A stretch of 64,000 nt of DNA from contig NZ_AP024900.1 of NCBI RefSeq assembly GCF_024347075.1, forward strand, positions 1,984,001 to 2,048,000, read 5' to 3'. The notes beneath the pieces are model-generated. The model had not been told where the DNA came from. It worked only from the letters and a program-made list of their open reading frames with translations, and ran no database searches. Below are positions 1-64,000 of this stretch, in pieces. Position 1 is the first letter of the stretch; every line of letters begins with the position of its first letter. A program made the translations under genes and the position numbers. This DNA is from Vibrio rarus (lineage in GTDB: Bacteria > Pseudomonadota > Gammaproteobacteria > Enterobacterales > Vibrionaceae).

Positions 1-95
1 TAAATAGTTTCTATTTATAAAACTAAGGGACAGCAGATCTGGTGTAAACCCAGAGCCGACGGTTATAGTCCGGATGAAAGAAGTAAACAATTGAT
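1..95 (+). promoter_or_regulatory. FMN riboswitch (RFN element), 3' part
   Basis: The stretch around 40-92 carries the conserved 3' half of the RFN aptamer: an AGATCTGGTGTAAACCCAGAG arm followed by AGCCGACGGTTATAGTCC and GGATGAAAGAAG. The 5' half lies outside the window. RFN elements bind flavin mononucleotide and repress riboflavin biosynthesis or uptake genes. The orientation places it in the leader of the transporter that follows, with no other gene between. The assignment rests on matching the conserved core by eye. Confidence 0.88.
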
Positions 96-112
96 TTTCA
101 TAGCTCAGCCCC

Positions 113-162
113 CAACAGTGGTCCACCTTCCAGTGAGCCTTGCGCTGTTGCTTGCTCGCAAC
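113..162 (+). promoter_or_regulatory. possible riboswitch expression platform (alternative hairpins)
   Basis: CAACAG at 113-118 can pair with CTGTTG at 145-150. The same GTTGC (147-151) can instead pair with GCAAC (158-162) across a 6-nt loop. These two pairings exclude each other, as expected of a switching region downstream of an aptamer. No clear terminator U-run follows, so control could act on translation or on a terminator not visible here. The pairings are seen in the sequence; the switching role is inferred. Confidence 0.4.
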
Positions 163-305
163 ACTACGGCGGGAGTCTGCCTTGTCATGACTCTATTACG
201 CAATGTGGTTAGCCTATCAATGATCTTGCCTCTTACGCTCTGTTCACGTTAATCACACCAAGCCCATCATAGATGGCGAACTTTGGTCTGAATTTGGAGA
301 TCCTC

Positions 306-1250
306 GTGGCAGGTATTTTTTTTGTTATGATCGCAGCTGGACTTTGGGCCGCTGACACTTTATTTCGTTATCCATTATTAGAAAACAATAGCACGCTGCA
401 AATCGTGTTCTTTGAGCACATTGTATTAGTGGTGATCATTGCCCTTTTACAAATTGCCGTGCCCAAATGGCGCTTTGCGTATATTAAAGGCTCCCTTTTG
501 CCTTTCATCATCATTGGGGTGTTTGGCTCTGCCATTGGTACTCTAGCCTTTACTAAAGCCTTCACTTTAATGAATCCTACCATAGTGATTTTGCTACAAA
601 AATTGCAACCCATTGTAGCCATCTCTTTATCGGTTATTTTACTCAAAGAAAAACTGCAAAGGCATTTCCTGCTGTGGGCGAGCATTAGCTTGCTAGGGAG
701 TTTGGTTATGATTGCCCCAGACATTGTTGCCCTCTTAGAGCAAGAATCTGTTTGGCATTACGACCCTAAATTGGTCACTATATTACTCGGCTATGGTTCG
801 GCTTTGCTGGCCGTGATGGCATGGGGGGCTTCGACGGTATACGGACGAAAGCTTACTATGATGGGCTACAACAGCATGCAGATTATGTCAGGTCGTTTTA
901 CCTTGGCCTTATTTACCTTAGTGTTCGCTATGCTGGGTTATGGAGAGCAATTTACTCTGGCCGAAGGCAGTTTTAGCCATCTGCTTTATATGGTGATCTT
1001 ATCAGGGCTGTTAGGCATGTTCATTTATTACAAAGGATTAGAAAGAATTCCAGCCCGCTATGGCACTATTGCTGAGTTATTTTTCCCAGTGTCTGCGGTA
1101 GCCATTAACTGGTTTGCCTTTGATGTGACCTTAACCATACAGCAGGTTATCGGGGCCATCTTTTTAGTGGGAGGGGCACTAATGATGAGTCGCGAGCCGA
1201 AACAAAGCATTGCAACGACACAGGACGATGGGAGTCCTCAGCAAGCCTAA
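306..1250 (+). CDS. EamA/DMT-family transporter, probable riboflavin importer
   Basis: A very hydrophobic protein of about 314 residues with roughly ten membrane segments in two EamA-type halves. The stretch FTKAFTLMNPTIVILLQKLQ is typical of drug/metabolite transporters. The gene sits behind an FMN riboswitch, which points to flavin transport like that of the RibN DMT family; substrate is inferred from that context only. The GTG at 306 is chosen because GGAGA lies 5 nt upstream. An ATG at 273 has no ribosome site, and an ATG at 327 is also in frame. The gene is followed by the feo operon terminator on the other strand. Confidence 0.8.
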   Translation: MAGIFFVMIAAGLWAADTLFRYPLLENNSTLQIVFFEHIVLVVIIALLQIAVPKWRFAYIKGSLLPFIIIGVFGSAIGTLAFTKAFTLMNPTIVILLQKLQPIVAISLSVILLKEKLQRHFLLWASISLLGSLVMIAPDIVALLEQESVWHYDPKLVTILLGYGSALLAVMAWGASTVYGRKLTMMGYNSMQIMSGRFTLALFTLVFAMLGYGEQFTLAEGSFSHLLYMVILSGLLGMFIYYKGLERIPARYGTIAELFFPVSAVAINWFAFDVTLTIQQVIGAIFLVGGALMMSREPKQSIATTQDDGSPQQA

Positions 1251-1265
1251 TACACTCATAAAAAA

Positions 1266-1298
1266 AGCTAGGCGACTGTAAACAGTAAACGCCTAGCT
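1266..1298 (-). terminator. intrinsic terminator of feoABC
   Basis: AGCTAGGCG (1266-1274) pairs with CGCCTAGCT (1290-1298), with a nested ACTGT/ACAGT inside the loop. On the minus strand the stem is followed by a run of seven U. It lies 27 bp past the feoC stop. There is no U-run in the plus direction, so it serves the feo operon. Confidence 0.8.
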
Positions 1299-1324
1299 GA
1301 CTGGAACCGAACAAAGGTAAATGA

Positions 1325-1546
1325 TTACATCTGTACGTTTAAGCTTATGCCTTGGTTGAGAGCGTAACGAACGCCCTTATCTTTACCTTTAATGGTATCG
1401 TGCATTCGGGACACTTTGCCTTTTTTTATCCATACTTGAAACATGGCATCGACACCATCTTCAGACAGACCAAAATGATTAGCGAGTACGCTTCTGTCTG
1501 TGGTGCCATGCTGTTCAAGGTAGGCTTTCAGTTGCTGTAAAATCAT
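1325..1546 (-). CDS. feoC: FeoC-like winged-helix protein
   Basis: A 73-residue protein beginning MILQQLKAYLEQHG with a helix-turn-helix pattern (RSVLANHFGLSEDGVDAMF) typical of FeoC. It is the third gene of feoABC, 18 bp after feoB. FeoC associates with FeoB in the inner membrane in vibrios. The protein contains no cysteine at all, so it cannot carry the iron-sulfur cluster of enterobacterial FeoC; a cysteine-less form is known in Vibrio. Family assignment is firm; the molecular role is less settled. Confidence 0.88.
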   Translation of the reverse strand: MILQQLKAYLEQHGTTDRSVLANHFGLSEDGVDAMFQVWIKKGKVSRMHDTIKGKDKGVRYALNQGISLNVQM

Positions 1547-1564
1547 CTTTCACCTTCTTTACGA

Positions 1565-3838
1565 TTAGGCCACTGACTCATGCTCTTGCCAGCGGTCTCT
1601 ATTACCTTTGCGCTTGAGGCCCATAAATGTGGCCAAAGACACCAGTGCAACCACCAATATCCAACAGGCACTGCTTACAGGGTGAGCGGTGAACGTCATC
1701 ACTTGGTTGTATAGCACGGCGCTAAGGTAGGCAAGGCCCATGGTCCAAGCGGCAATAAAGCGAGCGTATTGGCTGCCAAACTCTCTTACATAAGCGCCCA
1801 TTGCCGCCACACAAGGTGTATATAACAAGATAAACAATAGATAAGCAAAAGCGGCATGTCCGGAAACAAACTTGCTTTGTAAATTAGCAAATACAGATTG
1901 ATCTACCTCTTGCTCATCCGCCACTGAAGCAGTGTCTGACAAGTCGCCGACTTCCATACCTAGTGGGTCACTAAAGCTTAGGCCACTTAAGTTTTCAGGA
2001 ATCGACAATACAGCCTCTTCAAGACTGACAATAAGATCGAAAGTGGCATCCTCTTCTTCAGGAGTTGAGTAAAGGCTATTCAATGTACCGACTACCGCTT
2101 CTTTAGCGAAAATACCAGTCACAATACCTACCGTTGCTGGCCAGTTGTCTTTTTCGATGCCCATTGGCTCAAAGACTGGGGTAATGACCTGTGCTGCTTT
2201 AGACAATACCGAACTGTCACTGTCTTCATTACCAAAACTGCCGTCAGTACCTATAGAATTAAGGAAACTTAAAATAGTGACCACTAGCACAATGGTTTTA
2301 CCTGCACCAAAGACAAAGCGTTTGAGTTTATGCCACGTTTTGATCATCACATTACGTAAACGAGGGATCTCATAGTCGGTCATTTCCATCACAAAGCTGT
2401 CATTGCTGCCAGGGTAAATCGTATGCTTTAGTACGATACCAGTGAATACCGCAGCTAAGATACCAATAATGTACAAGGCGAAAACCACATTCTGCCCAGC
2501 CGTTGGGAAAAAGGCCGCTGCAAACAGTGCATAAACAGGAAGACGTGCACCACAAGACATAAAGGGAGCCATTGATGCGGCTAAGCGACGCTCACGCTCT
2601 TGATCTAATGTGCGACTGGCCATAATCGCTGGCACATTACAGCCAAAACCTAATACCAATGGCACAAAGGCTTTACCTGGCAAACCAACCTTTTGCATCA
2701 CTTTATCTAATACAAAAGCGGCTCGTGACATATAACCGGAACCTTCTAAAAGGGTCAGGAACAAGTACAAACCGGCAATAACAGGAATAAAGGTGGCAAC
2801 GGTTTGAATACCGCCACCAATACCGTTAGCTAGCAGAGTGACTATCCATTGTGGCAAAAGGGGATCTAATAATGCATGAGTGCCGTCAACCAATAGTGCG
2901 CCAAAAGCAATATCAAAGAAATCGATAAAGGCACCGCCAATATTAATGGCAAACATAAACATTAGGTACATCACCCCAAAGAACAGTGGAATACCTACCC
3001 ATTTATTAAGCACTACCGAGTCAATACGCTCACTCAAGCGACGTGTAATTTTGCCTTCAGTCACTCTAAAAGATTTGGTCAACTCATGTAAAAAAGTAAA
3101 TTTTACATCGGCAATATGCAGATCAATATCCATATCCAATGTATGGCGAGCCTGCGCTGTCACATCTTTCACTTCTGGCGAAACGGTATTGAGCACCAGG
3201 GTGTCTCCTTCAAGACCGCGTATGGCAAGAGCTCTATTGCTCACCATATCGTTCGCATATTGGTCTTGAACTTGTGAGATAACCTGCTCAAATTCACTGC
3301 CGTAGTCCAGAGCTAAAGGAGTAACTTCAATGCCACTGGCCAACATTTTATGTAGGTCAGCCTTAAGCTGATTTACTTCATTAATGCGCGTCGCGGTCAC
3401 AGCCATAACCGGGCAACCGAGTGCCTTAGCTAACCCTTTAATATTGACTTTCTGACCCATACGGTTCATCGAGTCCATTTTATTAAGGATGACCACCATA
3501 GGGCGCCCCAATTCACGCAACTGCAGCGTGACATATAAGCTTCGTTCTAAACAGGTAGCATCGATAACATTGATAATAACGTCAGCCGGAGTGGATAATA
3601 CTGAACGCGAGGCAATGGTTTCGTCGAGACTGTTGCTGTCATTACCACTGTCTAAGGCATAAATACCCGGTAAATCAGTTAAGCTAAACTCTTCACCCGC
3701 TAATGTATAAGTACCGGTTTTCTTCTCTACAGTGACACCCGCCCAGTTACCTACCTTCTGGTTTGAACCAGTAAAGGCATTAAAAAGCGTCGTTTTACCG
3801 CTGTTAGGATTACCTACGGTGAGTATGGAATAGTCCAC
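1565..3838 (-). CDS. feoB: ferrous iron transporter FeoB
   Basis: A 757-residue inner-membrane Fe(II) permease. The N-terminal G domain shows a P-loop GNPNSGKT at residues 9-16, DLPG near 55 and NKMD near 120. The C-terminal half holds the Gate-type membrane segments (GCNVPAIMASR, SCGARLPVYALF). The length is normal for the family. The start is GTG and overlaps the feoA stop by one base (TAGTG), so the two are translationally coupled. A charged insert near residues 600-660 (EEEDATFDLIV onwards) resembles the longer periplasmic or cytoplasmic loop of Vibrio FeoB. Confidence 0.97.
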   Translation of the reverse strand: MDYSILTVGNPNSGKTTLFNAFTGSNQKVGNWAGVTVEKKTGTYTLAGEEFSLTDLPGIYALDSGNDSNSLDETIASRSVLSTPADVIINVIDATCLERSLYVTLQLRELGRPMVVILNKMDSMNRMGQKVNIKGLAKALGCPVMAVTATRINEVNQLKADLHKMLASGIEVTPLALDYGSEFEQVISQVQDQYANDMVSNRALAIRGLEGDTLVLNTVSPEVKDVTAQARHTLDMDIDLHIADVKFTFLHELTKSFRVTEGKITRRLSERIDSVVLNKWVGIPLFFGVMYLMFMFAINIGGAFIDFFDIAFGALLVDGTHALLDPLLPQWIVTLLANGIGGGIQTVATFIPVIAGLYLFLTLLEGSGYMSRAAFVLDKVMQKVGLPGKAFVPLVLGFGCNVPAIMASRTLDQERERRLAASMAPFMSCGARLPVYALFAAAFFPTAGQNVVFALYIIGILAAVFTGIVLKHTIYPGSNDSFVMEMTDYEIPRLRNVMIKTWHKLKRFVFGAGKTIVLVVTILSFLNSIGTDGSFGNEDSDSSVLSKAAQVITPVFEPMGIEKDNWPATVGIVTGIFAKEAVVGTLNSLYSTPEEEDATFDLIVSLEEAVLSIPENLSGLSFSDPLGMEVGDLSDTASVADEQEVDQSVFANLQSKFVSGHAAFAYLLFILLYTPCVAAMGAYVREFGSQYARFIAAWTMGLAYLSAVLYNQVMTFTAHPVSSACWILVVALVSLATFMGLKRKGNRDRWQEHESVA

Positions 3839-4065
3839 TATGCGACCTCTATTGAAATTTGTGCTGCAGTAGATTTACGAATAGCAACGCTGACATCACG
3901 TACTCGCACCTGTAATGGATCTCCCATTGGCGCTTTGCGTACTAATGTGACTGCTGTATTCGGTAGCAGTCCCATGACCATTAATTTTTTTCTAGTGGAA
4001 CTATCCAATTGCTGTAAAGAGCGAATTGTTGCAGATTGTCCAACATTGAGTTCAGCGAGTTTCAT
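3838..4065 (-). CDS. feoA: ferrous iron transport protein FeoA
   Basis: A 75-residue SH3-like protein (MKLAELNVGQSATIRSL) that supports FeoB. It is the first gene of feoABC. The pattern MGLLPNTAVTLVRKAPMGDP is characteristic of FeoA. A Fur-box-like palindrome lies just upstream, indicating repression when iron is plentiful. Confidence 0.95.
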   Translation of the reverse strand: MKLAELNVGQSATIRSLQQLDSSTRKKLMVMGLLPNTAVTLVRKAPMGDPLQVRVRDVSVAIRKSTAAQISIEVA

Positions 4066-4073
4066 AATCTAAA

Positions 4074-4088
4074 TGCCAATTATTATCA
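4074..4088 (-). promoter_or_regulatory. Fur box upstream of feoA
   Basis: TGCCAAT-T-ATTATCA (read TGATAAT-A-ATTGGCA on the minus strand) matches the 7-1-7 Fur consensus TGATAATNATTATCA except at two positions. It lies 9 bp upstream of the feoA start codon, so it would overlap the leader or promoter. Confidence 0.7.
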
Positions 4089-4144
4089 TTTACAAAGACC
4101 TTAACACATTTACTTACAGAAGAGTTGTTTTAAATCAAAAAAAA

Positions 4145-4162
4145 CGCCCTTAGCAAAGGGCG
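4145..4162 (-). terminator. intrinsic terminator after znuA
   Basis: CGCCCT (4145-4150) and AGGGCG (4157-4162) form a 6-bp GC-rich stem with a 6-nt loop. On the minus strand a run of eight U follows. It sits 36 bp past the znuA stop. Confidence 0.8.
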
Positions 4163-4198
4163 CTTGTATTTAACACCAAATCTATCTAAAGAAATAAA

Positions 4199-5074
4199 CT
4201 ATTTAAGACAGGTCGCAAACTGAGTGGTCAAATCATTTAAGAAATCGAAATAAGCACCCGGTTTTTCTTCAATATCGGTGGCCAGTGGATCAAGCACCCC
4301 CCTCGATACATGACTACCACGAGTCACCGTATCCACCACCGCTGGCGTGTATTGTGGCTCACTAAAGACACACTTAACATCACCTTTTGCGAGGCGAGTT
4401 TTAATTTCAATGAGTGTTTTTGCCCCCGGTTTTCTTTCTGGACTCACCGTAAAGTGGCCTAAGTGATTTAGATTAAATGACTTTTCAAAATAGCCATAAC
4501 CATCATGAAACACAAAATAGCCACTCTCTTGTACTGGCTTTAGTCGCTGGGTAATGTCAGCAGTGGTCACGGTTAGTTGACTCAAGAAGTGGTCTAAATT
4601 TTCTTTGTAGATTTTTTTGTTGTTTGGGTCTATCTCAGACAATTTGTTGGCAATGTGTGTCGCAACGCTGGCCACCTGCTGAGGGCCTAACCAAAAATGA
4701 GGATCAATGTTGCCATGATGGTGATGTCCATCGCCATCATGATGTCCCTGTGCAAAATGGTGAAGATCTAAGCCTTTAATATCGCTAATAGTGAGCAAAT
4801 TGTGCTGATTACGCGTAGCGGATGACATAAAGCTTTCAAGATCGGGGCCAAACCAGATCACTAAGTCAGCTTGACGTATTTTTTTTATATCAGAAGGGCG
4901 CAAAGCATAATCATGAGGTGACATAGCCGCATCCAATAGGGATGATGACGATGCTGCCTTCATTGTTATCTCCTGAGTAATAAGGTGTATAGGCTTAATA
5001 CTGCTGAGCACTTCTACTGCCTGTGCGCTGCTAATATAAGCAAAAGAAATCAAGCATAATAAGAGGCGTTTCAT
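4199..5074 (-). CDS. znuA: zinc ABC transporter, periplasmic binding protein ZnuA
   Basis: About 291 residues. A signal peptide (MKRLLLCLISFAYISSAQA) precedes the mature protein. A histidine-rich loop near residues 108-124 (HHDGDGHHHHGN) is diagnostic of ZnuA zinc chaperoning. The start at 5074 is preferred because GGAAC lies 7 nt upstream and it begins directly with the signal peptide; an upstream in-frame ATG at 5092 would add six residues before it. The gene is divergent from znuCB. Confidence 0.94.
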   Translation of the reverse strand: MKRLLLCLISFAYISSAQAVEVLSSIKPIHLITQEITMKAASSSSLLDAAMSPHDYALRPSDIKKIRQADLVIWFGPDLESFMSSATRNQHNLLTISDIKGLDLHHFAQGHHDGDGHHHHGNIDPHFWLGPQQVASVATHIANKLSEIDPNNKKIYKENLDHFLSQLTVTTADITQRLKPVQESGYFVFHDGYGYFEKSFNLNHLGHFTVSPERKPGAKTLIEIKTRLAKGDVKCVFSEPQYTPAVVDTVTRGSHVSRGVLDPLATDIEEKPGAYFDFLNDLTTQFATCLK

Positions 5075-5112
5075 CAATTCGTTCCATTGCAATAGAGAAA
5101 GTTAGCTTTAGA

Positions 5113-5127
5113 TGTTACTTTATAACA
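5113..5127. promoter_or_regulatory. Zur-like operator between znuA and znuCB
   Basis: TGTTA-CTTTA-TAACA is an inverted repeat resembling the Zur box core TGTTATNNNATAACA. It lies in the 154-bp divergent region between znuA and znuC, where Zur is known to bind in gammaproteobacteria. Assignment is by pattern and place. Confidence 0.55.
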
Positions 5128-5228
5128 CTGGTTTTTTGCAAATGGAGTTACCATTGCAAAATAGAAGTGTTAACACTCTGTGAGTGATAATGCGCTGCAA
5201 CTCACCTTTACACGACAGGCCAATAACT

Positions 5229-6038
5229 ATGACCCAACTCGTCACGCTACAAGATGTGACCGTTCAATTTGACCAAAGAAAGGTATTGGACAACATCACT
5301 CTTACCATTAATGAAGCTGAAATCACGACGTTAGTTGGCCCAAACGGCGCGGGCAAATCCACCTTAGTAAAAGTGATTTTAGGCTTGCACAAGCATTACA
5401 CGGGAAAAGTGAGCAAGCTAAATAAATTGCGCATTGGTTATGTGCCACAAAAACTGCTACTCAATGAATCTTTACCTTTAACGGTAGACCGATTTTTACG
5501 ATTAGCAGGGAAATACAGTCAACAAGAGCGTCAAGATGCCTTAGCTTTAGTTGGGGCTACGCACCTACTCCACTCTGATGTGCATAAATTATCGGGGGGT
5601 GAAAGCCAGCGTGTATTGATGTCGCGCGCACTGTTAATTCGACCACAGCTACTGGTGTTAGACGAGCCGGCTCAAGGGATGGATGTACAAGGACAAATTG
5701 AACTCTACAGTCTGATTGATACCCTACGTCACCGCTTTAATTGCGCGGTGTTTATGATCTCTCATGATCTGCACCTTGTAATGGCAAAAACAGACACGGT
5801 GATTTGTCTTCATCATCATATTTGTTGCTCTGGCGCGCCGGCCGCCATTTCCAGCCACCCAAGCTATTTACAAATGTTTGGTGAAGCCCCAGCGGCCAGC
5901 CTCGCTCTTTATCAGCATCAACACCAACATCACCATCACGACCTGTCAGGCACTCCCATAAGCGGTGACATGGACACTTGTCATAACCCAAAACATGGTC
6001 ATCAACATCGCCACCAGCATGGACACACACATGATTGA
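5229..6038 (+). CDS. znuC: zinc ABC transporter ATP-binding protein ZnuC
   Basis: About 269 residues. Walker A GPNGAGKST near residue 38, signature LSGGESQRV, Walker B LLVLDEP and the H-loop SHDLH are all present. The start at 5229 (MTQLVTLQDVTV) aligns with the beginning of the ABC fold. The C-terminus has a long histidine-rich tail with about 20 His in the last 45 residues, which could buffer zinc at the cytoplasmic face. The last 8 bases overlap znuB (ATGATTGA), so translation is probably coupled. Confidence 0.95.
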   Translation: MTQLVTLQDVTVQFDQRKVLDNITLTINEAEITTLVGPNGAGKSTLVKVILGLHKHYTGKVSKLNKLRIGYVPQKLLLNESLPLTVDRFLRLAGKYSQQERQDALALVGATHLLHSDVHKLSGGESQRVLMSRALLIRPQLLVLDEPAQGMDVQGQIELYSLIDTLRHRFNCAVFMISHDLHLVMAKTDTVICLHHHICCSGAPAAISSHPSYLQMFGEAPAASLALYQHQHQHHHHDLSGTPISGDMDTCHNPKHGHQHRHQHGHTHD

Positions 6039-6816
6039 ATTTTTATTGCCGGCCATTTTAGCCGGTCTCGGTATTACTATGATTGCCGGCCCATTGGGAT
6101 CATTTGTTGTGTGGCGAAAAATGGCCTATTTTGGTGACACACTCGCTCACGCCTCTCTAATGGGATTGGCTTTAGGCTTCCTATTGGACATTAATATCTA
6201 CTTAGCCTTAGTGGTTTGCTGTTTGGCTCTTGCCATCATCTTAGCCACCTTACAAAGACAACAACTGGTGGCTACGGATACTTTATTAGGTATTTTAGCG
6301 CACAGCTCGCTCTCTCTTGGCTTAATTGCTGTCAGCTTTCTTGACAATGTGCGAGTGGATTTAATGGGCTATCTCTTTGGGGATTTGCTGGCGGTAAACA
6401 CACAGGATGTATTGTTTATTTATGTAGGGGTGGCACTGGTGTTGCTATTACTGCTTGTATTCTGGCGCCCTTTACTCTCGAGTACTGTTAATGAGGAGTT
6501 AGCCGCCATTGAAGGGGTCAATATTTCTCTAATGAGACTGTTAATCATGTTGATGATAGGTCTGGTTATTGCGGTGGGTATGAAGTTTGTTGGCGCGCTC
6601 ATTATCACCTCTTTGATGATAATTCCTGCTGCGACCGCTCGGCGCTTAGCCAATAGCCCAGAAAAAATGGCAATTATCGCCTCAGTGATCGGCGCAATAT
6701 GTGTCTGCTCAGGTCTCGCTCTTTCTTGGTTTTATGATACTCCAGCTGGCCCTTCAGTGGTGGTCAGCGCGAGCTTTTTATTCTTGTTAGTACAATTAAA
6801 ACCGCAAAACCGCTAA
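6031..6816 (+). CDS. znuB: zinc ABC transporter permease ZnuB
   Basis: 261 residues, the same length as the E. coli protein, with about eight membrane segments. It starts MIEFLLPAILAGLGI and shows the family stretch WRKMAYFGDTLAHASLMG. It overlaps the end of znuC by 8 bp. A longer reading frame extends upstream into znuC but has no support. Confidence 0.95.
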   Translation: MIEFLLPAILAGLGITMIAGPLGSFVVWRKMAYFGDTLAHASLMGLALGFLLDINIYLALVVCCLALAIILATLQRQQLVATDTLLGILAHSSLSLGLIAVSFLDNVRVDLMGYLFGDLLAVNTQDVLFIYVGVALVLLLLLVFWRPLLSSTVNEELAAIEGVNISLMRLLIMLMIGLVIAVGMKFVGALIITSLMIIPAATARRLANSPEKMAIIASVIGAICVCSGLALSWFYDTPAGPSVVVSASFLFLLVQLKPQNR

Positions 6817-6833
6817 CAATTCTATCGTAAAAC

Positions 6834-6868
6834 AAAAAACCTCTAAATTTTCATTTAGAGGTTTTTTT
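6834..6868. terminator. bidirectional terminator between znuB and sucD
   Basis: A stem of AAAAAACCTCTAAAT (6834-6848) with ATTTAGAGGTTTTTT (6853-6867) and a 4-nt loop. A-run and T-run flank it, so it can stop znuCB from the left and the suc operon from the right. Confidence 0.85.
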
Positions 6869-6896
6869 AATGCATTTAGCTAAGTGCTAGAAGAGA

Positions 6897-7769
6897 TTAC
6901 CAACCGGTAATTTCACGTAGCCCTTGACCAATATCGGCCAAACTTTTCACCGTTTTTACCCCTGCAGCTTCCAGCGCTTGGAATTTATCTTCAGCGGTAC
7001 CTTTACCACCAGAGATAATCGCACCGGCATGACCCATACGCTTACCTGGAGGCGCTGTTACACCAGCAATGTAAGAGACGACAGGTTTAGAAACATGCTC
7101 TTTAATGAAGGCAGCCGCTTCTTCTTCCGCTGTACCACCAATTTCACCAATCATCACAATCGCTTCAGTTTCTGAGTCAGCTTCAAACAGTTTTAAGATG
7201 TCGATGAAGTTTGAGCCAGGAATTGGGTCCCCACCGATACCCACACAGGTGGATTGGCCAAAGCCTTCGTCAGTGGTTTGCTTAACCGCTTCATAAGTTA
7301 AGGTACCAGAGCGAGACACTATGCCCACTTTGCCCTTCTTATGAATATTACCCGGCATGATACCAATCTTACACTCGTCAGGAGTAATCACCCCTGGGCA
7401 GTTAGGACCAATCATCACCACGCCAGCTTCGTCTAAACGCACTTTAACGTCCAGTAGATCCAGTGTTGGAATACCTTCGGTAATGGTGACGATTAACTTA
7501 ATACCTGCATCAATGGCTTCTAGGATCGCGTCCTTACAAAACGGAGCAGGTACATAGATAACCGAAGCGGTCGCAGCGGTTGTTTCTACCGCTTCACGTA
7601 CTGTATTAAATACCGGAAGACCAAGGTGAGTTTGACCGCCTTTACCCGGTGATACACCACCGACCATTTTGGTTCCGTAATCCAATGCTTGCTGTGAATG
7701 GAAAGTACCTTGACCGCCAGTGAAGCCTTGGCAAATAACTTTCGTATCTTTATTAATTAGTACAGACAT
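6897..7769 (-). CDS. sucD: succinyl-CoA synthetase alpha subunit
   Basis: 290 residues of the ADP/GDP-forming ligase that converts succinyl-CoA to succinate. The CoA-binding Rossmann start ([12 protein letters not shown]) is followed by the phospho-histidine region [17 protein letters not shown]. The start codon overlaps the sucC stop by one base (TAATG). It is the last gene of the sdh-suc cluster and is followed by a terminator. Confidence 0.97.
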
Positions 7770-8935
7770 TATTTGCCCTCCGCTGCAGCTACGACTTTTT
7801 CTGCAGCTTCTGTTAGAGAATTTGCCGCAATAATGTTTAGACCACTTTCAGCCAGTTTTTGTGAACCTAGAGGAGCATTGTTGCCTTCTAAGCGAACCAC
7901 GACCGGCACCTTAACCCCCACTTCTTCAACAGCACCAATAATGCCATCTGCAATCAAATCACAACGTACAATGCCACCAAAGATGTTCACTAGTACCGCT
8001 TTCACATTGTCATCGGACAAAATGATCTTAAAGGCTTCTGTAACGCGCTCTTTGGTTGCGCCGCCGCCTACATCAAGGAAATTCGCTGGGTGGCCACCGT
8101 GCAAGTTCACAATATCCATGGTACCCATAGCAAGACCTGCGCCGTTAACCATGCAGCCGATGTTACCATCAAGAGCCACATAGTTGAGCTCCCACTTAGC
8201 GGCATTGGCTTCACGCTCATCTTCTTGAGAAGGATCGTGCATTTCACGCAGTTTTGGCTGACGGTACAGTGCGTTAGAGTCAATGTTGATTTTGCCATCA
8301 AGACAAAGCAAGTTACCCTCTAGCGTTTGCACTAGCGGGTTAATCTCAAGAAGCGCTAAATCGTATTCGGCAAACATGTTACCAAGACCCATAAAGATCT
8401 TCACAAACTGCTTATTTTGCTCTCCTTCAAGACCCAGCTTAAACGCCAGTTCACGACCTTGGTAAGTTTGAGGACCCACCAAAGGATCAATCGCCGCTTG
8501 ATGAATCAACTCTGGTGTTTCTTCAGCAATTTTTTCAATATCTACGCCGCCTTCTGTGGAAGCCATAAATACGATGCGACGTGAAGCGCGGTCAACAACG
8601 GCACCTAAGTACAGTTCATTGGCAATGTTAGATGCCTCTTCAACCAAAATTTTCGTGACTGGCTGACCATTGGCGTCCGTTTGAAATGTGACTAGATTTT
8701 TACCTAACCACTTCTTGGCAAATTCTTTTACACCTTCTTTGGTGTCATGCAGTTCAACACCGCCTGCTTTACCGCGACCACCAGCGTGGACTTGACATTT
8801 AACCACTTTTTTCGCGGTGCTAATTCTGCCAGCAGCTTCAAACGCTTGTTGAGGCGTATCGCATGCATAGCCCTCTGGTACGGGTAGCCCATATTCAGCA
8901 AACAATTGCTTCGCTTGATATTCATGCAAATTCAT
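7769..8935 (-). CDS. sucC: succinyl-CoA synthetase beta subunit
   Basis: 388 residues, the standard length. It begins [20 protein letters not shown]. The ATP-grasp domain is in the N-terminal two thirds, and the ligase domain shows [13 protein letters not shown]. It is coupled to sucD. Confidence 0.97.
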
Positions 8936-9045
8936 TAGTATCTTCCATTTTGATTTTTAGATAACAGCCGCGCCATTAGCTAAATTATTTCCTCATGTTA
9001 AAGACCAAGCTTTAACAGGTATAGGGTGCGAGTAGAGCCTTGACC

Positions 9046-9065
9046 AAGGGTGCCTAGACACCCTT
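9046..9065 (-). other. intercistronic hairpin between sucB and sucC
   Basis: AAGGGTG (9046-9052) pairs with CACCCTT (9059-9065) across a 6-nt loop, 10 bp after the sucB stop. No U-run follows on the minus strand. It could slow mRNA decay or mark a processing site in the sdh-suc transcript rather than terminate it. Confidence 0.45.
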
Positions 9066-9075
9066 AATTTTCTAA

Positions 9076-10290
9076 TTAAACATCCAATAGTAGACGTGCT
9101 GGATCTTCGAGTAACTCTTTGATGGTTACTAAGAAACCCACAGACTCACGACCATCAATCAAACGGTGATCATAAGAAAGAGCGAGATACATCATTGGTA
9201 GGATTTCAACCTTTCCATTTACCGCCATTGGGCGGTCTTGGATTTTATGCATGCCCAAAATTGCCGCTTGTGGCGGGTTGATAATAGGTGTCGACATCAA
9301 AGAGCCAAACACACCGCCATTAGTGATCGTAAAGTTGCCACCAATGAGTTCATCTACTGTTAGTTTTCCGTCACGACCTTTAATGGCCAGATCTTTTATG
9401 CCTTTTTCAATATCGGCAAAACCTAAAGTGTCGCAATCTTTCAGCACTGGGGTCACTAATCCGCGAGGGGTAGACACCGCCATACTGATGTCGAAATAGT
9501 TGTGATAAACGATATCTTCGCCATCAATAGATGCGTTCACTTCTGGGTAGCGCTTCAAGGCTTCGGTTACCGCTTTAACATAGAAAGACATGAAACCGAG
9601 ACGCGTATCGTGGCGTTTTTCAAAAGAGTCTTTGTATTGTGCACGAAGGTCCATAATTGGCTTCATGTTGACTTCGTTAAATGTGGTCAACATGGCAGTG
9701 CTGTTTTTCGCTTCCAGTAGGCGGTTTGCCACTGTCTTGCGCAAGCGCGTCATAGGTACGCGTTTTTGACTGCGAGCGGTTGCTGGGACTTCTGGCTCTG
9801 CAACGGGTGCGGATGCCACTGGCGCCGCTTTGCTGGCGTTCGCTAGGTATGAATCCACATCTTCACGAGTAATGCGACCACCCACACCTGTGCCTTTCAC
9901 ATCTGACGGGCTCAAGCTGTGTTCTGCAAGTAGACGACGTACTGCAGGGCTAAGGGCTTCATTGTTCTCTTCTGTGAGTACCGCCTTATGACGTTTATCA
10001 GGAGAGGCTTGGGTCTCTTCTGTGCTGTCCTTAGTGGGTTCACCGGCTACGGCACCCAGTTTTATCTTAGCTAGAAGCTGCTTCGCCAGTACTGTCGTGC
10101 CTTCTTCTTCTACGATTTCTTCAAGTACACCCGCTTCAGGTGCAGGAACTTCAAGGACAACTTTATCAGTTTCAATATCCACTAATACGTCATCACGCTC
10201 TACTCTGTCACCTGGCTTTTTATGCCAAGTTGCAACGGTAGCATCAGCAACTGATTCAGGTAAATCAGGAACCAGAATTTCAATTGTCAT
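9076..10290 (-). CDS. sucB: 2-oxoglutarate dehydrogenase E2 (dihydrolipoyl succinyltransferase)
   Basis: 404 residues. The lipoyl domain is at the N-terminus with modified lysine K43 in [13 protein letters not shown] peripheral subunit-binding domain follows near residues 115-150 ([13 protein letters not shown]), then an Ala/Pro linker. The C-terminal catalytic domain carries [11 protein letters not shown] with the active-site histidine. It transfers the succinyl group to CoA in the 2-oxoglutarate dehydrogenase complex. It lies 13 bp after sucA. Confidence 0.97.
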
Positions 10291-10303
10291 GTGTTGGGCT
10301 TCC

Positions 10304-13129
10304 TTATTCTTCTAGTTCTTTATCAATTGTAAGAGCGTCATCGATTAACGCTTTCTGTTGTTTTAAGTGAACAGACATATAACCCACCGCTGGCGACGCA
10401 GACGCTGGACGCCCTGCATAACTTAAGGTTGTGTTAAATGGCGTTGCAGCTCGGAAATTGTGCTGGCTTGAGTACCAAGCCCCTTGGTTTTGTGGCTCTT
10501 CTTGGCACCAAATATAATCGGTGACTTGAGGATAAATAGAGATAACCTCACGCAGATCCGTTAATGGGAATGGGTAGAGTTGCTCTATTCGAACAATGGC
10601 CACATCATCAATTTCACGCTTACGTCGCTCCTCCAGAAGGTCGTAATACACCTTACCTGAGCAGAATACCACTCGGCGAACTTTCGATGGCTCGATCTGG
10701 TCAACTTCTGGGATACAAGCTTGGAATGTTCCTTCGGCTAAATCTTCTAATGACGACACACATAAAGGGTGGCGTAACAAAGATTTAGGGGTCATAACAA
10801 TAAGCGGACGACGCATCGGACGCACCACTTGACGACGTAGCATGTGGTAAATCTGTGCTGGGGTCGATGGCACTACAACTTGCATATTTTGCTCAGCACA
10901 CAGCTGTAAATAACGCTCTAAACGTGCCGATGAGTGCTCAGGTCCCTGCCCTTCATAACCATGAGGCAGTAACAGGGTAATACCACAAAGACGATTCCAC
11001 TTTTGCTCACCCGATGAGATGAACTGATCGATCACCACCTGTGCACCGTTGGCAAAATCACCAAACTGCGCTTCCCAAATCGTTAAACCGCCGGGTTCGG
11101 CTGTGGTGTAACCGTATTCAAACGCCAGTACCGCTTCCTCGGATAATACCGAGTCAAACACTTGGAACGGCCCTTGTTTGTCATGGATATTGGCAAGAGG
11201 TACATACGTACTCGCATCACCTTGGTTATGCAAGACGGCGTGACGGTGGAAGAACGTCCCTCGACCCGAGTCCTGACCTGAGATACGAATACGTTTGCCG
11301 TCGTCGACTATCGTCGCGTAGGCCAGTGTTTCTGCCATGCCCCAGTCAATGGCTTTATCACCATCAACCATCCCTTGGCGATCGTTGTATAACTTATTAA
11401 CCCGACTTTGCAATTGGTGGCTGTCTGGGTAACTACAAATTTTATTACCCAACTCTTTAAGGCGGGTGAGATCATATTGACTGTCCCACTCCATATCCCA
11501 TTCATGGCCAATATAAGGAGACCAATCCACAGAATGAAGCGCCATCGGACGCCACTCTTTCACCACCACTTCACCATGGTCTAGAGCATCGCGATATTCA
11601 TTGACAAGTTGTGTTGCGGTATCAATTCCTATCTCATCACGCTCCATCATCACATCGGCGTATAGCTTACGTGGGGTTGGGTGTTTTTTGATTTTTTGAT
11701 ACATCAATGGCTGAGTTGCATTGGGCTCATCCGCTTCATTGTGTCCATGACGGCGGTAACACACCAAGTCAATGACAACATCACGCTTAAAGGTGTTACG
11801 GTAATCTAGGGCAATACGGGTAACAAAAGCCACCGCTTCAGGATCATCGGCATTCACATGGAAAATCGGTGCCTGTACCATCTTAGCGATATCAGTACAG
11901 TACATTGTCGAGCGAGTATCTCTCGGGTTGGAAGTGGTAAAACCAATTTGGTTATTGACCACAATGCGTACCGTACCACCCACTTGGAAACCGCGAGCTT
12001 GAGACATATTAAAGGTCTCTTGCACTACCCCTTGTCCAGCGATAGCTGAATCACCGTGAATGGTGATGGGTAATACTTTAGATCCACTCTTATCGTCCAA
12101 ACGGTCTTGCCTAGCGCGTACCGAACCAATAACAACAGGATTGACAATTTCTAGGTGCGACGGGTTAAACGCTAACGCTAAGTGCACATTACCACCAGGG
12201 GTGGCGAAATCGGCCGAGAAACCTTGGTGGTATTTCACATCACCGGTACCCCAAGTGTCATCATGCTTACCGGCAAATTCGTCAAATAAATCCTGAGGCT
12301 TTTTACCCAAGACATTGACCAGCATATTTAAACGACCACGGTGCGCCATGCCCACCACGACTTCGCGCATTCCACTACGACCTGCGTGACGAATCAGCTC
12401 TTTAGTCATAGGGATAAGGGCATCGCCCCCTTCTAGAGAGAAACGTTTTGCACCGGGAAACTTCGCACCAAGATAACGCTCAAGGCCTTCTGCCGCCGTC
12501 AGTTCATCTAAGTATCTAATTTTCTCTTCTAAAGAAAACTCAGGTTGGGATTGCACAGACTCAAGACGCTGCTGAATCCAACGTTTTTGCTCAGTGTTGG
12601 TCATATGCATATATTCTGCACCAACAGAGCCACAATAAGTTTTATTGAGAGCTTGATAGAGGTCTTTCAATTGCATGGTTTCTTGCGCAACAGCGAAAGA
12701 ACCAACATTGAATGATTCGGTGAGGTCATCTTCTGTGAGGTTATGGAACGCAGGGTCCAGTTCAGGTTGAACCGGACGTTCCCATAAACCTAAGGGATCT
12801 AGATTTGCCGCTTGATGGCCTCTAAATCTATAGGCATTAATAAGTTGCAGAACTCTTACTTGTTTTGCATCGACATCAGGATCACTTACTTGGACACTAT
12901 AATGCTTCGTCTCTTGTGCTAGTCGGCGAAAGTAGTCACGAACGCGCGTATGAGATTGCTCTCCTTGTTCTGACGCCTGCGCTGGCAGGTCATCAAAAAC
13001 GCGCTTCCATTCTTCACTCACCAAGTCTGGGTCACTTAGATAAAGTTCGTAGAGTTCTTCTACGTACGTTGCATTGGCGCCAGCCAAGTGTGAAGACTCG
13101 AGCCATGCCTTCATCACACTGTTATGCAT
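10304..13129 (-). CDS. sucA: 2-oxoglutarate dehydrogenase E1
   Basis: 941 residues of the thiamine diphosphate-dependent decarboxylase. The N-terminus ([20 protein letters not shown]) matches family SucA starts. The ThDP-binding region includes [11 protein letters not shown] and the [13 protein letters not shown] stretch. It lies between sdhB and sucB in the usual order, with a 121-bp gap after sdhB. Confidence 0.98.
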
Positions 13130-13250
13130 ATATTCCCTTAACCTGTAGATTAATACGTTTTTCGTCGGTCTTTGCCGAACTTTTGTCCAACTTTACGCTG
13201 GCTATGACAGGCTTAACAGTAAACTCCGAAAAGCCCGTAATTTCAATGAT

Positions 13251-13961
13251 CTAAACCGAACGATTGACTAACATTGTTTTAATATGGCCAATTGCTTTGG
13301 TTGGGTTTAACCCCTTAGGACATACACTGACACAGTTCATAATGCCATGACAACGGAAAACACTAAATGCATCGTCTAAACTGTTCAGTCTCTCATCAGT
13401 TGCGGTATCTCGGCTGTCAATAAGCCAGCGATAGGCAGCTAATAGCCCCGCAGGTCCGATGAATTTATCCGGATTCCACCAGAAAGAAGGACACGATGTG
13501 GTACAACACGCACACATAATGCACTCATATAAGCCATCAAGGTGTGCTCGCTCTTGTGGAGATTGTTGATGCTCTCTTGCCGGCGGTAATTCGCCATCAG
13601 AAATCAAAAATGGCTTCACTTTTGCATAGTTATCATAAAACTGAGTCATGTCGACAATCAAGTCTCGAACCACAGGTAAGCCTGGCAATGGACGAATAAT
13701 CAGCGAATCCCCTTTCAAAGCAGAAAGTGGCGTGATGCATGCCAGTCCGTTTTTACCATTCATGTTTAGGCCATCACTGCCGCACACGCCCTCACGACAA
13801 GAGCGGCGGAAAGCAAGAGACGGGTCTTGTTCTTTAAGCAAGATAAGTGCATCTAGCACCATCATGTCAGAGCCTTCTTCCACCTCTAGGGTGTACTGCT
13901 TCATGTAAGGCTTACTGTCTACATCTGGGTTATAGCGATAGACAGAGAAATTGAGGTTCAT
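13251..13961 (-). CDS. sdhB: succinate dehydrogenase iron-sulfur subunit
   Basis: 236 residues. Three cysteine clusters are visible: CREGVCGSDG for the 2Fe-2S centre, CIMCACCTTSCPS and CHGIMNCVSVCPKG for the 4Fe-4S and 3Fe-4S centres. It carries electrons from SdhA to the membrane quinone site. AAGGGAG precedes the ATG, and sdhA ends 11 bp upstream. Confidence 0.97.
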   Translation of the reverse strand: MNLNFSVYRYNPDVDSKPYMKQYTLEVEEGSDMMVLDALILLKEQDPSLAFRRSCREGVCGSDGLNMNGKNGLACITPLSALKGDSLIIRPLPGLPVVRDLIVDMTQFYDNYAKVKPFLISDGELPPAREHQQSPQERAHLDGLYECIMCACCTTSCPSFWWNPDKFIGPAGLLAAYRWLIDSRDTATDERLNSLDDAFSVFRCHGIMNCVSVCPKGLNPTKAIGHIKTMLVNRSV

Positions 13962-13972
13962 ATCTCGCTCCC

Positions 13973-15739
13973 TTAATAGGTTCTAGCTTTCGGTGGGAAA
14001 GCGTCACGGTGAACAGGTTCCATATTTACGCCACGCTTAGACATGGTTTCCGTCTCCGGGTTGTAGATTGAGTGACATAGCCACTGGGAATCATCACGGT
14101 CTGGATAGTCAAAGCGAGCATGTGCGCCACGGCTTTCTGTACGGTAGTTTGCTGCTACTGCGGTGGCTACCGCCGTTTCCATCAAGTTATCCAGCTCCAA
14201 ACATTCAATACGCTGTGTATTAAACTCGGTAGACTTATCACTTAAATGGGCATCTTGTAGACGCTCACGGATCTGTTTCAGCTCTTCTAAGCCGGTTGCC
14301 ATCGCTTCCCCTTCACGGAATACCGAGAAGCTGTTTTGCATACAGCTTTGCATGTCTTTACGAATTTGCGTTGGGTCTTCACCGCTAGTGCTGTTCTCCC
14401 AACGCATAGTGCGAGCAAGAGAAGCCTCTATATCCGATTCAGAAACAGGACGCGCTTCTGCTTGAGCAGCTAATGTTTCCCCAAGATGCAAACCGGTTGC
14501 TCGGCCAAAGACCACTAAGTCGAGTAGTGAGTTTCCGCCCAAGCGGTTGGCACCATGCACCGAAACCGAAGCGATTTCACCACAAGCAAATAGACCTTGC
14601 ACCTCAACATCGTGTCCATTGCTATCAAGCTTAATCGCTTGACCAGACACTTGAGTAGGCACCCCTCCCATCATGTAGTGACACGTTGGAATGACCGGAA
14701 TCGGCTCTTTCACTGGATCAACGTGGGCAAAGGTACGCGATAATTCACATATGCCCGGCAAACGCGACTCAAGTACATCTTTACCTAAGTGATCCATTTT
14801 CAGTTTAAGGTGAGGCCCCCAAGGACCATCACAACCGCGACCTTCACGAATTTCAATCATCATAGAACGAGCCACAACATCACGGCCAGCCAAGTCTTTG
14901 GCATTAGGGGCGTAACGCTCCATAAAGCGCTCACCATCTTTATTCAGAAGGTAGCCCCCCTCACCACGACACCCTTCCGTTACCAGTACACCTGCGCCTG
15001 CAATACCTGTTGGGTGGAACTGCCACATTTCCATATCTTGCATGGGGACACCTGCGCGCAGTGCCATGCCGACACCGTCACCGGTATTAATGTGCGCATT
15101 GGTTGTTGAGGAGTAGATACGACCTGCTCCCCCAGTGGCTAGGATGGTGGCCTTGGCTTTGAAGTAACACATCTCGCCAGTTTCCATGCAAATTGCCGTA
15201 CACCCCATCACCACGCCATCTTGGTTTTTCACCATATCAAGGGCGTACCACTCACTAAAAATGGTGGTGTTATATTTGATGTTTTGTTGATAAAGGGTAT
15301 GTAATAGAGCGTGACCTGTACGGTCAGCCGCAGCGGCAGTACGAGCGGCTTGCTCACCACCAAACTGTTTAGATTGACCGCCAAATGGGCGCTGATAAAT
15401 AGAGCCATCATCGAAACGAGAAAACGGCAACCCCATTTTTTCTAATTCAATCACGGATTCTGGACCGTTTTTACACATGTACTCGATGGCATCTTGGTCA
15501 CCAATATAATCGGACCCTTTTACCGTGTCGTACATGTGCCATTGCCAATCGTCTTTATGGGAGTTGCCTAGCGCGACTGTGATACCACCTTGCGCTGAAA
15601 CGGTATGTGAACGAGTAGGAAATACTTTTGATAACAATGCGCAAGTTAAACCTTGCTCAGAAATTTGCAGTGCGGCACGCATACCGGCACCACCAGCGCC
15701 AATCACTACAGCGTCAAATTCGCGAACTGGAATGGTCAT
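13973..15739 (-). CDS. sdhA: succinate dehydrogenase flavoprotein subunit
   Basis: 588 residues. FAD-binding [11 protein letters not shown] is at the N-terminus, and the covalent FAD histidine lies in [10 protein letters not shown]. Substrate-binding residues occur in [15 protein letters not shown] and the CHYMMGG region. It oxidises succinate to fumarate. It follows sdhD directly with no gap. Confidence 0.98.
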
Positions 15740-16087
15740 TTATGCCCCCCAAAGAACAAATAGGCCAGAGAAAAAATAACCAAATAGCACAGCAATAAGA
15801 AGTAATTGCAAGCTACCGCGCAACAGCGCCGGTTTAATGTAATCCGTTAATACTTGCCACAACCCAATCCATGCATGGATAAGAATGCACAGTAGAGCGA
15901 TCATGGTAAATATTTTGGTGAACAGTCCACCAAAGAAGTGAGTCCACTCCATATAACTCACATCACCTGCAAGCAGTAAAAATCCGCACAGATAAATAGT
16001 GTATAGAGTTAAGATAATGGCCGTAGCACGAACCAGCAAAAAGTCATGAACGCCGTTACGCCCAAATGAAGAAACGTGATTTACCAT
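15740..16087 (-). CDS. sdhD: succinate dehydrogenase membrane anchor SdhD
   Basis: 115 residues with three membrane segments. The heme/quinone region shows RATAIILTLYTIYLC and HAWIGLWQVLTDYIKP. It overlaps the sdhC stop by 7 bp. Confidence 0.94.
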   Translation of the reverse strand: MVNHVSSFGRNGVHDFLLVRATAIILTLYTIYLCGFLLLAGDVSYMEWTHFFGGLFTKIFTMIALLCILIHAWIGLWQVLTDYIKPALLRGSLQLLLIAVLFGYFFSGLFVLWGA

Positions 16088-16461
16088 ACGATGACTCCCG
16101 CAACAATGGCTAATACGCCCGTTACAATGAATGAGATCTGCGCGCTTTTCGCGCCACTCTCTAGCTCTTCAAAGTAACCTAAGTCTTGGCAAAGGTGTCG
16201 AATACCGCCCACGATATGATAGAAAAGTGCGCTGAGTATTCCCCATAGAATAAATTTAACGAAGAAACCATCCACATAACTGGCAGCTTCCATAAACCCT
16301 TTGGGAGATGATAGAGAAAGAGAAAGTAACCAAAGCAAAATACCTACAGCGACAAAGGTGATAACACCAGATACCCTGTGTAGGATCGAAGCAATGGCAG
16401 TAATTGGGAAATGAATCGTTTGCAGATCCAAATTGACAGGTCTAGTTTTTTTGTTGTCCAC
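16081..16461 (-). CDS. sdhC: succinate dehydrogenase cytochrome b556 subunit
   Basis: 126 residues with three membrane segments. The signature RPVNLDLQTIHFPITAIAS and HRVSG precede the first helix, and the heme ligand histidine lies in FYHIVGGIRHL. The start is GTG, with AAAGGAG about 13 nt upstream; no closer in-frame start is present. It is the first gene of the long sdh-suc operon. Confidence 0.94.
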   Translation of the reverse strand: MDNKKTRPVNLDLQTIHFPITAIASILHRVSGVITFVAVGILLWLLSLSLSSPKGFMEAASYVDGFFVKFILWGILSALFYHIVGGIRHLCQDLGYFEELESGAKSAQISFIVTGVLAIVAGVIVW

Positions 16462-16857
16462 AGTGTGCTCACTCAGCTCCTTTGAGCAGTTTAAATAGTA
16501 AACATCTAAGCTTTCTTAACAAAAACTCATCAAAGCTTACATTATTTAAGGTTACCCTTAATTATTTTGTTACTTTAATTGTTTATAACTTAATTTATTA
16601 ATAGGAAGTGAAGAACACCTCACATAGATAAATCAACGATATAGCAATCATTCACCGCCACTATACTTTTGTTAACATACAGATACAATCGCATTAACAA
16701 TTTTTGCTACATAGAACCACTTTTTGTCCATTTTGCGCATAAAAATCTAAACAAGTGCACACAAAAGGGTATATAAATTGACTTCTACACCGAACAGACG
16801 TAAAAGTTTGGTGCACCATTGAACCGAGATGGAAAATATATAACAAAGGAGAATGTT
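16462..16857. promoter_or_regulatory. sdhC-gltA divergent regulatory region
   Basis: This 396-bp AT-rich gap holds the promoters of sdhCDAB-sucABCD (minus) and gltA (plus). TTAACA occurs at 16672-16677 and again at 16694-16699, 22 bp apart, which fits the roughly 11-bp phasing of ArcA direct repeats (TGTTAA on the minus strand). ArcA repression of these genes is established in enterobacteria; the sites here are inferred. I could not assign a convincing -35/-10 pair for either gene. Confidence 0.45.
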
Positions 16858-18147
16858 ATGGCAGATAAGCAAGTGACTCTTACTATCGAGGGTCAAGAGC
16901 CCATTGAATTGCCGATTATGAAAGGAACAGACGGTCCAGATGTAATCGATGTTCGCACTTTGGGAAGCCAAGGGTACTTCACCTTTGACCCTGGTTTTCT
17001 TGCCACTGCTTCTTGCGAATCTCAAATTACTTACATTGATGGTGATGCGGGCATTCTATTGCACCGTGGCTACCCCATCGACGAATTAGCAAACAACGCT
17101 GATTATTTAGAGGTGTGTTATATCTTGCTCTACGGAGAAGCCCCAACACGCCAAGAATATGACCAGTTTAAGCAAATTGTTACTCGTCATACTATGGTTC
17201 ATGAGCAAATCGCCAGCTTTTTCCACGGCTTCCGCCGAGATGCTCACCCAATGGCTGTCATGTGTGGTGTGGTCGGTGCTTTGGCCGCTTTCTACCATGA
17301 CTCATTGGATATTAATAACGATAAACACCGCGAGATTGCGGCGTTTAGACTGTTATCAAAAATGCCAACACTAGCGGCCATGTGTTACAAATACACCATA
17401 GGCCAGCCTTTCATTTATCCACGTAATGACCTGACCTACGCTGAAAACTTCCTGCACATGATGTTTGCGAACCCGTGTGAAGAGTACGAAGTCAATCCTG
17501 TAGTGGCACGCGCTATGGATAAAATCTTTACCCTGCATGCGGATCATGAGCAAAATGCCTCAACGTCCACCGTGCGCCTTTCTGGTTCGTCTGGTGCTAA
17601 CCCATTTGCTTGTATTGCGGCGGGTATTGCCTCTCTTTGGGGACCTGCGCACGGCGGTGCAAACGAAGCTTGTCTGCATATGTTGGAAGAAATCGGCAGT
17701 GTCGATAACATTGAAGAGTATGTAGCTCGAGCCAAAGACAAGGATGACCCATTCCGCTTAATGGGTTTTGGTCACCGTGTTTACAAAAACTACGACCCAC
17801 GCGCCACTGTAATGCGTGAAGCGTGCCATGACGTACTTGACGAGCTTAATATCAACGATCCATTGCTTGATGTGGCTATGGAACTGGAACGCATTGCTTT
17901 GTCTGATGAGTACTTTGTTGAGAAGAAACTGTACCCGAATGTTGATTTCTACTCAGGTATTATTTTGAAAGCCATTGGCATTCCTGTTTCTATGTTTACC
18001 GTAATTTTTGCTATTTCTCGTACTGTAGGTTGGATTGCTCACTGGAGCGAAATGCACAACGATCCGCATAACCGTATCGGTCGTCCTCGCCAATTGTACA
18101 CTGGCGAAACTAAGCGTGAATTTAAGCCTCTTCACGAACGTGAATAA
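16858..18147 (+). CDS. gltA: citrate synthase
   Basis: 429 residues of the type II hexameric enzyme. Catalytic motifs include [27 protein letters not shown] and the aspartate region near NVDFYSG. The start at 16858 ([12 protein letters not shown]) is set by AAAGGAG 9 nt upstream; an upstream in-frame ATG at 16819 is not needed. It condenses acetyl-CoA with oxaloacetate. Confidence 0.97.
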
Positions 18148-18168
18148 CGCCTAGTGTAGAGAGTCACA

Positions 18169-18200
18169 AAAAAGGCTTGAACCTAGGTTCAAGCCTTTTT
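18169..18200. terminator. bidirectional terminator between gltA and ybgI
   Basis: A perfect 32-bp palindrome: AAAAAGGCTTGAACCT and its reverse complement, with A and T runs at the two ends. It lies 21 bp after gltA and directly abuts the end of the convergent ybgI gene. Confidence 0.88.
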
Positions 18201-18959
18201 CTATACTGGGTTGTTAATATCCACAAAAGTCACATCTAATCCATGCTCTGCCGCAAGCCATTCCCCTAGCGCCTTAATTCCATAACGCTCAGTGGCATGA
18301 TGACCTGCGGAGAAATAATGGATATTTTGCTCACGAGCCACAAACGTGGTGCGTTCTGATATTTCCCCAGATATAAATGCATCCAATCCATGGTCTGCTG
18401 CAAGTTGAATGTAATCTTGACCGCCTCCTGTACACCAACCTACCGTTACAATTTTTTTGTCCTGTTGCTGCGGAGTAATGTGCAATGGCTCTCTTCGTAA
18501 CACAGTGCTAATACGCTGTGCAAACTCAGCCCCGCTGATCTCCTGCTGTAAACGGCCGTACATAGCCACAGATTGAGCGTGGCCTTCTAAGCCACCTTCG
18601 ACCTCAATATTCAGTAACTGCGCTAACTGAGCGTTATTACCTAGCTGTGGATGGATATCTAGTGGTAGGTGGTAACCGTATAAATTAATATCATTTTTGA
18701 TCAAGGTGCGTATACGACGTCCTTTCATGCCCACTATTGGTTGTGGTTCACCTTTCCAAAAATAACCATGATGCACTAAGATGGCATCGGCATTCAACGC
18801 TACCGCCTGATCAATTAACGCTTGAGACGCCGTAACACCAGTGACGATTTTTTGGATGGTTTTAGCCCCTTCGATTTGCAAACCATTGGGGGCATAATCT
18901 TTAATAAGCTGTGGTGATAGCTTGTCATTAAGGATGGTTTGCAGTGTTAAATTATCCAT
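18201..18959 (-). CDS. ybgI: Nif3-like dinuclear metal hydrolase (YbgI family)
   Basis: 252 residues, close to the 247 of E. coli YbgI. The N-terminal motif DYAPNGLQIEG, the histidine pair in AILVHHGYFWKG and the C-terminal SAGHHATERYG are the metal ligands of the Nif3/YqfO family. The start at 18959 (MDNLTLQTIL) has GGAATTA 6 nt upstream; the longer frame adds a nonconserved 26 residues. The biochemical role is not firmly known; the GTP cyclohydrolase label for this family is doubtful. Confidence 0.9.
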   Translation of the reverse strand: MDNLTLQTILNDKLSPQLIKDYAPNGLQIEGAKTIQKIVTGVTASQALIDQAVALNADAILVHHGYFWKGEPQPIVGMKGRRIRTLIKNDINLYGYHLPLDIHPQLGNNAQLAQLLNIEVEGGLEGHAQSVAMYGRLQQEISGAEFAQRISTVLRREPLHITPQQQDKKIVTVGWCTGGGQDYIQLAADHGLDAFISGEISERTTFVAREQNIHYFSAGHHATERYGIKALGEWLAAEHGLDVTFVDINNPV

Positions 18960-19065
18960 TTTTAATTCCAAATATTTGAAAGTAACGCATAAATAGAGCA
19001 AGTTAAACAAACAAAGTGCTGTTCGTCTATATTGCAACTCGTCTACATATCAGAGACTGTTACCT

Positions 19066-19839
19066 ATGCCCAATTATACTGTTGATGCTTCGATCCTAAA
19101 TCAATTTAGCCAGTGGATTGCCACAACCCCTCCGTTATTTCATGGGGATGAGGTGATTATGGACGGCAACACTTTTCCCCATAGCACACAACAAATGCCG
19201 AATTATCGGGGCAACTCCCGTCTCGGGTTTATTTATCAACACGTATGCGAGCAATTAATAGAGCAGCAAACGCATCTCTCTCTACAAGCCACTGAGTTGC
19301 AGTTAAACCATGAAAAACGCACCATTGGCGAGCTGGATTTTATCTTATTTAACCATGCCAACCATAGGTTAGAACACTGGGAAGTGGCGATTAAGTTCTA
19401 TTTATTACATGACAAACTATGGTATGGCCCTAATGCAAGTGATCGCTTAGATAAAAAACTTAACCATATGTTACACCGTCAATTGCAGCATAGTGCGAGT
19501 GATGTTTTTATCCAGCAATACCCACAATGGCAATACCTCTCCCCTCACTTGCTCATGCAAGGACGTCTGTATGTGAACCCTTTTGAAAGAGAGCCAATAC
19601 CGAGCCACTGCCAACATAAGCAGATTAACCAAAGTCAAATATCTGGCTATTGGTGCTATCGGCATCAGATGAAGCGTATTTCGGAAAAATTGTTCTTATT
19701 AGATAAGTCTGAATGGGCCATTGGTCTGCAATATAAACGCCCACCATTGACCGATACTGATGAACACATTTTGCATTGCCAAAGTGAATCTGGCCGCTTT
19801 TGGTTTATAGTGGGTGATCAGTGGCCCAATAATGGCTAG
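19066..19839 (+). CDS. DUF1853 family protein
   Basis: 257 residues. It matches the DUF1853 pattern: GELDFILFNH around residues 90-99 and HWEVAIKFYL shortly after. This D...ExxxK arrangement resembles a PD-(D/E)XK nuclease-type core, but function is unknown. It stands alone on the plus strand, divergent from ybgI. No membrane segment or signal peptide is visible. Confidence 0.75.
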   Translation: MPNYTVDASILNQFSQWIATTPPLFHGDEVIMDGNTFPHSTQQMPNYRGNSRLGFIYQHVCEQLIEQQTHLSLQATELQLNHEKRTIGELDFILFNHANHRLEHWEVAIKFYLLHDKLWYGPNASDRLDKKLNHMLHRQLQHSASDVFIQQYPQWQYLSPHLLMQGRLYVNPFEREPIPSHCQHKQINQSQISGYWCYRHQMKRISEKLFLLDKSEWAIGLQYKRPPLTDTDEHILHCQSESGRFWFIVGDQWPNNG

Positions 19840-20047
19840 TCAATAATTAAAACAGTGATTCCACTTTTCATTACCCAGCGAATGACTCTGCGATGATTTC
19901 ATTAAATAACAATAACTTAGATTAAGTCGCCACATATAGAACAACCCGGCTTTATCCCTTCATCAATAACTGCCTATTGAAGCCCATACAACAGAGGCAT
20001 ACAGTCGTGCCACATCACAATCATGATGAGTTTTTCTGGGAAAAAAT

Positions 20048-20161
20048 ATGGCTCAATTGATAGAAGCATTTACCGTTTTTGGATTAGTAATCTTCGCCCC
20101 TCTTATTATTGTTACCCTAGTACAACGTCTACAAGACATGCGTACTAGTCGCCAACAATAA
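20048..20161 (+). CDS. putative small single-span membrane protein
   Basis: A 37-codon ORF: an N-terminal MAQLIEAFTVFG, a hydrophobic stretch LVIFAPLIIVTLV, then a charged tail ending RTSRQQ. CTGGGAAAAAAT gives a Shine-Dalgarno-like GGGA about 8 nt before the ATG. It lies in an otherwise empty 490-bp gap between DUF1853 and the repeat at 20330. The one-span layout with a positive C-terminal side is that of many real small membrane proteins. I know no named homologue. Confidence 0.5.
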   Translation: MAQLIEAFTVFGLVIFAPLIIVTLVQRLQDMRTSRQQ

Positions 20162-20329
20162 ACAAGCACTATTACATTACTGCCAAGCAACGTTGTAAAT
20201 AACACTACCGTAGTCAATCACGGATCGGCCTAACTGGTTAAAATACTTGATAACCCCGTTGATATTTTGCATGTAGAGTTACTCTTAATCTAAAGTATTC
20301 GCCTTGTTCTCAAGTGTTTTTCCTAGGTT

Positions 20330-20491
20330 ATACCAATCACACTAAGTAAGTGATCAGAAATAGCGCAGGAAAAATGCTCGAAAACAAGGCAGAATTTTTC
20401 GATAAGTAGTTATTCTACAATCAAAAATTCTAACGCAGTTATCGAGTATTTTAACAAGCTAGAATGACCCGTTATTTAGTACTATTGGTAT
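20330..20491 (+). repeat. 162-bp hairpin intergenic repeat, copy A
   Basis: Perfect 8-bp terminal inverted repeats ATACCAAT (20330) and ATTGGTAT (to 20491), extended by ACTAA and TCA matches. Inside, AGAATTTTT (20391-20399) pairs with AAAAATTCT (20423-20431), and AAAATGCTCGA pairs imperfectly with TCGAGTATTTT, so the whole element can fold on itself. It is almost identical to copy D and close to copy B. There is no coding capacity, so it is a non-autonomous, MITE-like or structured repeat. Confidence 0.85.
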
Positions 20492-20509
20492 TACTGTGAT
20501 TGATATAAA

Positions 20510-20543
20510 AAATCCCCACCGTGCACACACACTGTGGGGATTT
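20510..20543. terminator. intrinsic terminator between repeat A and pgm
   Basis: AAATCCCCAC (20510-20519) pairs with GTGGGGATTT (20534-20543). T-rich sequence follows on the plus side and AAAAA precedes the stem, so it may act in both directions; pgm ends 57 bp away on the minus strand. Confidence 0.7.
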
Positions 20544-20599
20544 ATTTTTTTATTAATGACCCTAACAACCGCTAGTCATTAATCATGGTTTGCCTTGAA

Positions 20600-22246
20600 T
20601 TATAAACCCGCGGCTTTAAACACTTGATTGACGATTTCTTGAGCTTCTGTCTCAATTTGTTTTAGATGCGCTGCACCTTTGAAGCTCTCACAGTAAATTT
20701 TGTAAATTTCTTCCGTACCCGATGGACGAGCGGCAAACCAGCCATTTTCCGTAGTCACTTTTAAGCCGCCAATGGCAGCGCCGTTACCAGGAGCGTGTGT
20801 CAAGCGAGCCGTGATGGCATCACCGGCTAACGTGTCAGCAGCCACCATCTCAGCAGACAGTTTCTTTAGAATATCCTTTTGTGGACCATTAGCTACCGCT
20901 TGAATGCGGTTATAGCTTGATTCACCATGTTTAGCGGCCAATTCATCATAATACTGCTGTGGGTTTTTCCCGGTTACTGCCGTGATTTCCGCCGCGAGTA
21001 AGCACAAGATAATGCCGTCTTTGTCTGTTGACCAAGGAGTACCATCTTTACGCAAGAAAGAAGCACCAGCACTTTCTTCACCACCAAAGCCAAACTTACC
21101 TTGGTACAATCCATCAACAAACCATTTAAAGCCAACAGGCACTTCACATAGCTCACGGCCTAGGTCTGCAACCACGCGGTCGATAATGGCACTAGATACT
21201 AATGTTTTACCTACGGCAACGTCGGCTCCCCACCCTTCTCGGTGACGATATAGATAATCAATGCATACCGCTAGGAAGTGGTTAGGGTTCATTAATCCAG
21301 ACGGGGTAACAATACCGTGACGGTCATAATCTGGGTCATTACCAAACGCAAGATCGTAATCATCTTTTAGGGCCAATAAGCCCGCCATTGCGTAAGGTGA
21401 TGAACAATCCATTCGTACCACGCCGTCTTTATCTAAAGACATAAACTGGAAGCTAGGATCGATGGCTTCACTTACTAAGGTTAAATTTAAATTGTAAAAC
21501 TGTTGAATTTGACGCCAGTAATCAATGCCCGAACCACCTAGAGGGTCGACACCAATTTTTAGATTGGCTTTTTGTATCGCTTCCATATCAACCACATTGA
21601 CCAGATCGGCAATGTAAGGGGCGACTAAATCTTTTTCGATGAATAACTCACTGGCTTTTGCATTGGCAATACCGATGCGTTTTACATCAACCAACCCTGC
21701 AGCAATAATGGCATTTGCGCGGTCTTCAATAGCTTGAGTAAGCTCACCTTCAGCTGGGCCACCGTGCACGGGGTTGTATTTAATACCACCATCTTGCGGT
21801 GGGTTATGCGAAGGGGTAATAACAATACCGTCCGCTTTTGCCTCATTGACTAGGTTGTGCGTTAAAATGGCATGGGAAATACCCGGCGTAGGAGTATAGC
21901 CTTGATCTTGTTGTGTAATGACTTGTACGCCATTGGCCACGAGTACATCAACTACAGTAGAAAATGCAGGCTCTGACAGAGCATGCGTATCTTTACCTAC
22001 AAATAAAGGACCGTTCACGCCGTAGTTTGCGCGAACTTCAGCAACTGCTTGTGCAATAGCTAAAATGTGATTTTCGTTAAATGTTACCTTGTCAGCACTA
22101 CCACGGTGACCTGAGGTGCCAAACGCCACCTTTTGATCGCCATTGCCTGCTTCTGGTTGAAGCAGATAGTAGTTAGCCACTAACTGAGGGATATTGTGTA
22201 AATCTTCTTGCTGAGCCTTTTGTCCAGCGCGAGGATGCATAGCCAT
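20600..22246 (-). CDS. pgm: phosphoglucomutase (alpha-D-glucose-specific)
   Basis: 548 residues. The active serine lies in [15 protein letters not shown], the metal loop in [11 protein letters not shown], the sugar loop in [10 protein letters not shown] and the phosphate-binding loop in [13 protein letters not shown]. It interconverts glucose 1- and 6-phosphate. It follows seqA, the same order as in E. coli, but a strong hairpin separates them. Confidence 0.97.
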
Positions 22247-22282
22247 TACGTTGTTCCTTTTTTATAGTTCTTTAAATATTAA

Positions 22283-22319
22283 AATACCCACATAACCGGA
22301 AGAAATTTATGTGGGTATT
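22283..22319 (-). terminator. hairpin between seqA and pgm
   Basis: AATACCCACATAA (22283-22295) pairs perfectly with TTATGTGGGTATT (22307-22319), 11 bp after the seqA stop. On the minus strand TTTTAATATTT follows. It is either the seqA terminator or a partial attenuator that lets pgm be read through. Confidence 0.7.
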
Positions 22320-22330
22320 GTTCCTGTAGA

Positions 22331-22885
22331 CTAGATAGAACGAGTTACGCGCTCTATCAACTCTACGGGGAACGACATTCTCCCCATCAACTGCTCAACC
22401 ATCTGACGTTTACGGCTGGTGTTGTTGTTGGTAATCACCCAAAAAGGTGAACCTGGGATGGCTCTTGGTTTGGTCGTTTTGCCACTGGCCAAGAGCACAG
22501 CTTCGTTATCAGCAAAGTACACGCGCTTGCGCCCTTTCACTTGTGTTGCTTCAGCAAATCCATCTTTATCAATGCGATGCAGTGCCGATAGTACAAACAT
22601 AAAGCGATCAATCGCCTTATCCAGAGCGGCAAATTCATCCGAAATCAACTCGCTACGAATTAACTTAATAGGATCAACAGACTGAGTAGGTTTGCCTACG
22701 ATGATCGGTGTCGCCGCACCAGTAGGTGCTGTTGCTAAAGCTGCAGATGTAGATTCTATTTCTTGTTTAGCTATACCATCCACATCGAGCAAACGTCGTA
22801 GAATATCGGACGCACTCTCTCCAATTCGTTGGGTTCGGCTCGCGATAAATCTATATAGTTCTTCGTCAACTTCGATGGTTTTCAT
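22331..22885 (-). CDS. seqA: replication initiation regulator SeqA
   Basis: 184 residues. The N-terminal oligomerisation segment MKTIEVDEELYRFIASRT and the C-terminal hemimethylated-GATC binding region (WVITNNNTSRKRQMVEQLM) match SeqA. It sequesters the newly replicated origin. It is divergent from ybfF with an 83-bp gap. Confidence 0.95.
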   Translation of the reverse strand: MKTIEVDEELYRFIASRTQRIGESASDILRRLLDVDGIAKQEIESTSAALATAPTGAATPIIVGKPTQSVDPIKLIRSELISDEFAALDKAIDRFMFVLSALHRIDKDGFAEATQVKGRKRVYFADNEAVLLASGKTTKPRAIPGSPFWVITNNNTSRKRQMVEQLMGRMSFPVELIERVTRSI

Positions 22886-22968
22886 TCGCTTTTCACAATC
22901 TGATTAGTTTAAACTGCGTCAGATTATACCCAGTTATTGAACAAGTCTCTACGGAAAGAAAAGAGGAA

Positions 22969-23748
22969 ATGGATAAAATGTCGAGCAAGTTACACTATAA
23001 GATCCAAGGTCAGGGTAAACCTATACTCTTGATCCATGGTTTATTTGGGAGTTTAGACAACCTTGGTTTGCTCGCCCGTGACCTGTGCCAAGACCATCAA
23101 GTCATCAGTGTTGACCTGCGAAATCATGGTCGCTCTGCACACTTTGATCAACACTCTTACACCGATCAAGCCCAAGATATCGTGCAGTTATTAGAACAGC
23201 TTGAGCTCAAAAATCTTATTGTCATCGGGCACTCTATGGGTGGAAAAGTGGCCATGATGTTGTCTTCACTTAATGCCGAACTCGTACAGCAATTAATTGT
23301 TATGGATATGGCTCCTGTGGCTTATGAGGTTGATCGTCATAGCAATGTGTTTGCCGGTATCCAAGAAGTCGCCCAACATAAGCCTACACTGCGCTCTCAA
23401 GCCATGACACTAATGGCAAAACATATCGAAATGGACGGTGTGCGACAGTTTTTGAGTAAATCCCTTTATAAAGAAGGGGAAGTGTTGCAGTGGCGCTTTA
23501 ATCATCAAGCATTGCACCACCAATATTCGCAAATTATGACTTGGCAACCACTCGCCGCTAACCCTGTTTCTACCCTGTTCATCAAAGGGGCCAATTCTGA
23601 TTATATTCAAGGGCAACACCAAGGGGCGATCATGGCTCAATTCCCCAATGCCAAAGCGCACATTATCGCCAATACTGGGCATTGGTTACATGCGGAAAAA
23701 CCAGATATGGTATTGCGAGTCATTCGCAAGTTTATTGCACAAAAATGA
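22969..23748 (+). CDS. ybfF: alpha/beta-hydrolase esterase, YbfF family
   Basis: 259 residues. The oxyanion region LLIHGLFGSLDN, nucleophile elbow GHSMGGK and the late histidine in NTGHWLHAEKP form the expected catalytic set. GAGGAA lies 5 nt before the ATG at 22969. Physiological substrate is not known. It is divergent from seqA, as in other gammaproteobacteria. Confidence 0.92.
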   Translation: MDKMSSKLHYKIQGQGKPILLIHGLFGSLDNLGLLARDLCQDHQVISVDLRNHGRSAHFDQHSYTDQAQDIVQLLEQLELKNLIVIGHSMGGKVAMMLSSLNAELVQQLIVMDMAPVAYEVDRHSNVFAGIQEVAQHKPTLRSQAMTLMAKHIEMDGVRQFLSKSLYKEGEVLQWRFNHQALHHQYSQIMTWQPLAANPVSTLFIKGANSDYIQGQHQGAIMAQFPNAKAHIIANTGHWLHAEKPDMVLRVIRKFIAQK

Positions 23749-23818
23749 AGTGGAAGGGTAAACAGACATAACTAGGTTATGTTATAGTTCCGCGATAAAT
23801 ACAGCATAAAGGGATGCT

Positions 23819-24037
23819 ATGCTCTACGATTACATCAATCAAATTGAATCCATTGGGCTCGATTTGCTGTTTGCTTGCGTATTTTTACTCATCGGTCTCG
23901 CAATCAAAGACGTTCTAAAACAAGGCAATGTGCCTCCTTTTGGTCGTCGTATCGTATGGCTCGTGCTGTTTTTAGGCTGTGCTGGCTTTGTTACTAAGGG
24001 GATAATTCAACTCTCTTGGGAAGGCGCTGGTTTATAA
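23819..24037 (+). CDS. DUF2788 membrane protein
   Basis: 72 residues with two membrane segments (LDLLFACVFLLIGLAI and IVWLVLFLGCAGFV) and the DUF2788 middle motif NVPPFGRRIVW. It sits between ybfF and fldA, its usual place in vibrios. AAAGGGA precedes the ATG. Function unknown. Confidence 0.82.
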   Translation: MLYDYINQIESIGLDLLFACVFLLIGLAIKDVLKQGNVPPFGRRIVWLVLFLGCAGFVTKGIIQLSWEGAGL

Positions 24038-24090
24038 CCTAAATACAGACATTAACGCATCCAAACACATCTAATATAGGTATTGATTCT

Positions 24091-24618
24091 ATGGCAAGTG
24101 TAGGTCTCTTCTTCGGCAGTGATACTGGTAATACAGAAGCTGTGGCAAAGATGATTCAAAAACAACTCAGTAAAAAACTGGTTCATGTTCAAGATATTGC
24201 AAAAAGCAGCAAAGAAGATATTGATAACTTCGACCTGTTGTTGCTTGGCATCCCTACTTGGTATTATGGCGAAGCTCAATGTGACTGGGATGATTTCTTC
24301 CCTGAACTTGAAGGCATCGATTTCAGCACCAAATTGGTGGCTATTTTCGGTTGTGGCGATCAAGAAGATTACGCTGAGTACTTCTGTGATGCTATGGGTA
24401 CAGTGCGCGATATCGTTGAAGCGAAAGGCGGCACTATCGTAGGTTACTGGCCAACAGAAGGCTACGAATTTGAAGCGTCAAAAGCGCTTATCGATGATGA
24501 CCAATTTGTTGGTCTATGCATTGATGAAGACCGTCAACCAGAACTCACTGACCAACGAGTGAATGCTTGGGTAAACCAAATTCATTCTGAAATGTGTTTA
24601 TCTGAATTAGAAGATTGA
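24091..24618 (+). CDS. fldA: flavodoxin I
   Basis: 175 residues of the long-chain type. The FMN phosphate loop GSDTGNTEAVA is at residues 9-19, and the isoalloxazine contacts lie in PTWYYGEAQCDWDD and FGCGDQEDYAEYF. It is a low-potential electron carrier for enzymes such as IspG/IspH and radical-SAM activases. It is upstream of fur, as in E. coli. Confidence 0.97.
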   Translation: MASVGLFFGSDTGNTEAVAKMIQKQLSKKLVHVQDIAKSSKEDIDNFDLLLLGIPTWYYGEAQCDWDDFFPELEGIDFSTKLVAIFGCGDQEDYAEYFCDAMGTVRDIVEAKGGTIVGYWPTEGYEFEASKALIDDDQFVGLCIDEDRQPELTDQRVNAWVNQIHSEMCLSELED

Positions 24619-24638
24619 TCTTTCTCAATCTTCTTACA

Positions 24639-24663
24639 AAGGGGCGTCTCGCCCTTTTTTTTT
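24639..24663 (+). terminator. intrinsic terminator of fldA
   Basis: GGGCG (24642-24646) pairs with CGCCC (24650-24654) around a 3-nt loop. It is flanked by AA/TT pairs and followed by nine T. Confidence 0.85.
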
Positions 24664-24700
24664 ACCTGCTATTCTAGTGGTCAGTGCATAATATTTACTG

Positions 24701-24865
24701 ATACCATTAATCACACTAAGTAAGTGTTCAGAAATGGCGCAGAAAAAATGCTCGAAAACAAGGCGGAATTTTTCGATAAGCAGTTATTCTACAATCAAAA
24801 ATTCTAACGCCGTTATCGAGTATTTTAACAAGCTATAATGACCCGTTATTTAGTACGATTGGTCT
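24701..24865 (+). repeat. hairpin intergenic repeat, copy B
   Basis: About 165 bp, nearly identical to copy A over its length. It has a 3-bp insertion in the left end (ATACCATTAATCAC) and an altered right end (ATTGGTCT). It lies between the fldA terminator and the fur promoter, filling much of the 399-bp gap between the two genes. The rest of the gap holds only the terminator and the fur promoter. Confidence 0.82.
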
Positions 24866-24949
24866 GACCACGATTGGCATTACAATGACGGCTATACGTG
24901 ATTTGCTTCTGTTTTATAAGCAAAATAAATAGCCCTGATAAGTCCATGG

Positions 24950-24978
24950 TTTATTGTTGAAGATGCTTCCCATATAAT
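24950..24978 (+). promoter_or_regulatory. sigma-70 promoter of fur
   Basis: TTTATT (24950-24955) and a consensus TATAAT (24973-24978) are 17 bp apart. They lie 39 bp before the fur start codon. I see no clear Fur box overlapping it. Confidence 0.6.
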
Positions 24979-25017
24979 GACCATTAGAGTAGAGCTCAGA
25001 TTTTTATAGGAATATAC

Positions 25018-25458
25018 ATGCCAGATAACAACAAAGCTTTAAAAGAAGCAGGCTTGAAGGTCACTTTACCACGCTTGAAAATTTTAGAGCTTCTTCAACA
25101 ACCCGGTTGTCAGCACATCAGTGCCGAAGAGCTGTATAAAAAATTAATCGATATCGGTGAAGAAATCGGCTTAGCCACAGTTTACCGTGTACTAAACCAA
25201 TTTGATGACGCAGGTATTGTCACTCGCCACCACTTTGAAGGTGGAAAGTCTGTATTTGAATTATCCACTCAGCAGCACCACGATCACCTAGTTTGTCTTG
25301 ATTGTGGCGTGGTCATTGAATTTAACGATGACGTCATTGAAGAGCGCCAGCACCAGATTGCCAAAAAATACAATATTAACCTGACTAACCATAGTTTGTA
25401 CCTATATGGTCGCTGTGCCTCAGGTGACTGTAAAACAAACCCTAAAGCTCATGACTAA
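25018..25458 (+). CDS. fur: ferric uptake regulator Fur
   Basis: 146 residues. The winged helix (TLPRLKILELLQQ... GLATVYRVLNQF) is followed by the dimer domain with metal ligands in HHDHLVCLDC and the C-terminal CASGDC pair. It represses iron uptake genes when bound to Fe(II); the feoABC operon in this window carries a likely site. Confidence 0.97.
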   Translation: MPDNNKALKEAGLKVTLPRLKILELLQQPGCQHISAEELYKKLIDIGEEIGLATVYRVLNQFDDAGIVTRHHFEGGKSVFELSTQQHHDHLVCLDCGVVIEFNDDVIEERQHQIAKKYNINLTNHSLYLYGRCASGDCKTNPKAHD

Positions 25459-25497
25459 CCCGTTGTGCTAAGGTAATCACCCCTTCTAAGGAGTGCT

Positions 25498-26079
25498 ATG
25501 TCTTTCAGTAAAAATGGATTTACACTGATTGAACTAGTCGTTGTTATTATTATTCTCGCCGTGTTGGCCGTTGTTGCAGCACCACGATTTTTAACTATCA
25601 ACGAAGACGCAAGAGAGGCAATGCTAAGAGGTATTGCCGCTGAATATCAAACTGCGGTCAATTTTTCCCACCAAAAGTGGGCCATTATTGGCGGTTCTAA
25701 TCAAGCACTAAACAACTTGCCGGGTTACGCTGGGGGCGAGTTAGATATGAATGATGTGGGCTTTCCTTTAGGTATAGATAAAAACGAACCTATGGGAAGA
25801 CCTTATAATATAGGGCAAGGCAACGCTGGATGCGTCAGCTTGTTCGATACTTTACTCGACTCCTCTTTAACGGCCACCAATACTGCCAACCAACGGGATT
25901 TTCACGATTTTTTCACCGCCAGAGAAGAAAACTTTGTGATTGAAGCGGGGGGGTTGGCCTATTCAAAATGCTATTACATCTACACTAAAGATGGCTATCG
26001 GCGTAACCCAAGTAGAGCTAAGCACGTTATTTGGTATGACTCTCGCACAGGTGATGTGTCCTACATTTTAAACAACTAG
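25498..26079 (+). CDS. type IV prepilin-like protein
   Basis: 193 residues. The N-terminus MSFSKNG^FTLIELVVVIII is a classic type III signal: short basic leader, cleavage after Gly, Phe+1 and Glu+5, then a hydrophobic helix ending in AAPRFL. The C-terminal body has cysteines near CVSLFD and KCYYIY that could pair. It resembles the MSHA-type pilin group more than type II pseudopilins, but it is a lone gene between fur and glnS with no assembly genes nearby. AAGGAG precedes the ATG. Confidence 0.82.
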   Translation: MSFSKNGFTLIELVVVIIILAVLAVVAAPRFLTINEDAREAMLRGIAAEYQTAVNFSHQKWAIIGGSNQALNNLPGYAGGELDMNDVGFPLGIDKNEPMGRPYNIGQGNAGCVSLFDTLLDSSLTATNTANQRDFHDFFTAREENFVIEAGGLAYSKCYYIYTKDGYRRNPSRAKHVIWYDSRTGDVSYILNN

Positions 26080-26096
26080 CCACGATACAATATTCG

Positions 26097-26132
26097 AAAA
26101 AAATGCCAGCAAAATCATTGCTGGCATTTTTT
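26097..26132. terminator. bidirectional terminator between prepilin gene and glnS
   Basis: AAAAAAATGCCAGC (26097-26110) pairs with GCTGGCATTTTTT (26120-26132). A and T runs flank the stem. Confidence 0.85.
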
Positions 26133-26151
26133 ATTTATACACCTTGTTCTC

Positions 26152-26179
26152 TGTATAGGGTGTCACTAACCCCTATACA
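26152..26179 (-). other. hairpin directly after glnS
   Basis: TGTATAGGG (26152-26160) pairs perfectly with CCCTATACA (26171-26179) across a 10-nt loop, 7 bp past the glnS stop. There is no U-run on the minus strand. It could protect the 3' end of glnS mRNA next to the terminator at 26097-26132. Confidence 0.4.
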
Positions 26180-26186
26180 AAAAGCA

Positions 26187-27851
26187 TTAACTGACTTTTG
26201 CCCAGGTATCACGTAGGCCAACAGTACGGTTAAATACCAAGTTATCAGAAGTACTATCTTTGCTGTCCACACAGAAATAACCTGTGCGTTCAAATTGATA
26301 GCCAGCATCTGCTTGTGCATTTACCAGACTAGGCTCAACAAATCCCTGTTTTGTTTCTAGGGACTCAGGGTTAATAACCGCTTTAAAGTCTTCAGCTACC
26401 GCTGGATTCGCTACGGTAAATAAACGGTCATATAAACGGACTTCAGCAGCAATGCCTTTATCTGCAGAAACCCAATGAATCACGCCTTTCACTTTACGGC
26501 CATCCGCTGGATTTTTACCTAAAGTCTCATCATCGTAAGTACAGAAGATAGTGGTGATATTGCCTTGCAGGTCTTTTTCAATGCGCTCAGCTTTAATCAC
26601 ATAACTACCACGTAAACGCACTTCTTTACCTAGCACCAAACGTTTGTATTTCTTGTTTGCTTCTTCACGAAAATCGTCTGCTTCAATCCAAATTTCACGA
26701 GTAAACGGCACTTCACGACTGCCCATTTCTGGCTTGTTTGGATGGTTTGCAACATTGAGTGTTTCTACTTGCTGCTCTGGGAAGTTTTCAATCACTACTT
26801 TAATCGGATCAAGAACCGCCATTGCACGAGGGGCGTTTTCGTTGAGATCATCACGCACACATGACTCTAGAGAGCCAAATTCAATCATGTTCTCTTGCTT
26901 AGTCACACCAATTCGTTGACAAAACTCACGAATAGACGCTGGTGTAAAGCCACGACGACGCAAGCCAGAGATAGTCGGCATACGTGGATCATCCCAACCA
27001 TTAACCAATTGCTCAGACACTAGTTGGCTCAGTTTACGCTTAGACATCACAGTGTATTCAAGATTTAGGCGACTAAACTCGTACTGATGTGGTTGCGTTT
27101 CAATGGTAATGTTTTCCAACACCCAATCGTAAAGACGACGGTTATCTTGGAACTCTAATGTACAAAGTGAGTGCGTAATGCCTTCAAGGGCATCTGAAAT
27201 ACAATGAGTAAAGTCGTACATTGGGTAAATGCACCACTTATCACCGGTTTGATGATGATGAGCAAAACGAACACGGTATAGAACAGGATCGCGCATCACC
27301 ATAAATGATGAGCTCATGTCGATCTTGGCGCGAAGACACGCTTGCCCTTCTTTAAAGCCACCGGCACGCATTTTTTCAAATAACGCTAAGTTTTCTTCTA
27401 CTGTGCGAGTACGGTATGGACTTTCTTTACCAGGCGCAGTCAATGTTCCGCGATATTCACGAATCTCATCGGCTGTGAGTTCTTCAACATAGGCTAACCC
27501 TTTATTGATCAACTCAATAGCATAAGCGTGCAACTGATCAAAGTAGTTAGATGAATAACAAATATCACCAGACCAATCAAAACCTAACCATTGCACGTCG
27601 CTCTTAATTGAATCAACGTACTCGATGTCTTCTTTCTCAGGGTTGGTGTCATCAAAACGCAGGTTACACTGGCCCTGATAATCTTGAGCAATACCAAAGT
27701 TTAGACAGATCGATTTAGCGTGCCCGATATGCAGGTAGCCGTTTGGCTCTGGCGGGAAACGAGTATGCACGCTGTTATGTTTGCCATCCGCGATATCTTT
27801 ATCGATGATTTGACGGATAAAATTCGATGGTCGAGCCTCAGCTTCACTCAT
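26187..27851 (-). CDS. glnS: glutaminyl-tRNA synthetase
   Basis: 554 residues of a class I synthetase. HIGH motif is in [15 protein letters not shown] near residues 34-48, and the KMSKS counterpart is VMSKRKL. It charges tRNA-Gln. Length matches E. coli GlnS. Confidence 0.98.
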
Positions 27852-27946
27852 CTATAACACCTCATGGTTCAAATTTAAAATTCTTCTATAACCGTACATT
27901 GTATTCGTCTAAGCAACTAAATCTAGATGTTTGTGTTATCAAAGGC

Positions 27947-27972
27947 AAAAAAAATGCCTCCCGAAGGAGGCA
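27947..27972 (-). terminator. intrinsic terminator of nagE
   Basis: TGCCTCC (27955-27961) pairs with GGAGGCA (27966-27972) around a CGAA tetraloop. On the minus strand eight U follow. It is 26 bp past the nagE stop. Confidence 0.85.
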
Positions 27973-27997
27973 CAAGGACGTTATTAGCAAATATTTC

Positions 27998-29485
27998 TTA
28001 AGATGGAAGCTCTGTTGTTGTTAGGTCTGTATCAATAGGCACGTTTTTCATCTCACCGGCGATGATTTCAGCCAGAGGACCTAAGATAACTTGAACGTTA
28101 TTAGAACCCAGTTTGACGACGCCCATCGCACCAAGATCTTTCAATACTTTCTCACTAATGATGCTTGTGTCATTAAGAGTAAGACGTAGGCGGGTAATAC
28201 ATGCATCGATAGAGCTAATATTACTGTGACCACCGAGTGCTTTTAGGTACTGTTTTGCAAGCTCAGAAGTATTTTCAGAACCGGCAACTGCACTACTTTC
28301 ATCATCTTCACGACCTGGTGTTTTAAGACCAAACTTAAGGATGACGGTACGGAACACCGCATAGTAAATACCGAAGAATGCAAAACCTTGCAGAATCAGC
28401 ATATACCAGTCTTTCGCTAGCGGGTTACGACTCGACAACACCATATCCACAAGACCTGCTGAGAAACCAAAGCCTGCAATCCACTGCATTTGCGCAGCAA
28501 TAAATACTGAGATGCCGGTAAGTACCGCATGCAGAACATACAGTCCCGGTGCTAGGAACATAAACGAGAACTCAAGAGGCTCAGTAACACCGGTAAAGAA
28601 TGCAGCAAAGCCTGCTGCAATCATAATCGACGCCACTTTCGCTTTATTTTTAGACTTTGAAGTGTGGTACATCGCCAATGCAGCACCCGGCAAACCAAAC
28701 ATCATAATTGGGAAGAAGCCCGCTTGATACATACCCGTTACACCAACAGTGGCAGTACCTTCATCTAATGATTTTGCTCCCCCTAAGAAATTAGGGATAT
28801 CATTAATGCCGGCAACATCAAACCAAAATACTGAGTTTAATGCGTGATGAAGCCCTACAGGAATCAGTAAACGGTTGAAGAAGGCGTAGATACCCGCACC
28901 CACTGACCCCATACCTTGGATAGATTCACCAAAATGAACCAGAGCGTCATAAATAGCCGGCCACACATACATCAAAACAAATGATACAGCGATGCCCGCT
29001 ATGGAAGTTAAGATAGGCACTAGACGTTTACCAGAGAAAAACGCCAAAGCCTTATGCAGCTCTACTGTGCAAAAACGGTTGTATATTTCTGCTGATAAAA
29101 TACCAACTAATATACCCACAAACTGGTTTTCAATTTTACCAAACGCTGGGGATACAGCATCGATGCCAATACCTTGGATTTGCGCCACAGCCCCTGGCGA
29201 AAGTAAGGTTGTCACAACAAACATCATGACCAGTGCGGCGAGAGCGGCAGCACCGTCTTTATCTTTAGACATGCCGTAAGCCACACCCACAGCAAATAGC
29301 CATGACATGTTATCAATTATGGCGGCCCCAGCTTTAATTAAGAAGCCAGCAAAGGCGCTGTTGCCCCCCCACCCTGTTGGGTCAATCCAATAACCAATCC
29401 CCATTAATATAGCGGCTGCTGGTAGCGTAGCAACCGGCACCATCAGTGCCTTACCTACCTTCTGAAAGTATCCAAGAATATTCAC
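27998..29485 (-). CDS. nagE: N-acetylglucosamine PTS transporter, IIC-IIB
   Basis: 495 residues. The IIC domain (about 1-370) has around ten membrane segments, and the IIB domain carries the phospho-cysteine in IDACITRLRLTL. The protein ends soon after IIB, without the IIA domain found in the 648-residue E. coli NagE, so it must take phosphate from a separate IIA such as the crr product. The start is GTG with GGGGAG upstream. It is divergent from nagAC. Confidence 0.95.
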   Translation of the reverse strand: MNILGYFQKVGKALMVPVATLPAAAILMGIGYWIDPTGWGGNSAFAGFLIKAGAAIIDNMSWLFAVGVAYGMSKDKDGAAALAALVMMFVVTTLLSPGAVAQIQGIGIDAVSPAFGKIENQFVGILVGILSAEIYNRFCTVELHKALAFFSGKRLVPILTSIAGIAVSFVLMYVWPAIYDALVHFGESIQGMGSVGAGIYAFFNRLLIPVGLHHALNSVFWFDVAGINDIPNFLGGAKSLDEGTATVGVTGMYQAGFFPIMMFGLPGAALAMYHTSKSKNKAKVASIMIAAGFAAFFTGVTEPLEFSFMFLAPGLYVLHAVLTGISVFIAAQMQWIAGFGFSAGLVDMVLSSRNPLAKDWYMLILQGFAFFGIYYAVFRTVILKFGLKTPGREDDESSAVAGSENTSELAKQYLKALGGHSNISSIDACITRLRLTLNDTSIISEKVLKDLGAMGVVKLGSNNVQVILGPLAEIIAGEMKNVPIDTDLTTTELPS

Positions 29486-29565
29486 GTTAATTCTCCCCTG
29501 AGGAATTAGACAATAAGTTTAAAACTTTTTTTAAATAATTAATTTAGTCCTAATCATAGTAATGA

Positions 29566-29590
29566 GATAATTTTGCGTCGCAAATTAAAA
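29566..29590. promoter_or_regulatory. NagC-like operator, nagE side
   Basis: ATAATTTTGCGTCGCAAATTAAAA contains a perfect TTTGCG-T-CGCAAA palindrome centred at 29578, with AT-rich arms as in NagC operators of E. coli. It lies 92 bp upstream of the nagE start codon. Confidence 0.6.
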
Positions 29591-29659
29591 CCCCATAAAA
29601 CGTGAGCAGTGTCATAGCAACAAGCGAAAAGGGGATGATATTGTTACCTCGATCATAAA

Positions 29660-29684
29660 ACTTATTTCGATATTAAAATTAACT
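29660..29684. promoter_or_regulatory. NagC-like operator, nagA side
   Basis: TTATTTCGATATTAAAATTAA shares the right arm AAATTAA with the first site, exactly 94 bp further on (29676 against 29582). Two NagC sites about nine helical turns apart allow loop formation in the E. coli nagE-nagB region. Here the pair sits between nagE and nagA. Confidence 0.55.
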
Positions 29685-29765
29685 ACCATTTCCAGTATAC
29701 TCATAATGACTAAATAGAAATGTAAACAGACACTATCAACCACTTTCAACATAAGAGCAGCAAGT

Positions 29766-30902
29766 ATGTATGCATTAACGAATTGCACCGTATTTACGGG
29801 AAGCGATACTCTTTATAACCACGCAGTTGTGGTCAATAACCAACAAATCAGCATGATTTGCCCAGAGCAACAACTGGACTCTGAGATGCAATGTATCGAT
29901 TTGCAAGGAGCCAATCTTAGCCCTGGATTTATTGACCTGCAGTTAAACGGTTGTGGTGGTGTGATGTTCAATGACGAAATCTCAGCCGACACCATACACA
30001 CTATGCATCAAGCTAACCTTAAATCGGGATGCATTAGTTTTTTACCCACTTTGATCACCTCCTCCGATGAAAGCATGCGTAACGCCATTGAAGCGCAACG
30101 ACAGTTCCACCAGCAACATGAGCACCTGTCTTTAGGCTTACATTTAGAAGGGCCTTATCTCAACCTTGCTAGAAAAGGTATCCATACCGAGTCCTACATT
30201 CGCCAATCCGACAATGAAATGATTGATTTTATCTGTCAACATGCGCAATGGGTCACAAAAGTCACCTTAGCTCCGGAGCAAAATAAGCCTGAACATATAC
30301 GACAATTAACCAATGCAGGTATTGTTGTATCCATAGGACATACAGCTGCTACTTATCAACAAGCTAGGGATAGTTTCAAAGAAGGCATCACCTTCGCCAC
30401 TCACCTTTTTAATGCCATGACGCCAATGACAGGACGAGAGCCTGGTGTTGTGGGTGCCGTATTCGACACAAATGATGTGTACGCCGGCATTATTGTTGAT
30501 GGTCATCATATTGACTACGCCAATGTCCGCATTGCGCACCGACTTAAGCAAGATAAACTCATACTGGTAACGGATGCCACTGCACCTGCCGGAGCAAATA
30601 TGCAACAATTTAACTTTGTCGGCAAAACCGTTTATGTTCGAAATGGCAAATGCGTAGGTAAAGATGGTACATTAGGTGGTTCAGCGTTAACTATGATTGA
30701 AGCGGTAGAGAACTGCGTTAAACATGTAGGTATCTCACTGGATGAAGCACTGCGTATGGCGACGCTCTATCCAGCAAAAGCCATTGGCATGCAGCACAAA
30801 CTGGGTCGCGTAAAATCAGGTATGATCGCAAACCTTACTATTTTCGATAACAATTTTAATGTACAAGGGACCGTAGTAAACGGCCAGTATATACAGGGAT
30901 AA
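29766..30902 (+). CDS. nagA: N-acetylglucosamine-6-phosphate deacetylase
   Basis: 378 residues of the amidohydrolase superfamily. Metal and substrate residues appear in [25 protein letters not shown] and VDGHHIDY, with the catalytic aspartate in [10 protein letters not shown]. It removes the acetyl group from GlcNAc-6-phosphate after NagE import. nagC follows after 2 bp. No nagB gene is next to it. Confidence 0.96.
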
Positions 30903-30904
30903 TT

Positions 30905-32125
30905 ATGACAGGCGGACAAATTGGCAACGTAGATTTAGTAAAGCAATTAAATAGTGCCGCTGTTTATCGACTCATTGACCAACAAGGGCCAATTTCTCGA
31001 ATCAAAATATCAGAATTGAGCCATTTAGCACCGGCGAGTGTCACTAAAATCACTCGTCAGCTTTTAGAGCATAACTTAATTCAAGAAGTGGCTCATCAAG
31101 CTTCAACCGGTGGGCGACGCGCTATCTCTCTCACCACACAAGTGACGCAGTTTCACTCTATCGCTGTGCGAGTAGGAAGAGATTACATTCAATTATCCTT
31201 ACACGATTTGAGTGGCGAGATACTGTCAAAATCTGAGTCGGCGATTCAATACAGTGACCAAGAGCAATTAATCCGCCAACTGATTGACAAAATTAAGCTG
31301 TTTAAAGCCAGTAATGAATTAATTGCGCACAATCTGATTGCTATTGGTGTCGTCCTGCCTGGGTTGGTCAACCCAGATGAGGGTGAAGTCCACTATATGC
31401 CCCACACTAAAATTGACCACCTACCTTTGGGACAAATATTATCTGAGCAGTTTAATATCGGCTGTTTTGTGGGTAATGATATTCGAGCTATGGCACTGGC
31501 TGAGCATTATTTTGGAGCGACCAAAGACAGCTTAGATTCCGTGTTGATTAGTGTCCATAGAGGGACAGGTGCGGGTATAATGGCCGATGGACACGTCTTT
31601 TTAGGCTCCAATCGCAATGTCGGCGAAATTGGCCACATTCAAGTAGATCCATTAGGTGAGCAATGTCAATGTGGCAATTTTGGTTGCCTAGAAACCATCG
31701 CCGCTAATCCTGCCATTTTAAAAGGTGTTCAAGCTCGCCTCGCGCGTGGTTACGATTCGACTTTAGCCGATGAAGCCAATATTACCATTCCAATCATCTG
31801 CAAGCATGCTCTTATGGGTGATGATTTAGCCACACAAAGTATTGTGCGTGTTGGGGTTCAGTTAGGAAAAGCCATTGCAATTGTAATAAACCTGTTCAAC
31901 CCGCAAAAAATTGTTATCGCTGGTGATATCACGCAAGCAAAAGAGGTATTATTCCCCGCGATCCAAAGGAACGTGAATAGCCAATCTTTAACCGCTTTTC
32001 ACAAGGATCTTCCTATTGTTTCATCTGACCTAGAGCAGTTCCCTACTATGGGGGCTTTTGCCATGATAAAACGAGCCATGTTAAATGGCGTATTGCTACA
32101 AAAATTAATGGACTCAACGCATTAA
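30905..32125 (+). CDS. nagC: ROK-family repressor NagC
   Basis: 406 residues. An N-terminal winged helix (PISRIKISELSHLAPASVTKI) precedes a ROK sugar-kinase-like domain with the zinc motif CQCGNFGCLE. It is expected to repress nagE and nagAC and to be released by GlcNAc-6-phosphate. It forms an operon with nagA. Confidence 0.95.
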   Translation: MTGGQIGNVDLVKQLNSAAVYRLIDQQGPISRIKISELSHLAPASVTKITRQLLEHNLIQEVAHQASTGGRRAISLTTQVTQFHSIAVRVGRDYIQLSLHDLSGEILSKSESAIQYSDQEQLIRQLIDKIKLFKASNELIAHNLIAIGVVLPGLVNPDEGEVHYMPHTKIDHLPLGQILSEQFNIGCFVGNDIRAMALAEHYFGATKDSLDSVLISVHRGTGAGIMADGHVFLGSNRNVGEIGHIQVDPLGEQCQCGNFGCLETIAANPAILKGVQARLARGYDSTLADEANITIPIICKHALMGDDLATQSIVRVGVQLGKAIAIVINLFNPQKIVIAGDITQAKEVLFPAIQRNVNSQSLTAFHKDLPIVSSDLEQFPTMGAFAMIKRAMLNGVLLQKLMDSTH

Positions 32126-32191
32126 TTCAATCATTGCTGTCTCGTAGCGGTTGAGTGAGCGTAGTCCCTCAACCCAATGAGACGGTAATAA

Positions 32192-33784
32192 ATGGAAATC
32201 ATGCTCATCTGCGGCGCTTTTTTGGCGGGGTTTATCGCCCAAAAGTGCAATTTGCCCCCTTTAGTGGGCTTTTTACTTGCAGGTTTTACACTGAATGCAT
32301 TCGGCTTTGAAAGTAATTCAACCATCAACCACATCGCCGATCTTGGCGTCACCCTGCTTCTATTTACTATTGGCTTAAAGCTGGATGTAAAAATCTTACT
32401 GTCCAAAGAAATTTGGGGAGGAGCCACCTTACATAATCTTGCTTCTACCGCTTTTTTTAGTCTTTGCTTAATCGCTCTGCAAGTGATCGGCGTCAGTTTA
32501 TTTGCCGACATGTCCATTGCACAATTAATTATCTTAGGTTTTGCGCTCTCCTTTTCTAGCACCGTTTTTGCCATTAAAGCCTTACAAGATAATGGAGAGT
32601 TAAACTCCACCTATGGTGGCATCGCCATTGGTATTTTGGTTATGCAGGACATCTTTGCGGTGGCCTTTCTCACCGTATCAACCGGGAAAGTTCCCGAATG
32701 GTATGCCCTCTTTTTGTTCGCGCTCCCTTTAGCTCGACCGGTTTTTTATAAAATATTAGATAAAGTGGGACACGGCGAGTTATTGGTACTTTGCGGTATC
32801 TTTTTTGCTTTAGTGGCGGGAGCAGGACTGTTTGAATTAGTGGGGGTTAAAGGCGATCTTGGCGCGCTAATACTTGGCATGCTACTGGCTGGGCACAAAA
32901 AAGCATCCGAACTGTCTAAGTCTTTATTTAATCTAAAAGAGATGTTGCTTGTTTGCTTCTTTCTCAATATTGGCCTTTCTGAACAACCGACCATGGCAGG
33001 CTTAATTCTGGCTCTGCTATTTATGTTGCTATTACCGGTAAAAGGCCTCCTCTATTACATTATCTTAGATCGCTTTAAGTTTCGTATTCGCACATCGCTA
33101 CTCGCCTCTCTCACTTTATTTAACTTCAGCGAGTTTGGCTTAATCGTCGGTGGACTGGCCTATAAGCAAGGATGGATCTCTGGAGATATTATGGTTTCCA
33201 TCGCATTGGCGGTGTCCATTTCTTTTATTATTGCTGCGCCCCTAAACCGCTTTAGTAATCGCATATATCGCTACAGTGCCGCTTGGCTAAAAGAACGCAG
33301 TGATTGCACAATTAATATTCGAGACCAATTTATCAGTGTCGGCCCAGCGCAAGTGATGGTGTTGGGTATGGGGCGTATTGGTACTGGTGCTTATGATGAA
33401 CTCACTGCACGTCACGGTAATATTTGTCTCGGCATAGAGATACGCCAAGACACCACAGGCCAACATTTACAAGCGAGTCGCAATACCTTGTGTGGCGATG
33501 TCACAGACTCCGACTTTTGGGAACGTGTGCAACATATTGATCAAATAAAATTAGTGTTACTGGCGATCCCGAATAACCAAGGGAACCGCTTTGCGTTAGA
33601 GCAGTTAAGGCTAAGAGGTTATACAGGGAAAGTAGCTGCTATTGCTGAATACCCAGACCAAGTGGAGCAATTTATTGAGCTTGGTGCTGACGCAGCCTTT
33701 GATATCTATAGTGAAGCTGGAAGTGGCTTTGCTCGTCATGTGTGTGACACTTTATCACCTCAGTTTTATAATGAAAAAAATTGA
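32192..33784 (+). CDS. CPA2 cation/proton antiporter with TrkA-N domain
   Basis: 530 residues. About twelve membrane segments fill residues 1-355, with LLFTIGLKLD and the conserved GFALSFSSTVFAIK typical of KefB/YbaL-type exchangers. A cytoplasmic Rossmann domain begins near 385 (VLGMGRIGTGAYDEL). It probably exchanges K+ or Na+ for H+. It lies between nagC and a diguanylate cyclase without an obvious functional link. Confidence 0.88.
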   Translation: MEIMLICGAFLAGFIAQKCNLPPLVGFLLAGFTLNAFGFESNSTINHIADLGVTLLLFTIGLKLDVKILLSKEIWGGATLHNLASTAFFSLCLIALQVIGVSLFADMSIAQLIILGFALSFSSTVFAIKALQDNGELNSTYGGIAIGILVMQDIFAVAFLTVSTGKVPEWYALFLFALPLARPVFYKILDKVGHGELLVLCGIFFALVAGAGLFELVGVKGDLGALILGMLLAGHKKASELSKSLFNLKEMLLVCFFLNIGLSEQPTMAGLILALLFMLLLPVKGLLYYIILDRFKFRIRTSLLASLTLFNFSEFGLIVGGLAYKQGWISGDIMVSIALAVSISFIIAAPLNRFSNRIYRYSAAWLKERSDCTINIRDQFISVGPAQVMVLGMGRIGTGAYDELTARHGNICLGIEIRQDTTGQHLQASRNTLCGDVTDSDFWERVQHIDQIKLVLLAIPNNQGNRFALEQLRLRGYTGKVAAIAEYPDQVEQFIELGADAAFDIYSEAGSGFARHVCDTLSPQFYNEKN

Positions 33785-33815
33785 AGATAAACTATTGAAA
33801 AATAAATTTGTATAC

Positions 33816-33880
33816 AACCTAAGAATATCTGCTATTCCTCTACTAAGGTCATTGGGTATACTATTCTTAGGTTATCTTTT
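33816..33880 (+). terminator. long-loop inverted repeat after the antiporter gene
   Basis: AACCTAAGAATA (33816-33827) and TATTCTTAGGTT (33862-33873) are a perfect 12-bp inverted repeat with a 34-nt loop, followed by ATCTTTTTCC. It lies 31 bp past the antiporter stop and 20 bp before the ribosome site of the next gene. It may end the antiporter transcript or shape the leader of the cyclase gene. Confidence 0.5.
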
Positions 33881-33899
33881 TCCTTACAGGTAGGACACG

Positions 33900-35063
33900 G
33901 TGCTAAAAAAACTCTCAGAAGCACAAAAGTCTAAATTTCTAACTGTTATAACTAAGCATAATCGTGAGCAATTACATACATGGTTGCCTATAGTCGCTTT
34001 ATATCTATTCGGATTTGGTTTTATTATGCAAATGTGGATACCCAAAAGTGCATTACTCAACTCTCTTGAGGACATACAAGAGTTTCGGTTTTATCTCCTG
34101 TATACTGCGCCCATTTTTTGTTTGTTAACTTGGTTTATTATCGCCAGACTGCCCCTTAAAAATATCTACAACATACTGTGTTTGTTTTTAATCGCCTGTG
34201 TTTTGGCATTATTTCATGCAACCCTAATGAGTCACTCATTCACCTTAGCCCCAGTATCGATCATCATCATTACTGCTTTAGCAAAAGTGACTATTTTACG
34301 CAAACGAGAAATCATCGTTATCTATGGCTGTAGCATTTTATGTGGCTACCTATTTGTTATGTATACTCACAAGCACACTGAGATTTTAAGCCATCACCTG
34401 CTGATTTCTAATTTAATGATTATTAGTTGGTTACTTTATCTCGGGCAGGATCATTACACGACTCAGTTACGCAACTTTACTCACAACCAACAACAGCGTA
34501 AAGCCAAACAAAAAATCACCATGCAGATGATGCAATTAGAAGCGCAAAAAGTGCAACTGCAAGTTCTTCTTGGTCGTGATGCAATGACCGGACTGTATAA
34601 TAGAGGCTATTTTGATCACCAGTTACTTGAAGAAATTAATCGTGCTTCTCGTGCTCACTCTCCTCTTGGCTTGCTGGTTATCGATGTCGACCACTTTAAA
34701 GTAGTCAATGACAAACTAGGGCATCACATTGGGGACGAATACTTAAAAACACTCGCCACGACTCTCGACCAAACTTGTCGCCGTGAAACTGACACTGTAG
34801 CGAGATTTGGTGGTGAAGAGTTTGTCATTCTATTACCCAACACCAGTCATAGTGGCTTAATCTCCATTTCACAAAGCCTACTACAGGCTGTCTCTGATCT
34901 GAATCTGCCACACCCGATACAACCTAAGGTCAGCATTAGTATCGGTGGCTGTGAGTTTGACCCTGACACTATGAATCGGCTGACCTTTTTTGAAAAAGCT
35001 GATCAGGCTTTATATAAAGTCAAAACATCGGGACGCGATGGATTTAGCATTCCCCCCTTGTAA
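33900..35063 (+). CDS. membrane-bound diguanylate cyclase (GGDEF)
   Basis: 387 residues. Five or six membrane segments occupy about residues 25-200. A short coiled stretch rich in Gln leads into the GGDEF domain (from DAMTGLYNRGYFD). The active site is GGEEF, and an inhibitory I-site RETD lies exactly five residues before it, so the enzyme should make cyclic di-GMP and be product-inhibited. The start is GTG with AGGTAGGA upstream. The sensor part has no recognised domain. Confidence 0.93.
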   Translation: MLKKLSEAQKSKFLTVITKHNREQLHTWLPIVALYLFGFGFIMQMWIPKSALLNSLEDIQEFRFYLLYTAPIFCLLTWFIIARLPLKNIYNILCLFLIACVLALFHATLMSHSFTLAPVSIIIITALAKVTILRKREIIVIYGCSILCGYLFVMYTHKHTEILSHHLLISNLMIISWLLYLGQDHYTTQLRNFTHNQQQRKAKQKITMQMMQLEAQKVQLQVLLGRDAMTGLYNRGYFDHQLLEEINRASRAHSPLGLLVIDVDHFKVVNDKLGHHIGDEYLKTLATTLDQTCRRETDTVARFGGEEFVILLPNTSHSGLISISQSLLQAVSDLNLPHPIQPKVSISIGGCEFDPDTMNRLTFFEKADQALYKVKTSGRDGFSIPPL

Positions 35064-35233
35064 GCGTTCACTTTTTCTTCACTTGATAAACAATATCAAC
35101 CTAAAAGACCGTTTGATTAAATATCATTCGGGTTAAGTTACCTTTTGCTATTTAAATATTGAATAGTGGGTTGCTTTTTCTGCCAACAGTGGCAAATTGA
35201 ACTTATACGAAATGAATTTGTAAGGATATAAAC

Positions 35234-36898
35234 ATGTGTTCGGTATTTGGGATTCTCGACATTAAAACTGATGCAGACAAACTTCGCCCTGTGGCGTTAG
35301 AAATGTCGAAGAAACTTCGCCACCGTGGGCCGGATTGGTCTGGTATTTATTCATCAGAAAGAGCCATTTTAGCTCACGAGCGTTTAGCTATCGTTGGGTT
35401 AAATAGTGGTGCTCAGCCACTGTATAGTTCAGATAAGAAATTGATCTTAGCGGTGAATGGTGAAATTTATAACCATAAAGAAATTCGTGCTCGCTATGAA
35501 GGCAAGTATGAATTCCAAACAGATTCGGATTGTGAAGTGATTCTGGCTCTTTACCAAGATAAAGGTGTGGATCTACTTGAAGAACTGAACGGTATCTTTG
35601 CTTTTATTCTTTATGATGAAGAAAAAGACACCTATTTAATTGGTCGCGACCACATTGGTATCATCCCTCTTTACCAAGGCCATGATGAACACGGTAACTT
35701 CTACGTAGCGTCTGAGATGAAAGCATTGGTTCCTGTATGTAAAACAGTCAGTGAATTTCCTCCAGGTAGCTACCTAGATTCGACCTCTGAAGAAGCCACA
35801 CGATACTATGTACGTGATTGGAACGAATATGCCGCAGTACAAGGCAACTCCACCAGCAAAGAAGAGCTCACTGAAGCCCTTGAAGCGGCGGTTAAACGTC
35901 AACTAATGACAGATGTGCCTTATGGCGTACTACTGTCTGGCGGTCTTGACTCTTCTATTACTTCAGCCGTGGCTAAACGCTTTGCTGCAATGCGTGTTGA
36001 AGACGACAGCCAATCAGAAGCATGGTGGCCACAATTGCACTCTTTTGCTGTGGGTCTTGAAGGGGCGCCGGATCTTATCGCCGCTCGTGAAGTGGCCGAC
36101 CAAATTGGCACCGTTCACCATGAAATGACCTACACCATTCAAGAAGGTCTCGATGCCATTCGCGATGTGATTTACCATATTGAAACCTACGATGTGACTA
36201 CCATTCGTGCCTCTACGCCTATGTTCCTAATGGGACGTAAAATCAAAGCGATGGGGATCAAAATGGTGCTTTCTGGTGAAGGTGCAGATGAAATCTTTGG
36301 CGGTTACTTGTATTTCCATAAAGCGCCAAACGCACAAGAGTTCCATGAAGAAACGGTACGTAAATTGCTGGCTTTGAACATGTTTGACTGTGCTCGTGCC
36401 AACAAATCTTTGGCCGCTTGGGGCGTTGAAGGTCGAGTACCTTTCCTTGATAAAGAGTTCATTGATGTAGCAATGCGCTTAAACCCTAAAGACAAAATGT
36501 GTGGCAACGGAAAAATGGAAAAACACATCTTACGTGAGTGTTTTGAGCATTACCTTCCAGAATCCATCGCTTGGCGTCAAAAAGAGCAATTCTCTGATGG
36601 GGTTGGCTATAGCTGGATTGATACATTACGTGAAGTGGCCGAAGCGAAAGTCACCGATCAACAAATGGAATCGGCTAAATATCGTTTCCCGTACAACACA
36701 CCGTCAACCAAAGAAGGTTACGTGTACCGTGAAATCTTTGAAGAGTTGTTCCCGCTACCATCGGCAGCAGAATGTGTACCGGGTGGACCTTCCGTTGCGT
36801 GTTCATCAGCAAAAGCGATTGAGTGGGATGAGTCATTCAAAAACAACGCCGATCCATCCGGTCGTGCAGTGAAGTCCATTCACAACGAAGCCTACTAA
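35234..36898 (+). CDS. asnB: asparagine synthetase B (glutamine-hydrolysing)
   Basis: 554 residues. Nucleophile Cys2 starts the class II amidotransferase domain (MCSVFGI), with RHRGPD and VNGEIYNH. The synthetase domain has the P-loop SGGLDSS. AAGGA precedes the ATG. The 170-bp upstream gap holds no feature I can name. Confidence 0.97.
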   Translation: MCSVFGILDIKTDADKLRPVALEMSKKLRHRGPDWSGIYSSERAILAHERLAIVGLNSGAQPLYSSDKKLILAVNGEIYNHKEIRARYEGKYEFQTDSDCEVILALYQDKGVDLLEELNGIFAFILYDEEKDTYLIGRDHIGIIPLYQGHDEHGNFYVASEMKALVPVCKTVSEFPPGSYLDSTSEEATRYYVRDWNEYAAVQGNSTSKEELTEALEAAVKRQLMTDVPYGVLLSGGLDSSITSAVAKRFAAMRVEDDSQSEAWWPQLHSFAVGLEGAPDLIAAREVADQIGTVHHEMTYTIQEGLDAIRDVIYHIETYDVTTIRASTPMFLMGRKIKAMGIKMVLSGEGADEIFGGYLYFHKAPNAQEFHEETVRKLLALNMFDCARANKSLAAWGVEGRVPFLDKEFIDVAMRLNPKDKMCGNGKMEKHILRECFEHYLPESIAWRQKEQFSDGVGYSWIDTLREVAEAKVTDQQMESAKYRFPYNTPSTKEGYVYREIFEELFPLPSAAECVPGGPSVACSSAKAIEWDESFKNNADPSGRAVKSIHNEAY

Positions 36899-36922
36899 TA
36901 CGGTTTTACTCATAAAAGACAT

Positions 36923-36951
36923 AAAGGGCGCTAACTGAGTTAGCGCCCTTT
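36923..36951. terminator. bidirectional terminator between asnB and rfaH
   Basis: AAAGGGCGCTAACT (36923-36936) pairs with AGTTAGCGCCCTTT (36938-36951) in a nearly perfect palindrome between convergent genes. Confidence 0.82.
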
Positions 36952-36959
36952 ACTTATCA

Positions 36960-37451
36960 TTACAAACCTAAATCTTGGTTATCAACCACTACTTCCACTT
37001 TTTTGTTAATCAAGGTAATTAACAAAATGGAACGTTTATCCCCATCAGGCTCTTGATAAATAGCATCAACCCCAGCAAATTGACCTGATTTAATCTCCAC
37101 GCAATCCCCCTGACTTGGCATCTCTGATTCAATCACCTGTTGCCCGTCTTCGAGGTCTTTTAAAGTCAAGATGAGGTCACCTTGCAACTCCGTAGGATAT
37201 TGTCCAGTACGAATAAAATCCGCCACACCCCGAGTAGAACGTATCGTGGTAAATGACGGGCCCTGTTCATAATCAAACTGGATAAACATATAACTAGGAA
37301 ACAAGGGTTCCATTTTTTGTGTACGCTTACCGCGTATCACTTTCTCTGTAATGAGCTTAGGGTAATACACTTCAACACCTTGATTTTCTAGGTGCAACTG
37401 TGCCCGCTGTTGGTCCCCTCGCTTACAATACAATAAATACCAACGTTTCAT
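36960..37451 (-). CDS. rfaH: transcription antitermination protein RfaH
   Basis: 163 residues of the NusG paralogue family. The N-terminal NGN domain starts MKRWYLLYCKRGDQQRAQLHLE and includes EPLFPSYMF; the C-terminal part ends with the KOW-like domain that can refold. RfaH lets polymerase read long ops-containing operons for LPS and capsule. The ATG at 37451 matches the family start; a GTG one codon earlier is in frame. Confidence 0.93.
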   Translation of the reverse strand: MKRWYLLYCKRGDQQRAQLHLENQGVEVYYPKLITEKVIRGKRTQKMEPLFPSYMFIQFDYEQGPSFTTIRSTRGVADFIRTGQYPTELQGDLILTLKDLEDGQQVIESEMPSQGDCVEIKSGQFAGVDAIYQEPDGDKRSILLITLINKKVEVVVDNQDLGL

Positions 37452-37560
37452 CACCTTACCCCTAAACAGCTCTCTGTACCCTTTCCTGTTCGGTTACAGA
37501 TTCATTGTATATACTCTATCAGTTCATTCACCGACTTAATATCCAACAAGGCACGAGTGC

Positions 37561-38535
37561 TCAATCACTGTACGGTATGCGGTCATTAACTAAACTAGCC
37601 ATCAATTTAATATGGGCATCACTGTCGTTGAGACAAGAAATATAGTTGAATTTTTCTCCCCCTGCCAGAATAAAAACCTCACTACATTCAACGGAGATCT
37701 CTTCCAACGTTTCCAAACAGTCTGCCGAAAACGCCGGCGTCAAAATATCTAACTGTTTTATGCCTTGTTTTGGCAGTTGCTGTAATGTTTTATCAGTATA
37801 AGGTTGCAACCACTGCTCTCGACCAAAGCGAGATTGATAAGTCATCCCTATTTGGTGAGACTTTAAGCCTAACTCTTTGGCTAACAAATCGGTGGTCTTC
37901 GCGCAGTGCTGCGGGTAAATATCGCCATTATCAGCAAACCGTTTAGGGATCCCATGATAAGAGCACAACAAATACTCCCCGCGCCCTCTTTGTTGCCAAG
38001 AACGGCGCACAGAGTCTGCTAAGGCTTTAATGTACAGAGGGTGATCATGATAATCACCTACTACCTCAAACGAAGGGACGACCGTCATTTGTTTGAATGC
38101 CACACTAAGGCCATCCACCACGGCGGCCGTTGTGGTGGCCGAATATTGCGGATATAAAGGCAAAACTATCACCTTTTGCACCCCTTGCTGAAGCAATGAC
38201 TGCATCCCCACCAATAAACTGGGGTTACCATATGTCATCCCCAATTCCACAGGAATAGACAAGGCCTGCTTTAGCTTAGCCACTTGTCTTTTAGCGTGCA
38301 CCAGCAAAGGTGACCCCTCCTTCATCCACACCCCCTGATAAAGCTTAGCAACCTTAGGGGCACGCACCGGCAATATCACGCCATGTAAAAGCGGGCACCA
38401 TAACCAGCGGTTCATATCCACAACACGTTTATCATGCAAAAACTGACTTAAAAAGCGCTTTACCCCTTTGGTTGTGGCTTCATCGGGAGTGCCTAAATTA
38501 ACGAGCAATACACCTATTTTAGATTGGTTTTCCAT
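37561..38535 (-). CDS. hemH: ferrochelatase
   Basis: About 324 residues. Family motifs LVNLGTPDE at the N-terminus, SYHGIPKRF with the catalytic histidine, and [15 protein letters not shown] at the C-terminus are present. It inserts Fe(II) into protoporphyrin IX. The start at 38535 ([11 protein letters not shown]) has AGGA 5 nt upstream. It lies after adk behind a terminator. Confidence 0.95.
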
Positions 38536-38562
38536 AACGTCCTGACATCTAAGCAATAAAAA

Positions 38563-38586
38563 AAGGACGACCCTAAGGTCGTCCTT
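38563..38586 (-). terminator. intrinsic terminator of adk
   Basis: AAGGACGACC (38563-38572) pairs with GGTCGTCCTT (38577-38586) around CTAA. On the minus strand a run of U follows, just ahead of hemH. Confidence 0.85.
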
Positions 38587-38620
38587 CTAGTATCTAAATT
38601 CGTGTATCAATAAGCAATAA

Positions 38621-39404
<784 letters not shown>

Positions 39405-39434
39405 GTTCAGCTTTGCTTATAATCCGTTAATCGG

Positions 39435-41336
39435 TTATTTAACCAGCAACTGATTGACAGCGCTTAGGAATTGACTTGGGTCTTCTAAAGAACCACGCTC
39501 CGCCAGCATTGCTTGACCTAATAGCAGTTCAACCCAACGGCCAAAGGCAATATCATCTGCCGTATCGGCCATCTGTTTCACCACATCATGCTCTGGGTTT
39601 AACTCTAAAATGTACTTAACCTCAGGTGCTGCTTGACCTGCAGCCTCTAATAGTTTGGCCATTTGCGTGCCCATTTCCATATCGTCAGTAACAACGACTG
39701 CAGGAGTATTTGCCAACTTAAATGTGGTACGGACTTCTTTAACACGCTCACCTAAGTACTCTTTGGTGCGCTCAACAACCGATTTAAACTCTTCCTCGGT
39801 CTCTTTATGCTTCTCTTTTTCCTGCTCGTCTTCAAACTGGCTCAGATCAAGACCCGCTTTAGTGATGGACTGGAACGACTTACCATCAAACTCAGTTAAG
39901 TAGTTCATTAGCCACTCATCGATGCGGTCATACATTAAGACCACTTCAATGCCTTTTGCTTTAAATTGCTCTAGGTGAGGGCTGTTTTTGGCAGCAGCAT
40001 AACTATCGGCCGTTAGGTAATAAATCTTATCTTGACCTTCTTTCATGCGCTCAACATAGCCTGCTAGGCTAGTAGACTGCTCATTGCTATCCACTTCCGT
40101 TGATGCAAAACGCAATAGACCGGCCACTTTTTCTTTGTTGGCATGATCTTCTGCAGGGCCTTCTTTTAACACTAGGCCAAACTCTTTCCAGAAAGAAAGG
40201 TACTTGTCGTTGTCTTTCTTAGCCAGTTTTTCCAGCATAGTCAGCACACGTTTAGTACAAGCATTGCGCAGTGATTGAGTCACTTTGTTGTCTTGTAGGA
40301 TTTCGCGAGACACGTTCAATGGTAAATCGTTAGAGTCGATCAAACCCTTCACAAAGCGTAGGTAGGATGGCATGAATTGCTCGGCGTCATCCATGATGAA
40401 AACGCGTTGTACATAAAGTTTAAGACCACTTTTATGATCACGGTTCATCATATCCCACGGGGCTTTTGATGGCACATACAACAAGCTAGTGTAGTCGTTT
40501 TTGCCTTCTACCTTGTTGTGACTCCACAATAGCGGATCAGCATAATCACTTGAAACATGCTTGTAGAACTCTTGGTATTCTTCGTCGGCAATGTCAGACT
40601 TAGCACGCGTCCAAAGAGCTTGAGCCTTATTGACCTGCTCCCATTTGGTTTCGTCCGTTGCTTTACCTTCGTCATCGGTCACCTGAGTCAAAATAGACAC
40701 AGGAATACCAATATGATCAGAATACTTACTGATCACATCACGCAAACGCCACTCAGATAGGAACTCTTTACCTTCTTCACGCATGTGCAAAATAATATCA
40801 GTACCACGAGACGCCTTAGTGATGTCTTCAATGGTGTAATCCCCTTCACCCGCAGAGTGCCACTGCACCCCTTGCTCAGCAGAAAGGCCCGCAGCACGAG
40901 TGCGCACGGTAACGGCATCCGCGACAATAAATGCCGAGTAGAAGCCCACACCAAACTGACCTATTAGCTGTGAATCTTTAGATTGGTCTTCAGATAGCTT
41001 AGAGAAGAACTCCGCAGTGCCTGACTTCGCAATAGTACCTAAGTGCTCGATGACATCATCACGAGTCATACCGATGCCATTATCAGAAACGGTTAAAGTA
41101 TTGGTTTTTTCATCAAAAGAGAGTTTAACGCCTAAATCGGCCTCCCCTTGGTAGAGATCAGGCTGAGATAACGCTTGAAAACGCAGTTTATCCGAAGCAT
41201 CCGAAGCATTCGAAATAAGCTCACGCAAGAAGATTTCTTTATTTGAATACAGTGAGTGGATCATAAGGTGAAGCAGTTGCTTAACCTCTGATTGAAAACC
41301 TCGCGTTTCTTTATTCGCTGATGCAGTTTCGCTCAT
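39435..41336 (-). CDS. htpG: Hsp90 chaperone HtpG
   Basis: 633 residues. The N-terminal GHKL ATPase has [15 protein letters not shown] and DNGIGM near residue 85. Middle and dimer domains follow. It is divergent from toxR, the arrangement known in Vibrio cholerae, and carries a sigma-32 promoter. Confidence 0.97.
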
Positions 41337-41413
41337 TTTTACTCCATATCTTTCATGTTATTCACAAATGCATTTGTATGCATATAATGTATTACTTGTA
41401 CCTATGATTCATG

Positions 41414-41441
41414 AGATAGGGGTCAGTTAGACAAATTCAAG
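41414..41441 (-). promoter_or_regulatory. sigma-32 heat-shock promoter of htpG
   Basis: Read on the minus strand, CTTGAA (41441-41436), a 13-bp spacer and CCCCTATCT (41422-41414) match the RpoH consensus CTTGAA-N13/14-CCCCATNT. It lies about 78 bp upstream of the htpG start and points away from toxR. Confidence 0.8.
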
Positions 41442-41589
41442 GTTAATTAGGATAAAAAAACTGTTTTTTATAAGAAATTTTATTATGCTATGCCGGATAT
41501 TCGTTCAAAACGACGATTTATCTCATACTTCATAGGGAATGAGTGTGATGGTGCATGAAGCATATTTGCGAAAATCAAAGAAGATATAA

Positions 41590-42447
41590 ATGAGCCAAAT
41601 CGGTATTAAATACATACTAGCCCAGCAATATATTTTTGATCCAAATAGTAACTCTCTTATCGATCAACTAGATGACGATAGTTTGGTGCGACTTGGTAGT
41701 AATGAAAGCCGAATCCTTACTTTATTATGCGAACATGCAAATGAAGTGGTCACCCGTGACCAACTGCATGAGTTTGTTTGGCGTGATCAAGGCTTTCAAG
41801 TTGATGATTCTAGCCTCACTCAGGCCATTTCTACTCTAAGAAAAGTACTTAAAGACTCAACCAAGTTACCCCAATTTATAAAAACGGTACCAAAGCGTGG
41901 TTATCAACTCATTTCCTCTGTTGAACAAGCCTCCGCTACCACGCAAAAAGAAGCGCTAATCACAGCGTCTATGGGTGATCAACACGCTCTTGCTTCTATC
42001 AGCAAATTACAATTGAAAGAGGCAGAGACAGAAAGCCCGTTACCAAATACCAAGAAACCCGCTTTCTGGACCCATTGGGACACCAATACACGAATTATAT
42101 TAGTCATAGCATTACTGCTGCCTATTATTGCGTTAATCACCCCTAACTCTGCGCCGGCCAAATTTCGTGCAGTAACGGTAGTCAATGGTATTCCCGTTAA
42201 CACTACCGAAGGCCATCCAGACTTAAGTAAGTGGGTAGACAGTATTAACAGTTGCGTCAGCCACTATATAAATGCGCACCCAAACGATGCAACCCCAGTA
42301 GAAGTGATTGCGACGGCCAGTCAAGCTCAGCAACTCTTTTTGAGCTACATTCATGGCCCTACACATACATCGGAAAATACCACCATACGATTAGTGGCAA
42401 ACCAACAAGACTTAGTGGGTATTTGTGCTGAGGAGGACGACCAATAA
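41590..42447 (+). CDS. toxR: transmembrane transcriptional regulator ToxR
   Basis: 285 residues. An OmpR-type winged helix occupies about residues 20-115 (GSNESRILTLLCEHANEVV, VPKRGYQLISS). A variable tether follows, then one membrane span near 175-192 and a periplasmic domain with two cysteines (NSCVSH and GICAEE) that correspond to the ToxR disulfide pair. It senses membrane and bile conditions with ToxS and regulates porin and virulence genes. It overlaps toxS by one base. Confidence 0.94.
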   Translation: MSQIGIKYILAQQYIFDPNSNSLIDQLDDDSLVRLGSNESRILTLLCEHANEVVTRDQLHEFVWRDQGFQVDDSSLTQAISTLRKVLKDSTKLPQFIKTVPKRGYQLISSVEQASATTQKEALITASMGDQHALASISKLQLKEAETESPLPNTKKPAFWTHWDTNTRIILVIALLLPIIALITPNSAPAKFRAVTVVNGIPVNTTEGHPDLSKWVDSINSCVSHYINAHPNDATPVEVIATASQAQQLFLSYIHGPTHTSENTTIRLVANQQDLVGICAEEDDQ

Positions 42448-42971
42448 TGAATAAACGTGTTGCGTTGATCTTACTCGCGATTTCGACTGTGATTAGTGGA
42501 TGGCTGTTCTGGGGCAGTAATGTCAAAATAGAGCAAGTGCTTACTGCTCGTGAATGGCAAACTCACTTAGTGGCTTTTGTGCATTCAGAACAAGCAGATA
42601 AAAAACTTGGCAAGCTGCGAAAAGTCAACATTACCTCTAACGTCAAGTATTGGCCGAATGGTGAATACATGCGTGTATCTCGTATTCAATTATTTGGCAC
42701 GACCAAGAACAGCCCCCATACGCTCAATATAACGGAATCTGGCTCTTGGCAATTAAGTGATAACTACTTACTGATCGATCTGAAAGATTTTAAACAATCA
42801 TCAGCCATTGATAACCAAGAATTTAGTGAAGCTCACTTAAATATCATCAAACAAGTGTTATTGACCGATGCCCAACAAAGCCGTCGAGTTGACATCATTA
42901 ACAATAACTCGATTTTGCTGACCAGTTTAGATCACGGCTCTCGAGTATTAGTGTCAACGATGGAGCTATAA
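42447..42971 (+). CDS. toxS: ToxR-stabilising protein ToxS
   Basis: 174 residues. A short N-terminal membrane anchor (VALILLAISTVISGWLFW) is followed by a periplasmic domain. It starts on the ToxR stop codon (TAATG). ToxS protects ToxR and helps it sense bile. A terminator follows 27 bp after the stop. Confidence 0.92.
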   Translation: MNKRVALILLAISTVISGWLFWGSNVKIEQVLTAREWQTHLVAFVHSEQADKKLGKLRKVNITSNVKYWPNGEYMRVSRIQLFGTTKNSPHTLNITESGSWQLSDNYLLIDLKDFKQSSAIDNQEFSEAHLNIIKQVLLTDAQQSRRVDIINNNSILLTSLDHGSRVLVSTMEL

Positions 42972-42997
42972 GCCCCGTCGTTGTCCATCATTGCTAT

Positions 42998-43036
42998 AAC
43001 CATAAAGGAGGCTCTATCTCCTTTATGGTTTCTCTC
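42998..43036 (+). terminator. intrinsic terminator of toxRS
   Basis: AACCATAAAGGAG (42998-43010) pairs perfectly with CTCCTTTATGGTT (43018-43030), followed by TCTCTCT. The plus strand tail is pyrimidine-rich rather than pure T. Confidence 0.75.
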
Positions 43037-43041
43037 TCACG

Positions 43042-43590
43042 CTACTCAATGTGTGTTTGTGCTAACACATCACCGCTAAAGCTCACTACCTGCAGTTGAT
43101 TATCACTCAGTACACCATAACTGGCCACATTGCCCCCTTTAGGTAACGTGGCTGAGCCTGGATTAAATAGTGTGTACTCACCCATACATTCAGCAACCGG
43201 GAAATGGGTGTGCCCATGGGCAAGCACATCACCGCGTTTCAGGGGTGGCAATTTGTTTTGGTTGTATAAATGACCGTGAGTTAAAAAGAGCCTTTTTCCC
43301 CCATCTAACAACACCAATGCGAAGTCGCTCATCATGGGAAACTCAAGCAACATCTGATCCACTTCACTATCACAATTACCGCGAACCGATATAATATCTT
43401 GTTGATATTCATTAAGAAGCTCCGCCACTTTGGCTGGAGCATAGTCAGCAGGAACGGCATTTCTTGGTCCGTGATTGAGGATATCACCTAGTAAAATAAA
43501 GTGATCGGCACCAGACGCTTTATAAGCCTCTATAACACGTTTTGTGGAGGTTAAGCAGCCATGCAAATCGGAAGCAAAAAACAGTTTCAT
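43042..43590 (-). CDS. yfcE: metallophosphoesterase YfcE
   Basis: 182 residues. Metal-binding motifs FASDLHG, LGDILNHGPRN, VRGNCDSE and LTHGH, then LAHGHTH, define the calcineurin-like YfcE family. The start at 43590 (MKLFFASDLHG) matches family members; the open frame continues 26 codons upstream without support. Natural substrate is unknown. Confidence 0.92.
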   Translation of the reverse strand: MKLFFASDLHGCLTSTKRVIEAYKASGADHFILLGDILNHGPRNAVPADYAPAKVAELLNEYQQDIISVRGNCDSEVDQMLLEFPMMSDFALVLLDGGKRLFLTHGHLYNQNKLPPLKRGDVLAHGHTHFPVAECMGEYTLFNPGSATLPKGGNVASYGVLSDNQLQVVSFSGDVLAQTHIE

Positions 43591-43828
43591 TATCGATGTT
43601 ACTCTATCTATTTTATATTTGGCCAAAGTGTAACAATGCCATAGGCCAAGCGCCAGAGGATCCACCACTTACCTAGACAGAACGAATACACGGTTAGGTT
43701 TGATTGATACAAGAGTCGAATTACACCGTCTATAATTATAAGTCGCCATGTAAGATGTCCATGGCGTGCCCTTTAGGTTAACCATACAGGACCTGTGGCT
43801 TAGGTTATTTTTTGAAATTGGAGCGGGT

Positions 43829-44737
43829 ATGCACATATTGATTACAGGTGGAACAGGGTTCGTTGGCCGTTCTTTGGTCAAACAACTGATCCCTCATCAA
43901 ATGACTATCTTGAGCAGAGATTGTGATAATGCTGCGCGCCAACTAAAACACGTCAACTCTAACAGTTTACAATTCATCAACTCCTTAAATCACCTCTCGT
44001 GCTTGTCAGACTTTGACGCTGTAATCAATCTCGCCGGAGAGCCTATCGTGAACAAGCGTTGGTCTGAGGCACAAAAAAAACACATTTGCGACAGTCGCTG
44101 GGACATCACACGCAAACTTGTGCAACTCATAAAACAAAGTGACTCGCCACCGAAAGTACTGATTAACGCTTCAGCAGTGGGGATCTATGGGGATCAAAAA
44201 CAATTACGAGTAGAGGAAGACACCCCATATAAAACCTGCGGTTTTGCACACTATGTCTGCCAAGAGTGGGAAAACATTGCTCATCAAGCGCACAGCCAGC
44301 GTACCCGAGTAGTGGTACTGAGAACGGGCATTGTATTAGGCCTTCAAGGAGGGGCACTGGAAAAAATGTTGCCCCCTTACAAGCTTGGCTTAGGAGGGCC
44401 TTTAGGTTCTGGGCAACAATATATGCCTTGGATTCATATGCAGGACATGGTGCGTGCTATGCAATTTTTGCTAGAAACCCACGCCTGCAGTGGCGCTTTT
44501 AACTTAGTCGCCCCTCACCCAGTCACTAACCTAGAATTTAGCCAAACACTGGCCAAGTTATTAGGGCGCCCCCATTTTTTTGTCACACCTAAATTTGTTA
44601 TGCAGTGGGTACTAGGTGAGTCCAGTTGCTTGCTGTTTGATAGTGTCAATGCAAAACCTAAACGTTTAACCGAGATGGGCTTCACTTTTAACTACTCTCG
44701 CTTACAACCTGCACTCGCGCAAATCCTTGCAAGTTAA
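43829..44737 (+). CDS. yfcH: SDR-type NAD(P)-binding epimerase YfcH
   Basis: 302 residues. The N-terminal ITGGTGFVGRSL is the nucleotide-binding loop, and GGPLGSGQQYMPWIH with a C-terminal DUF1731 region mark the TIGR01777 group. TTGGAG lies 6 nt before the ATG at 43829; an upstream in-frame ATG at 43766 is rejected. Function beyond NAD(P) binding is not established. Confidence 0.9.
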   Translation: MHILITGGTGFVGRSLVKQLIPHQMTILSRDCDNAARQLKHVNSNSLQFINSLNHLSCLSDFDAVINLAGEPIVNKRWSEAQKKHICDSRWDITRKLVQLIKQSDSPPKVLINASAVGIYGDQKQLRVEEDTPYKTCGFAHYVCQEWENIAHQAHSQRTRVVVLRTGIVLGLQGGALEKMLPPYKLGLGGPLGSGQQYMPWIHMQDMVRAMQFLLETHACSGAFNLVAPHPVTNLEFSQTLAKLLGRPHFFVTPKFVMQWVLGESSCLLFDSVNAKPKRLTEMGFTFNYSRLQPALAQILAS

Positions 44738-44842
44738 TTTTGTTAACCGTTTTGATAAAAAATGGCATATCGCCATAATTTTGTAATAAAAGGTGTGCAA
44801 AATAACCACTGTTACGATAATCATCACGTTGCAGAGGACAGT

Positions 44843-44908
44843 ATGTCTTTAAACAAGCTGAATTGGTTAAGCGTAGGGGTTGTGGTTCTTGTTTTAGTTC
44901 TATTGTAA
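44843..44908 (+). CDS. putative 21-residue membrane peptide
   Basis: ATG at 44843 opens a 21-codon frame: MSLNKLNWL followed by a pure hydrophobic run (VGVVVLVLVLL) to the stop. GAGGACAGT provides a good ribosome site 6 nt upstream. A strong terminator begins 24 bp after the stop, so the unit looks like a complete monocistronic gene. It is too short for homology by eye. It could also be a leader peptide. Confidence 0.5.
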   Translation: MSLNKLNWLSVGVVVLVLVLL

Positions 44909-44932
44909 TCCTTACACTAACCAAGACTACAG

Positions 44933-44988
44933 AAACTCAGGTTCACTCCGTTAATGATACCAATTAGCGAGAATGACCTGAGTTTTTT
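44933..44988 (+). terminator. intrinsic terminator after the small peptide ORF
   Basis: AAACTCAGGT (44933-44942) pairs with ACCTGAGTTT (44976-44985) across a loop of about 33 nt, and six T follow the ACCTGAG arm. Confidence 0.7.
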
Positions 44989-45079
44989 GCATCTGTACCA
45001 TTCATACCTTGAGATTACATAAAGTAACCCAATCTATAAGGTAATTACGCACACTTATTATTAGTCTAGGAACATACCC

Positions 45080-45934
45080 ATGCATTCAGAATTCATCGTA
45101 GAAATGAACCAGCAAAACTTCCAACAAATTTTGCAAGGCTCCATGAACACCCCGGTTGTTGTTTACTTCTGGGCACCGATGAGTCAAGAGAGTGCAGATC
45201 TTGTTCCGCAAATGCAGCAATTGGCACAGCAATATGCAGGGGCATTTACTCTCGCGCTTCTTAACTGTGAACAAGAGCAACAAATCGCGGCTCAATTTGG
45301 CATTCAAGCTCTACCGACTATCGCTTTGTTCGATCAAGGACAGGCCGTTGATGGATTAGGAGGACCGCAACCTATTGCGGCTATCGAAGCCATGTTGCAA
45401 AAACACTTACCCAGCCAAGATGAGTTAAACCTGCAAAAAGCCTTAGCATTGATGTCAGAGCAGCAATACAGCGAAGCCCTCACTCTATTAAATGGCCTTG
45501 AGCAAGAGTTGCAAGATAAAGGGGAAGTGAAACTGGCTAAAGCAGACTGTCTATTAGCTACGGCACAATTTAGTGACGCTGAAGCATTATTGGCGCACAT
45601 TCCATTAGAGTATCAAGACAACTACTACAAAGGGCTGATTGCCAAATTAGAGTTGCACGCACAAGCCTCTAACAGCCCAGAAATCCAAGGGTTAGAGTCA
45701 CAACTGGCTAATGATTCTAGCAATGCCAAAGTCGCCAACGAACTGGCCTTGCAATATCACGCCGTCAACCGCAGCGATGAGGCTCTTGAGGTGTTATGGT
45801 CATTTATTGCTAAAGATTTAGGGGTTCTCGATGGAGAGCTAAGAAAAACCTTTATGGACGTACTGTCTGCATTAGGTCAAGAAAACCTAACCGCAAAACA
45901 ATACCGCCGTCAGCTATATTCAATTCTTTATTAG
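45080..45934 (+). CDS. cnoX: thioredoxin-fold co-chaperone CnoX (YbbN)
   Basis: 284 residues. An N-terminal thioredoxin fold (about 1-110) is joined to a TPR-like C-terminal domain. The usual CxxC is absent: the site reads FWAPMSQES, with Ser35 and Ser38. Cys63 (LLNCEQEQ) is kept, which matches the cysteine used by E. coli CnoX; E. coli has SxxC where this protein has SxxS. It is upstream of qmcA-nfeD, genes that are close neighbours in E. coli too. Confidence 0.9.
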   Translation: MHSEFIVEMNQQNFQQILQGSMNTPVVVYFWAPMSQESADLVPQMQQLAQQYAGAFTLALLNCEQEQQIAAQFGIQALPTIALFDQGQAVDGLGGPQPIAAIEAMLQKHLPSQDELNLQKALALMSEQQYSEALTLLNGLEQELQDKGEVKLAKADCLLATAQFSDAEALLAHIPLEYQDNYYKGLIAKLELHAQASNSPEIQGLESQLANDSSNAKVANELALQYHAVNRSDEALEVLWSFIAKDLGVLDGELRKTFMDVLSALGQENLTAKQYRRQLYSILY

Positions 45935-46069
45935 TTTTATTGAATATCAAGACAAAAACTTTTATTAAGGCGTGAATGTTTCACGCCTTTTTCAATCTTA
46001 CCGCACATAGAACAGGGCTTAAATCGGGTATAGTAACCGCTCAACGACTTAACTGTAAGGAAAGTAAGC

Positions 46070-46990
46070 ATGAACTCGACCCTCATCACCATCGCCTTTT
46101 TTATCATTTTGGCGATTGTTTTAATTGCTGCTGGGATCAAAACCGTCCCTCAAGGCAGTAACTGGACAGTAGAACGATTTGGTCGCTATACCAAAACTCT
46201 GCATCCTGGCCTTAATCTCATCATTCCATTCATTGATTCTATCGGTAATAAAATCAACATGATGGAGCGCGTTCTGGATATTCCAGCCCAAGAGGTCATT
46301 TCAAAAGACAATGCCAATGTCACTATTGATGCAGTCTGTTTCGTACAAGTGTTTGATGCACCAAAAGCCGCGTATGAAGTCACCGAACTGGAACATGCGA
46401 TTCGTAACCTAACGCTAACTAACATTCGTACCGTTTTAGGCTCAATGGAATTAGATGAAATGCTCAGCCAAAGAGACATGATCAACACTCGATTACTCTC
46501 TATTGTCGATGAAGCGACTAACCCTTGGGGCGTAAAAGTCACTCGTATTGAAATTAAAGATGTTCAACCCCCAGCAGATCTAACGGCGGCGATGAATGCG
46601 CAAATGAAAGCCGAACGTAATAAACGTGCAGAAGTCCTCGAAGCAGAAGGGATTAGACAAGCTGAAATATTAAAAGCACAAGGGCATAAACAATCAGAAA
46701 TACTTAAAGCGGAAGGTGAAAAACAAGCGGCTATTTTGCAAGCGGAAGCTCGTGAACGTTCAGCAGAAGCAGAAGCGCGCGCCACAACTATGGTATCTGA
46801 AGCTATCGCTGCCGGTGATATGCAAGCGGTCAATTACTTCATCGCTCAAGGGTATACCGATGCACTAAAATCTATTGGCCAAGCTGAAAATGGCAAGGTC
46901 ATCATGCTACCACTAGAAGCATCAGGGCTAATGGGATCCATTGCTGGCGTGGCTGAAATGTTTAAAACCAATAACAAGGATAACGCGTGA
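46070..46990 (+). CDS. qmcA: SPFH/stomatin-like membrane protein QmcA
   Basis: 306 residues. One N-terminal membrane span ([17 protein letters not shown]), an SPFH domain beginning [16 protein letters not shown], then a long charged Ala/Glu-rich helix with [16 protein letters not shown] repeats. It forms oligomers in the inner membrane. The GTG start of nfeD overlaps its stop (GTGA), a pair typical of stomatin-NfeD operons. Confidence 0.94.
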
Positions 46991-47439
46991 TAGAACTGCT
47001 ACAACAGCTTAATCACTGGCATTGGCTCGCCTTGGGTCTTGCATTACTCTGTTTTGAAGTACTGGGCACGGCGGGTTACTGTCTATGGCTAGGTATTTCT
47101 GCCTTAGTCGTTGGTTTACTGCTGACTTTATTACCACTAGGCTGGCAAATGCAGTGGATGAGTTTTGCCAGTTTTAGCATGATCACCACTTGGCTGTGGT
47201 GGCGGTATCAAACAGGCAAAGACCAAAAAGATGAGCAAACAACCACACTGAACAAGCGTTCGCAAAGCCTTATTGGCCAATTTACTGTCCTAGATACAGA
47301 TTTTCCCATAGGTAAAGGACGCATTAAGCTTGGTGATACTTCTTGGTCGGCAATGACAGAACACAATCTTGCGGCGGGAACGACGGTAGAAGTCTACAAA
47401 GTTGAAGGTATTGTGCTGTATATACGAGTTAAGAAATAA
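46987..47439 (+). CDS. NfeD-like partner protein (YbbJ family)
   Basis: 150 residues. Two or three membrane segments occupy the N-terminal half, followed by a soluble OB-fold ([21 protein letters not shown]). The start is GTG, overlapping the qmcA stop by four bases. NfeD proteins work with stomatins in membrane quality control. Confidence 0.9.
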
Positions 47440-47445
47440 AGCAAA

Positions 47446-47477
47446 GGGCTGGGCTCTAGAACACTAGGACCCAGCTC
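47446..47477. terminator. hairpin between nfeD and ligA
   Basis: GGGCTGGG near 47446 pairs with CCCAGCTC near 47470 with a CTAG-containing inner stem, between convergent genes. No long T-run follows on either side, so strength is uncertain. Confidence 0.5.
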
Positions 47478-47488
47478 TTAGCGTAGCG

Positions 47489-49546
<2,058 letters not shown>

Positions 49547-49586
49547 CTATGCAGAGCCCTTTTTATCATTTGCTGAAGCAAGGAAG

Positions 49587-50594
49587 CTAGATAGTGCTGA
49601 CTTCATTGGCTTTTTGGCGATGAACAAACTGTTGAATTTGGCGCTTGAATGCATCAATACGATTACGTGTCATTAAGGCATGTTTATCGTCAAGTACATG
49701 TCCACCTAGATCATCGGCAATCATCTGTGCGGTATACAGCATAATTTTAAAGTTTTGTTCTGGATCCCCATAACTTGGCAAGGTCATGAAAAAGGAGATA
49801 CCTTCAGTGGTAAAGGTGTCTGGGTCATCATGTTGTAATGTGCCCGGCTGGAGCATATTAGCGACACTAAACAATACTTTACCTGTGCCCGAGATATCCG
49901 CATGGCGATGATAAATATCCATAGGTCCAAAGAGTAAGCCGTTTCGCTCCATACTAGGGAAGAGATCACTGCCAACATAAATTTGATTGTGTGCCGCTTT
50001 TACATGCAGCACTAACACTTCCATTTCTGGCTCTTTTACTGGCTCAGGCTCAGTAACGACCACTGGCTCATCAATCTCTTGTTCTTCTTGCACCTGTATC
50101 GACAGTGGAATATCTTCGGCCACAGGAGCAATGGGCGCTGACGGCTCTTTACTGATAAAGACACTTGACGGTTCTTCTTCATGCTTAGAGTAGGCATCGG
50201 AGCTGATGGTAATGGTTGGCAGTTCATCCGGATACACAGTCACCGACGGTTTGCTTTCTGCCGCGTGTTGCTTACTGAATTTATCGTCTTGAGCCGTTTC
50301 TAATAACGGATCACCAATGTCCTCATCAAAGCCAGAAAAAATCGGCTCTTTTTTATCCTGTTTTTGACCCACTTTAACCACGTCAAAGTCATCTTCAGCA
50401 GGCACTGCCGTTTTAGGAGCATTTATTGATGGGTCGCTTTCAGACTCTGATATAGGACCATCAGCGAGTTTGCTCAGTGGCTTATCCGAAAATCGGCCAT
50501 TTTGTTCTCGTTTATTCGTCCATAAACCATGGATAAGTAGGCCCGCAATGGCTAGAACACCTACCACTATCAATACGATTCGCAATTCCTGCAT
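49587..50594 (-). CDS. zipA: cell division protein ZipA
   Basis: 335 residues. A single N-terminal membrane span (LRIVLIVVGVLAIAGLLIHG) is followed by a long acidic, Pro/Glu-rich linker to about residue 195 and a C-terminal FtsZ-binding domain (LHVKAAHNQIYVGSDLF). It tethers FtsZ to the membrane. It is divergent from cysZ. Confidence 0.94.
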   Translation of the reverse strand: MQELRIVLIVVGVLAIAGLLIHGLWTNKREQNGRFSDKPLSKLADGPISESESDPSINAPKTAVPAEDDFDVVKVGQKQDKKEPIFSGFDEDIGDPLLETAQDDKFSKQHAAESKPSVTVYPDELPTITISSDAYSKHEEEPSSVFISKEPSAPIAPVAEDIPLSIQVQEEQEIDEPVVVTEPEPVKEPEMEVLVLHVKAAHNQIYVGSDLFPSMERNGLLFGPMDIYHRHADISGTGKVLFSVANMLQPGTLQHDDPDTFTTEGISFFMTLPSYGDPEQNFKIMLYTAQMIADDLGGHVLDDKHALMTRNRIDAFKRQIQQFVHRQKANEVSTI

Positions 50595-50774
50595 TTTTTG
50601 CTCTCTGCTTTACTCTGGTGAGACACCGAGATTGAGTTACTTAAACTACTTTAACAAAACTCTGTTATAGAGTTGAATCTTTTAATAAAATCAATGCACT
50701 TTATGCTGTGATTTTGAGCACGCTTTTCTTATATTAGGTCTAATTAGCATCAAACTCCGCTACAGGAAGCCCCA

Positions 50775-51521
50775 ATGCATCATAATTTAACCCCTCAATC
50801 GGGTATCGGCTACTTTTTCTTAGGTTTTAAGTTAGCAATGAAACCAGGCTTACGCCGTTATGTATTTATGCCACTACTGATCAATGTGCTATTAGTAGGT
50901 GGCTCTCTATTTTATCTATTTAGCCATCTCGATCAATGGATTGAATACTGGCTTGGAGCGTTACCTGAATTTCTCACATGGTTACGTTATATTTTATGGC
51001 CAATACTTGCTATCACTATTTTAGCAACCTTTTCCTACTTCTTTAGTACCTTAGCCAATTTTATTGCGTCTCCTTTCAATGGTTTGCTCGCAGAAAAAGT
51101 CGAACTCAGGCTCAGTCCTGAGGGCGTAGATGATCAAACCGTGCTTGAACTCATCAAAGATATACCAAGAATATTAGCCCGAGAATGGCGCAAGATCGTT
51201 TATCAGTACCCGAAAGCATTAGGACTGTTTGTTTTACTACTCGTTCCCGCATTTGGCCAAACCGTTGCCCCTATTATTTGGTTTGTTTTCCACAGTTGGA
51301 TGCTGGCGACACAATATTGTGACTACCCTTTTGATAATCACAAAGTCGATTTCAATACCATGCGACTCTGTTTAAAAGAAAAACAAAGCAAAGCCTACGG
51401 TTACGGCGCTATGGTGGCGTTTTTCACTTCGATACCCTTTTTAAACTTAATTGTTATGCCTGTGGCTGTGTGTGGAGCAACGGCGATGTGGGTGAACGAA
51501 TTTAAGCCACAACTAAAATAG
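50775..51521 (+). CDS. cysZ: sulfate transporter CysZ
   Basis: 248 residues with about four membrane stretches. Family stretches GIGYFFLGFKLAMKPGLRRY and ANFIASPFNGLLAEKVE are present. It imports sulfate for cysteine synthesis. It is next to cysK, as in E. coli. Confidence 0.93.
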   Translation: MHHNLTPQSGIGYFFLGFKLAMKPGLRRYVFMPLLINVLLVGGSLFYLFSHLDQWIEYWLGALPEFLTWLRYILWPILAITILATFSYFFSTLANFIASPFNGLLAEKVELRLSPEGVDDQTVLELIKDIPRILAREWRKIVYQYPKALGLFVLLLVPAFGQTVAPIIWFVFHSWMLATQYCDYPFDNHKVDFNTMRLCLKEKQSKAYGYGAMVAFFTSIPFLNLIVMPVAVCGATAMWVNEFKPQLK

Positions 51522-51659
51522 CATTAGATATAACCAACTATTCCTTTATCACTCTATAGTTGGGAGATATTCTTGAATCAAAGAATAAATGTGGTTGAAT
51601 CAATTCACAGTCAAGATTCACCGCCAGACTACCAGCGTTTAACGAACAAGGAAGAAAGC

Positions 51660-52628
51660 ATGAGCAAGATTTACGATGACAATTCACTGACTATTGGTAA
51701 CACCCCTTTGGTTCGCTTAAACCGCGTCAGCAATGGCAACGTTTTAGCTAAAGTAGAAGCTCGCAACCCAAGCTTTAGCGTGAAATGTCGTATCGGCGCG
51801 AATATGGTTTGGGAAGCAGAAAAATCTGGCGCTCTTAAAAAAGGCATTGAACTTGTTGAGCCAACCAGTGGTAATACGGGTATCGCCCTTGCTTTCGTCG
51901 CAGCTGCCCGTGGTTATAAACTGACTCTTACTATGCCTGAGTCAATGAGCCTTGAACGCCGTAAGCTATTAAAAGCGCTGGGGGCAAACCTTGTGCTTAC
52001 AGAAGCGGCAAAAGGAATGAAAGGGGCTATCTCTAAAGCAGAAGAAATTGTTGCTGCCAACCCTGAATCAACACTGCTACTTCAACAGTTCAATAACCCA
52101 GCAAACCCTGCAATTCACGAACAAACTACTGGCCCTGAGCTTTGGGATGCCACTGACGGTGAAATTGATGTATTGGTTTCTGGTGTCGGTACTGGTGGTA
52201 CTATTACAGGTACTAGCCGTTATATTAAACAAACAAAAGGCAAAGCTATCATCTCTGTAGCGGTTGAGCCTGCAGAATCCCCAGTAATTAGCCAAGTACT
52301 CGCAGGTGACACTGTTCAACCTGGACCACATAAAATCCAAGGTATTGGTGCTGGCTTTATCCCTGGTAACCTCGATCTTGAGCTTGTTGACAAGGTTGTT
52401 ACTGTGACTTCTGACGAATCCATCACAATGGCACAACGCCTAATGGAAGAAGAAGGCATTTTAGCGGGTATTTCTTCTGGCGCAGCTGTTGTAGCTGCCA
52501 ACAAACTTGCCGAACTACCTGAATTTGCTGGAAAAACAATCGTTGCTATACTGCCAAGCTCTGGTGAACGTTACCTAAGTACCGCTCTATTTGCTGGTAT
52601 CTTCACTGAAAAAGAGAATCAACAGTAA
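51660..52628 (+). CDS. cysK: cysteine synthase A
   Basis: 322 residues. PLP lysine lies in [11 protein letters not shown], with substrate loop [10 protein letters not shown] and the glycine-rich phosphate loop [10 protein letters not shown]. The start at 51660 ([17 protein letters not shown]) has AAGGAAG upstream; the frame is open 29 codons further up. It makes cysteine from O-acetylserine and sulfide. Confidence 0.96.
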
Positions 52629-52664
52629 CCACAAAAAAACTGTGCTCAAATCATATTTTTCACC

Positions 52665-52691
52665 AAAAAAGCCCCTTTAAGGGGCTTTTTT
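52665..52691 (+). terminator. intrinsic terminator of cysK
   Basis: AAAAAAGCCCC (52665-52675) pairs with GGGGCTTTTTT (52681-52691) around TTTAA. It separates cysK from the pts operon. Confidence 0.88.
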
Positions 52692-52874
52692 ATTGATTCA
52701 TGTTCAGCATTTGGTAGTATTTCTAGGCTTTATTTTTTGCTTCAAAATAAAAGAAGCACGAATTTAGGCTGTTATTAAAAGTCACAAGAACTTACACAGC
52801 CAAGGTCATGAGCCTAAAATTAATTATCAAGGCTTGGACTTCAAACATAATCTAATATCAACGGGGTAAATCAC

Positions 52875-53132
52875 ATGTACGAGAAGCAAGTAGAAATCAC
52901 TGCAGAAAATGGTCTTCACACTCGCCCAGCGGCGCAGTTTGTTAAAGAAGCAAAATCGTTTGATGCAGACATCACTGTTACTTCTAATGGCAAAAGCGCA
53001 AGTGCGAAAAGCCTGTTCAAACTGCAAACTCTTGGCCTAGTTAAAGGCACTATGGTGACAATTTCTGCGGAAGGTGCGCAAGCGACTGAAGCAGTGGATC
53101 ATCTCGTTGCTCTTATGGATGAGCTACACTAA
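52875..53132 (+). CDS. ptsH: phosphocarrier protein HPr
   Basis: 85 residues. Phosphorylated His15 is in [11 protein letters not shown], and the Ser46 region is [10 protein letters not shown]. It carries phosphate from Enzyme I to sugar-specific IIA proteins. It starts the ptsH-ptsI-crr cluster. Confidence 0.97.
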
Positions 53133-53154
53133 GAGACCATCATTTCATATATCT

Positions 53155-53186
53155 AAGCCACTTCGTTGTCGCCAACCAAGTGGCTT
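53155..53186 (+). other. hairpin between ptsH and ptsI
   Basis: AAGCCACTT (53155-53163) pairs perfectly with AAGTGGCTT (53178-53186) with a 14-nt loop. Only TGTTG follows, so it is more likely a partial attenuator or an mRNA-stabilising stem that lets HPr exceed Enzyme I than a full terminator. Confidence 0.5.
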
Positions 53187-53256
53187 TGTTGAAATAGCCT
53201 CTAAGTAAGCTAAAAATTAGTAATCCGTCCACTTTATACTAAGTAAAGGTACAGCT

Positions 53257-54981
53257 ATGATCTCAGGTATTCTAGCGTCTCCAGGTATTGCTTTTGGTAA
53301 AGCGCTACTCCTTCAAGAAGATGAAATCGTTCTAAACACTCACAAAATTTCGGCGTCGCAAGTAGAAGCGGAAGTAAAGCGCTTTTATAGTGCGCGAGAC
53401 AAATCCTCAGCCCAACTGGAAATCGTCAAACAAAAAGCTCTAGAAACGTTTGGTGAAGAAAAAGAAGCGATCTTTGAAGGTCACATCATGCTTCTTGAAG
53501 ATGAAGAGTTAGAAGAGGAGATTCTTGCTCTTATTAAAGGTGATAAGCTCACTGTAGACCAAGCTATCCATTCCATCATCGAAGAGCAAGCCACAGCCCT
53601 AGAGTCCCTCGATGACGAATACCTAAAAGAGCGTGCCACTGACATTCGTGATATTGGCAATCGATTTATTAAAAATGCGCTTGGCATCAACATCGTATCA
53701 CTCAGTGATATTAATGAAGAAGTGATTCTGGTTGCTTACGATCTTACCCCATCTGAAACAGCGCAAATTAACCTAGATTACGTTTTAGGCTTTGCTTGTG
53801 ATATTGGTGGACGCACCTCCCATACTTCCATTATGGCTCGCTCTCTTGAACTTCCTGCTATTGTTGGCACAAACAACATTACCCAGCAAGTCAAAAACGG
53901 CGATACCCTAATTTTGGATGCGATGAATAATAAAATCATCGTGAACCCAACCCAAGCGGAACTCGACGAAGCAAAAAATATTCGTGAACAGTTCCTTGCT
54001 GACAAAGCTGAATTAGCCAAACTGAAAGACCTACCCGCGGTCACGCTTGATAGCCATCAAGTCGAAGTATGTGGCAATATTGGTACAGTGAAAGACTGTG
54101 ACGGTATTCAACGCAATGGCGGTGAGGGTGTTGGACTGTATCGTACTGAATTCCTGTTTATGGACCGTACAGCGCTTCCTACAGAAGAAGAACAGTACCA
54201 AGCCTATAAAGAAGTCGCCGAAGCGATGGCTGGCCACTCTATTATTATCCGCACCATGGATATTGGTGGTGATAAAGATTTACCTTATATGGATCTTCCG
54301 CAAGAAATGAACCCATTTCTTGGCTGGCGTGCGGTTCGTATTAGCTTAGATCGTCGTGAAATCCTGCGTGACCAACTTCGCGGTATTCTACGCGCTTCAG
54401 CACACGGCAAGCTGCGCATTATGTTCCCAATGATCATTTCAGTAGAAGAAATTCGTGAGCTGAAAGCGGCCATTGAAGAATATAAAGCAGAACTGCGCGC
54501 TGAAGGTTTAGCATTTGATGAAAGCATTGAAATAGGCATAATGGTGGAAACACCTGCGGCGGCTGCTATTGCTCATCACTTAGCTAAAGAAGTTTCTTTC
54601 TTTAGTATTGGTACAAATGACTTAACTCAGTATACTCTAGCAGTAGACCGAGGTAATGAGCTCATTTCTCATCTATACAATCCACTATCACCGGCTGTTC
54701 TAACTGTGATCAAGCAAGTAATTGACGCTTCTCACAAGGAAGGTAAGTGGACGGGAATGTGTGGTGAACTTGCAGGTGACGAACGCGCTACGCTCCTTTT
54801 ACTTGGAATGGGCTTAGATGAGTTCTCTATGAGTGGGATCTCAATTCCAGCAGTTAAGAAAGTGATTCGCAATGCGCACTTCTCAGAAGTGCAAGCAATG
54901 GCAGAAGAAGCCCTACAAATGCCAACTGCAGCAGAAATTGAAGCACACGTAGCAAAATTTATCGCGGAAAAAACAAACTAA
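53257..54981 (+). CDS. ptsI: PTS Enzyme I
   Basis: 574 residues. The phospho-histidine is in [13 protein letters not shown] near residue 189, and the PEP-binding C-terminal barrel has [10 protein letters not shown] and [14 protein letters not shown]. It draws phosphate from PEP for HPr. Confidence 0.97.
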
Positions 54982-55022
54982 TAATATAATTTAATAGCAA
55001 ATTAATTGCTTAGGAGCATGTA

Positions 55023-55532
55023 ATGGGTCTGTTTGACAAACTAAAAAAGCTGGTATCGGACGAAGGCAATACTGTTGGTTCAATTGAAATCATTTCACCG
55101 CTTTCAGGTGAGATCGTCAATATCGAAGATGTGCCAGATGTAGTTTTCGCTGAAAAGATCGTTGGTGACGGCATTGCTATCAAACCAACGGGCAATAAAA
55201 TTGTTGCTCCAGTAAATGGTACTATTGGTAAAATCTTTGAGACCAACCATGCGTTCTCTATCGAATCAACAGATGGCATTGAGCTATTTGTTCACTTCGG
55301 TATTGATACCGTTGAACTTAAAGGTGAAGGCTTTACTCGCATCGGTTCTGAAGGCCAAGAAGTGAAAGCTGGGGACACTATCATTGAGTTTGATCTTGCC
55401 TTCCTAGAGGAAAAAGCAAAATCTACCCTAACTCCAGTTGTCATCTCAAACATGGATGAAATCAAAGAGCTGAACAAGCTTTCTGGTGCCGTTACAGTAG
55501 GTGAAACACCGGTTCTACGTGTCACTAAGTAA
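55023..55532 (+). CDS. crr: glucose-specific EIIA (EIIA-Glc)
   Basis: 169 residues. The phospho-histidine is in [13 protein letters not shown], with a second conserved His in ETNHAFSI. It can donate phosphate to IIB domains lacking their own IIA, including NagE in this window, and controls adenylate cyclase and inducer exclusion. Confidence 0.97.
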
Positions 55533-55537
55533 TTGTT

Positions 55538-55698
55538 ATACTAATCACAGTCATTAAGTGGTCAGAAATAGCGCAGGAAAAACAGTTGAGAACAAGGCGC
55601 TATTTTTGATAAGTAGTTGTTCTACATTCAAAAATTGCAACGCCGCTATCAAGTGTTTTAACAAGCTAGATTGATCAGTTAATTGCTACGATTGATAT
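55538..55698 (+). repeat. hairpin intergenic repeat, copy C (diverged)
   Basis: About 161 bp beginning ATACTAATCAC only 5 bp after the crr stop and ending ATTGATAT. The core (GTGGTCAGAAATAGCGCAGGAAAAA, then a stem with ATTTTTGATAAG and CAAAAATTGCAACG) is recognisable, but it has more substitutions than the other copies. Confidence 0.72.
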
Positions 55699-55712
55699 TA
55701 TTAAATAACAAT

Positions 55713-55742
55713 AAAAAACGCAGTCATTGACTGCGTTTTTTT
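55713..55742. terminator. bidirectional terminator between crr and the peroxidase gene
   Basis: AAAAAACGCAGTC pairs with GACTGCGTTTTTT around ATT, with T or A runs on both sides. The peroxidase gene ends 3 bp away on the minus strand. Confidence 0.85.
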
Positions 55743-55744
55743 GT

Positions 55745-56653
55745 TTATAGCACGGTTAGTTGCTTTAACATACTACGACTTGGGGCAAAAAAGTAAGCAC
55801 CCGTGACCGCTTTTGTGTAATCAAGAAGGTGATCCGTTTGACCATCCACCTGCCCATACATGCTTTCCAGCATAGCGGTAAAATTGTGCAGCGTATTGCA
55901 ATAAGCAATAAATAACAGCCCATGCACACCCGACACTGTGCCATAAGGCAAGCTGTGACGAACTATGCTCAGTCCCTCACCTTGTTTGTCTTTAATATCA
56001 ACACGTCCCACATGAGACTGAGCCGGTACGTCATCAAGCTCAATGGAGTCCTGCTTAGTACGGCCTATTTTAAGTTCTTGCTGACGAACAGAAAGGGCAT
56101 TCCAAGCGGGAAGATCATGCTCAAAACGTTGCACCATTACATAGCTCCCCCCAGAGAATTTTCCCTCATCAAGTAAAGCCACGCTCGCTCGTTCGTCCCC
56201 TTCTGGGTTTTCAGTACCATCAACAAAATCAGTCATATCACGAGAGTCAAGGTAACGATAACCATAGGTTTCATCGACAATCGTCACATCTTCGCATACT
56301 ACTTGCATCAATTTACGTAGCAAAAAGAAATGCAAATCATGACGCAAAGAGTGGCAATGCAGTAATACATCGCTGCTAGTTGTCGGTGCTTGATGCTCCC
56401 CACACTCAAGTGCTGGGAATGGAATCAACTCGCTAGGCATCTCTTCTGCAATGCTTTGTTGCCAAAACGAGTGAGAGAAAGCCACACTGCTCGTTAGCTG
56501 TGCATCTGGTTGATTGGCATTGATTTCATCAACCCAGCTATCCACCTGTTGTAATGCATTCAGTACTTTATTCTGGTCCCCAGTGACTTTCATCAGAACA
56601 TATAAGGCAAATGGGCCTGGTTCTGGCACTATCGCTGCTTGAGCTTGAATCAT
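55745..56653 (-). CDS. DyP-type heme peroxidase (YfeX family)
   Basis: 302 residues. The DyP signature GxxDG appears as FVDGTENPEGD near residue 145, and the conserved IVRHSLPYGTVSG and GLLFIAYC regions form the heme pocket. There is no signal peptide, so it is cytosolic like YfeX. The start at 56653 has GGAG 6 nt upstream. It is followed upstream in the same direction by the DUF2919 gene, the same pairing as yfeX-yfeZ in E. coli. Confidence 0.9.
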   Translation of the reverse strand: MIQAQAAIVPEPGPFALYVLMKVTGDQNKVLNALQQVDSWVDEINANQPDAQLTSSVAFSHSFWQQSIAEEMPSELIPFPALECGEHQAPTTSSDVLLHCHSLRHDLHFFLLRKLMQVVCEDVTIVDETYGYRYLDSRDMTDFVDGTENPEGDERASVALLDEGKFSGGSYVMVQRFEHDLPAWNALSVRQQELKIGRTKQDSIELDDVPAQSHVGRVDIKDKQGEGLSIVRHSLPYGTVSGVHGLLFIAYCNTLHNFTAMLESMYGQVDGQTDHLLDYTKAVTGAYFFAPSRSMLKQLTVL

Positions 56654-56669
56654 ATTTACTCCGTTCACT

Positions 56670-57137
56670 CTATTTATCTGAAATACTTTTAAAACAATCT
56701 TTTACCCTTCGGCTATTGTATAGATATATCACAATCCAACTTAAGCCGACTACTGATAAGGATCCACCCCAACTAAAGCGCCCGTGCTGCAAAACGATAT
56801 AATGCAGCTCAAGGACAAGCTGTGCTACCGTGAGCAGAAGGGATACTGGACGTCCAACACCAATCACTTGGTTTAATCTGGGTCTGTTAGGGCTTCTGAG
56901 CTCTATTAACCACATCAATAGTAAACTGGGGACGCCCATCGCCATCATAATATACAGGCTTGTGGCATTGGGGTAGATCATCGCCAACGTATCACTGCCC
57001 TGATCTTTGGTCACCCCAGCTAATACAAATACGATCCAACCTCTGGCTAAGAACAACCAGCACAGCCAAAGCCACACTGGCGCTTTTAAATAACCATTTT
57101 TATCATATGCTTCAATTAAGTAACGCAAACTAACCAC
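56670..57137 (-). CDS. DUF2919 membrane protein (YfeZ-like)
   Basis: 155 residues with about four membrane segments. It matches the YfeZ type: YLKAPVWLWLCWLFLARGW at the start of the first span and PNATSLY in a loop. It lies 16 bp upstream of the DyP peroxidase gene on the same strand. The start appears to be GTG. Function unknown. Confidence 0.8.
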   Translation of the reverse strand: MVSLRYLIEAYDKNGYLKAPVWLWLCWLFLARGWIVFVLAGVTKDQGSDTLAMIYPNATSLYIMMAMGVPSLLLMWLIELRSPNRPRLNQVIGVGRPVSLLLTVAQLVLELHYIVLQHGRFSWGGSLSVVGLSWIVIYLYNSRRVKDCFKSISDK

Positions 57138-57205
57138 TTTCTATTGAGGAATTTTGTAAAGTTTAAAGGCATAATTAAGCCAAATACTTTATTCACTATT
57201 ATTTT

Positions 57206-57547
57206 ATGAAAAAGAACAATACGTCAATTTCATCAGAAACCCAACAGCAAGCGATGCAAGTTGCACGAGCGACCCAAAAACCTGGGCAAACAAAAGAGCA
57301 AACCCGCTTAATTGCCCTGGGCATCGAAAAAGGTATTGCTGAATATAAGAAGCGTCAGAAGCAAAAATCTCGAGAAGCCGACAAGTTGAAAAAGCGTGCC
57401 AGTAAGCAAAAACAAAGCGCTACAAAGCCTACGGCAGAAACTGTCACTTCCCCTATAGAAACGTCGTCTAACACACACTATTTACCTTGGGCTTTACTGT
57501 TGGTCAGTTGGATTGGTTTCATTGTTTACACGGTTCTTGTTGCTTAG
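57206..57547 (+). CDS. DUF2956 protein
   Basis: 113 residues. A Gln/Lys/Arg-rich N-terminal half (ATQKPGQTKEQTRLIALGIE, a DUF2956 hallmark) and one C-terminal membrane span (LPWALLLVSWIGFIVYTVLV) suggest a tail-anchored protein. Function unknown. Confidence 0.82.
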   Translation: MKKNNTSISSETQQQAMQVARATQKPGQTKEQTRLIALGIEKGIAEYKKRQKQKSREADKLKKRASKQKQSATKPTAETVTSPIETSSNTHYLPWALLLVSWIGFIVYTVLVA

Positions 57548-57554
57548 TAGAGCA

Positions 57555-57833
57555 TTAAGAAAGATGTGAGCGTAATTGGGTGGTATTTCCCGCTACCCAA
57601 TGTTCATCTAATGGTCCCCAATCGGACACACAATAATAACCGTCATTATGACGGCGTCCATCTTGAATAAAAGATAGAGATATACCAATACCGGGTAATG
57701 CCTTCAACACATCTTGAATGGTGCGTCGTGGCCATCCAGTATACTCCACCAAACGTGGAACATTCGGTCTATCTAGGCTTGCCACCAAATGAGCAAGATA
57801 CAAGCGCCGAGCAAAAACAGGATTCAATTCCAT
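57555..57833 (-). CDS. winged helix-turn-helix protein
   Basis: 92 residues. A helix-turn-helix is visible in PNVPRLVEYTGWPRRTIQDVLKALPG, followed by a probable wing (QDGRRHNDGYYCV). AGGAGGTATCA gives an excellent ribosome site. It is probably a small DNA-binding regulator with unknown targets; it lies next to the element insertion at yffB. Confidence 0.72.
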   Translation of the reverse strand: MELNPVFARRLYLAHLVASLDRPNVPRLVEYTGWPRRTIQDVLKALPGIGISLSFIQDGRRHNDGYYCVSDWGPLDEHWVAGNTTQLRSHLS

Positions 57834-58044
57834 TGATACCTCCTACAGCTGTTTTGCTCAATTATTGCCAATAACAACATTGGAGACTTGAGACGGATCA
57901 AACAACATTGACTCTTTTAGGGCCTGTAATCCGTTTTTTATTCAATTCGAGACATAGCCTACTTTTGTAAATTAGAGTTAGTGATACACCCCATCGAATT
58001 TGTTTGGTAGGATTCCTATATATTCCACTCACTAAGGACAGATA

Positions 58045-58077
58045 ATGAGCGTTATTATGTACGGTATCCCGAACTGC
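58045..58077 (+). repeat. left direct repeat (attL-like) of the yffB-inserted element
   Basis: The 33 bp from ATGAGCGTTATT to CCGAACTGC are identical to 62509-62541. They encode the first 11 codons of yffB, including the Asn-Cys of its active-site motif. The bases on both sides differ between copies, so the repeat is exactly 33 bp. Confidence 0.9.
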
Positions 58078-58089
58078 AAGACCTTTTAG
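58045..58089 (+). pseudogene. displaced 5' end of yffB
   Basis: The native start context (AAGGACAGATA then ATG) is kept here, but after the first 11 codons the frame runs into element sequence and stops: MSVIMYGIPNC then KTF and stop. The result is a 14-codon peptide. The intact yffB lies 4.4 kb downstream. This is the left junction of the insertion. Confidence 0.85.
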
Positions 58090-58124
58090 ACCCTTCCGTA
58101 TACTAAATCTAAACTTCACGTAAC

Positions 58125-58301
58125 TTATTGATTTTCAAGTGAGCGACATCTGACTCCCACATAAACCAGTGATCCAATGGTATAACCGCCAATAATCAAC
58201 CAGTCATACCAAAGAATCGGTTCATCAAATAGCCAAGCATACCCAATATACGCCCAACCAATAACTGTCCACAGTAATGGCGTTAATGCTGCACCTAACA
58301 T
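58125..58301 (-). CDS. small two-span membrane protein
   Basis: 58 residues with two membrane segments (LTPLLWTVIGWAYIGYAWLF and WYDWLIIGGYTIGSLVYVGV) and a basic C-terminus. AGAGG lies 9 nt before the ATG at 58301. It is downstream of the cargo operon terminator, near the left end of the element. No recognised family. Confidence 0.55.
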   Translation of the reverse strand: MLGAALTPLLWTVIGWAYIGYAWLFDEPILWYDWLIIGGYTIGSLVYVGVRCRSLENQ

Positions 58302-58365
58302 TTCCAAACCTCTTTTTTCTCAATCACAAGGGTCTACCCTGTGAAAATTCTTTTCCAAAAATAGA

Positions 58366-58400
58366 AAACGACCCTAAAGACATAGTCTTAAGAGCCGTTT
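58366..58400 (-). terminator. intrinsic terminator of the element's cargo operon
   Basis: AAACG (58366-58370) with CGTTT (58396-58400), and CT-A-AAGAC with GTCTT-A-AG inside, give a symmetrical hairpin. Read on the minus strand it is followed by TTCTATTTTTGG. It lies 16 bp past the coiled-coil gene. Confidence 0.65.
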
Positions 58401-58416
58401 CAATTTTGTCACTAGG

Positions 58417-59136
58417 CTATACCCGTTTGCCAACGTCTGATATTTGCTTAGCTTTACTTGCCTTCCGATATAGCTTATAGCCAATAAACAATGCACCTAC
58501 GATACCAACACGACCAAAGATTGGAATCAAACACACCGCAATAACAAGTGAAACGATCAGATATGTATTGGAGTTTTTATCATCAGCGGCTTTCTCAAAT
58601 GAAGTTTTCATATTGTATTTGGGGTCAATTACACGTTTGAGTTTTTCTTGACGTTCCAAATTAGCCGCAAGCTCTTCCTTCAAAATAGACACTTTATTTT
58701 CTATTGTCTCTAGAGCTTCGTTTGTTGGTTGTTTCAGTGTGCGCACGCTCGTATCTTGAGATGCATATTTTAGAGCCAACTTGTTCTTTTCTGACTGAAT
58801 TTCAATCAGTCTGACTTTGTTATCTAGTACTTCTCGATGAAGAGCACTTATAGCGCTATCGTCATCAGCTTCTTCATTGCAAGCAGGCTCTAAGTCCGTA
58901 ATAGCTTCATTCCTTGCGTTAAGCCTGCACTCCTCTTCCTTTAAACTATCCTGTGCAGAAACCAAGTTTTTAAGCTCGGTCTCATTAGTTTTTCGCTGCT
59001 TGTTATGGTCTTCTCTATGAGCTTTAGATTCATTGACCAGCTTATCAAGTTCTTTTCTAATAGCCTTCTCTTTGCTCTGAGCTTCTTGCAGTTCTGTTTT
59101 TAGTTCTAGTTCCACGATTACTTCCTCTTCTACCAT
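58417..59136 (-). CDS. coiled-coil protein with C-terminal membrane segment (unknown)
   Basis: 239 residues. Residues 1-165 are highly charged, with heptad-like Leu/Lys/Glu patterns (ELELKTELQEAQSKEKAIRK onward) that predict long coiled coil. A hydrophobic region near 195-222 (YLIVSLVIAVCLIPIFG, IVGALFIGYKLY) would anchor it, leaving a short basic tail. Its ATG overlaps the end of the glycine-zipper gene by 7 bp, so the two are probably coupled. I know no named family. Confidence 0.75.
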   Translation of the reverse strand: MVEEEVIVELELKTELQEAQSKEKAIRKELDKLVNESKAHREDHNKQRKTNETELKNLVSAQDSLKEEECRLNARNEAITDLEPACNEEADDDSAISALHREVLDNKVRLIEIQSEKNKLALKYASQDTSVRTLKQPTNEALETIENKVSILKEELAANLERQEKLKRVIDPKYNMKTSFEKAADDKNSNTYLIVSLVIAVCLIPIFGRVGIVGALFIGYKLYRKASKAKQISDVGKRV

Positions 59137-60083
59137 TTAGCCCAAAAAGCTGAAGCTTTTTGGGCTAAAGCTTTTGAGATATCTTGCGCTTCATCAAAAG
59201 TTTCTTTTGCATAGACTGCTGCATCGTTAGCTAGAGACTCGACTTCATCATTTCTGTTTTTCGATTTTTCATCATCTAGATCTGGACGAGCAATTTCTTC
59301 ACCTACGCTTTTTCCTATTATTTGCCCCGCAACGCCACCTACAGCAGCTCCGACAACGGTTCCAAAACCTGGAAAGACTGAACCCACAATAGCCCCAACT
59401 TTTGCTCCAGCAACTGCACCTGTCATCCCACCAGCTATTTTTCCAGCTTTCGCCATCCCTGTATCCAGAGAGCCATCGAGGTATCCATATTGCCAATAAT
59501 CTTCAACCTGAGTTTCAAACTGATTTTTTGCTTCAGTTATTAGAGTTAGATCACTAAGTGCATCTTCTGTAAAATTCTGGCTATCATCAATCAGTCCATC
59601 AATATAGAGGTATGCCAACTCAATAGCCGCATAAAGCTCTGAGGACTCAACTCCTCTGCTCATTAACTCATCTAGAGCACTGAGTACCACTGGTAACGCA
59701 CTAGTTCGGAGAACACTTCGTAATTGAAGAAACTCAGGCTTATCATCGATATCTTCTAATACTTCTCTCGCAGCAAACCTCAAAGGATTTGTTGTTAATC
59801 GAATTCCCGTCGAAATATTATTAACCAACTGAGCTGATTCAGATTTAGTTAGCATTTGTTGAAGTACAATTTCAGTAGCTTTTATTGCGTGAGGTGGGTA
59901 TAAGCTGAAAACTTCGGAGTGCACACCATAGTCATCGGCCAAATTTCGACAAATATACTCAATAACATCTAAATGTATTTTCGCTAGATTCCCATAGATT
60001 ATAGGGTCCTGCGATAACTCAAGTTTAGATACGCTAATCAAAAGTGTGTATGCACTACTGTGGAGCCTATCAGTCATTTTCAT
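59130..60083 (-). CDS. glycine-zipper membrane-type protein (unknown)
   Basis: 317 residues. The first 200 are helical, with no motif I recognise. Residues about 212-265 form a strong glycine-zipper stretch (GKIAGGMTGAVAGAKVGAIV then GFGTVVGAAVGGVAGQIIG) typical of membrane-inserting or pore-forming helices. A charged C-terminal helix ends AFWAKW. Its start overlaps the preceding stop as ATGA. Such zippers occur in toxins, colicin-like proteins and outer-membrane lipoproteins; there is no signal peptide here. Confidence 0.75.
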   Translation of the reverse strand: MKMTDRLHSSAYTLLISVSKLELSQDPIIYGNLAKIHLDVIEYICRNLADDYGVHSEVFSLYPPHAIKATEIVLQQMLTKSESAQLVNNISTGIRLTTNPLRFAAREVLEDIDDKPEFLQLRSVLRTSALPVVLSALDELMSRGVESSELYAAIELAYLYIDGLIDDSQNFTEDALSDLTLITEAKNQFETQVEDYWQYGYLDGSLDTGMAKAGKIAGGMTGAVAGAKVGAIVGSVFPGFGTVVGAAVGGVAGQIIGKSVGEEIARPDLDDEKSKNRNDEVESLANDAAVYAKETFDEAQDISKALAQKASAFWAKW

Positions 60084-60494
60084 GAGATAAAATCCACTAA
60101 ATCATCACTTAAGCTCAAAGCTCCACTCATAAAGTTCTGAGCTAACTCCATAGAATCTTCAGAGTCACCGATAATGCTTTTAACTAGAGTCCCATTTTCA
60201 AATACTGATGCACCCATCACATTTTCTTGTGCAAATGAGTGACCACCATCTACGCCATGAAAATGTGTATTCCCAAAAGCATCTTCGTTACTAAATCCTT
60301 TAAAACTTCCATCTTGATCGAAGTGGCTTGTACCAAAAGCACTATCAACGTCTCTCCCACCAAAAGAACCGTTAGCTTCAAAATAATTAGTACCTAAGTT
60401 AAATGGCGTTGGAGTTGACGACCCTATCAGTTGTCCCTCCTGACTAAAGAGACTCTGTGTTCCAAATGTGGTTGTTTTGTTTATAAATGACATT
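60080..60494 (-). CDS. short FG-repeat protein (unknown)
   Basis: 137 residues starting MSFINKTTTFGTQSLF. Five imperfect repeats of about 20-22 residues share the pattern FGxxxFxxxGxF: FGTQSLFSQEGQ, LGTNYFEANGSFGG, FGTSHFDQDGSFKG, FGNTHFHGVDGG and MGASVFENGT. They suggest stacked beta-hairpins. The ATG lies inside the last codons of the resolvase gene in another frame (14-bp overlap), so translation is likely coupled. No known family recognised. Confidence 0.72.
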
Positions 60495-61017
60495 TCGAAA
60501 TAATCCGATATACAGAAGAAAGACTTATATTCAACTTTTGAGCAACTTGTGCCTTGCTCATCCCACAAACTAGTAACTCACGCACTTGTGCTTGCTTAGC
60601 TCTAGTTGTCGGTTTACGCCCTTTCGATTTAGCCAGCGCAATACCTTCTGCCTGACGTTCAAGAAGGGTTTGCCGCTCAAATGTGGCGATAGCTCCAATT
60701 AGAGTCACCATAAGGCGACCCGTTGTGCTGGCGGTGTCTATCCCTAGATTTAACACCTGTAATGATACTTTCTTAACATCGAGTAATTCGACGACCTCAA
60801 GCAGATGCTTTGTGTTCGTTGCAAGCCTACATAGCTTTGTTATCTTGACTGTGTCACCTTCTCGGACGTACTCAAGCATACAATTCAGCTCTTCTCGTTC
60901 TGATTGTGCGCCCGACTTTTTCTCTTGAAAGACGATGTCACAGTCATTTAATGCGTTCAATTGATCCTCTAAACTCTGCCCTGTCGTGCTCACTCGTGCG
61001 TATCCAACGATTGCCAT
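60481..61017 (-). CDS. serine resolvase/invertase with altered active site
   Basis: 178 residues with a resolvase catalytic domain (GYARVSTTGQSLEDQL, catalytic Ser10) and a C-terminal helix-turn-helix (MSKAQVAQKLNISLSSVYRI). The usual LDRLARST segment reads LCRLATNT here: the first arginine is kept, but the second, equal to Arg71 of gamma-delta resolvase, is Thr. Activity is therefore doubtful. GGAGAA precedes the ATG. It begins the cargo operon and overlaps the FG-repeat gene. Confidence 0.88.
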   Translation of the reverse strand: MAIVGYARVSTTGQSLEDQLNALNDCDIVFQEKKSGAQSEREELNCMLEYVREGDTVKITKLCRLATNTKHLLEVVELLDVKKVSLQVLNLGIDTASTTGRLMVTLIGAIATFERQTLLERQAEGIALAKSKGRKPTTRAKQAQVRELLVCGMSKAQVAQKLNISLSSVYRIISKCHL

Positions 61018-61080
61018 AAATTCTCCAACGAAACAGTCTATGGTATGGCAACTCTTACAAATAGATTATTCCACAAACCT

Positions 61081-61110
61081 CATTTAAATTCATTTAAATT
61101 CATTTAAATT
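61081..61110. repeat. three tandem 10-bp repeats upstream of the resolvase
   Basis: CATTTAAATT occurs three times without interruption, directly upstream of the resolvase leader. Each unit contains the palindrome ATTTAAAT. It could be a binding array for a regulator, resolvase subsites or an iteron-like array. Confidence 0.85.
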
Positions 61111-61216
61111 ATTGATAAGACTCTGATTTCCTATTGACCAACTCACTTAATACAGCATGTACAAATTCGATAACTCTGGTAAGTAATAGTTCGATGATAA
61201 ATTGTTTGAATTTCAT
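61109..61216 (-). CDS. putative 35-residue peptide gene
   Basis: MKFKQFIIELLLTRVIEFV begins an amphipathic or hydrophobic helix, followed by a polar tail ending SESYQ. AAAGGGG lies 4 nt before the ATG, one of the strongest ribosome sites in the element. The stop touches the tandem repeats. Function unknown; a toxin-like or membrane-active peptide is possible. Confidence 0.5.
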   Translation of the reverse strand: MKFKQFIIELLLTRVIEFVHAVLSELVNRKSESYQ

Positions 61217-61244
61217 GGTAGCCCCTTTCGTTAGTTTGATTACA

Positions 61245-61269
61245 TAGCGAGAATTCTAATAACTCGCTA
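61245..61269 (-). other. hairpin between the HNH pseudogene and the small ORF
   Basis: TAGCGAG (61245-61251) pairs with CTCGCTA (61263-61269) across an 11-nt loop. There is no T-run on either side. It may be a weak terminator or an operator-like site. Confidence 0.35.
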
Positions 61270-61306
61270 CACATTTCTTATAACCCTTGAGCTAACAAAA
61301 ATTGAA

Positions 61307-61936
61307 TTATGAACATAACCCTAATTCTTGCGCTATATCGTAGCTATCAATGGCAGCATCGTTAGCCCTATCAAACAGGTAATCATCCATGTCATGTGCT
61401 TTTGGAGGGATGTCAAAGTTCCAGCGAATGAATCCGTACGGATGATGTGGCTCTTCAACCCAAGAGTGGAAATATTCTTCTTGATAACTTTGGTCTCGTT
61501 ACAGGGTTGCACGTTCAACGGTCGAAAATTTTCCTACCCATTTTCTGTCTTCTGCATCCCAAGCACGAAAATAATCTCGTACTCGTTTCATGCCAAACCA
61601 ATGCCTGTAGGAAGGTTGGTCATCTTTAGCTAGGTTGTTTTGGCGTGAACTACACACCCGAAGATTACCTCGGCGATTATTAAGCGTATCCTTGTCTACA
61701 TAATCGACTTCTTGGTCTCGCTCTGGACTCTCTATGAGCCTGTGGAGCAGTTTTCCGTCTTGAGAGCACCTAGCAACCCAATTACCATCATTAAGCTGCT
61801 GAGCGTAGAAGCTGCGCTCTGAGAGCAATTCAATATCGCAAAGATCAATCATGGCAATCTTTCGGTTTCCAAGACTGATTAATGCGACTAACTGCCATTC
61901 AAAATTGATTAACGACAAAGTCTGTTTTGTCACCAT
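61307..61936 (-). pseudogene. HNH-endonuclease-like gene with an in-frame stop
   Basis: The frame from 61936 shows the HNH-type stretch QEVDYVDKDTLNNRRGNLRV with CSSRQNN after it. It meets a TAA at 61499-61501 and then continues in the same frame for 63 coherent codons (RDQSYQEEYFHSWVEEPHHP to the stop at 61307). Removing that one stop joins two halves of one protein of about 180-209 residues. The normal DH of the HNH core is DY, so the catalytic histidine is also missing. A likely start is the ATG at 61852. Confidence 0.75.
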
Positions 61937-61942
61937 TCCAGC

Positions 61943-62476
61943 TCAACCAATCAGGCAAGGCAGCCTTGAGTTCTTGGCTTTAATGCCATTCAAAGCATCG
62001 AGGCGAGCTTTATTCCATACAGCGGAGGTTCTTTGAGACTTCATTTCTGACTCCTCATTAGCTCGACTCATGGTTACGATCGACATAATCAGTTTTGTCA
62101 TATCTAGTTCACCACGTTTGTAAACATGGTTATCTGACAAAGTTACGAGCGTAATCCCCCGATTCACAACTTGTAGCAACAAAGCCAAAGCATCTTCAAC
62201 AGCTTGTCGACTTAGTCGATCGAACGACTCAACGAGCAGGTAGCAATTTGAATCTATCTTTTGCTCATCAACAAGTCTAAGGAATGCACCTAAAGCACCC
62301 TCAGTTGCATTTGAACCACGAAATGCACTAGCGCCAAAGTCACTAATCGAAACATCTTGTAAATCCAAGCCGTTCTTATCGGCATATGAGCGAGCAAGCT
62401 CAGTTTGTCTACGAATAGAGTCACCGTCAGCTTGTCGGCTTGAGCTAAAACGAATGTAACTGTAAGCTGTATTCAT
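61943..62476 (-). pseudogene. large serine recombinase, truncated after the catalytic domain
   Basis: 177 residues with an intact catalytic core: YSYIRFSSSRQADGDSIRRQ at the N-terminus and ESFDRLSRQAVEDAL with both arginines. The sequence then reads KARLDALNGIKAKNSRLPC and stops. In a neighbouring frame, just before the stop, the DNA reads LPDWLSWNGDKTDFVVN, which fits the PxWLxW start of the recombinase domain, so a frameshift is likely. The remaining few hundred residues of a normal large serine recombinase are absent; the HNH gene follows instead. It is divergent from yffB at the right end. Confidence 0.78.
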
Positions 62477-62508
62477 ATGATAATTACCACTTAAATGGAT
62501 GTATTTAC

Positions 62509-62541
62509 ATGAGCGTTATTATGTACGGTATCCCGAACTGC
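62509..62541 (+). repeat. right direct repeat (attR-like) of the yffB-inserted element
   Basis: A second exact copy of the 33-bp sequence at 58045. Here it forms the first 11 codons of the complete yffB gene. The upstream bases come from the element. Confidence 0.9.
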
Positions 62542-62859
62542 GATACCATCAAGAAAGCCAAAAAGTGGTTGGAAAGCCATCAAATTGACTTTACTTTTCA
62601 TGATTACCGTAAACACGGCATCACGACAGAAATGGTCACTGAGTTCTGTGACATCTTTGGTTGGGAGTTGGTGCTCAACAAGCGCGGCACCACTTATCGT
62701 CAACTTTCTGATGAACAAAAAAACACTCTTGATAAAAACAGTGCGATTGCACTTTTAGTCGAGCACCCTGCTATGGTTAAACGCCCTATTCTCCGTATTG
62801 GTGACCTTTTTCACATTGGCTTTAAAGCCGAACAATATGACAACATTTTTCACGTTTAA
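62509..62859 (+). CDS. yffB: ArsC/Spx-family reductase-like protein YffB
   Basis: 116 residues. The N-terminal GIPNCDTIKKAKKWL has the conserved cysteine (Cys11) of the ArsC-like thioredoxin fold. It is followed by dapE, as in E. coli. Its native promoter and ribosome site (AAGGA) were left behind at 58034-58044. Expression now depends on element sequence, with a weaker GGATG 9 nt before the ATG. The stop codon touches repeat copy D. Biochemical role is unclear for the family. Confidence 0.92.
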   Translation: MSVIMYGIPNCDTIKKAKKWLESHQIDFTFHDYRKHGITTEMVTEFCDIFGWELVLNKRGTTYRQLSDEQKNTLDKNSAIALLVEHPAMVKRPILRIGDLFHIGFKAEQYDNIFHV

Positions 62860-63020
62860 TACCAATCACACTAAGTAAGTGATCAGAAATAGCGCAGGAA
62901 AAATGCTCGAAAACAAGGCAGAATTTTTCGACAAGTAGTTATTCTACAATCAAAAATTCTAACGCTGTTATCGAGTATTTTAACAAGCTAGAATGATCAG
63001 TTATTTAGTACGATTGGTAT
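62859..63020 (+). repeat. 162-bp hairpin intergenic repeat, copy D
   Basis: Nearly identical to copy A, with the same 8-bp ends ATACCAAT and ATTGGTAT. Its first base is the last base of the yffB stop codon. It fills most of the gap to dapE, whose ribosome site AAGGAATTAGG follows. Confidence 0.87.
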
Positions 63021-63041
63021 AACCTGCTTTAAGGAATTAGG

Positions 63042-64000
63042 ATGAACTCAAGTCCTGTTTTAGAACTCGCCATTGATTTAATGAGTCGCGAGTCTGTCAC
63101 ACCAGAAGACGCTGGCTGTCAGCCACTAATGATTGAACGCCTCAAAGCACTAGGCTTTGCCATAGAAGTCATGCATTTTGATGACACCCTTAATCTATGG
63201 GCAAGAAAAGGCACACAAGCGCCCTTGTTCGCCTTTGCCGGTCATACCGATGTTGTCCCAGCAGGTAACTTAAAAGATTGGCGCACGCCGCCTTTTGAGC
63301 CCACCCTTAAGGATGGCTACTTATATGGGCGCGGGGCGGCTGACATGAAGGGCTCTCTAGCTTCTATGGTTGTCGCCGTCGAACGCTTTGTTGAGCAATA
63401 CCCGCAACACAGTGGCTCCATTGCCTTTCTCATCACCTCAGATGAAGAGGGTCCTTTCATTAACGGAACCACCCGTGTCATCGACACTCTAGTGGCCCGT
63501 GATGAAATCATAGATATGTGCATTGTCGGTGAACCTTCTTCTACTGAGTATGTGGGCGATATCGTTAAAAATGGCCGCCGCGGTTCATTTACCGGTGAGC
63601 TCACCGTCAAAGGTATTCAAGGCCATGTGGCCTATCCGCACATAGCGAAAAACCCGATTCATCAGGCACTACCAGCATTGACTGAGCTTAGCCAAGTTGA
63701 GTGGGATAACGGCAATGACTTCTTCCCACCCACCAGCTTCCAATTCCCTAATCTCAACTCAGGTACTGGTGCAAGCAATGTGATTCCCGGCGAATTGCAC
63801 GCTATGTTCAACCTAAGATACAGCACAGAGATCGGTCACCATCAAATTAAAGAGCGCGTTTATCAGGTATTAGATCAATATGATTTTGATTACGACCTAA
63901 AGTGGACTCTCAACGGCGAACCTTTCTTAACCGCTACCGGTGATCTTCTCACGGCTGTCGTTGATGCGGTGACGACGGTAAATGGCAAAGCCCCACAACT
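63042..64000 (+). CDS. dapE: succinyl-diaminopimelate desuccinylase, 5' part
   Basis: About 319 codons are visible before the window ends. Metal-site motifs [11 protein letters not shown] and [10 protein letters not shown], and catalytic SDEEGP, identify the M20 family enzyme DapE. It acts in lysine and diaminopimelate synthesis. AAGGA lies upstream of the ATG. The gene is cut by the window edge. Confidence 0.95.

Follow-up and report, generated by a model that had tools for sequence, protein, structure and literature searches.

The window analysed here, 64,000 nucleotides of Vibrio rarus DNA (contig NZ_AP024900.1, positions 1,984,001 to 2,048,000), carries the beginning of yffB twice. We confirmed the 33-nt identity between 58045-58077 and 62509-62541, noticed earlier in a sequence-only reading, with a start-to-start distance of 4,464 and a block of minus-strand genes enclosed; no other exact 33-mer has two copies on the window's plus strand, one dispersed palindromic repeat pair excepted. 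Upstream, the two copies cease to agree precisely at the ATG, and the 46-nt, 89% extension given by the repeat finder reaches into the element arm. The left copy (58045..58077, plus strand), defined by repeat comparison and from relatives, consists of the opening 33 nt of yffB. It follows the native leader, comprising the upstream region and the ribosome-binding site (57834..58044, plus strand); this leader was aligned to that of relatives L033-L039 and is now severed from its gene. As the same reading had claimed, this copy retains the leader (...CACTAAGGACAGATA-ATG..., conserved in the relatives) and its frame closes after MSVIMYGIPNCKTF*. The adjoining element arm (58078..58109) was recognised by its likeness to the arm in Vibrio genome G169, to which it is identical at 22 of 32 positions in a fixed register, a level reached by the self-match alone in a background of 40,000 comparisons.

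Again as read before, the right copy (62509..62541, plus strand) forms the first 33 nt of a complete yffB (62509..62859, plus strand, 116 aa). The next gene is dapE. The product scores above the cut-off of NCBIfam NF008107 and matches PDB 1rw1, named yffB, at 2e-31. Within this copy, comparison with L064 and L106 places a core, AACTGC, at 62536-62541. The 32 bp upstream (62477..62508, plus strand) separate two divergent starts and are the end of the element, now serving as yffB leader. A promoter scan gave no plus-strand site near either yffB start and none in the native leader either, so that it is uninformative; Rfam yielded no match in 57500-63300.

Seven ORFs, all on the minus strand, make up the block. 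The leftmost cargo genes encode a 60-aa predicted membrane protein (58125..58307; membrane character judged by eye), with a 40-42% identical segment beside related cargo in L040 and L041, and a 239-aa coiled-coil-like protein (58417..59136), for which hydrophobic C-terminal segments are visible by eye and domain searches returned no confident family. They are followed by a 317-aa glycine-zipper protein (59130..60083; PF13488 at 1e-6), whose structure model is poor (mean pLDDT 59), and by a repeat-like protein (60080..60493), 63% identical to neighbours in L040 and L041. The last had been listed as a 162-aa ORF (60080-60568); alignment with two relatives places its start probably at 60493, giving 137 aa. 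Next come a Pin-like small serine recombinase of 178 aa with an intact frame (60481..61017; PF00239 at 1.8e-34 plus HTH_7; phrog_125) and an HNH endonuclease-like ORF (61499..61936; PF13392 at 9.8e-6), which has a 40% identical stretch in L103 and occupies the place where the C-terminal part of a large serine recombinase (LSR) would follow. The N-terminal catalytic part of that LSR lies at the right end (61943..62476; phrog_95 at 4.5e-27).

Two serine recombinases had been proposed for this block, and both are present, with the correction that the 177-aa one at the right end is a broken LSR, represented by its N-terminal part only. In the six relatives that match it best, the frame stays open for 515-593 aa; the similarity switches frame near residue 172, a breakpoint derived from separate pieces, and the recombinase-domain and zinc-ribbon parts were not found in the window. 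Because the rest of the LSR is lost, we regard the window copy as the relic of an LSR-driven element, which is therefore probably fixed in this genome.

We considered other classes of mobile DNA for the seven ORFs. A prophage was rejected: among the best 25 matches, a PHROGs search gave no structural gene set, and the tail, lysis and internal-virion matches all came from the 317-aa protein, from residues about 200-316 only. A transposon was rejected as well, there being no DDE transposase among these ORFs. No convincing match to relaxase or transfer genes was found among them, a TraT match (0.055) falling on the glycine zipper, and we do not claim a defence system for the cargo, for which the PADLOC matches are weak (LeoBC 1.2e-4, LeoB 3.6e-4, Csx1 0.0017), two of them on the glycine zipper. 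The G+C content of windows is 0.38-0.43 inside the block and 0.40-0.48 around it, without clear contrast. At the DNA level, the element had no match in plasmids (near search) or phages (distant search), and viral contigs gave just four partial matches when scanned for the cargo and none for LSRs or the N-terminal motif described below.

Is the site uninterrupted in related genomes? Seven relatives (L033-L039) read HTH_43 gene, leader, yffB and dapE with no interruption, which is the empty site predicted from the sequence-only reading. Among the matches listed, 103 Vibrio genomes could be paired by hand from two position lists; the HTH_43-yffB interval measures 191-361 bp in 97 of them and more than 400 bp in 6, this genome among the 6. 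Two other Vibrio carry cargo related to that of the window at this locus, with neither an LSR nor a second copy of yffB. It could thus be argued that the cargo cluster had long resided in the interval before the LSR element arrived beside it. This would fit the full-length relatives of the 317-aa protein: of 227 Vibrio genomes, 3 have one (the present genome counted), each time in the interval, two of them without LSR and with the leader adjoining yffB. Against it, the cargo of the window is located between the two yffB copies, and both cargo and element are missing from the locus in the seven closest relatives examined; we consider this order of events unlikely, though it is the strongest of the alternatives.

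Further insertions at yffB were found in two genomes, and the three range over about 1.2, 4.5 and 5.1 kb. In Aeromonas caviae KAM479, a 571-aa LSR with Resolvase, Recombinase and zinc-ribbon domains lies next to yffB, accompanied by a Pin-like protein 62% identical to that of the window; of the members found, this insertion alone combines a full-length LSR with a context that is known. At the far side stands the displaced 5' end, MATTLYGIKNC, and yffB now starts MENKTECKVVLYGISPKNC. The left arm is unlike those of the window and G169, and element DNA from A. caviae had no match in E. coli genomes and, among plasmids, matched its own record only. Vibrio genome G169 holds a decayed remnant, in which two copies of the yffB 5' end lie at a distance of 1,159 bp; it also has a short remnant of an LSR start, a Pin-like fragment 78% identical to the window's and a similar left arm.

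Which of the two recombinases would set the target? Of the recombinases in the window's element, only the Pin-like gene has its frame intact, and it or a fragment of it is common to all three insertions, so that it could be the integrase with the LSR fragment as a passenger. Its relatives, however, sit in islands elsewhere, beside tyrosine integrases (PF00589; L102, L103) or with an LSR (L104), and because they occupy other sites the Pin-like protein does not set the target. Moreover, what adjoins the right junction in all three cases is an LSR or its remnant and not the Pin-like gene. The distance from the LSR start to the yffB ATG is 32 bp in the window, 240 in A. caviae and 30 in the G169 remnant (if a GTG there is the LSR start), and in the window the presumed integrase gene thus stands at the element end adjoining the attachment site. 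An integrase role for the Pin-like protein is accordingly very improbable; it is likely an accessory, and the truncated LSR the likely integrase. In a tree of LSRs, those of the window and A. caviae fall within a 7-row clade (support 99/96); they are not nearest neighbours and need two label changes. In genus and order searches, mostly with about 1.5 kb of flank, yffB was nearby in only 2 of 84 LSR or Pin-like loci, both from this genome; therefore, yffB is not the site of LSRs with identities of about 52% or lower in these Vibrio and order samples.

The length of the repeat, previously taken as long for a serine recombinase, is indeed 33 bp, and we read it not as the recombination core but as a mimic of the target on the element side; the three insertions have about 6 bp in common, AACTGC. 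Between the left and the element-side copy, 33 of 33 nt agree in the window and 47 of 48 nt in G169, counting 13 nt upstream of the ATG there. The Vibrio copies match more closely than a freely travelling attP should, which needs gene conversion or recent acquisition within the same species. Simple duplication of yffB, or a scar of homologous recombination in it, with genes trapped between the copies, would account for an identity that exceeds the needs of a serine core and in G169 extends beyond the ATG, in an interval that carries unrelated accessory genes in other Vibrio, but it is hardly tenable given the A. caviae junctions, which have no more than 8 bp in common around the same codons, the LSR or LSR remnant at the same end of all three insertions, and an N-terminal module common to several genera.

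This module, the element-type N-terminus, is found on 19 of 120 listed YffB homologues (2,307 in all), from several Aeromonas species, a Klebsiella and a Citrobacter; A. veronii, A. enteropelogenes, A. sanarellii, A. simiae, Klebsiella sp. K4-50 and Citrobacter portucalensis are represented. Any pair of these N-termini differs at no more than 3 of 19 residues, while the YffB bodies are host-specific, with 72% identity on average and down to 52%. The grafted Klebsiella body is 100% identical over 107 residues to native K. pneumoniae YffB, and others reach 99% to native A. caviae and 98% to native A. sanarellii. An exchange of the 5' end of the target is thus seen at the A. caviae junctions and in the 19 grafted proteins; in the window itself no codon change is visible because the replaced codons equal the left copy. 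A peptide search of plasmids for the element-type start gave a full match only in A. caviae, and a distant search of E. coli with the window yffB gave no match, the query being too divergent to inform.

Taken together, we assign a probability of about 0.88 to a compact LSR-driven element that integrated at the 5' coding end of yffB and whose attP mimic rebuilds the gene. Site-specific integration with target rebuilding, proposed from the window alone, is borne out by the empty sites, the A. caviae sister, the two copies in G169 and the element-type N-termini on other YffB proteins. In the mechanism that we propose, the LSR at the right end would recombine attP with the 5' coding end of yffB, the exchange dinucleotide presumably lying at or beside AACTGC, which encodes Asn-Cys in the IPNC motif. 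Besides a start codon, the attP would carry an imitation of the opening yffB codons. Integration would then leave the native leader stranded at the left junction together with the original 5' end, while at the right junction yffB would receive another leader and a new front end in frame and may be expressed and active; the cargo would be situated beyond the accessory Pin-like recombinase.

Integrases of dusA islands are of the tyrosine type, and among the seven element ORFs no match to Phage_integrase (Pfam, E up to 0.1) was found. As described for these islands, which occur in many hosts, dusA is provided with a new 5' end that encodes a substitute beta strand, the original 5' end is displaced to the far side, which it marks, and the repeats are semiconserved and 21 bp long (PMC4482086). 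The yffB element shares the replacement of the target 5' end with them and differs in integrase family. Insertion at a 5' coding end had been called unusual, yet a precedent for a serine recombinase is published: the 61-kb Burkholderia phage JC1 is described as integrating in the 5' end of rimO with an 18-bp overlap, its attP ATG keeping rimO in frame and 6 of the first 10 residues being altered (PMC9144972). JC1 thus resembles the yffB elements in using a serine recombinase at the 5' end of a conserved gene, with 39.8% identity between this recombinase and the LSR fragment of the window, and differs in being a phage and in its gene. Serine-integrase IMEs such as Tn4451 are reported to use mostly specific sites, some inside coding genes, the site-specific ones disrupting dispensable genes with very short flanking repeats (PMC5704250); they have a serine recombinase in common with the yffB element, in which no relaxase was recognised. 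The LSR catalogue of Durrant et al. describes many LSRs aimed at one conserved coding site, and ArsC, Spx, arsenate and yffB are absent from its main text (PMC10083194). The logic of target rebuilding is therefore known from dusA islands and from JC1 in rimO; the family and the target are new.

We speculate, tentatively, that compact serine-integrase islands have spread across Vibrionaceae, Aeromonadaceae and Enterobacteriaceae (in the last as protein scar only), swapping the yffB front end at the catalytic Asn-Cys codons and grafting a near-invariant N-terminus and a new leader, by which an island might control the expression, and perhaps the activity, of a thiol-redox enzyme without losing it. 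Our findings suggest that small serine-integrase islands, too, habitually repair their target at its 5' coding end, as is best known from dusA islands, and that a scar remains at the protein level (MENKTECKVVLYGISPKNC on YffB), by which insertions may be found in ordinary protein databases. They point to a natural integrase whose landing site is conserved in several gammaproteobacteria and apparently survives insertion, and to a natural test case for how an attP gains a mimic of its target.

The gene block between two copies of the yffB 5' end arose by site-specific insertion of a serine-integrase element. As the sequence-only reading had claimed, yffB's first 33 nt are present in two copies, at 58045-58077 and 62509-62541 (distance 4,464 bp); apart from one pair belonging to a dispersed palindromic repeat, no other 33-mer recurs exactly on the plus strand of the window. 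The left copy indeed stands behind the native leader and its frame stops after 14 residues, while the right copy starts the complete 116-aa yffB, followed by dapE; all ORFs described for the element lie on the minus strand. The empty site that this reading had predicted was found in seven relatives (L033-L039), in which the upstream HTH_43 gene, leader, yffB and dapE follow one another with a single yffB match. The palindromic repeat, about 165 bp long and MITE-like, also lies between yffB and dapE (62859-63020), with a further window copy beginning near 20330; searching its own genome turned up 48 hits, of which 40, the yffB-dapE copy among them, are close to full length and 92-100% identical.

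Both of the serine recombinases proposed for the element are present, but the right-end ORF is a broken large serine recombinase (LSR) and not an intact enzyme. It has 177 aa, but among phage families it fits a large integrase best (phrog_95), and its relatives in Vibrio mostly have open frames of 500-690 aa. Compared piecewise with P0011 (a 286-aa relative, 85% identical) and longer LSRs, the ORF matches over residues 1-173 in a single frame and over about 172-187 in the following one, with no convincing similarity beyond residue ~187; we consider the gene broken because the similarity shifts frame near residue 172 and then ends. An HNH-like ORF (61499-61936) occupies the place of the missing C-terminal part. 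Judged from its sequence, the element in the V. rarus genome is probably now inactive. The small Pin-like recombinase (60481-61017, 178 aa) retains an HTH domain. The Vibrio relatives nearest to it (84% and 70% identical) reside in tyrosine-integrase islands at other sites, and a remoter relative, at 36% identity, belongs to an LSR island that also encodes a bSEFIR protein (PADLOC 3.5e-80). Since these relatives accompany tyrosine integrases or an LSR elsewhere, Pin is an accessory of several island kinds and does not choose the site. In one other island (L103), whose tyrosine integrase is read as two ORFs, an HNH endonuclease-like ORF (7365-7964) again lies beside a Pin-like gene. The LSR island with the bSEFIR/TIR protein (L104, 1156-7348, Vibrio genome G105) has a layout similar to that of the window element, with its LSR accompanied by a Pin-like gene, at a different site and with defence-type cargo; G203 carries an LSR 93% identical to that of this island.

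A search with the LSR fragment led to a 50% identical LSR directly adjoining yffB in Aeromonas caviae KAM479 (NZ_AP026896.1). This 571-aa protein contains Resolvase, Recombinase and zinc-ribbon domains. Deeper in the element are a Pin-like protein, which shares 62% identity with its counterpart in the window, and a 233-aa protein with weak matches only. The yffB gene with the insertion now starts MENKTECKVVLYGISPKNC, and the far side of the element reads ATGGCCACCACCCTCTATGGCATCAAGAACTGCGAGAGG, coding for MATTLYGIKNC, the native A. caviae start seen in the protein P0130. One repeat unit measures 5,117 bp, and AACTGCGA is common to both junctions. The 4.94-Mb record, a "plasmid" in PLSDB with 18 annotated features, appears to be the chromosome. 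A further insertion was found in Vibrio genome G169, where two yffB starts, 1,159 bp apart, enclose a Pin-like fragment 78% identical to that of the window. LSR-like first codons, 16/17 nt as in the window when judged by eye, stand 30 bp from the right start and are immediately followed by a stop. The left arms of G169 and the window agree in 22/32 fixed positions, which only the self-match equalled in 40,000 background comparisons; the A. caviae left arm resembles neither (11/32 and 13/32). The stretch that all three insertions share at each junction is AACTGC, coding for Asn-Cys. We take this Cys to be the catalytic residue of ArsC/Spx-type proteins; the window YffB is related in sequence to PDB 1rw1 (YffB) and to Spx.

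How widespread are such insertions? A pattern search matched 83 of 196 Vibrio genomes, and among these 83 only the window genome and G169 carry two yffB-start copies. In an 81-row LSR tree, the window and A. caviae LSRs fall, not as nearest neighbours, in a 7-row clade (99/96) separate from the other included Vibrio LSRs; for these two of the seven rows the insertion target is known. No yffB insertion was seen beyond this clade: the 84 LSR or Pin-like loci, most with ~1.5 kb of flanking sequence, include just two near yffB, both from the window genome.

Protein sequences extend the picture. Among the best 120 of 2,307 homologues of A. caviae YffB, 19 carry the element-type N-terminus, any pair differing in at most 3 of 19 residues; named hosts are A. 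enteropelogenes, A. sanarellii, A. veronii, A. simiae, Klebsiella sp. K4-50 and Citrobacter portucalensis. The 19 N-terminal residues are on average 96% identical (171 pairs), the bodies 72% (minimum 52%) in gapped alignment or 68% (minimum 42%) in an ungapped count over 95 residues. The Klebsiella body equals native K. pneumoniae YffB (100% over 107 residues; native start MLTMYGIKNC), and three other bodies match native A. caviae (P0124 to P0130, 99%), native A. sanarellii (P0129 to P0141, 98%) and a native-type protein (P0126 to P0139, 98%). A change at one fixed codon across genera is what site-specific exchange would predict; DNA context comes from A. caviae alone, the other 18 being known as proteins. 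Four YffB proteins (P0181, P0189, P0190, P0209; one from Endozoicomonas) show G[IL]SPSKC in their catalytic region, resembling the element-type GISPKNC, and the N-terminal module of the element may have been taken from a gene like these.

The simple model does not account for two observations. An exchange at AACTGC should leave foreign sequence on the element side, as in A. caviae; in the window, however, the codons on that side equal the left copy in 33/33 positions, while related species vary at synonymous sites, and in G169 the two starts are identical in 47/48 positions, including 13 nt upstream of the ATG. This identity could result from gene conversion after insertion, which has been suggested for bifidobacterial prophages in a similar situation (in the part consulted of PMC6109161), or from an attP acquired in the same species. 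Secondly, the 317-aa cargo protein has full-length relatives in 3/227 Vibrio genomes, all three between the HTH_43 gene and yffB (eight more genomes match around a glycine-rich stretch only). At the loci of V. intestinalis and Vibrio sp. LaRot3, the leader adjoins yffB and the stretches tested contain no LSR, Pin-like gene or second yffB start. Integrase loss followed by recombination is a possible explanation; independent chance arrival of the cargo at one interval is unlikely. At these two loci (L041, 8564-11095, and L040), 137-aa, 317-aa and 60-aa-like cargo genes occupy the interval, with no recombinase found, and adjoin a 335-aa protein, whose L041 copy has no Pfam match.

The interval itself is not closed to other genes. 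yffB is present in 224/227 and the HTH_43 gene in 223/227 Vibrio genomes; in 103 genomes paired by hand among the positions listed, the interval measures 191-361 bp in 97 and exceeds 400 bp in six (V. rarus, G018, G084, G158, G169, G187). By Pfam, it contains an ion-channel protein in G018 and, outside this count, G004, a chemotaxis receptor in G158 (with a near-copy in G187) and a 2OG-Fe(II) oxygenase in G084, so it gains genes in several ways. These unrelated single genes (loci L060-L063 and L070) are all oriented like the HTH_43 gene.

Insertion by a serine recombinase that rebuilds its target has a precedent in phage JC1, which, in the sections consulted, enters rimO and provides an in-frame ATG (PMC9144972); the JC1 recombinase shares 39.8% identity with the LSR fragment of the window. 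Site-specific serine IMEs are described, in the consulted part of a review, as disrupting dispensable genes with very short repeats (PMC5704250). In the literature searched we found no report of yffB as an integration target, which the supplementary tables of an LSR catalogue (PMC10083194) may list; the portion consulted of an Aeromonas study places yffB, unexplained, within a predicted genomic island (PMC10674900). So far as searched, both the family and its target are new, while the principle is already known.
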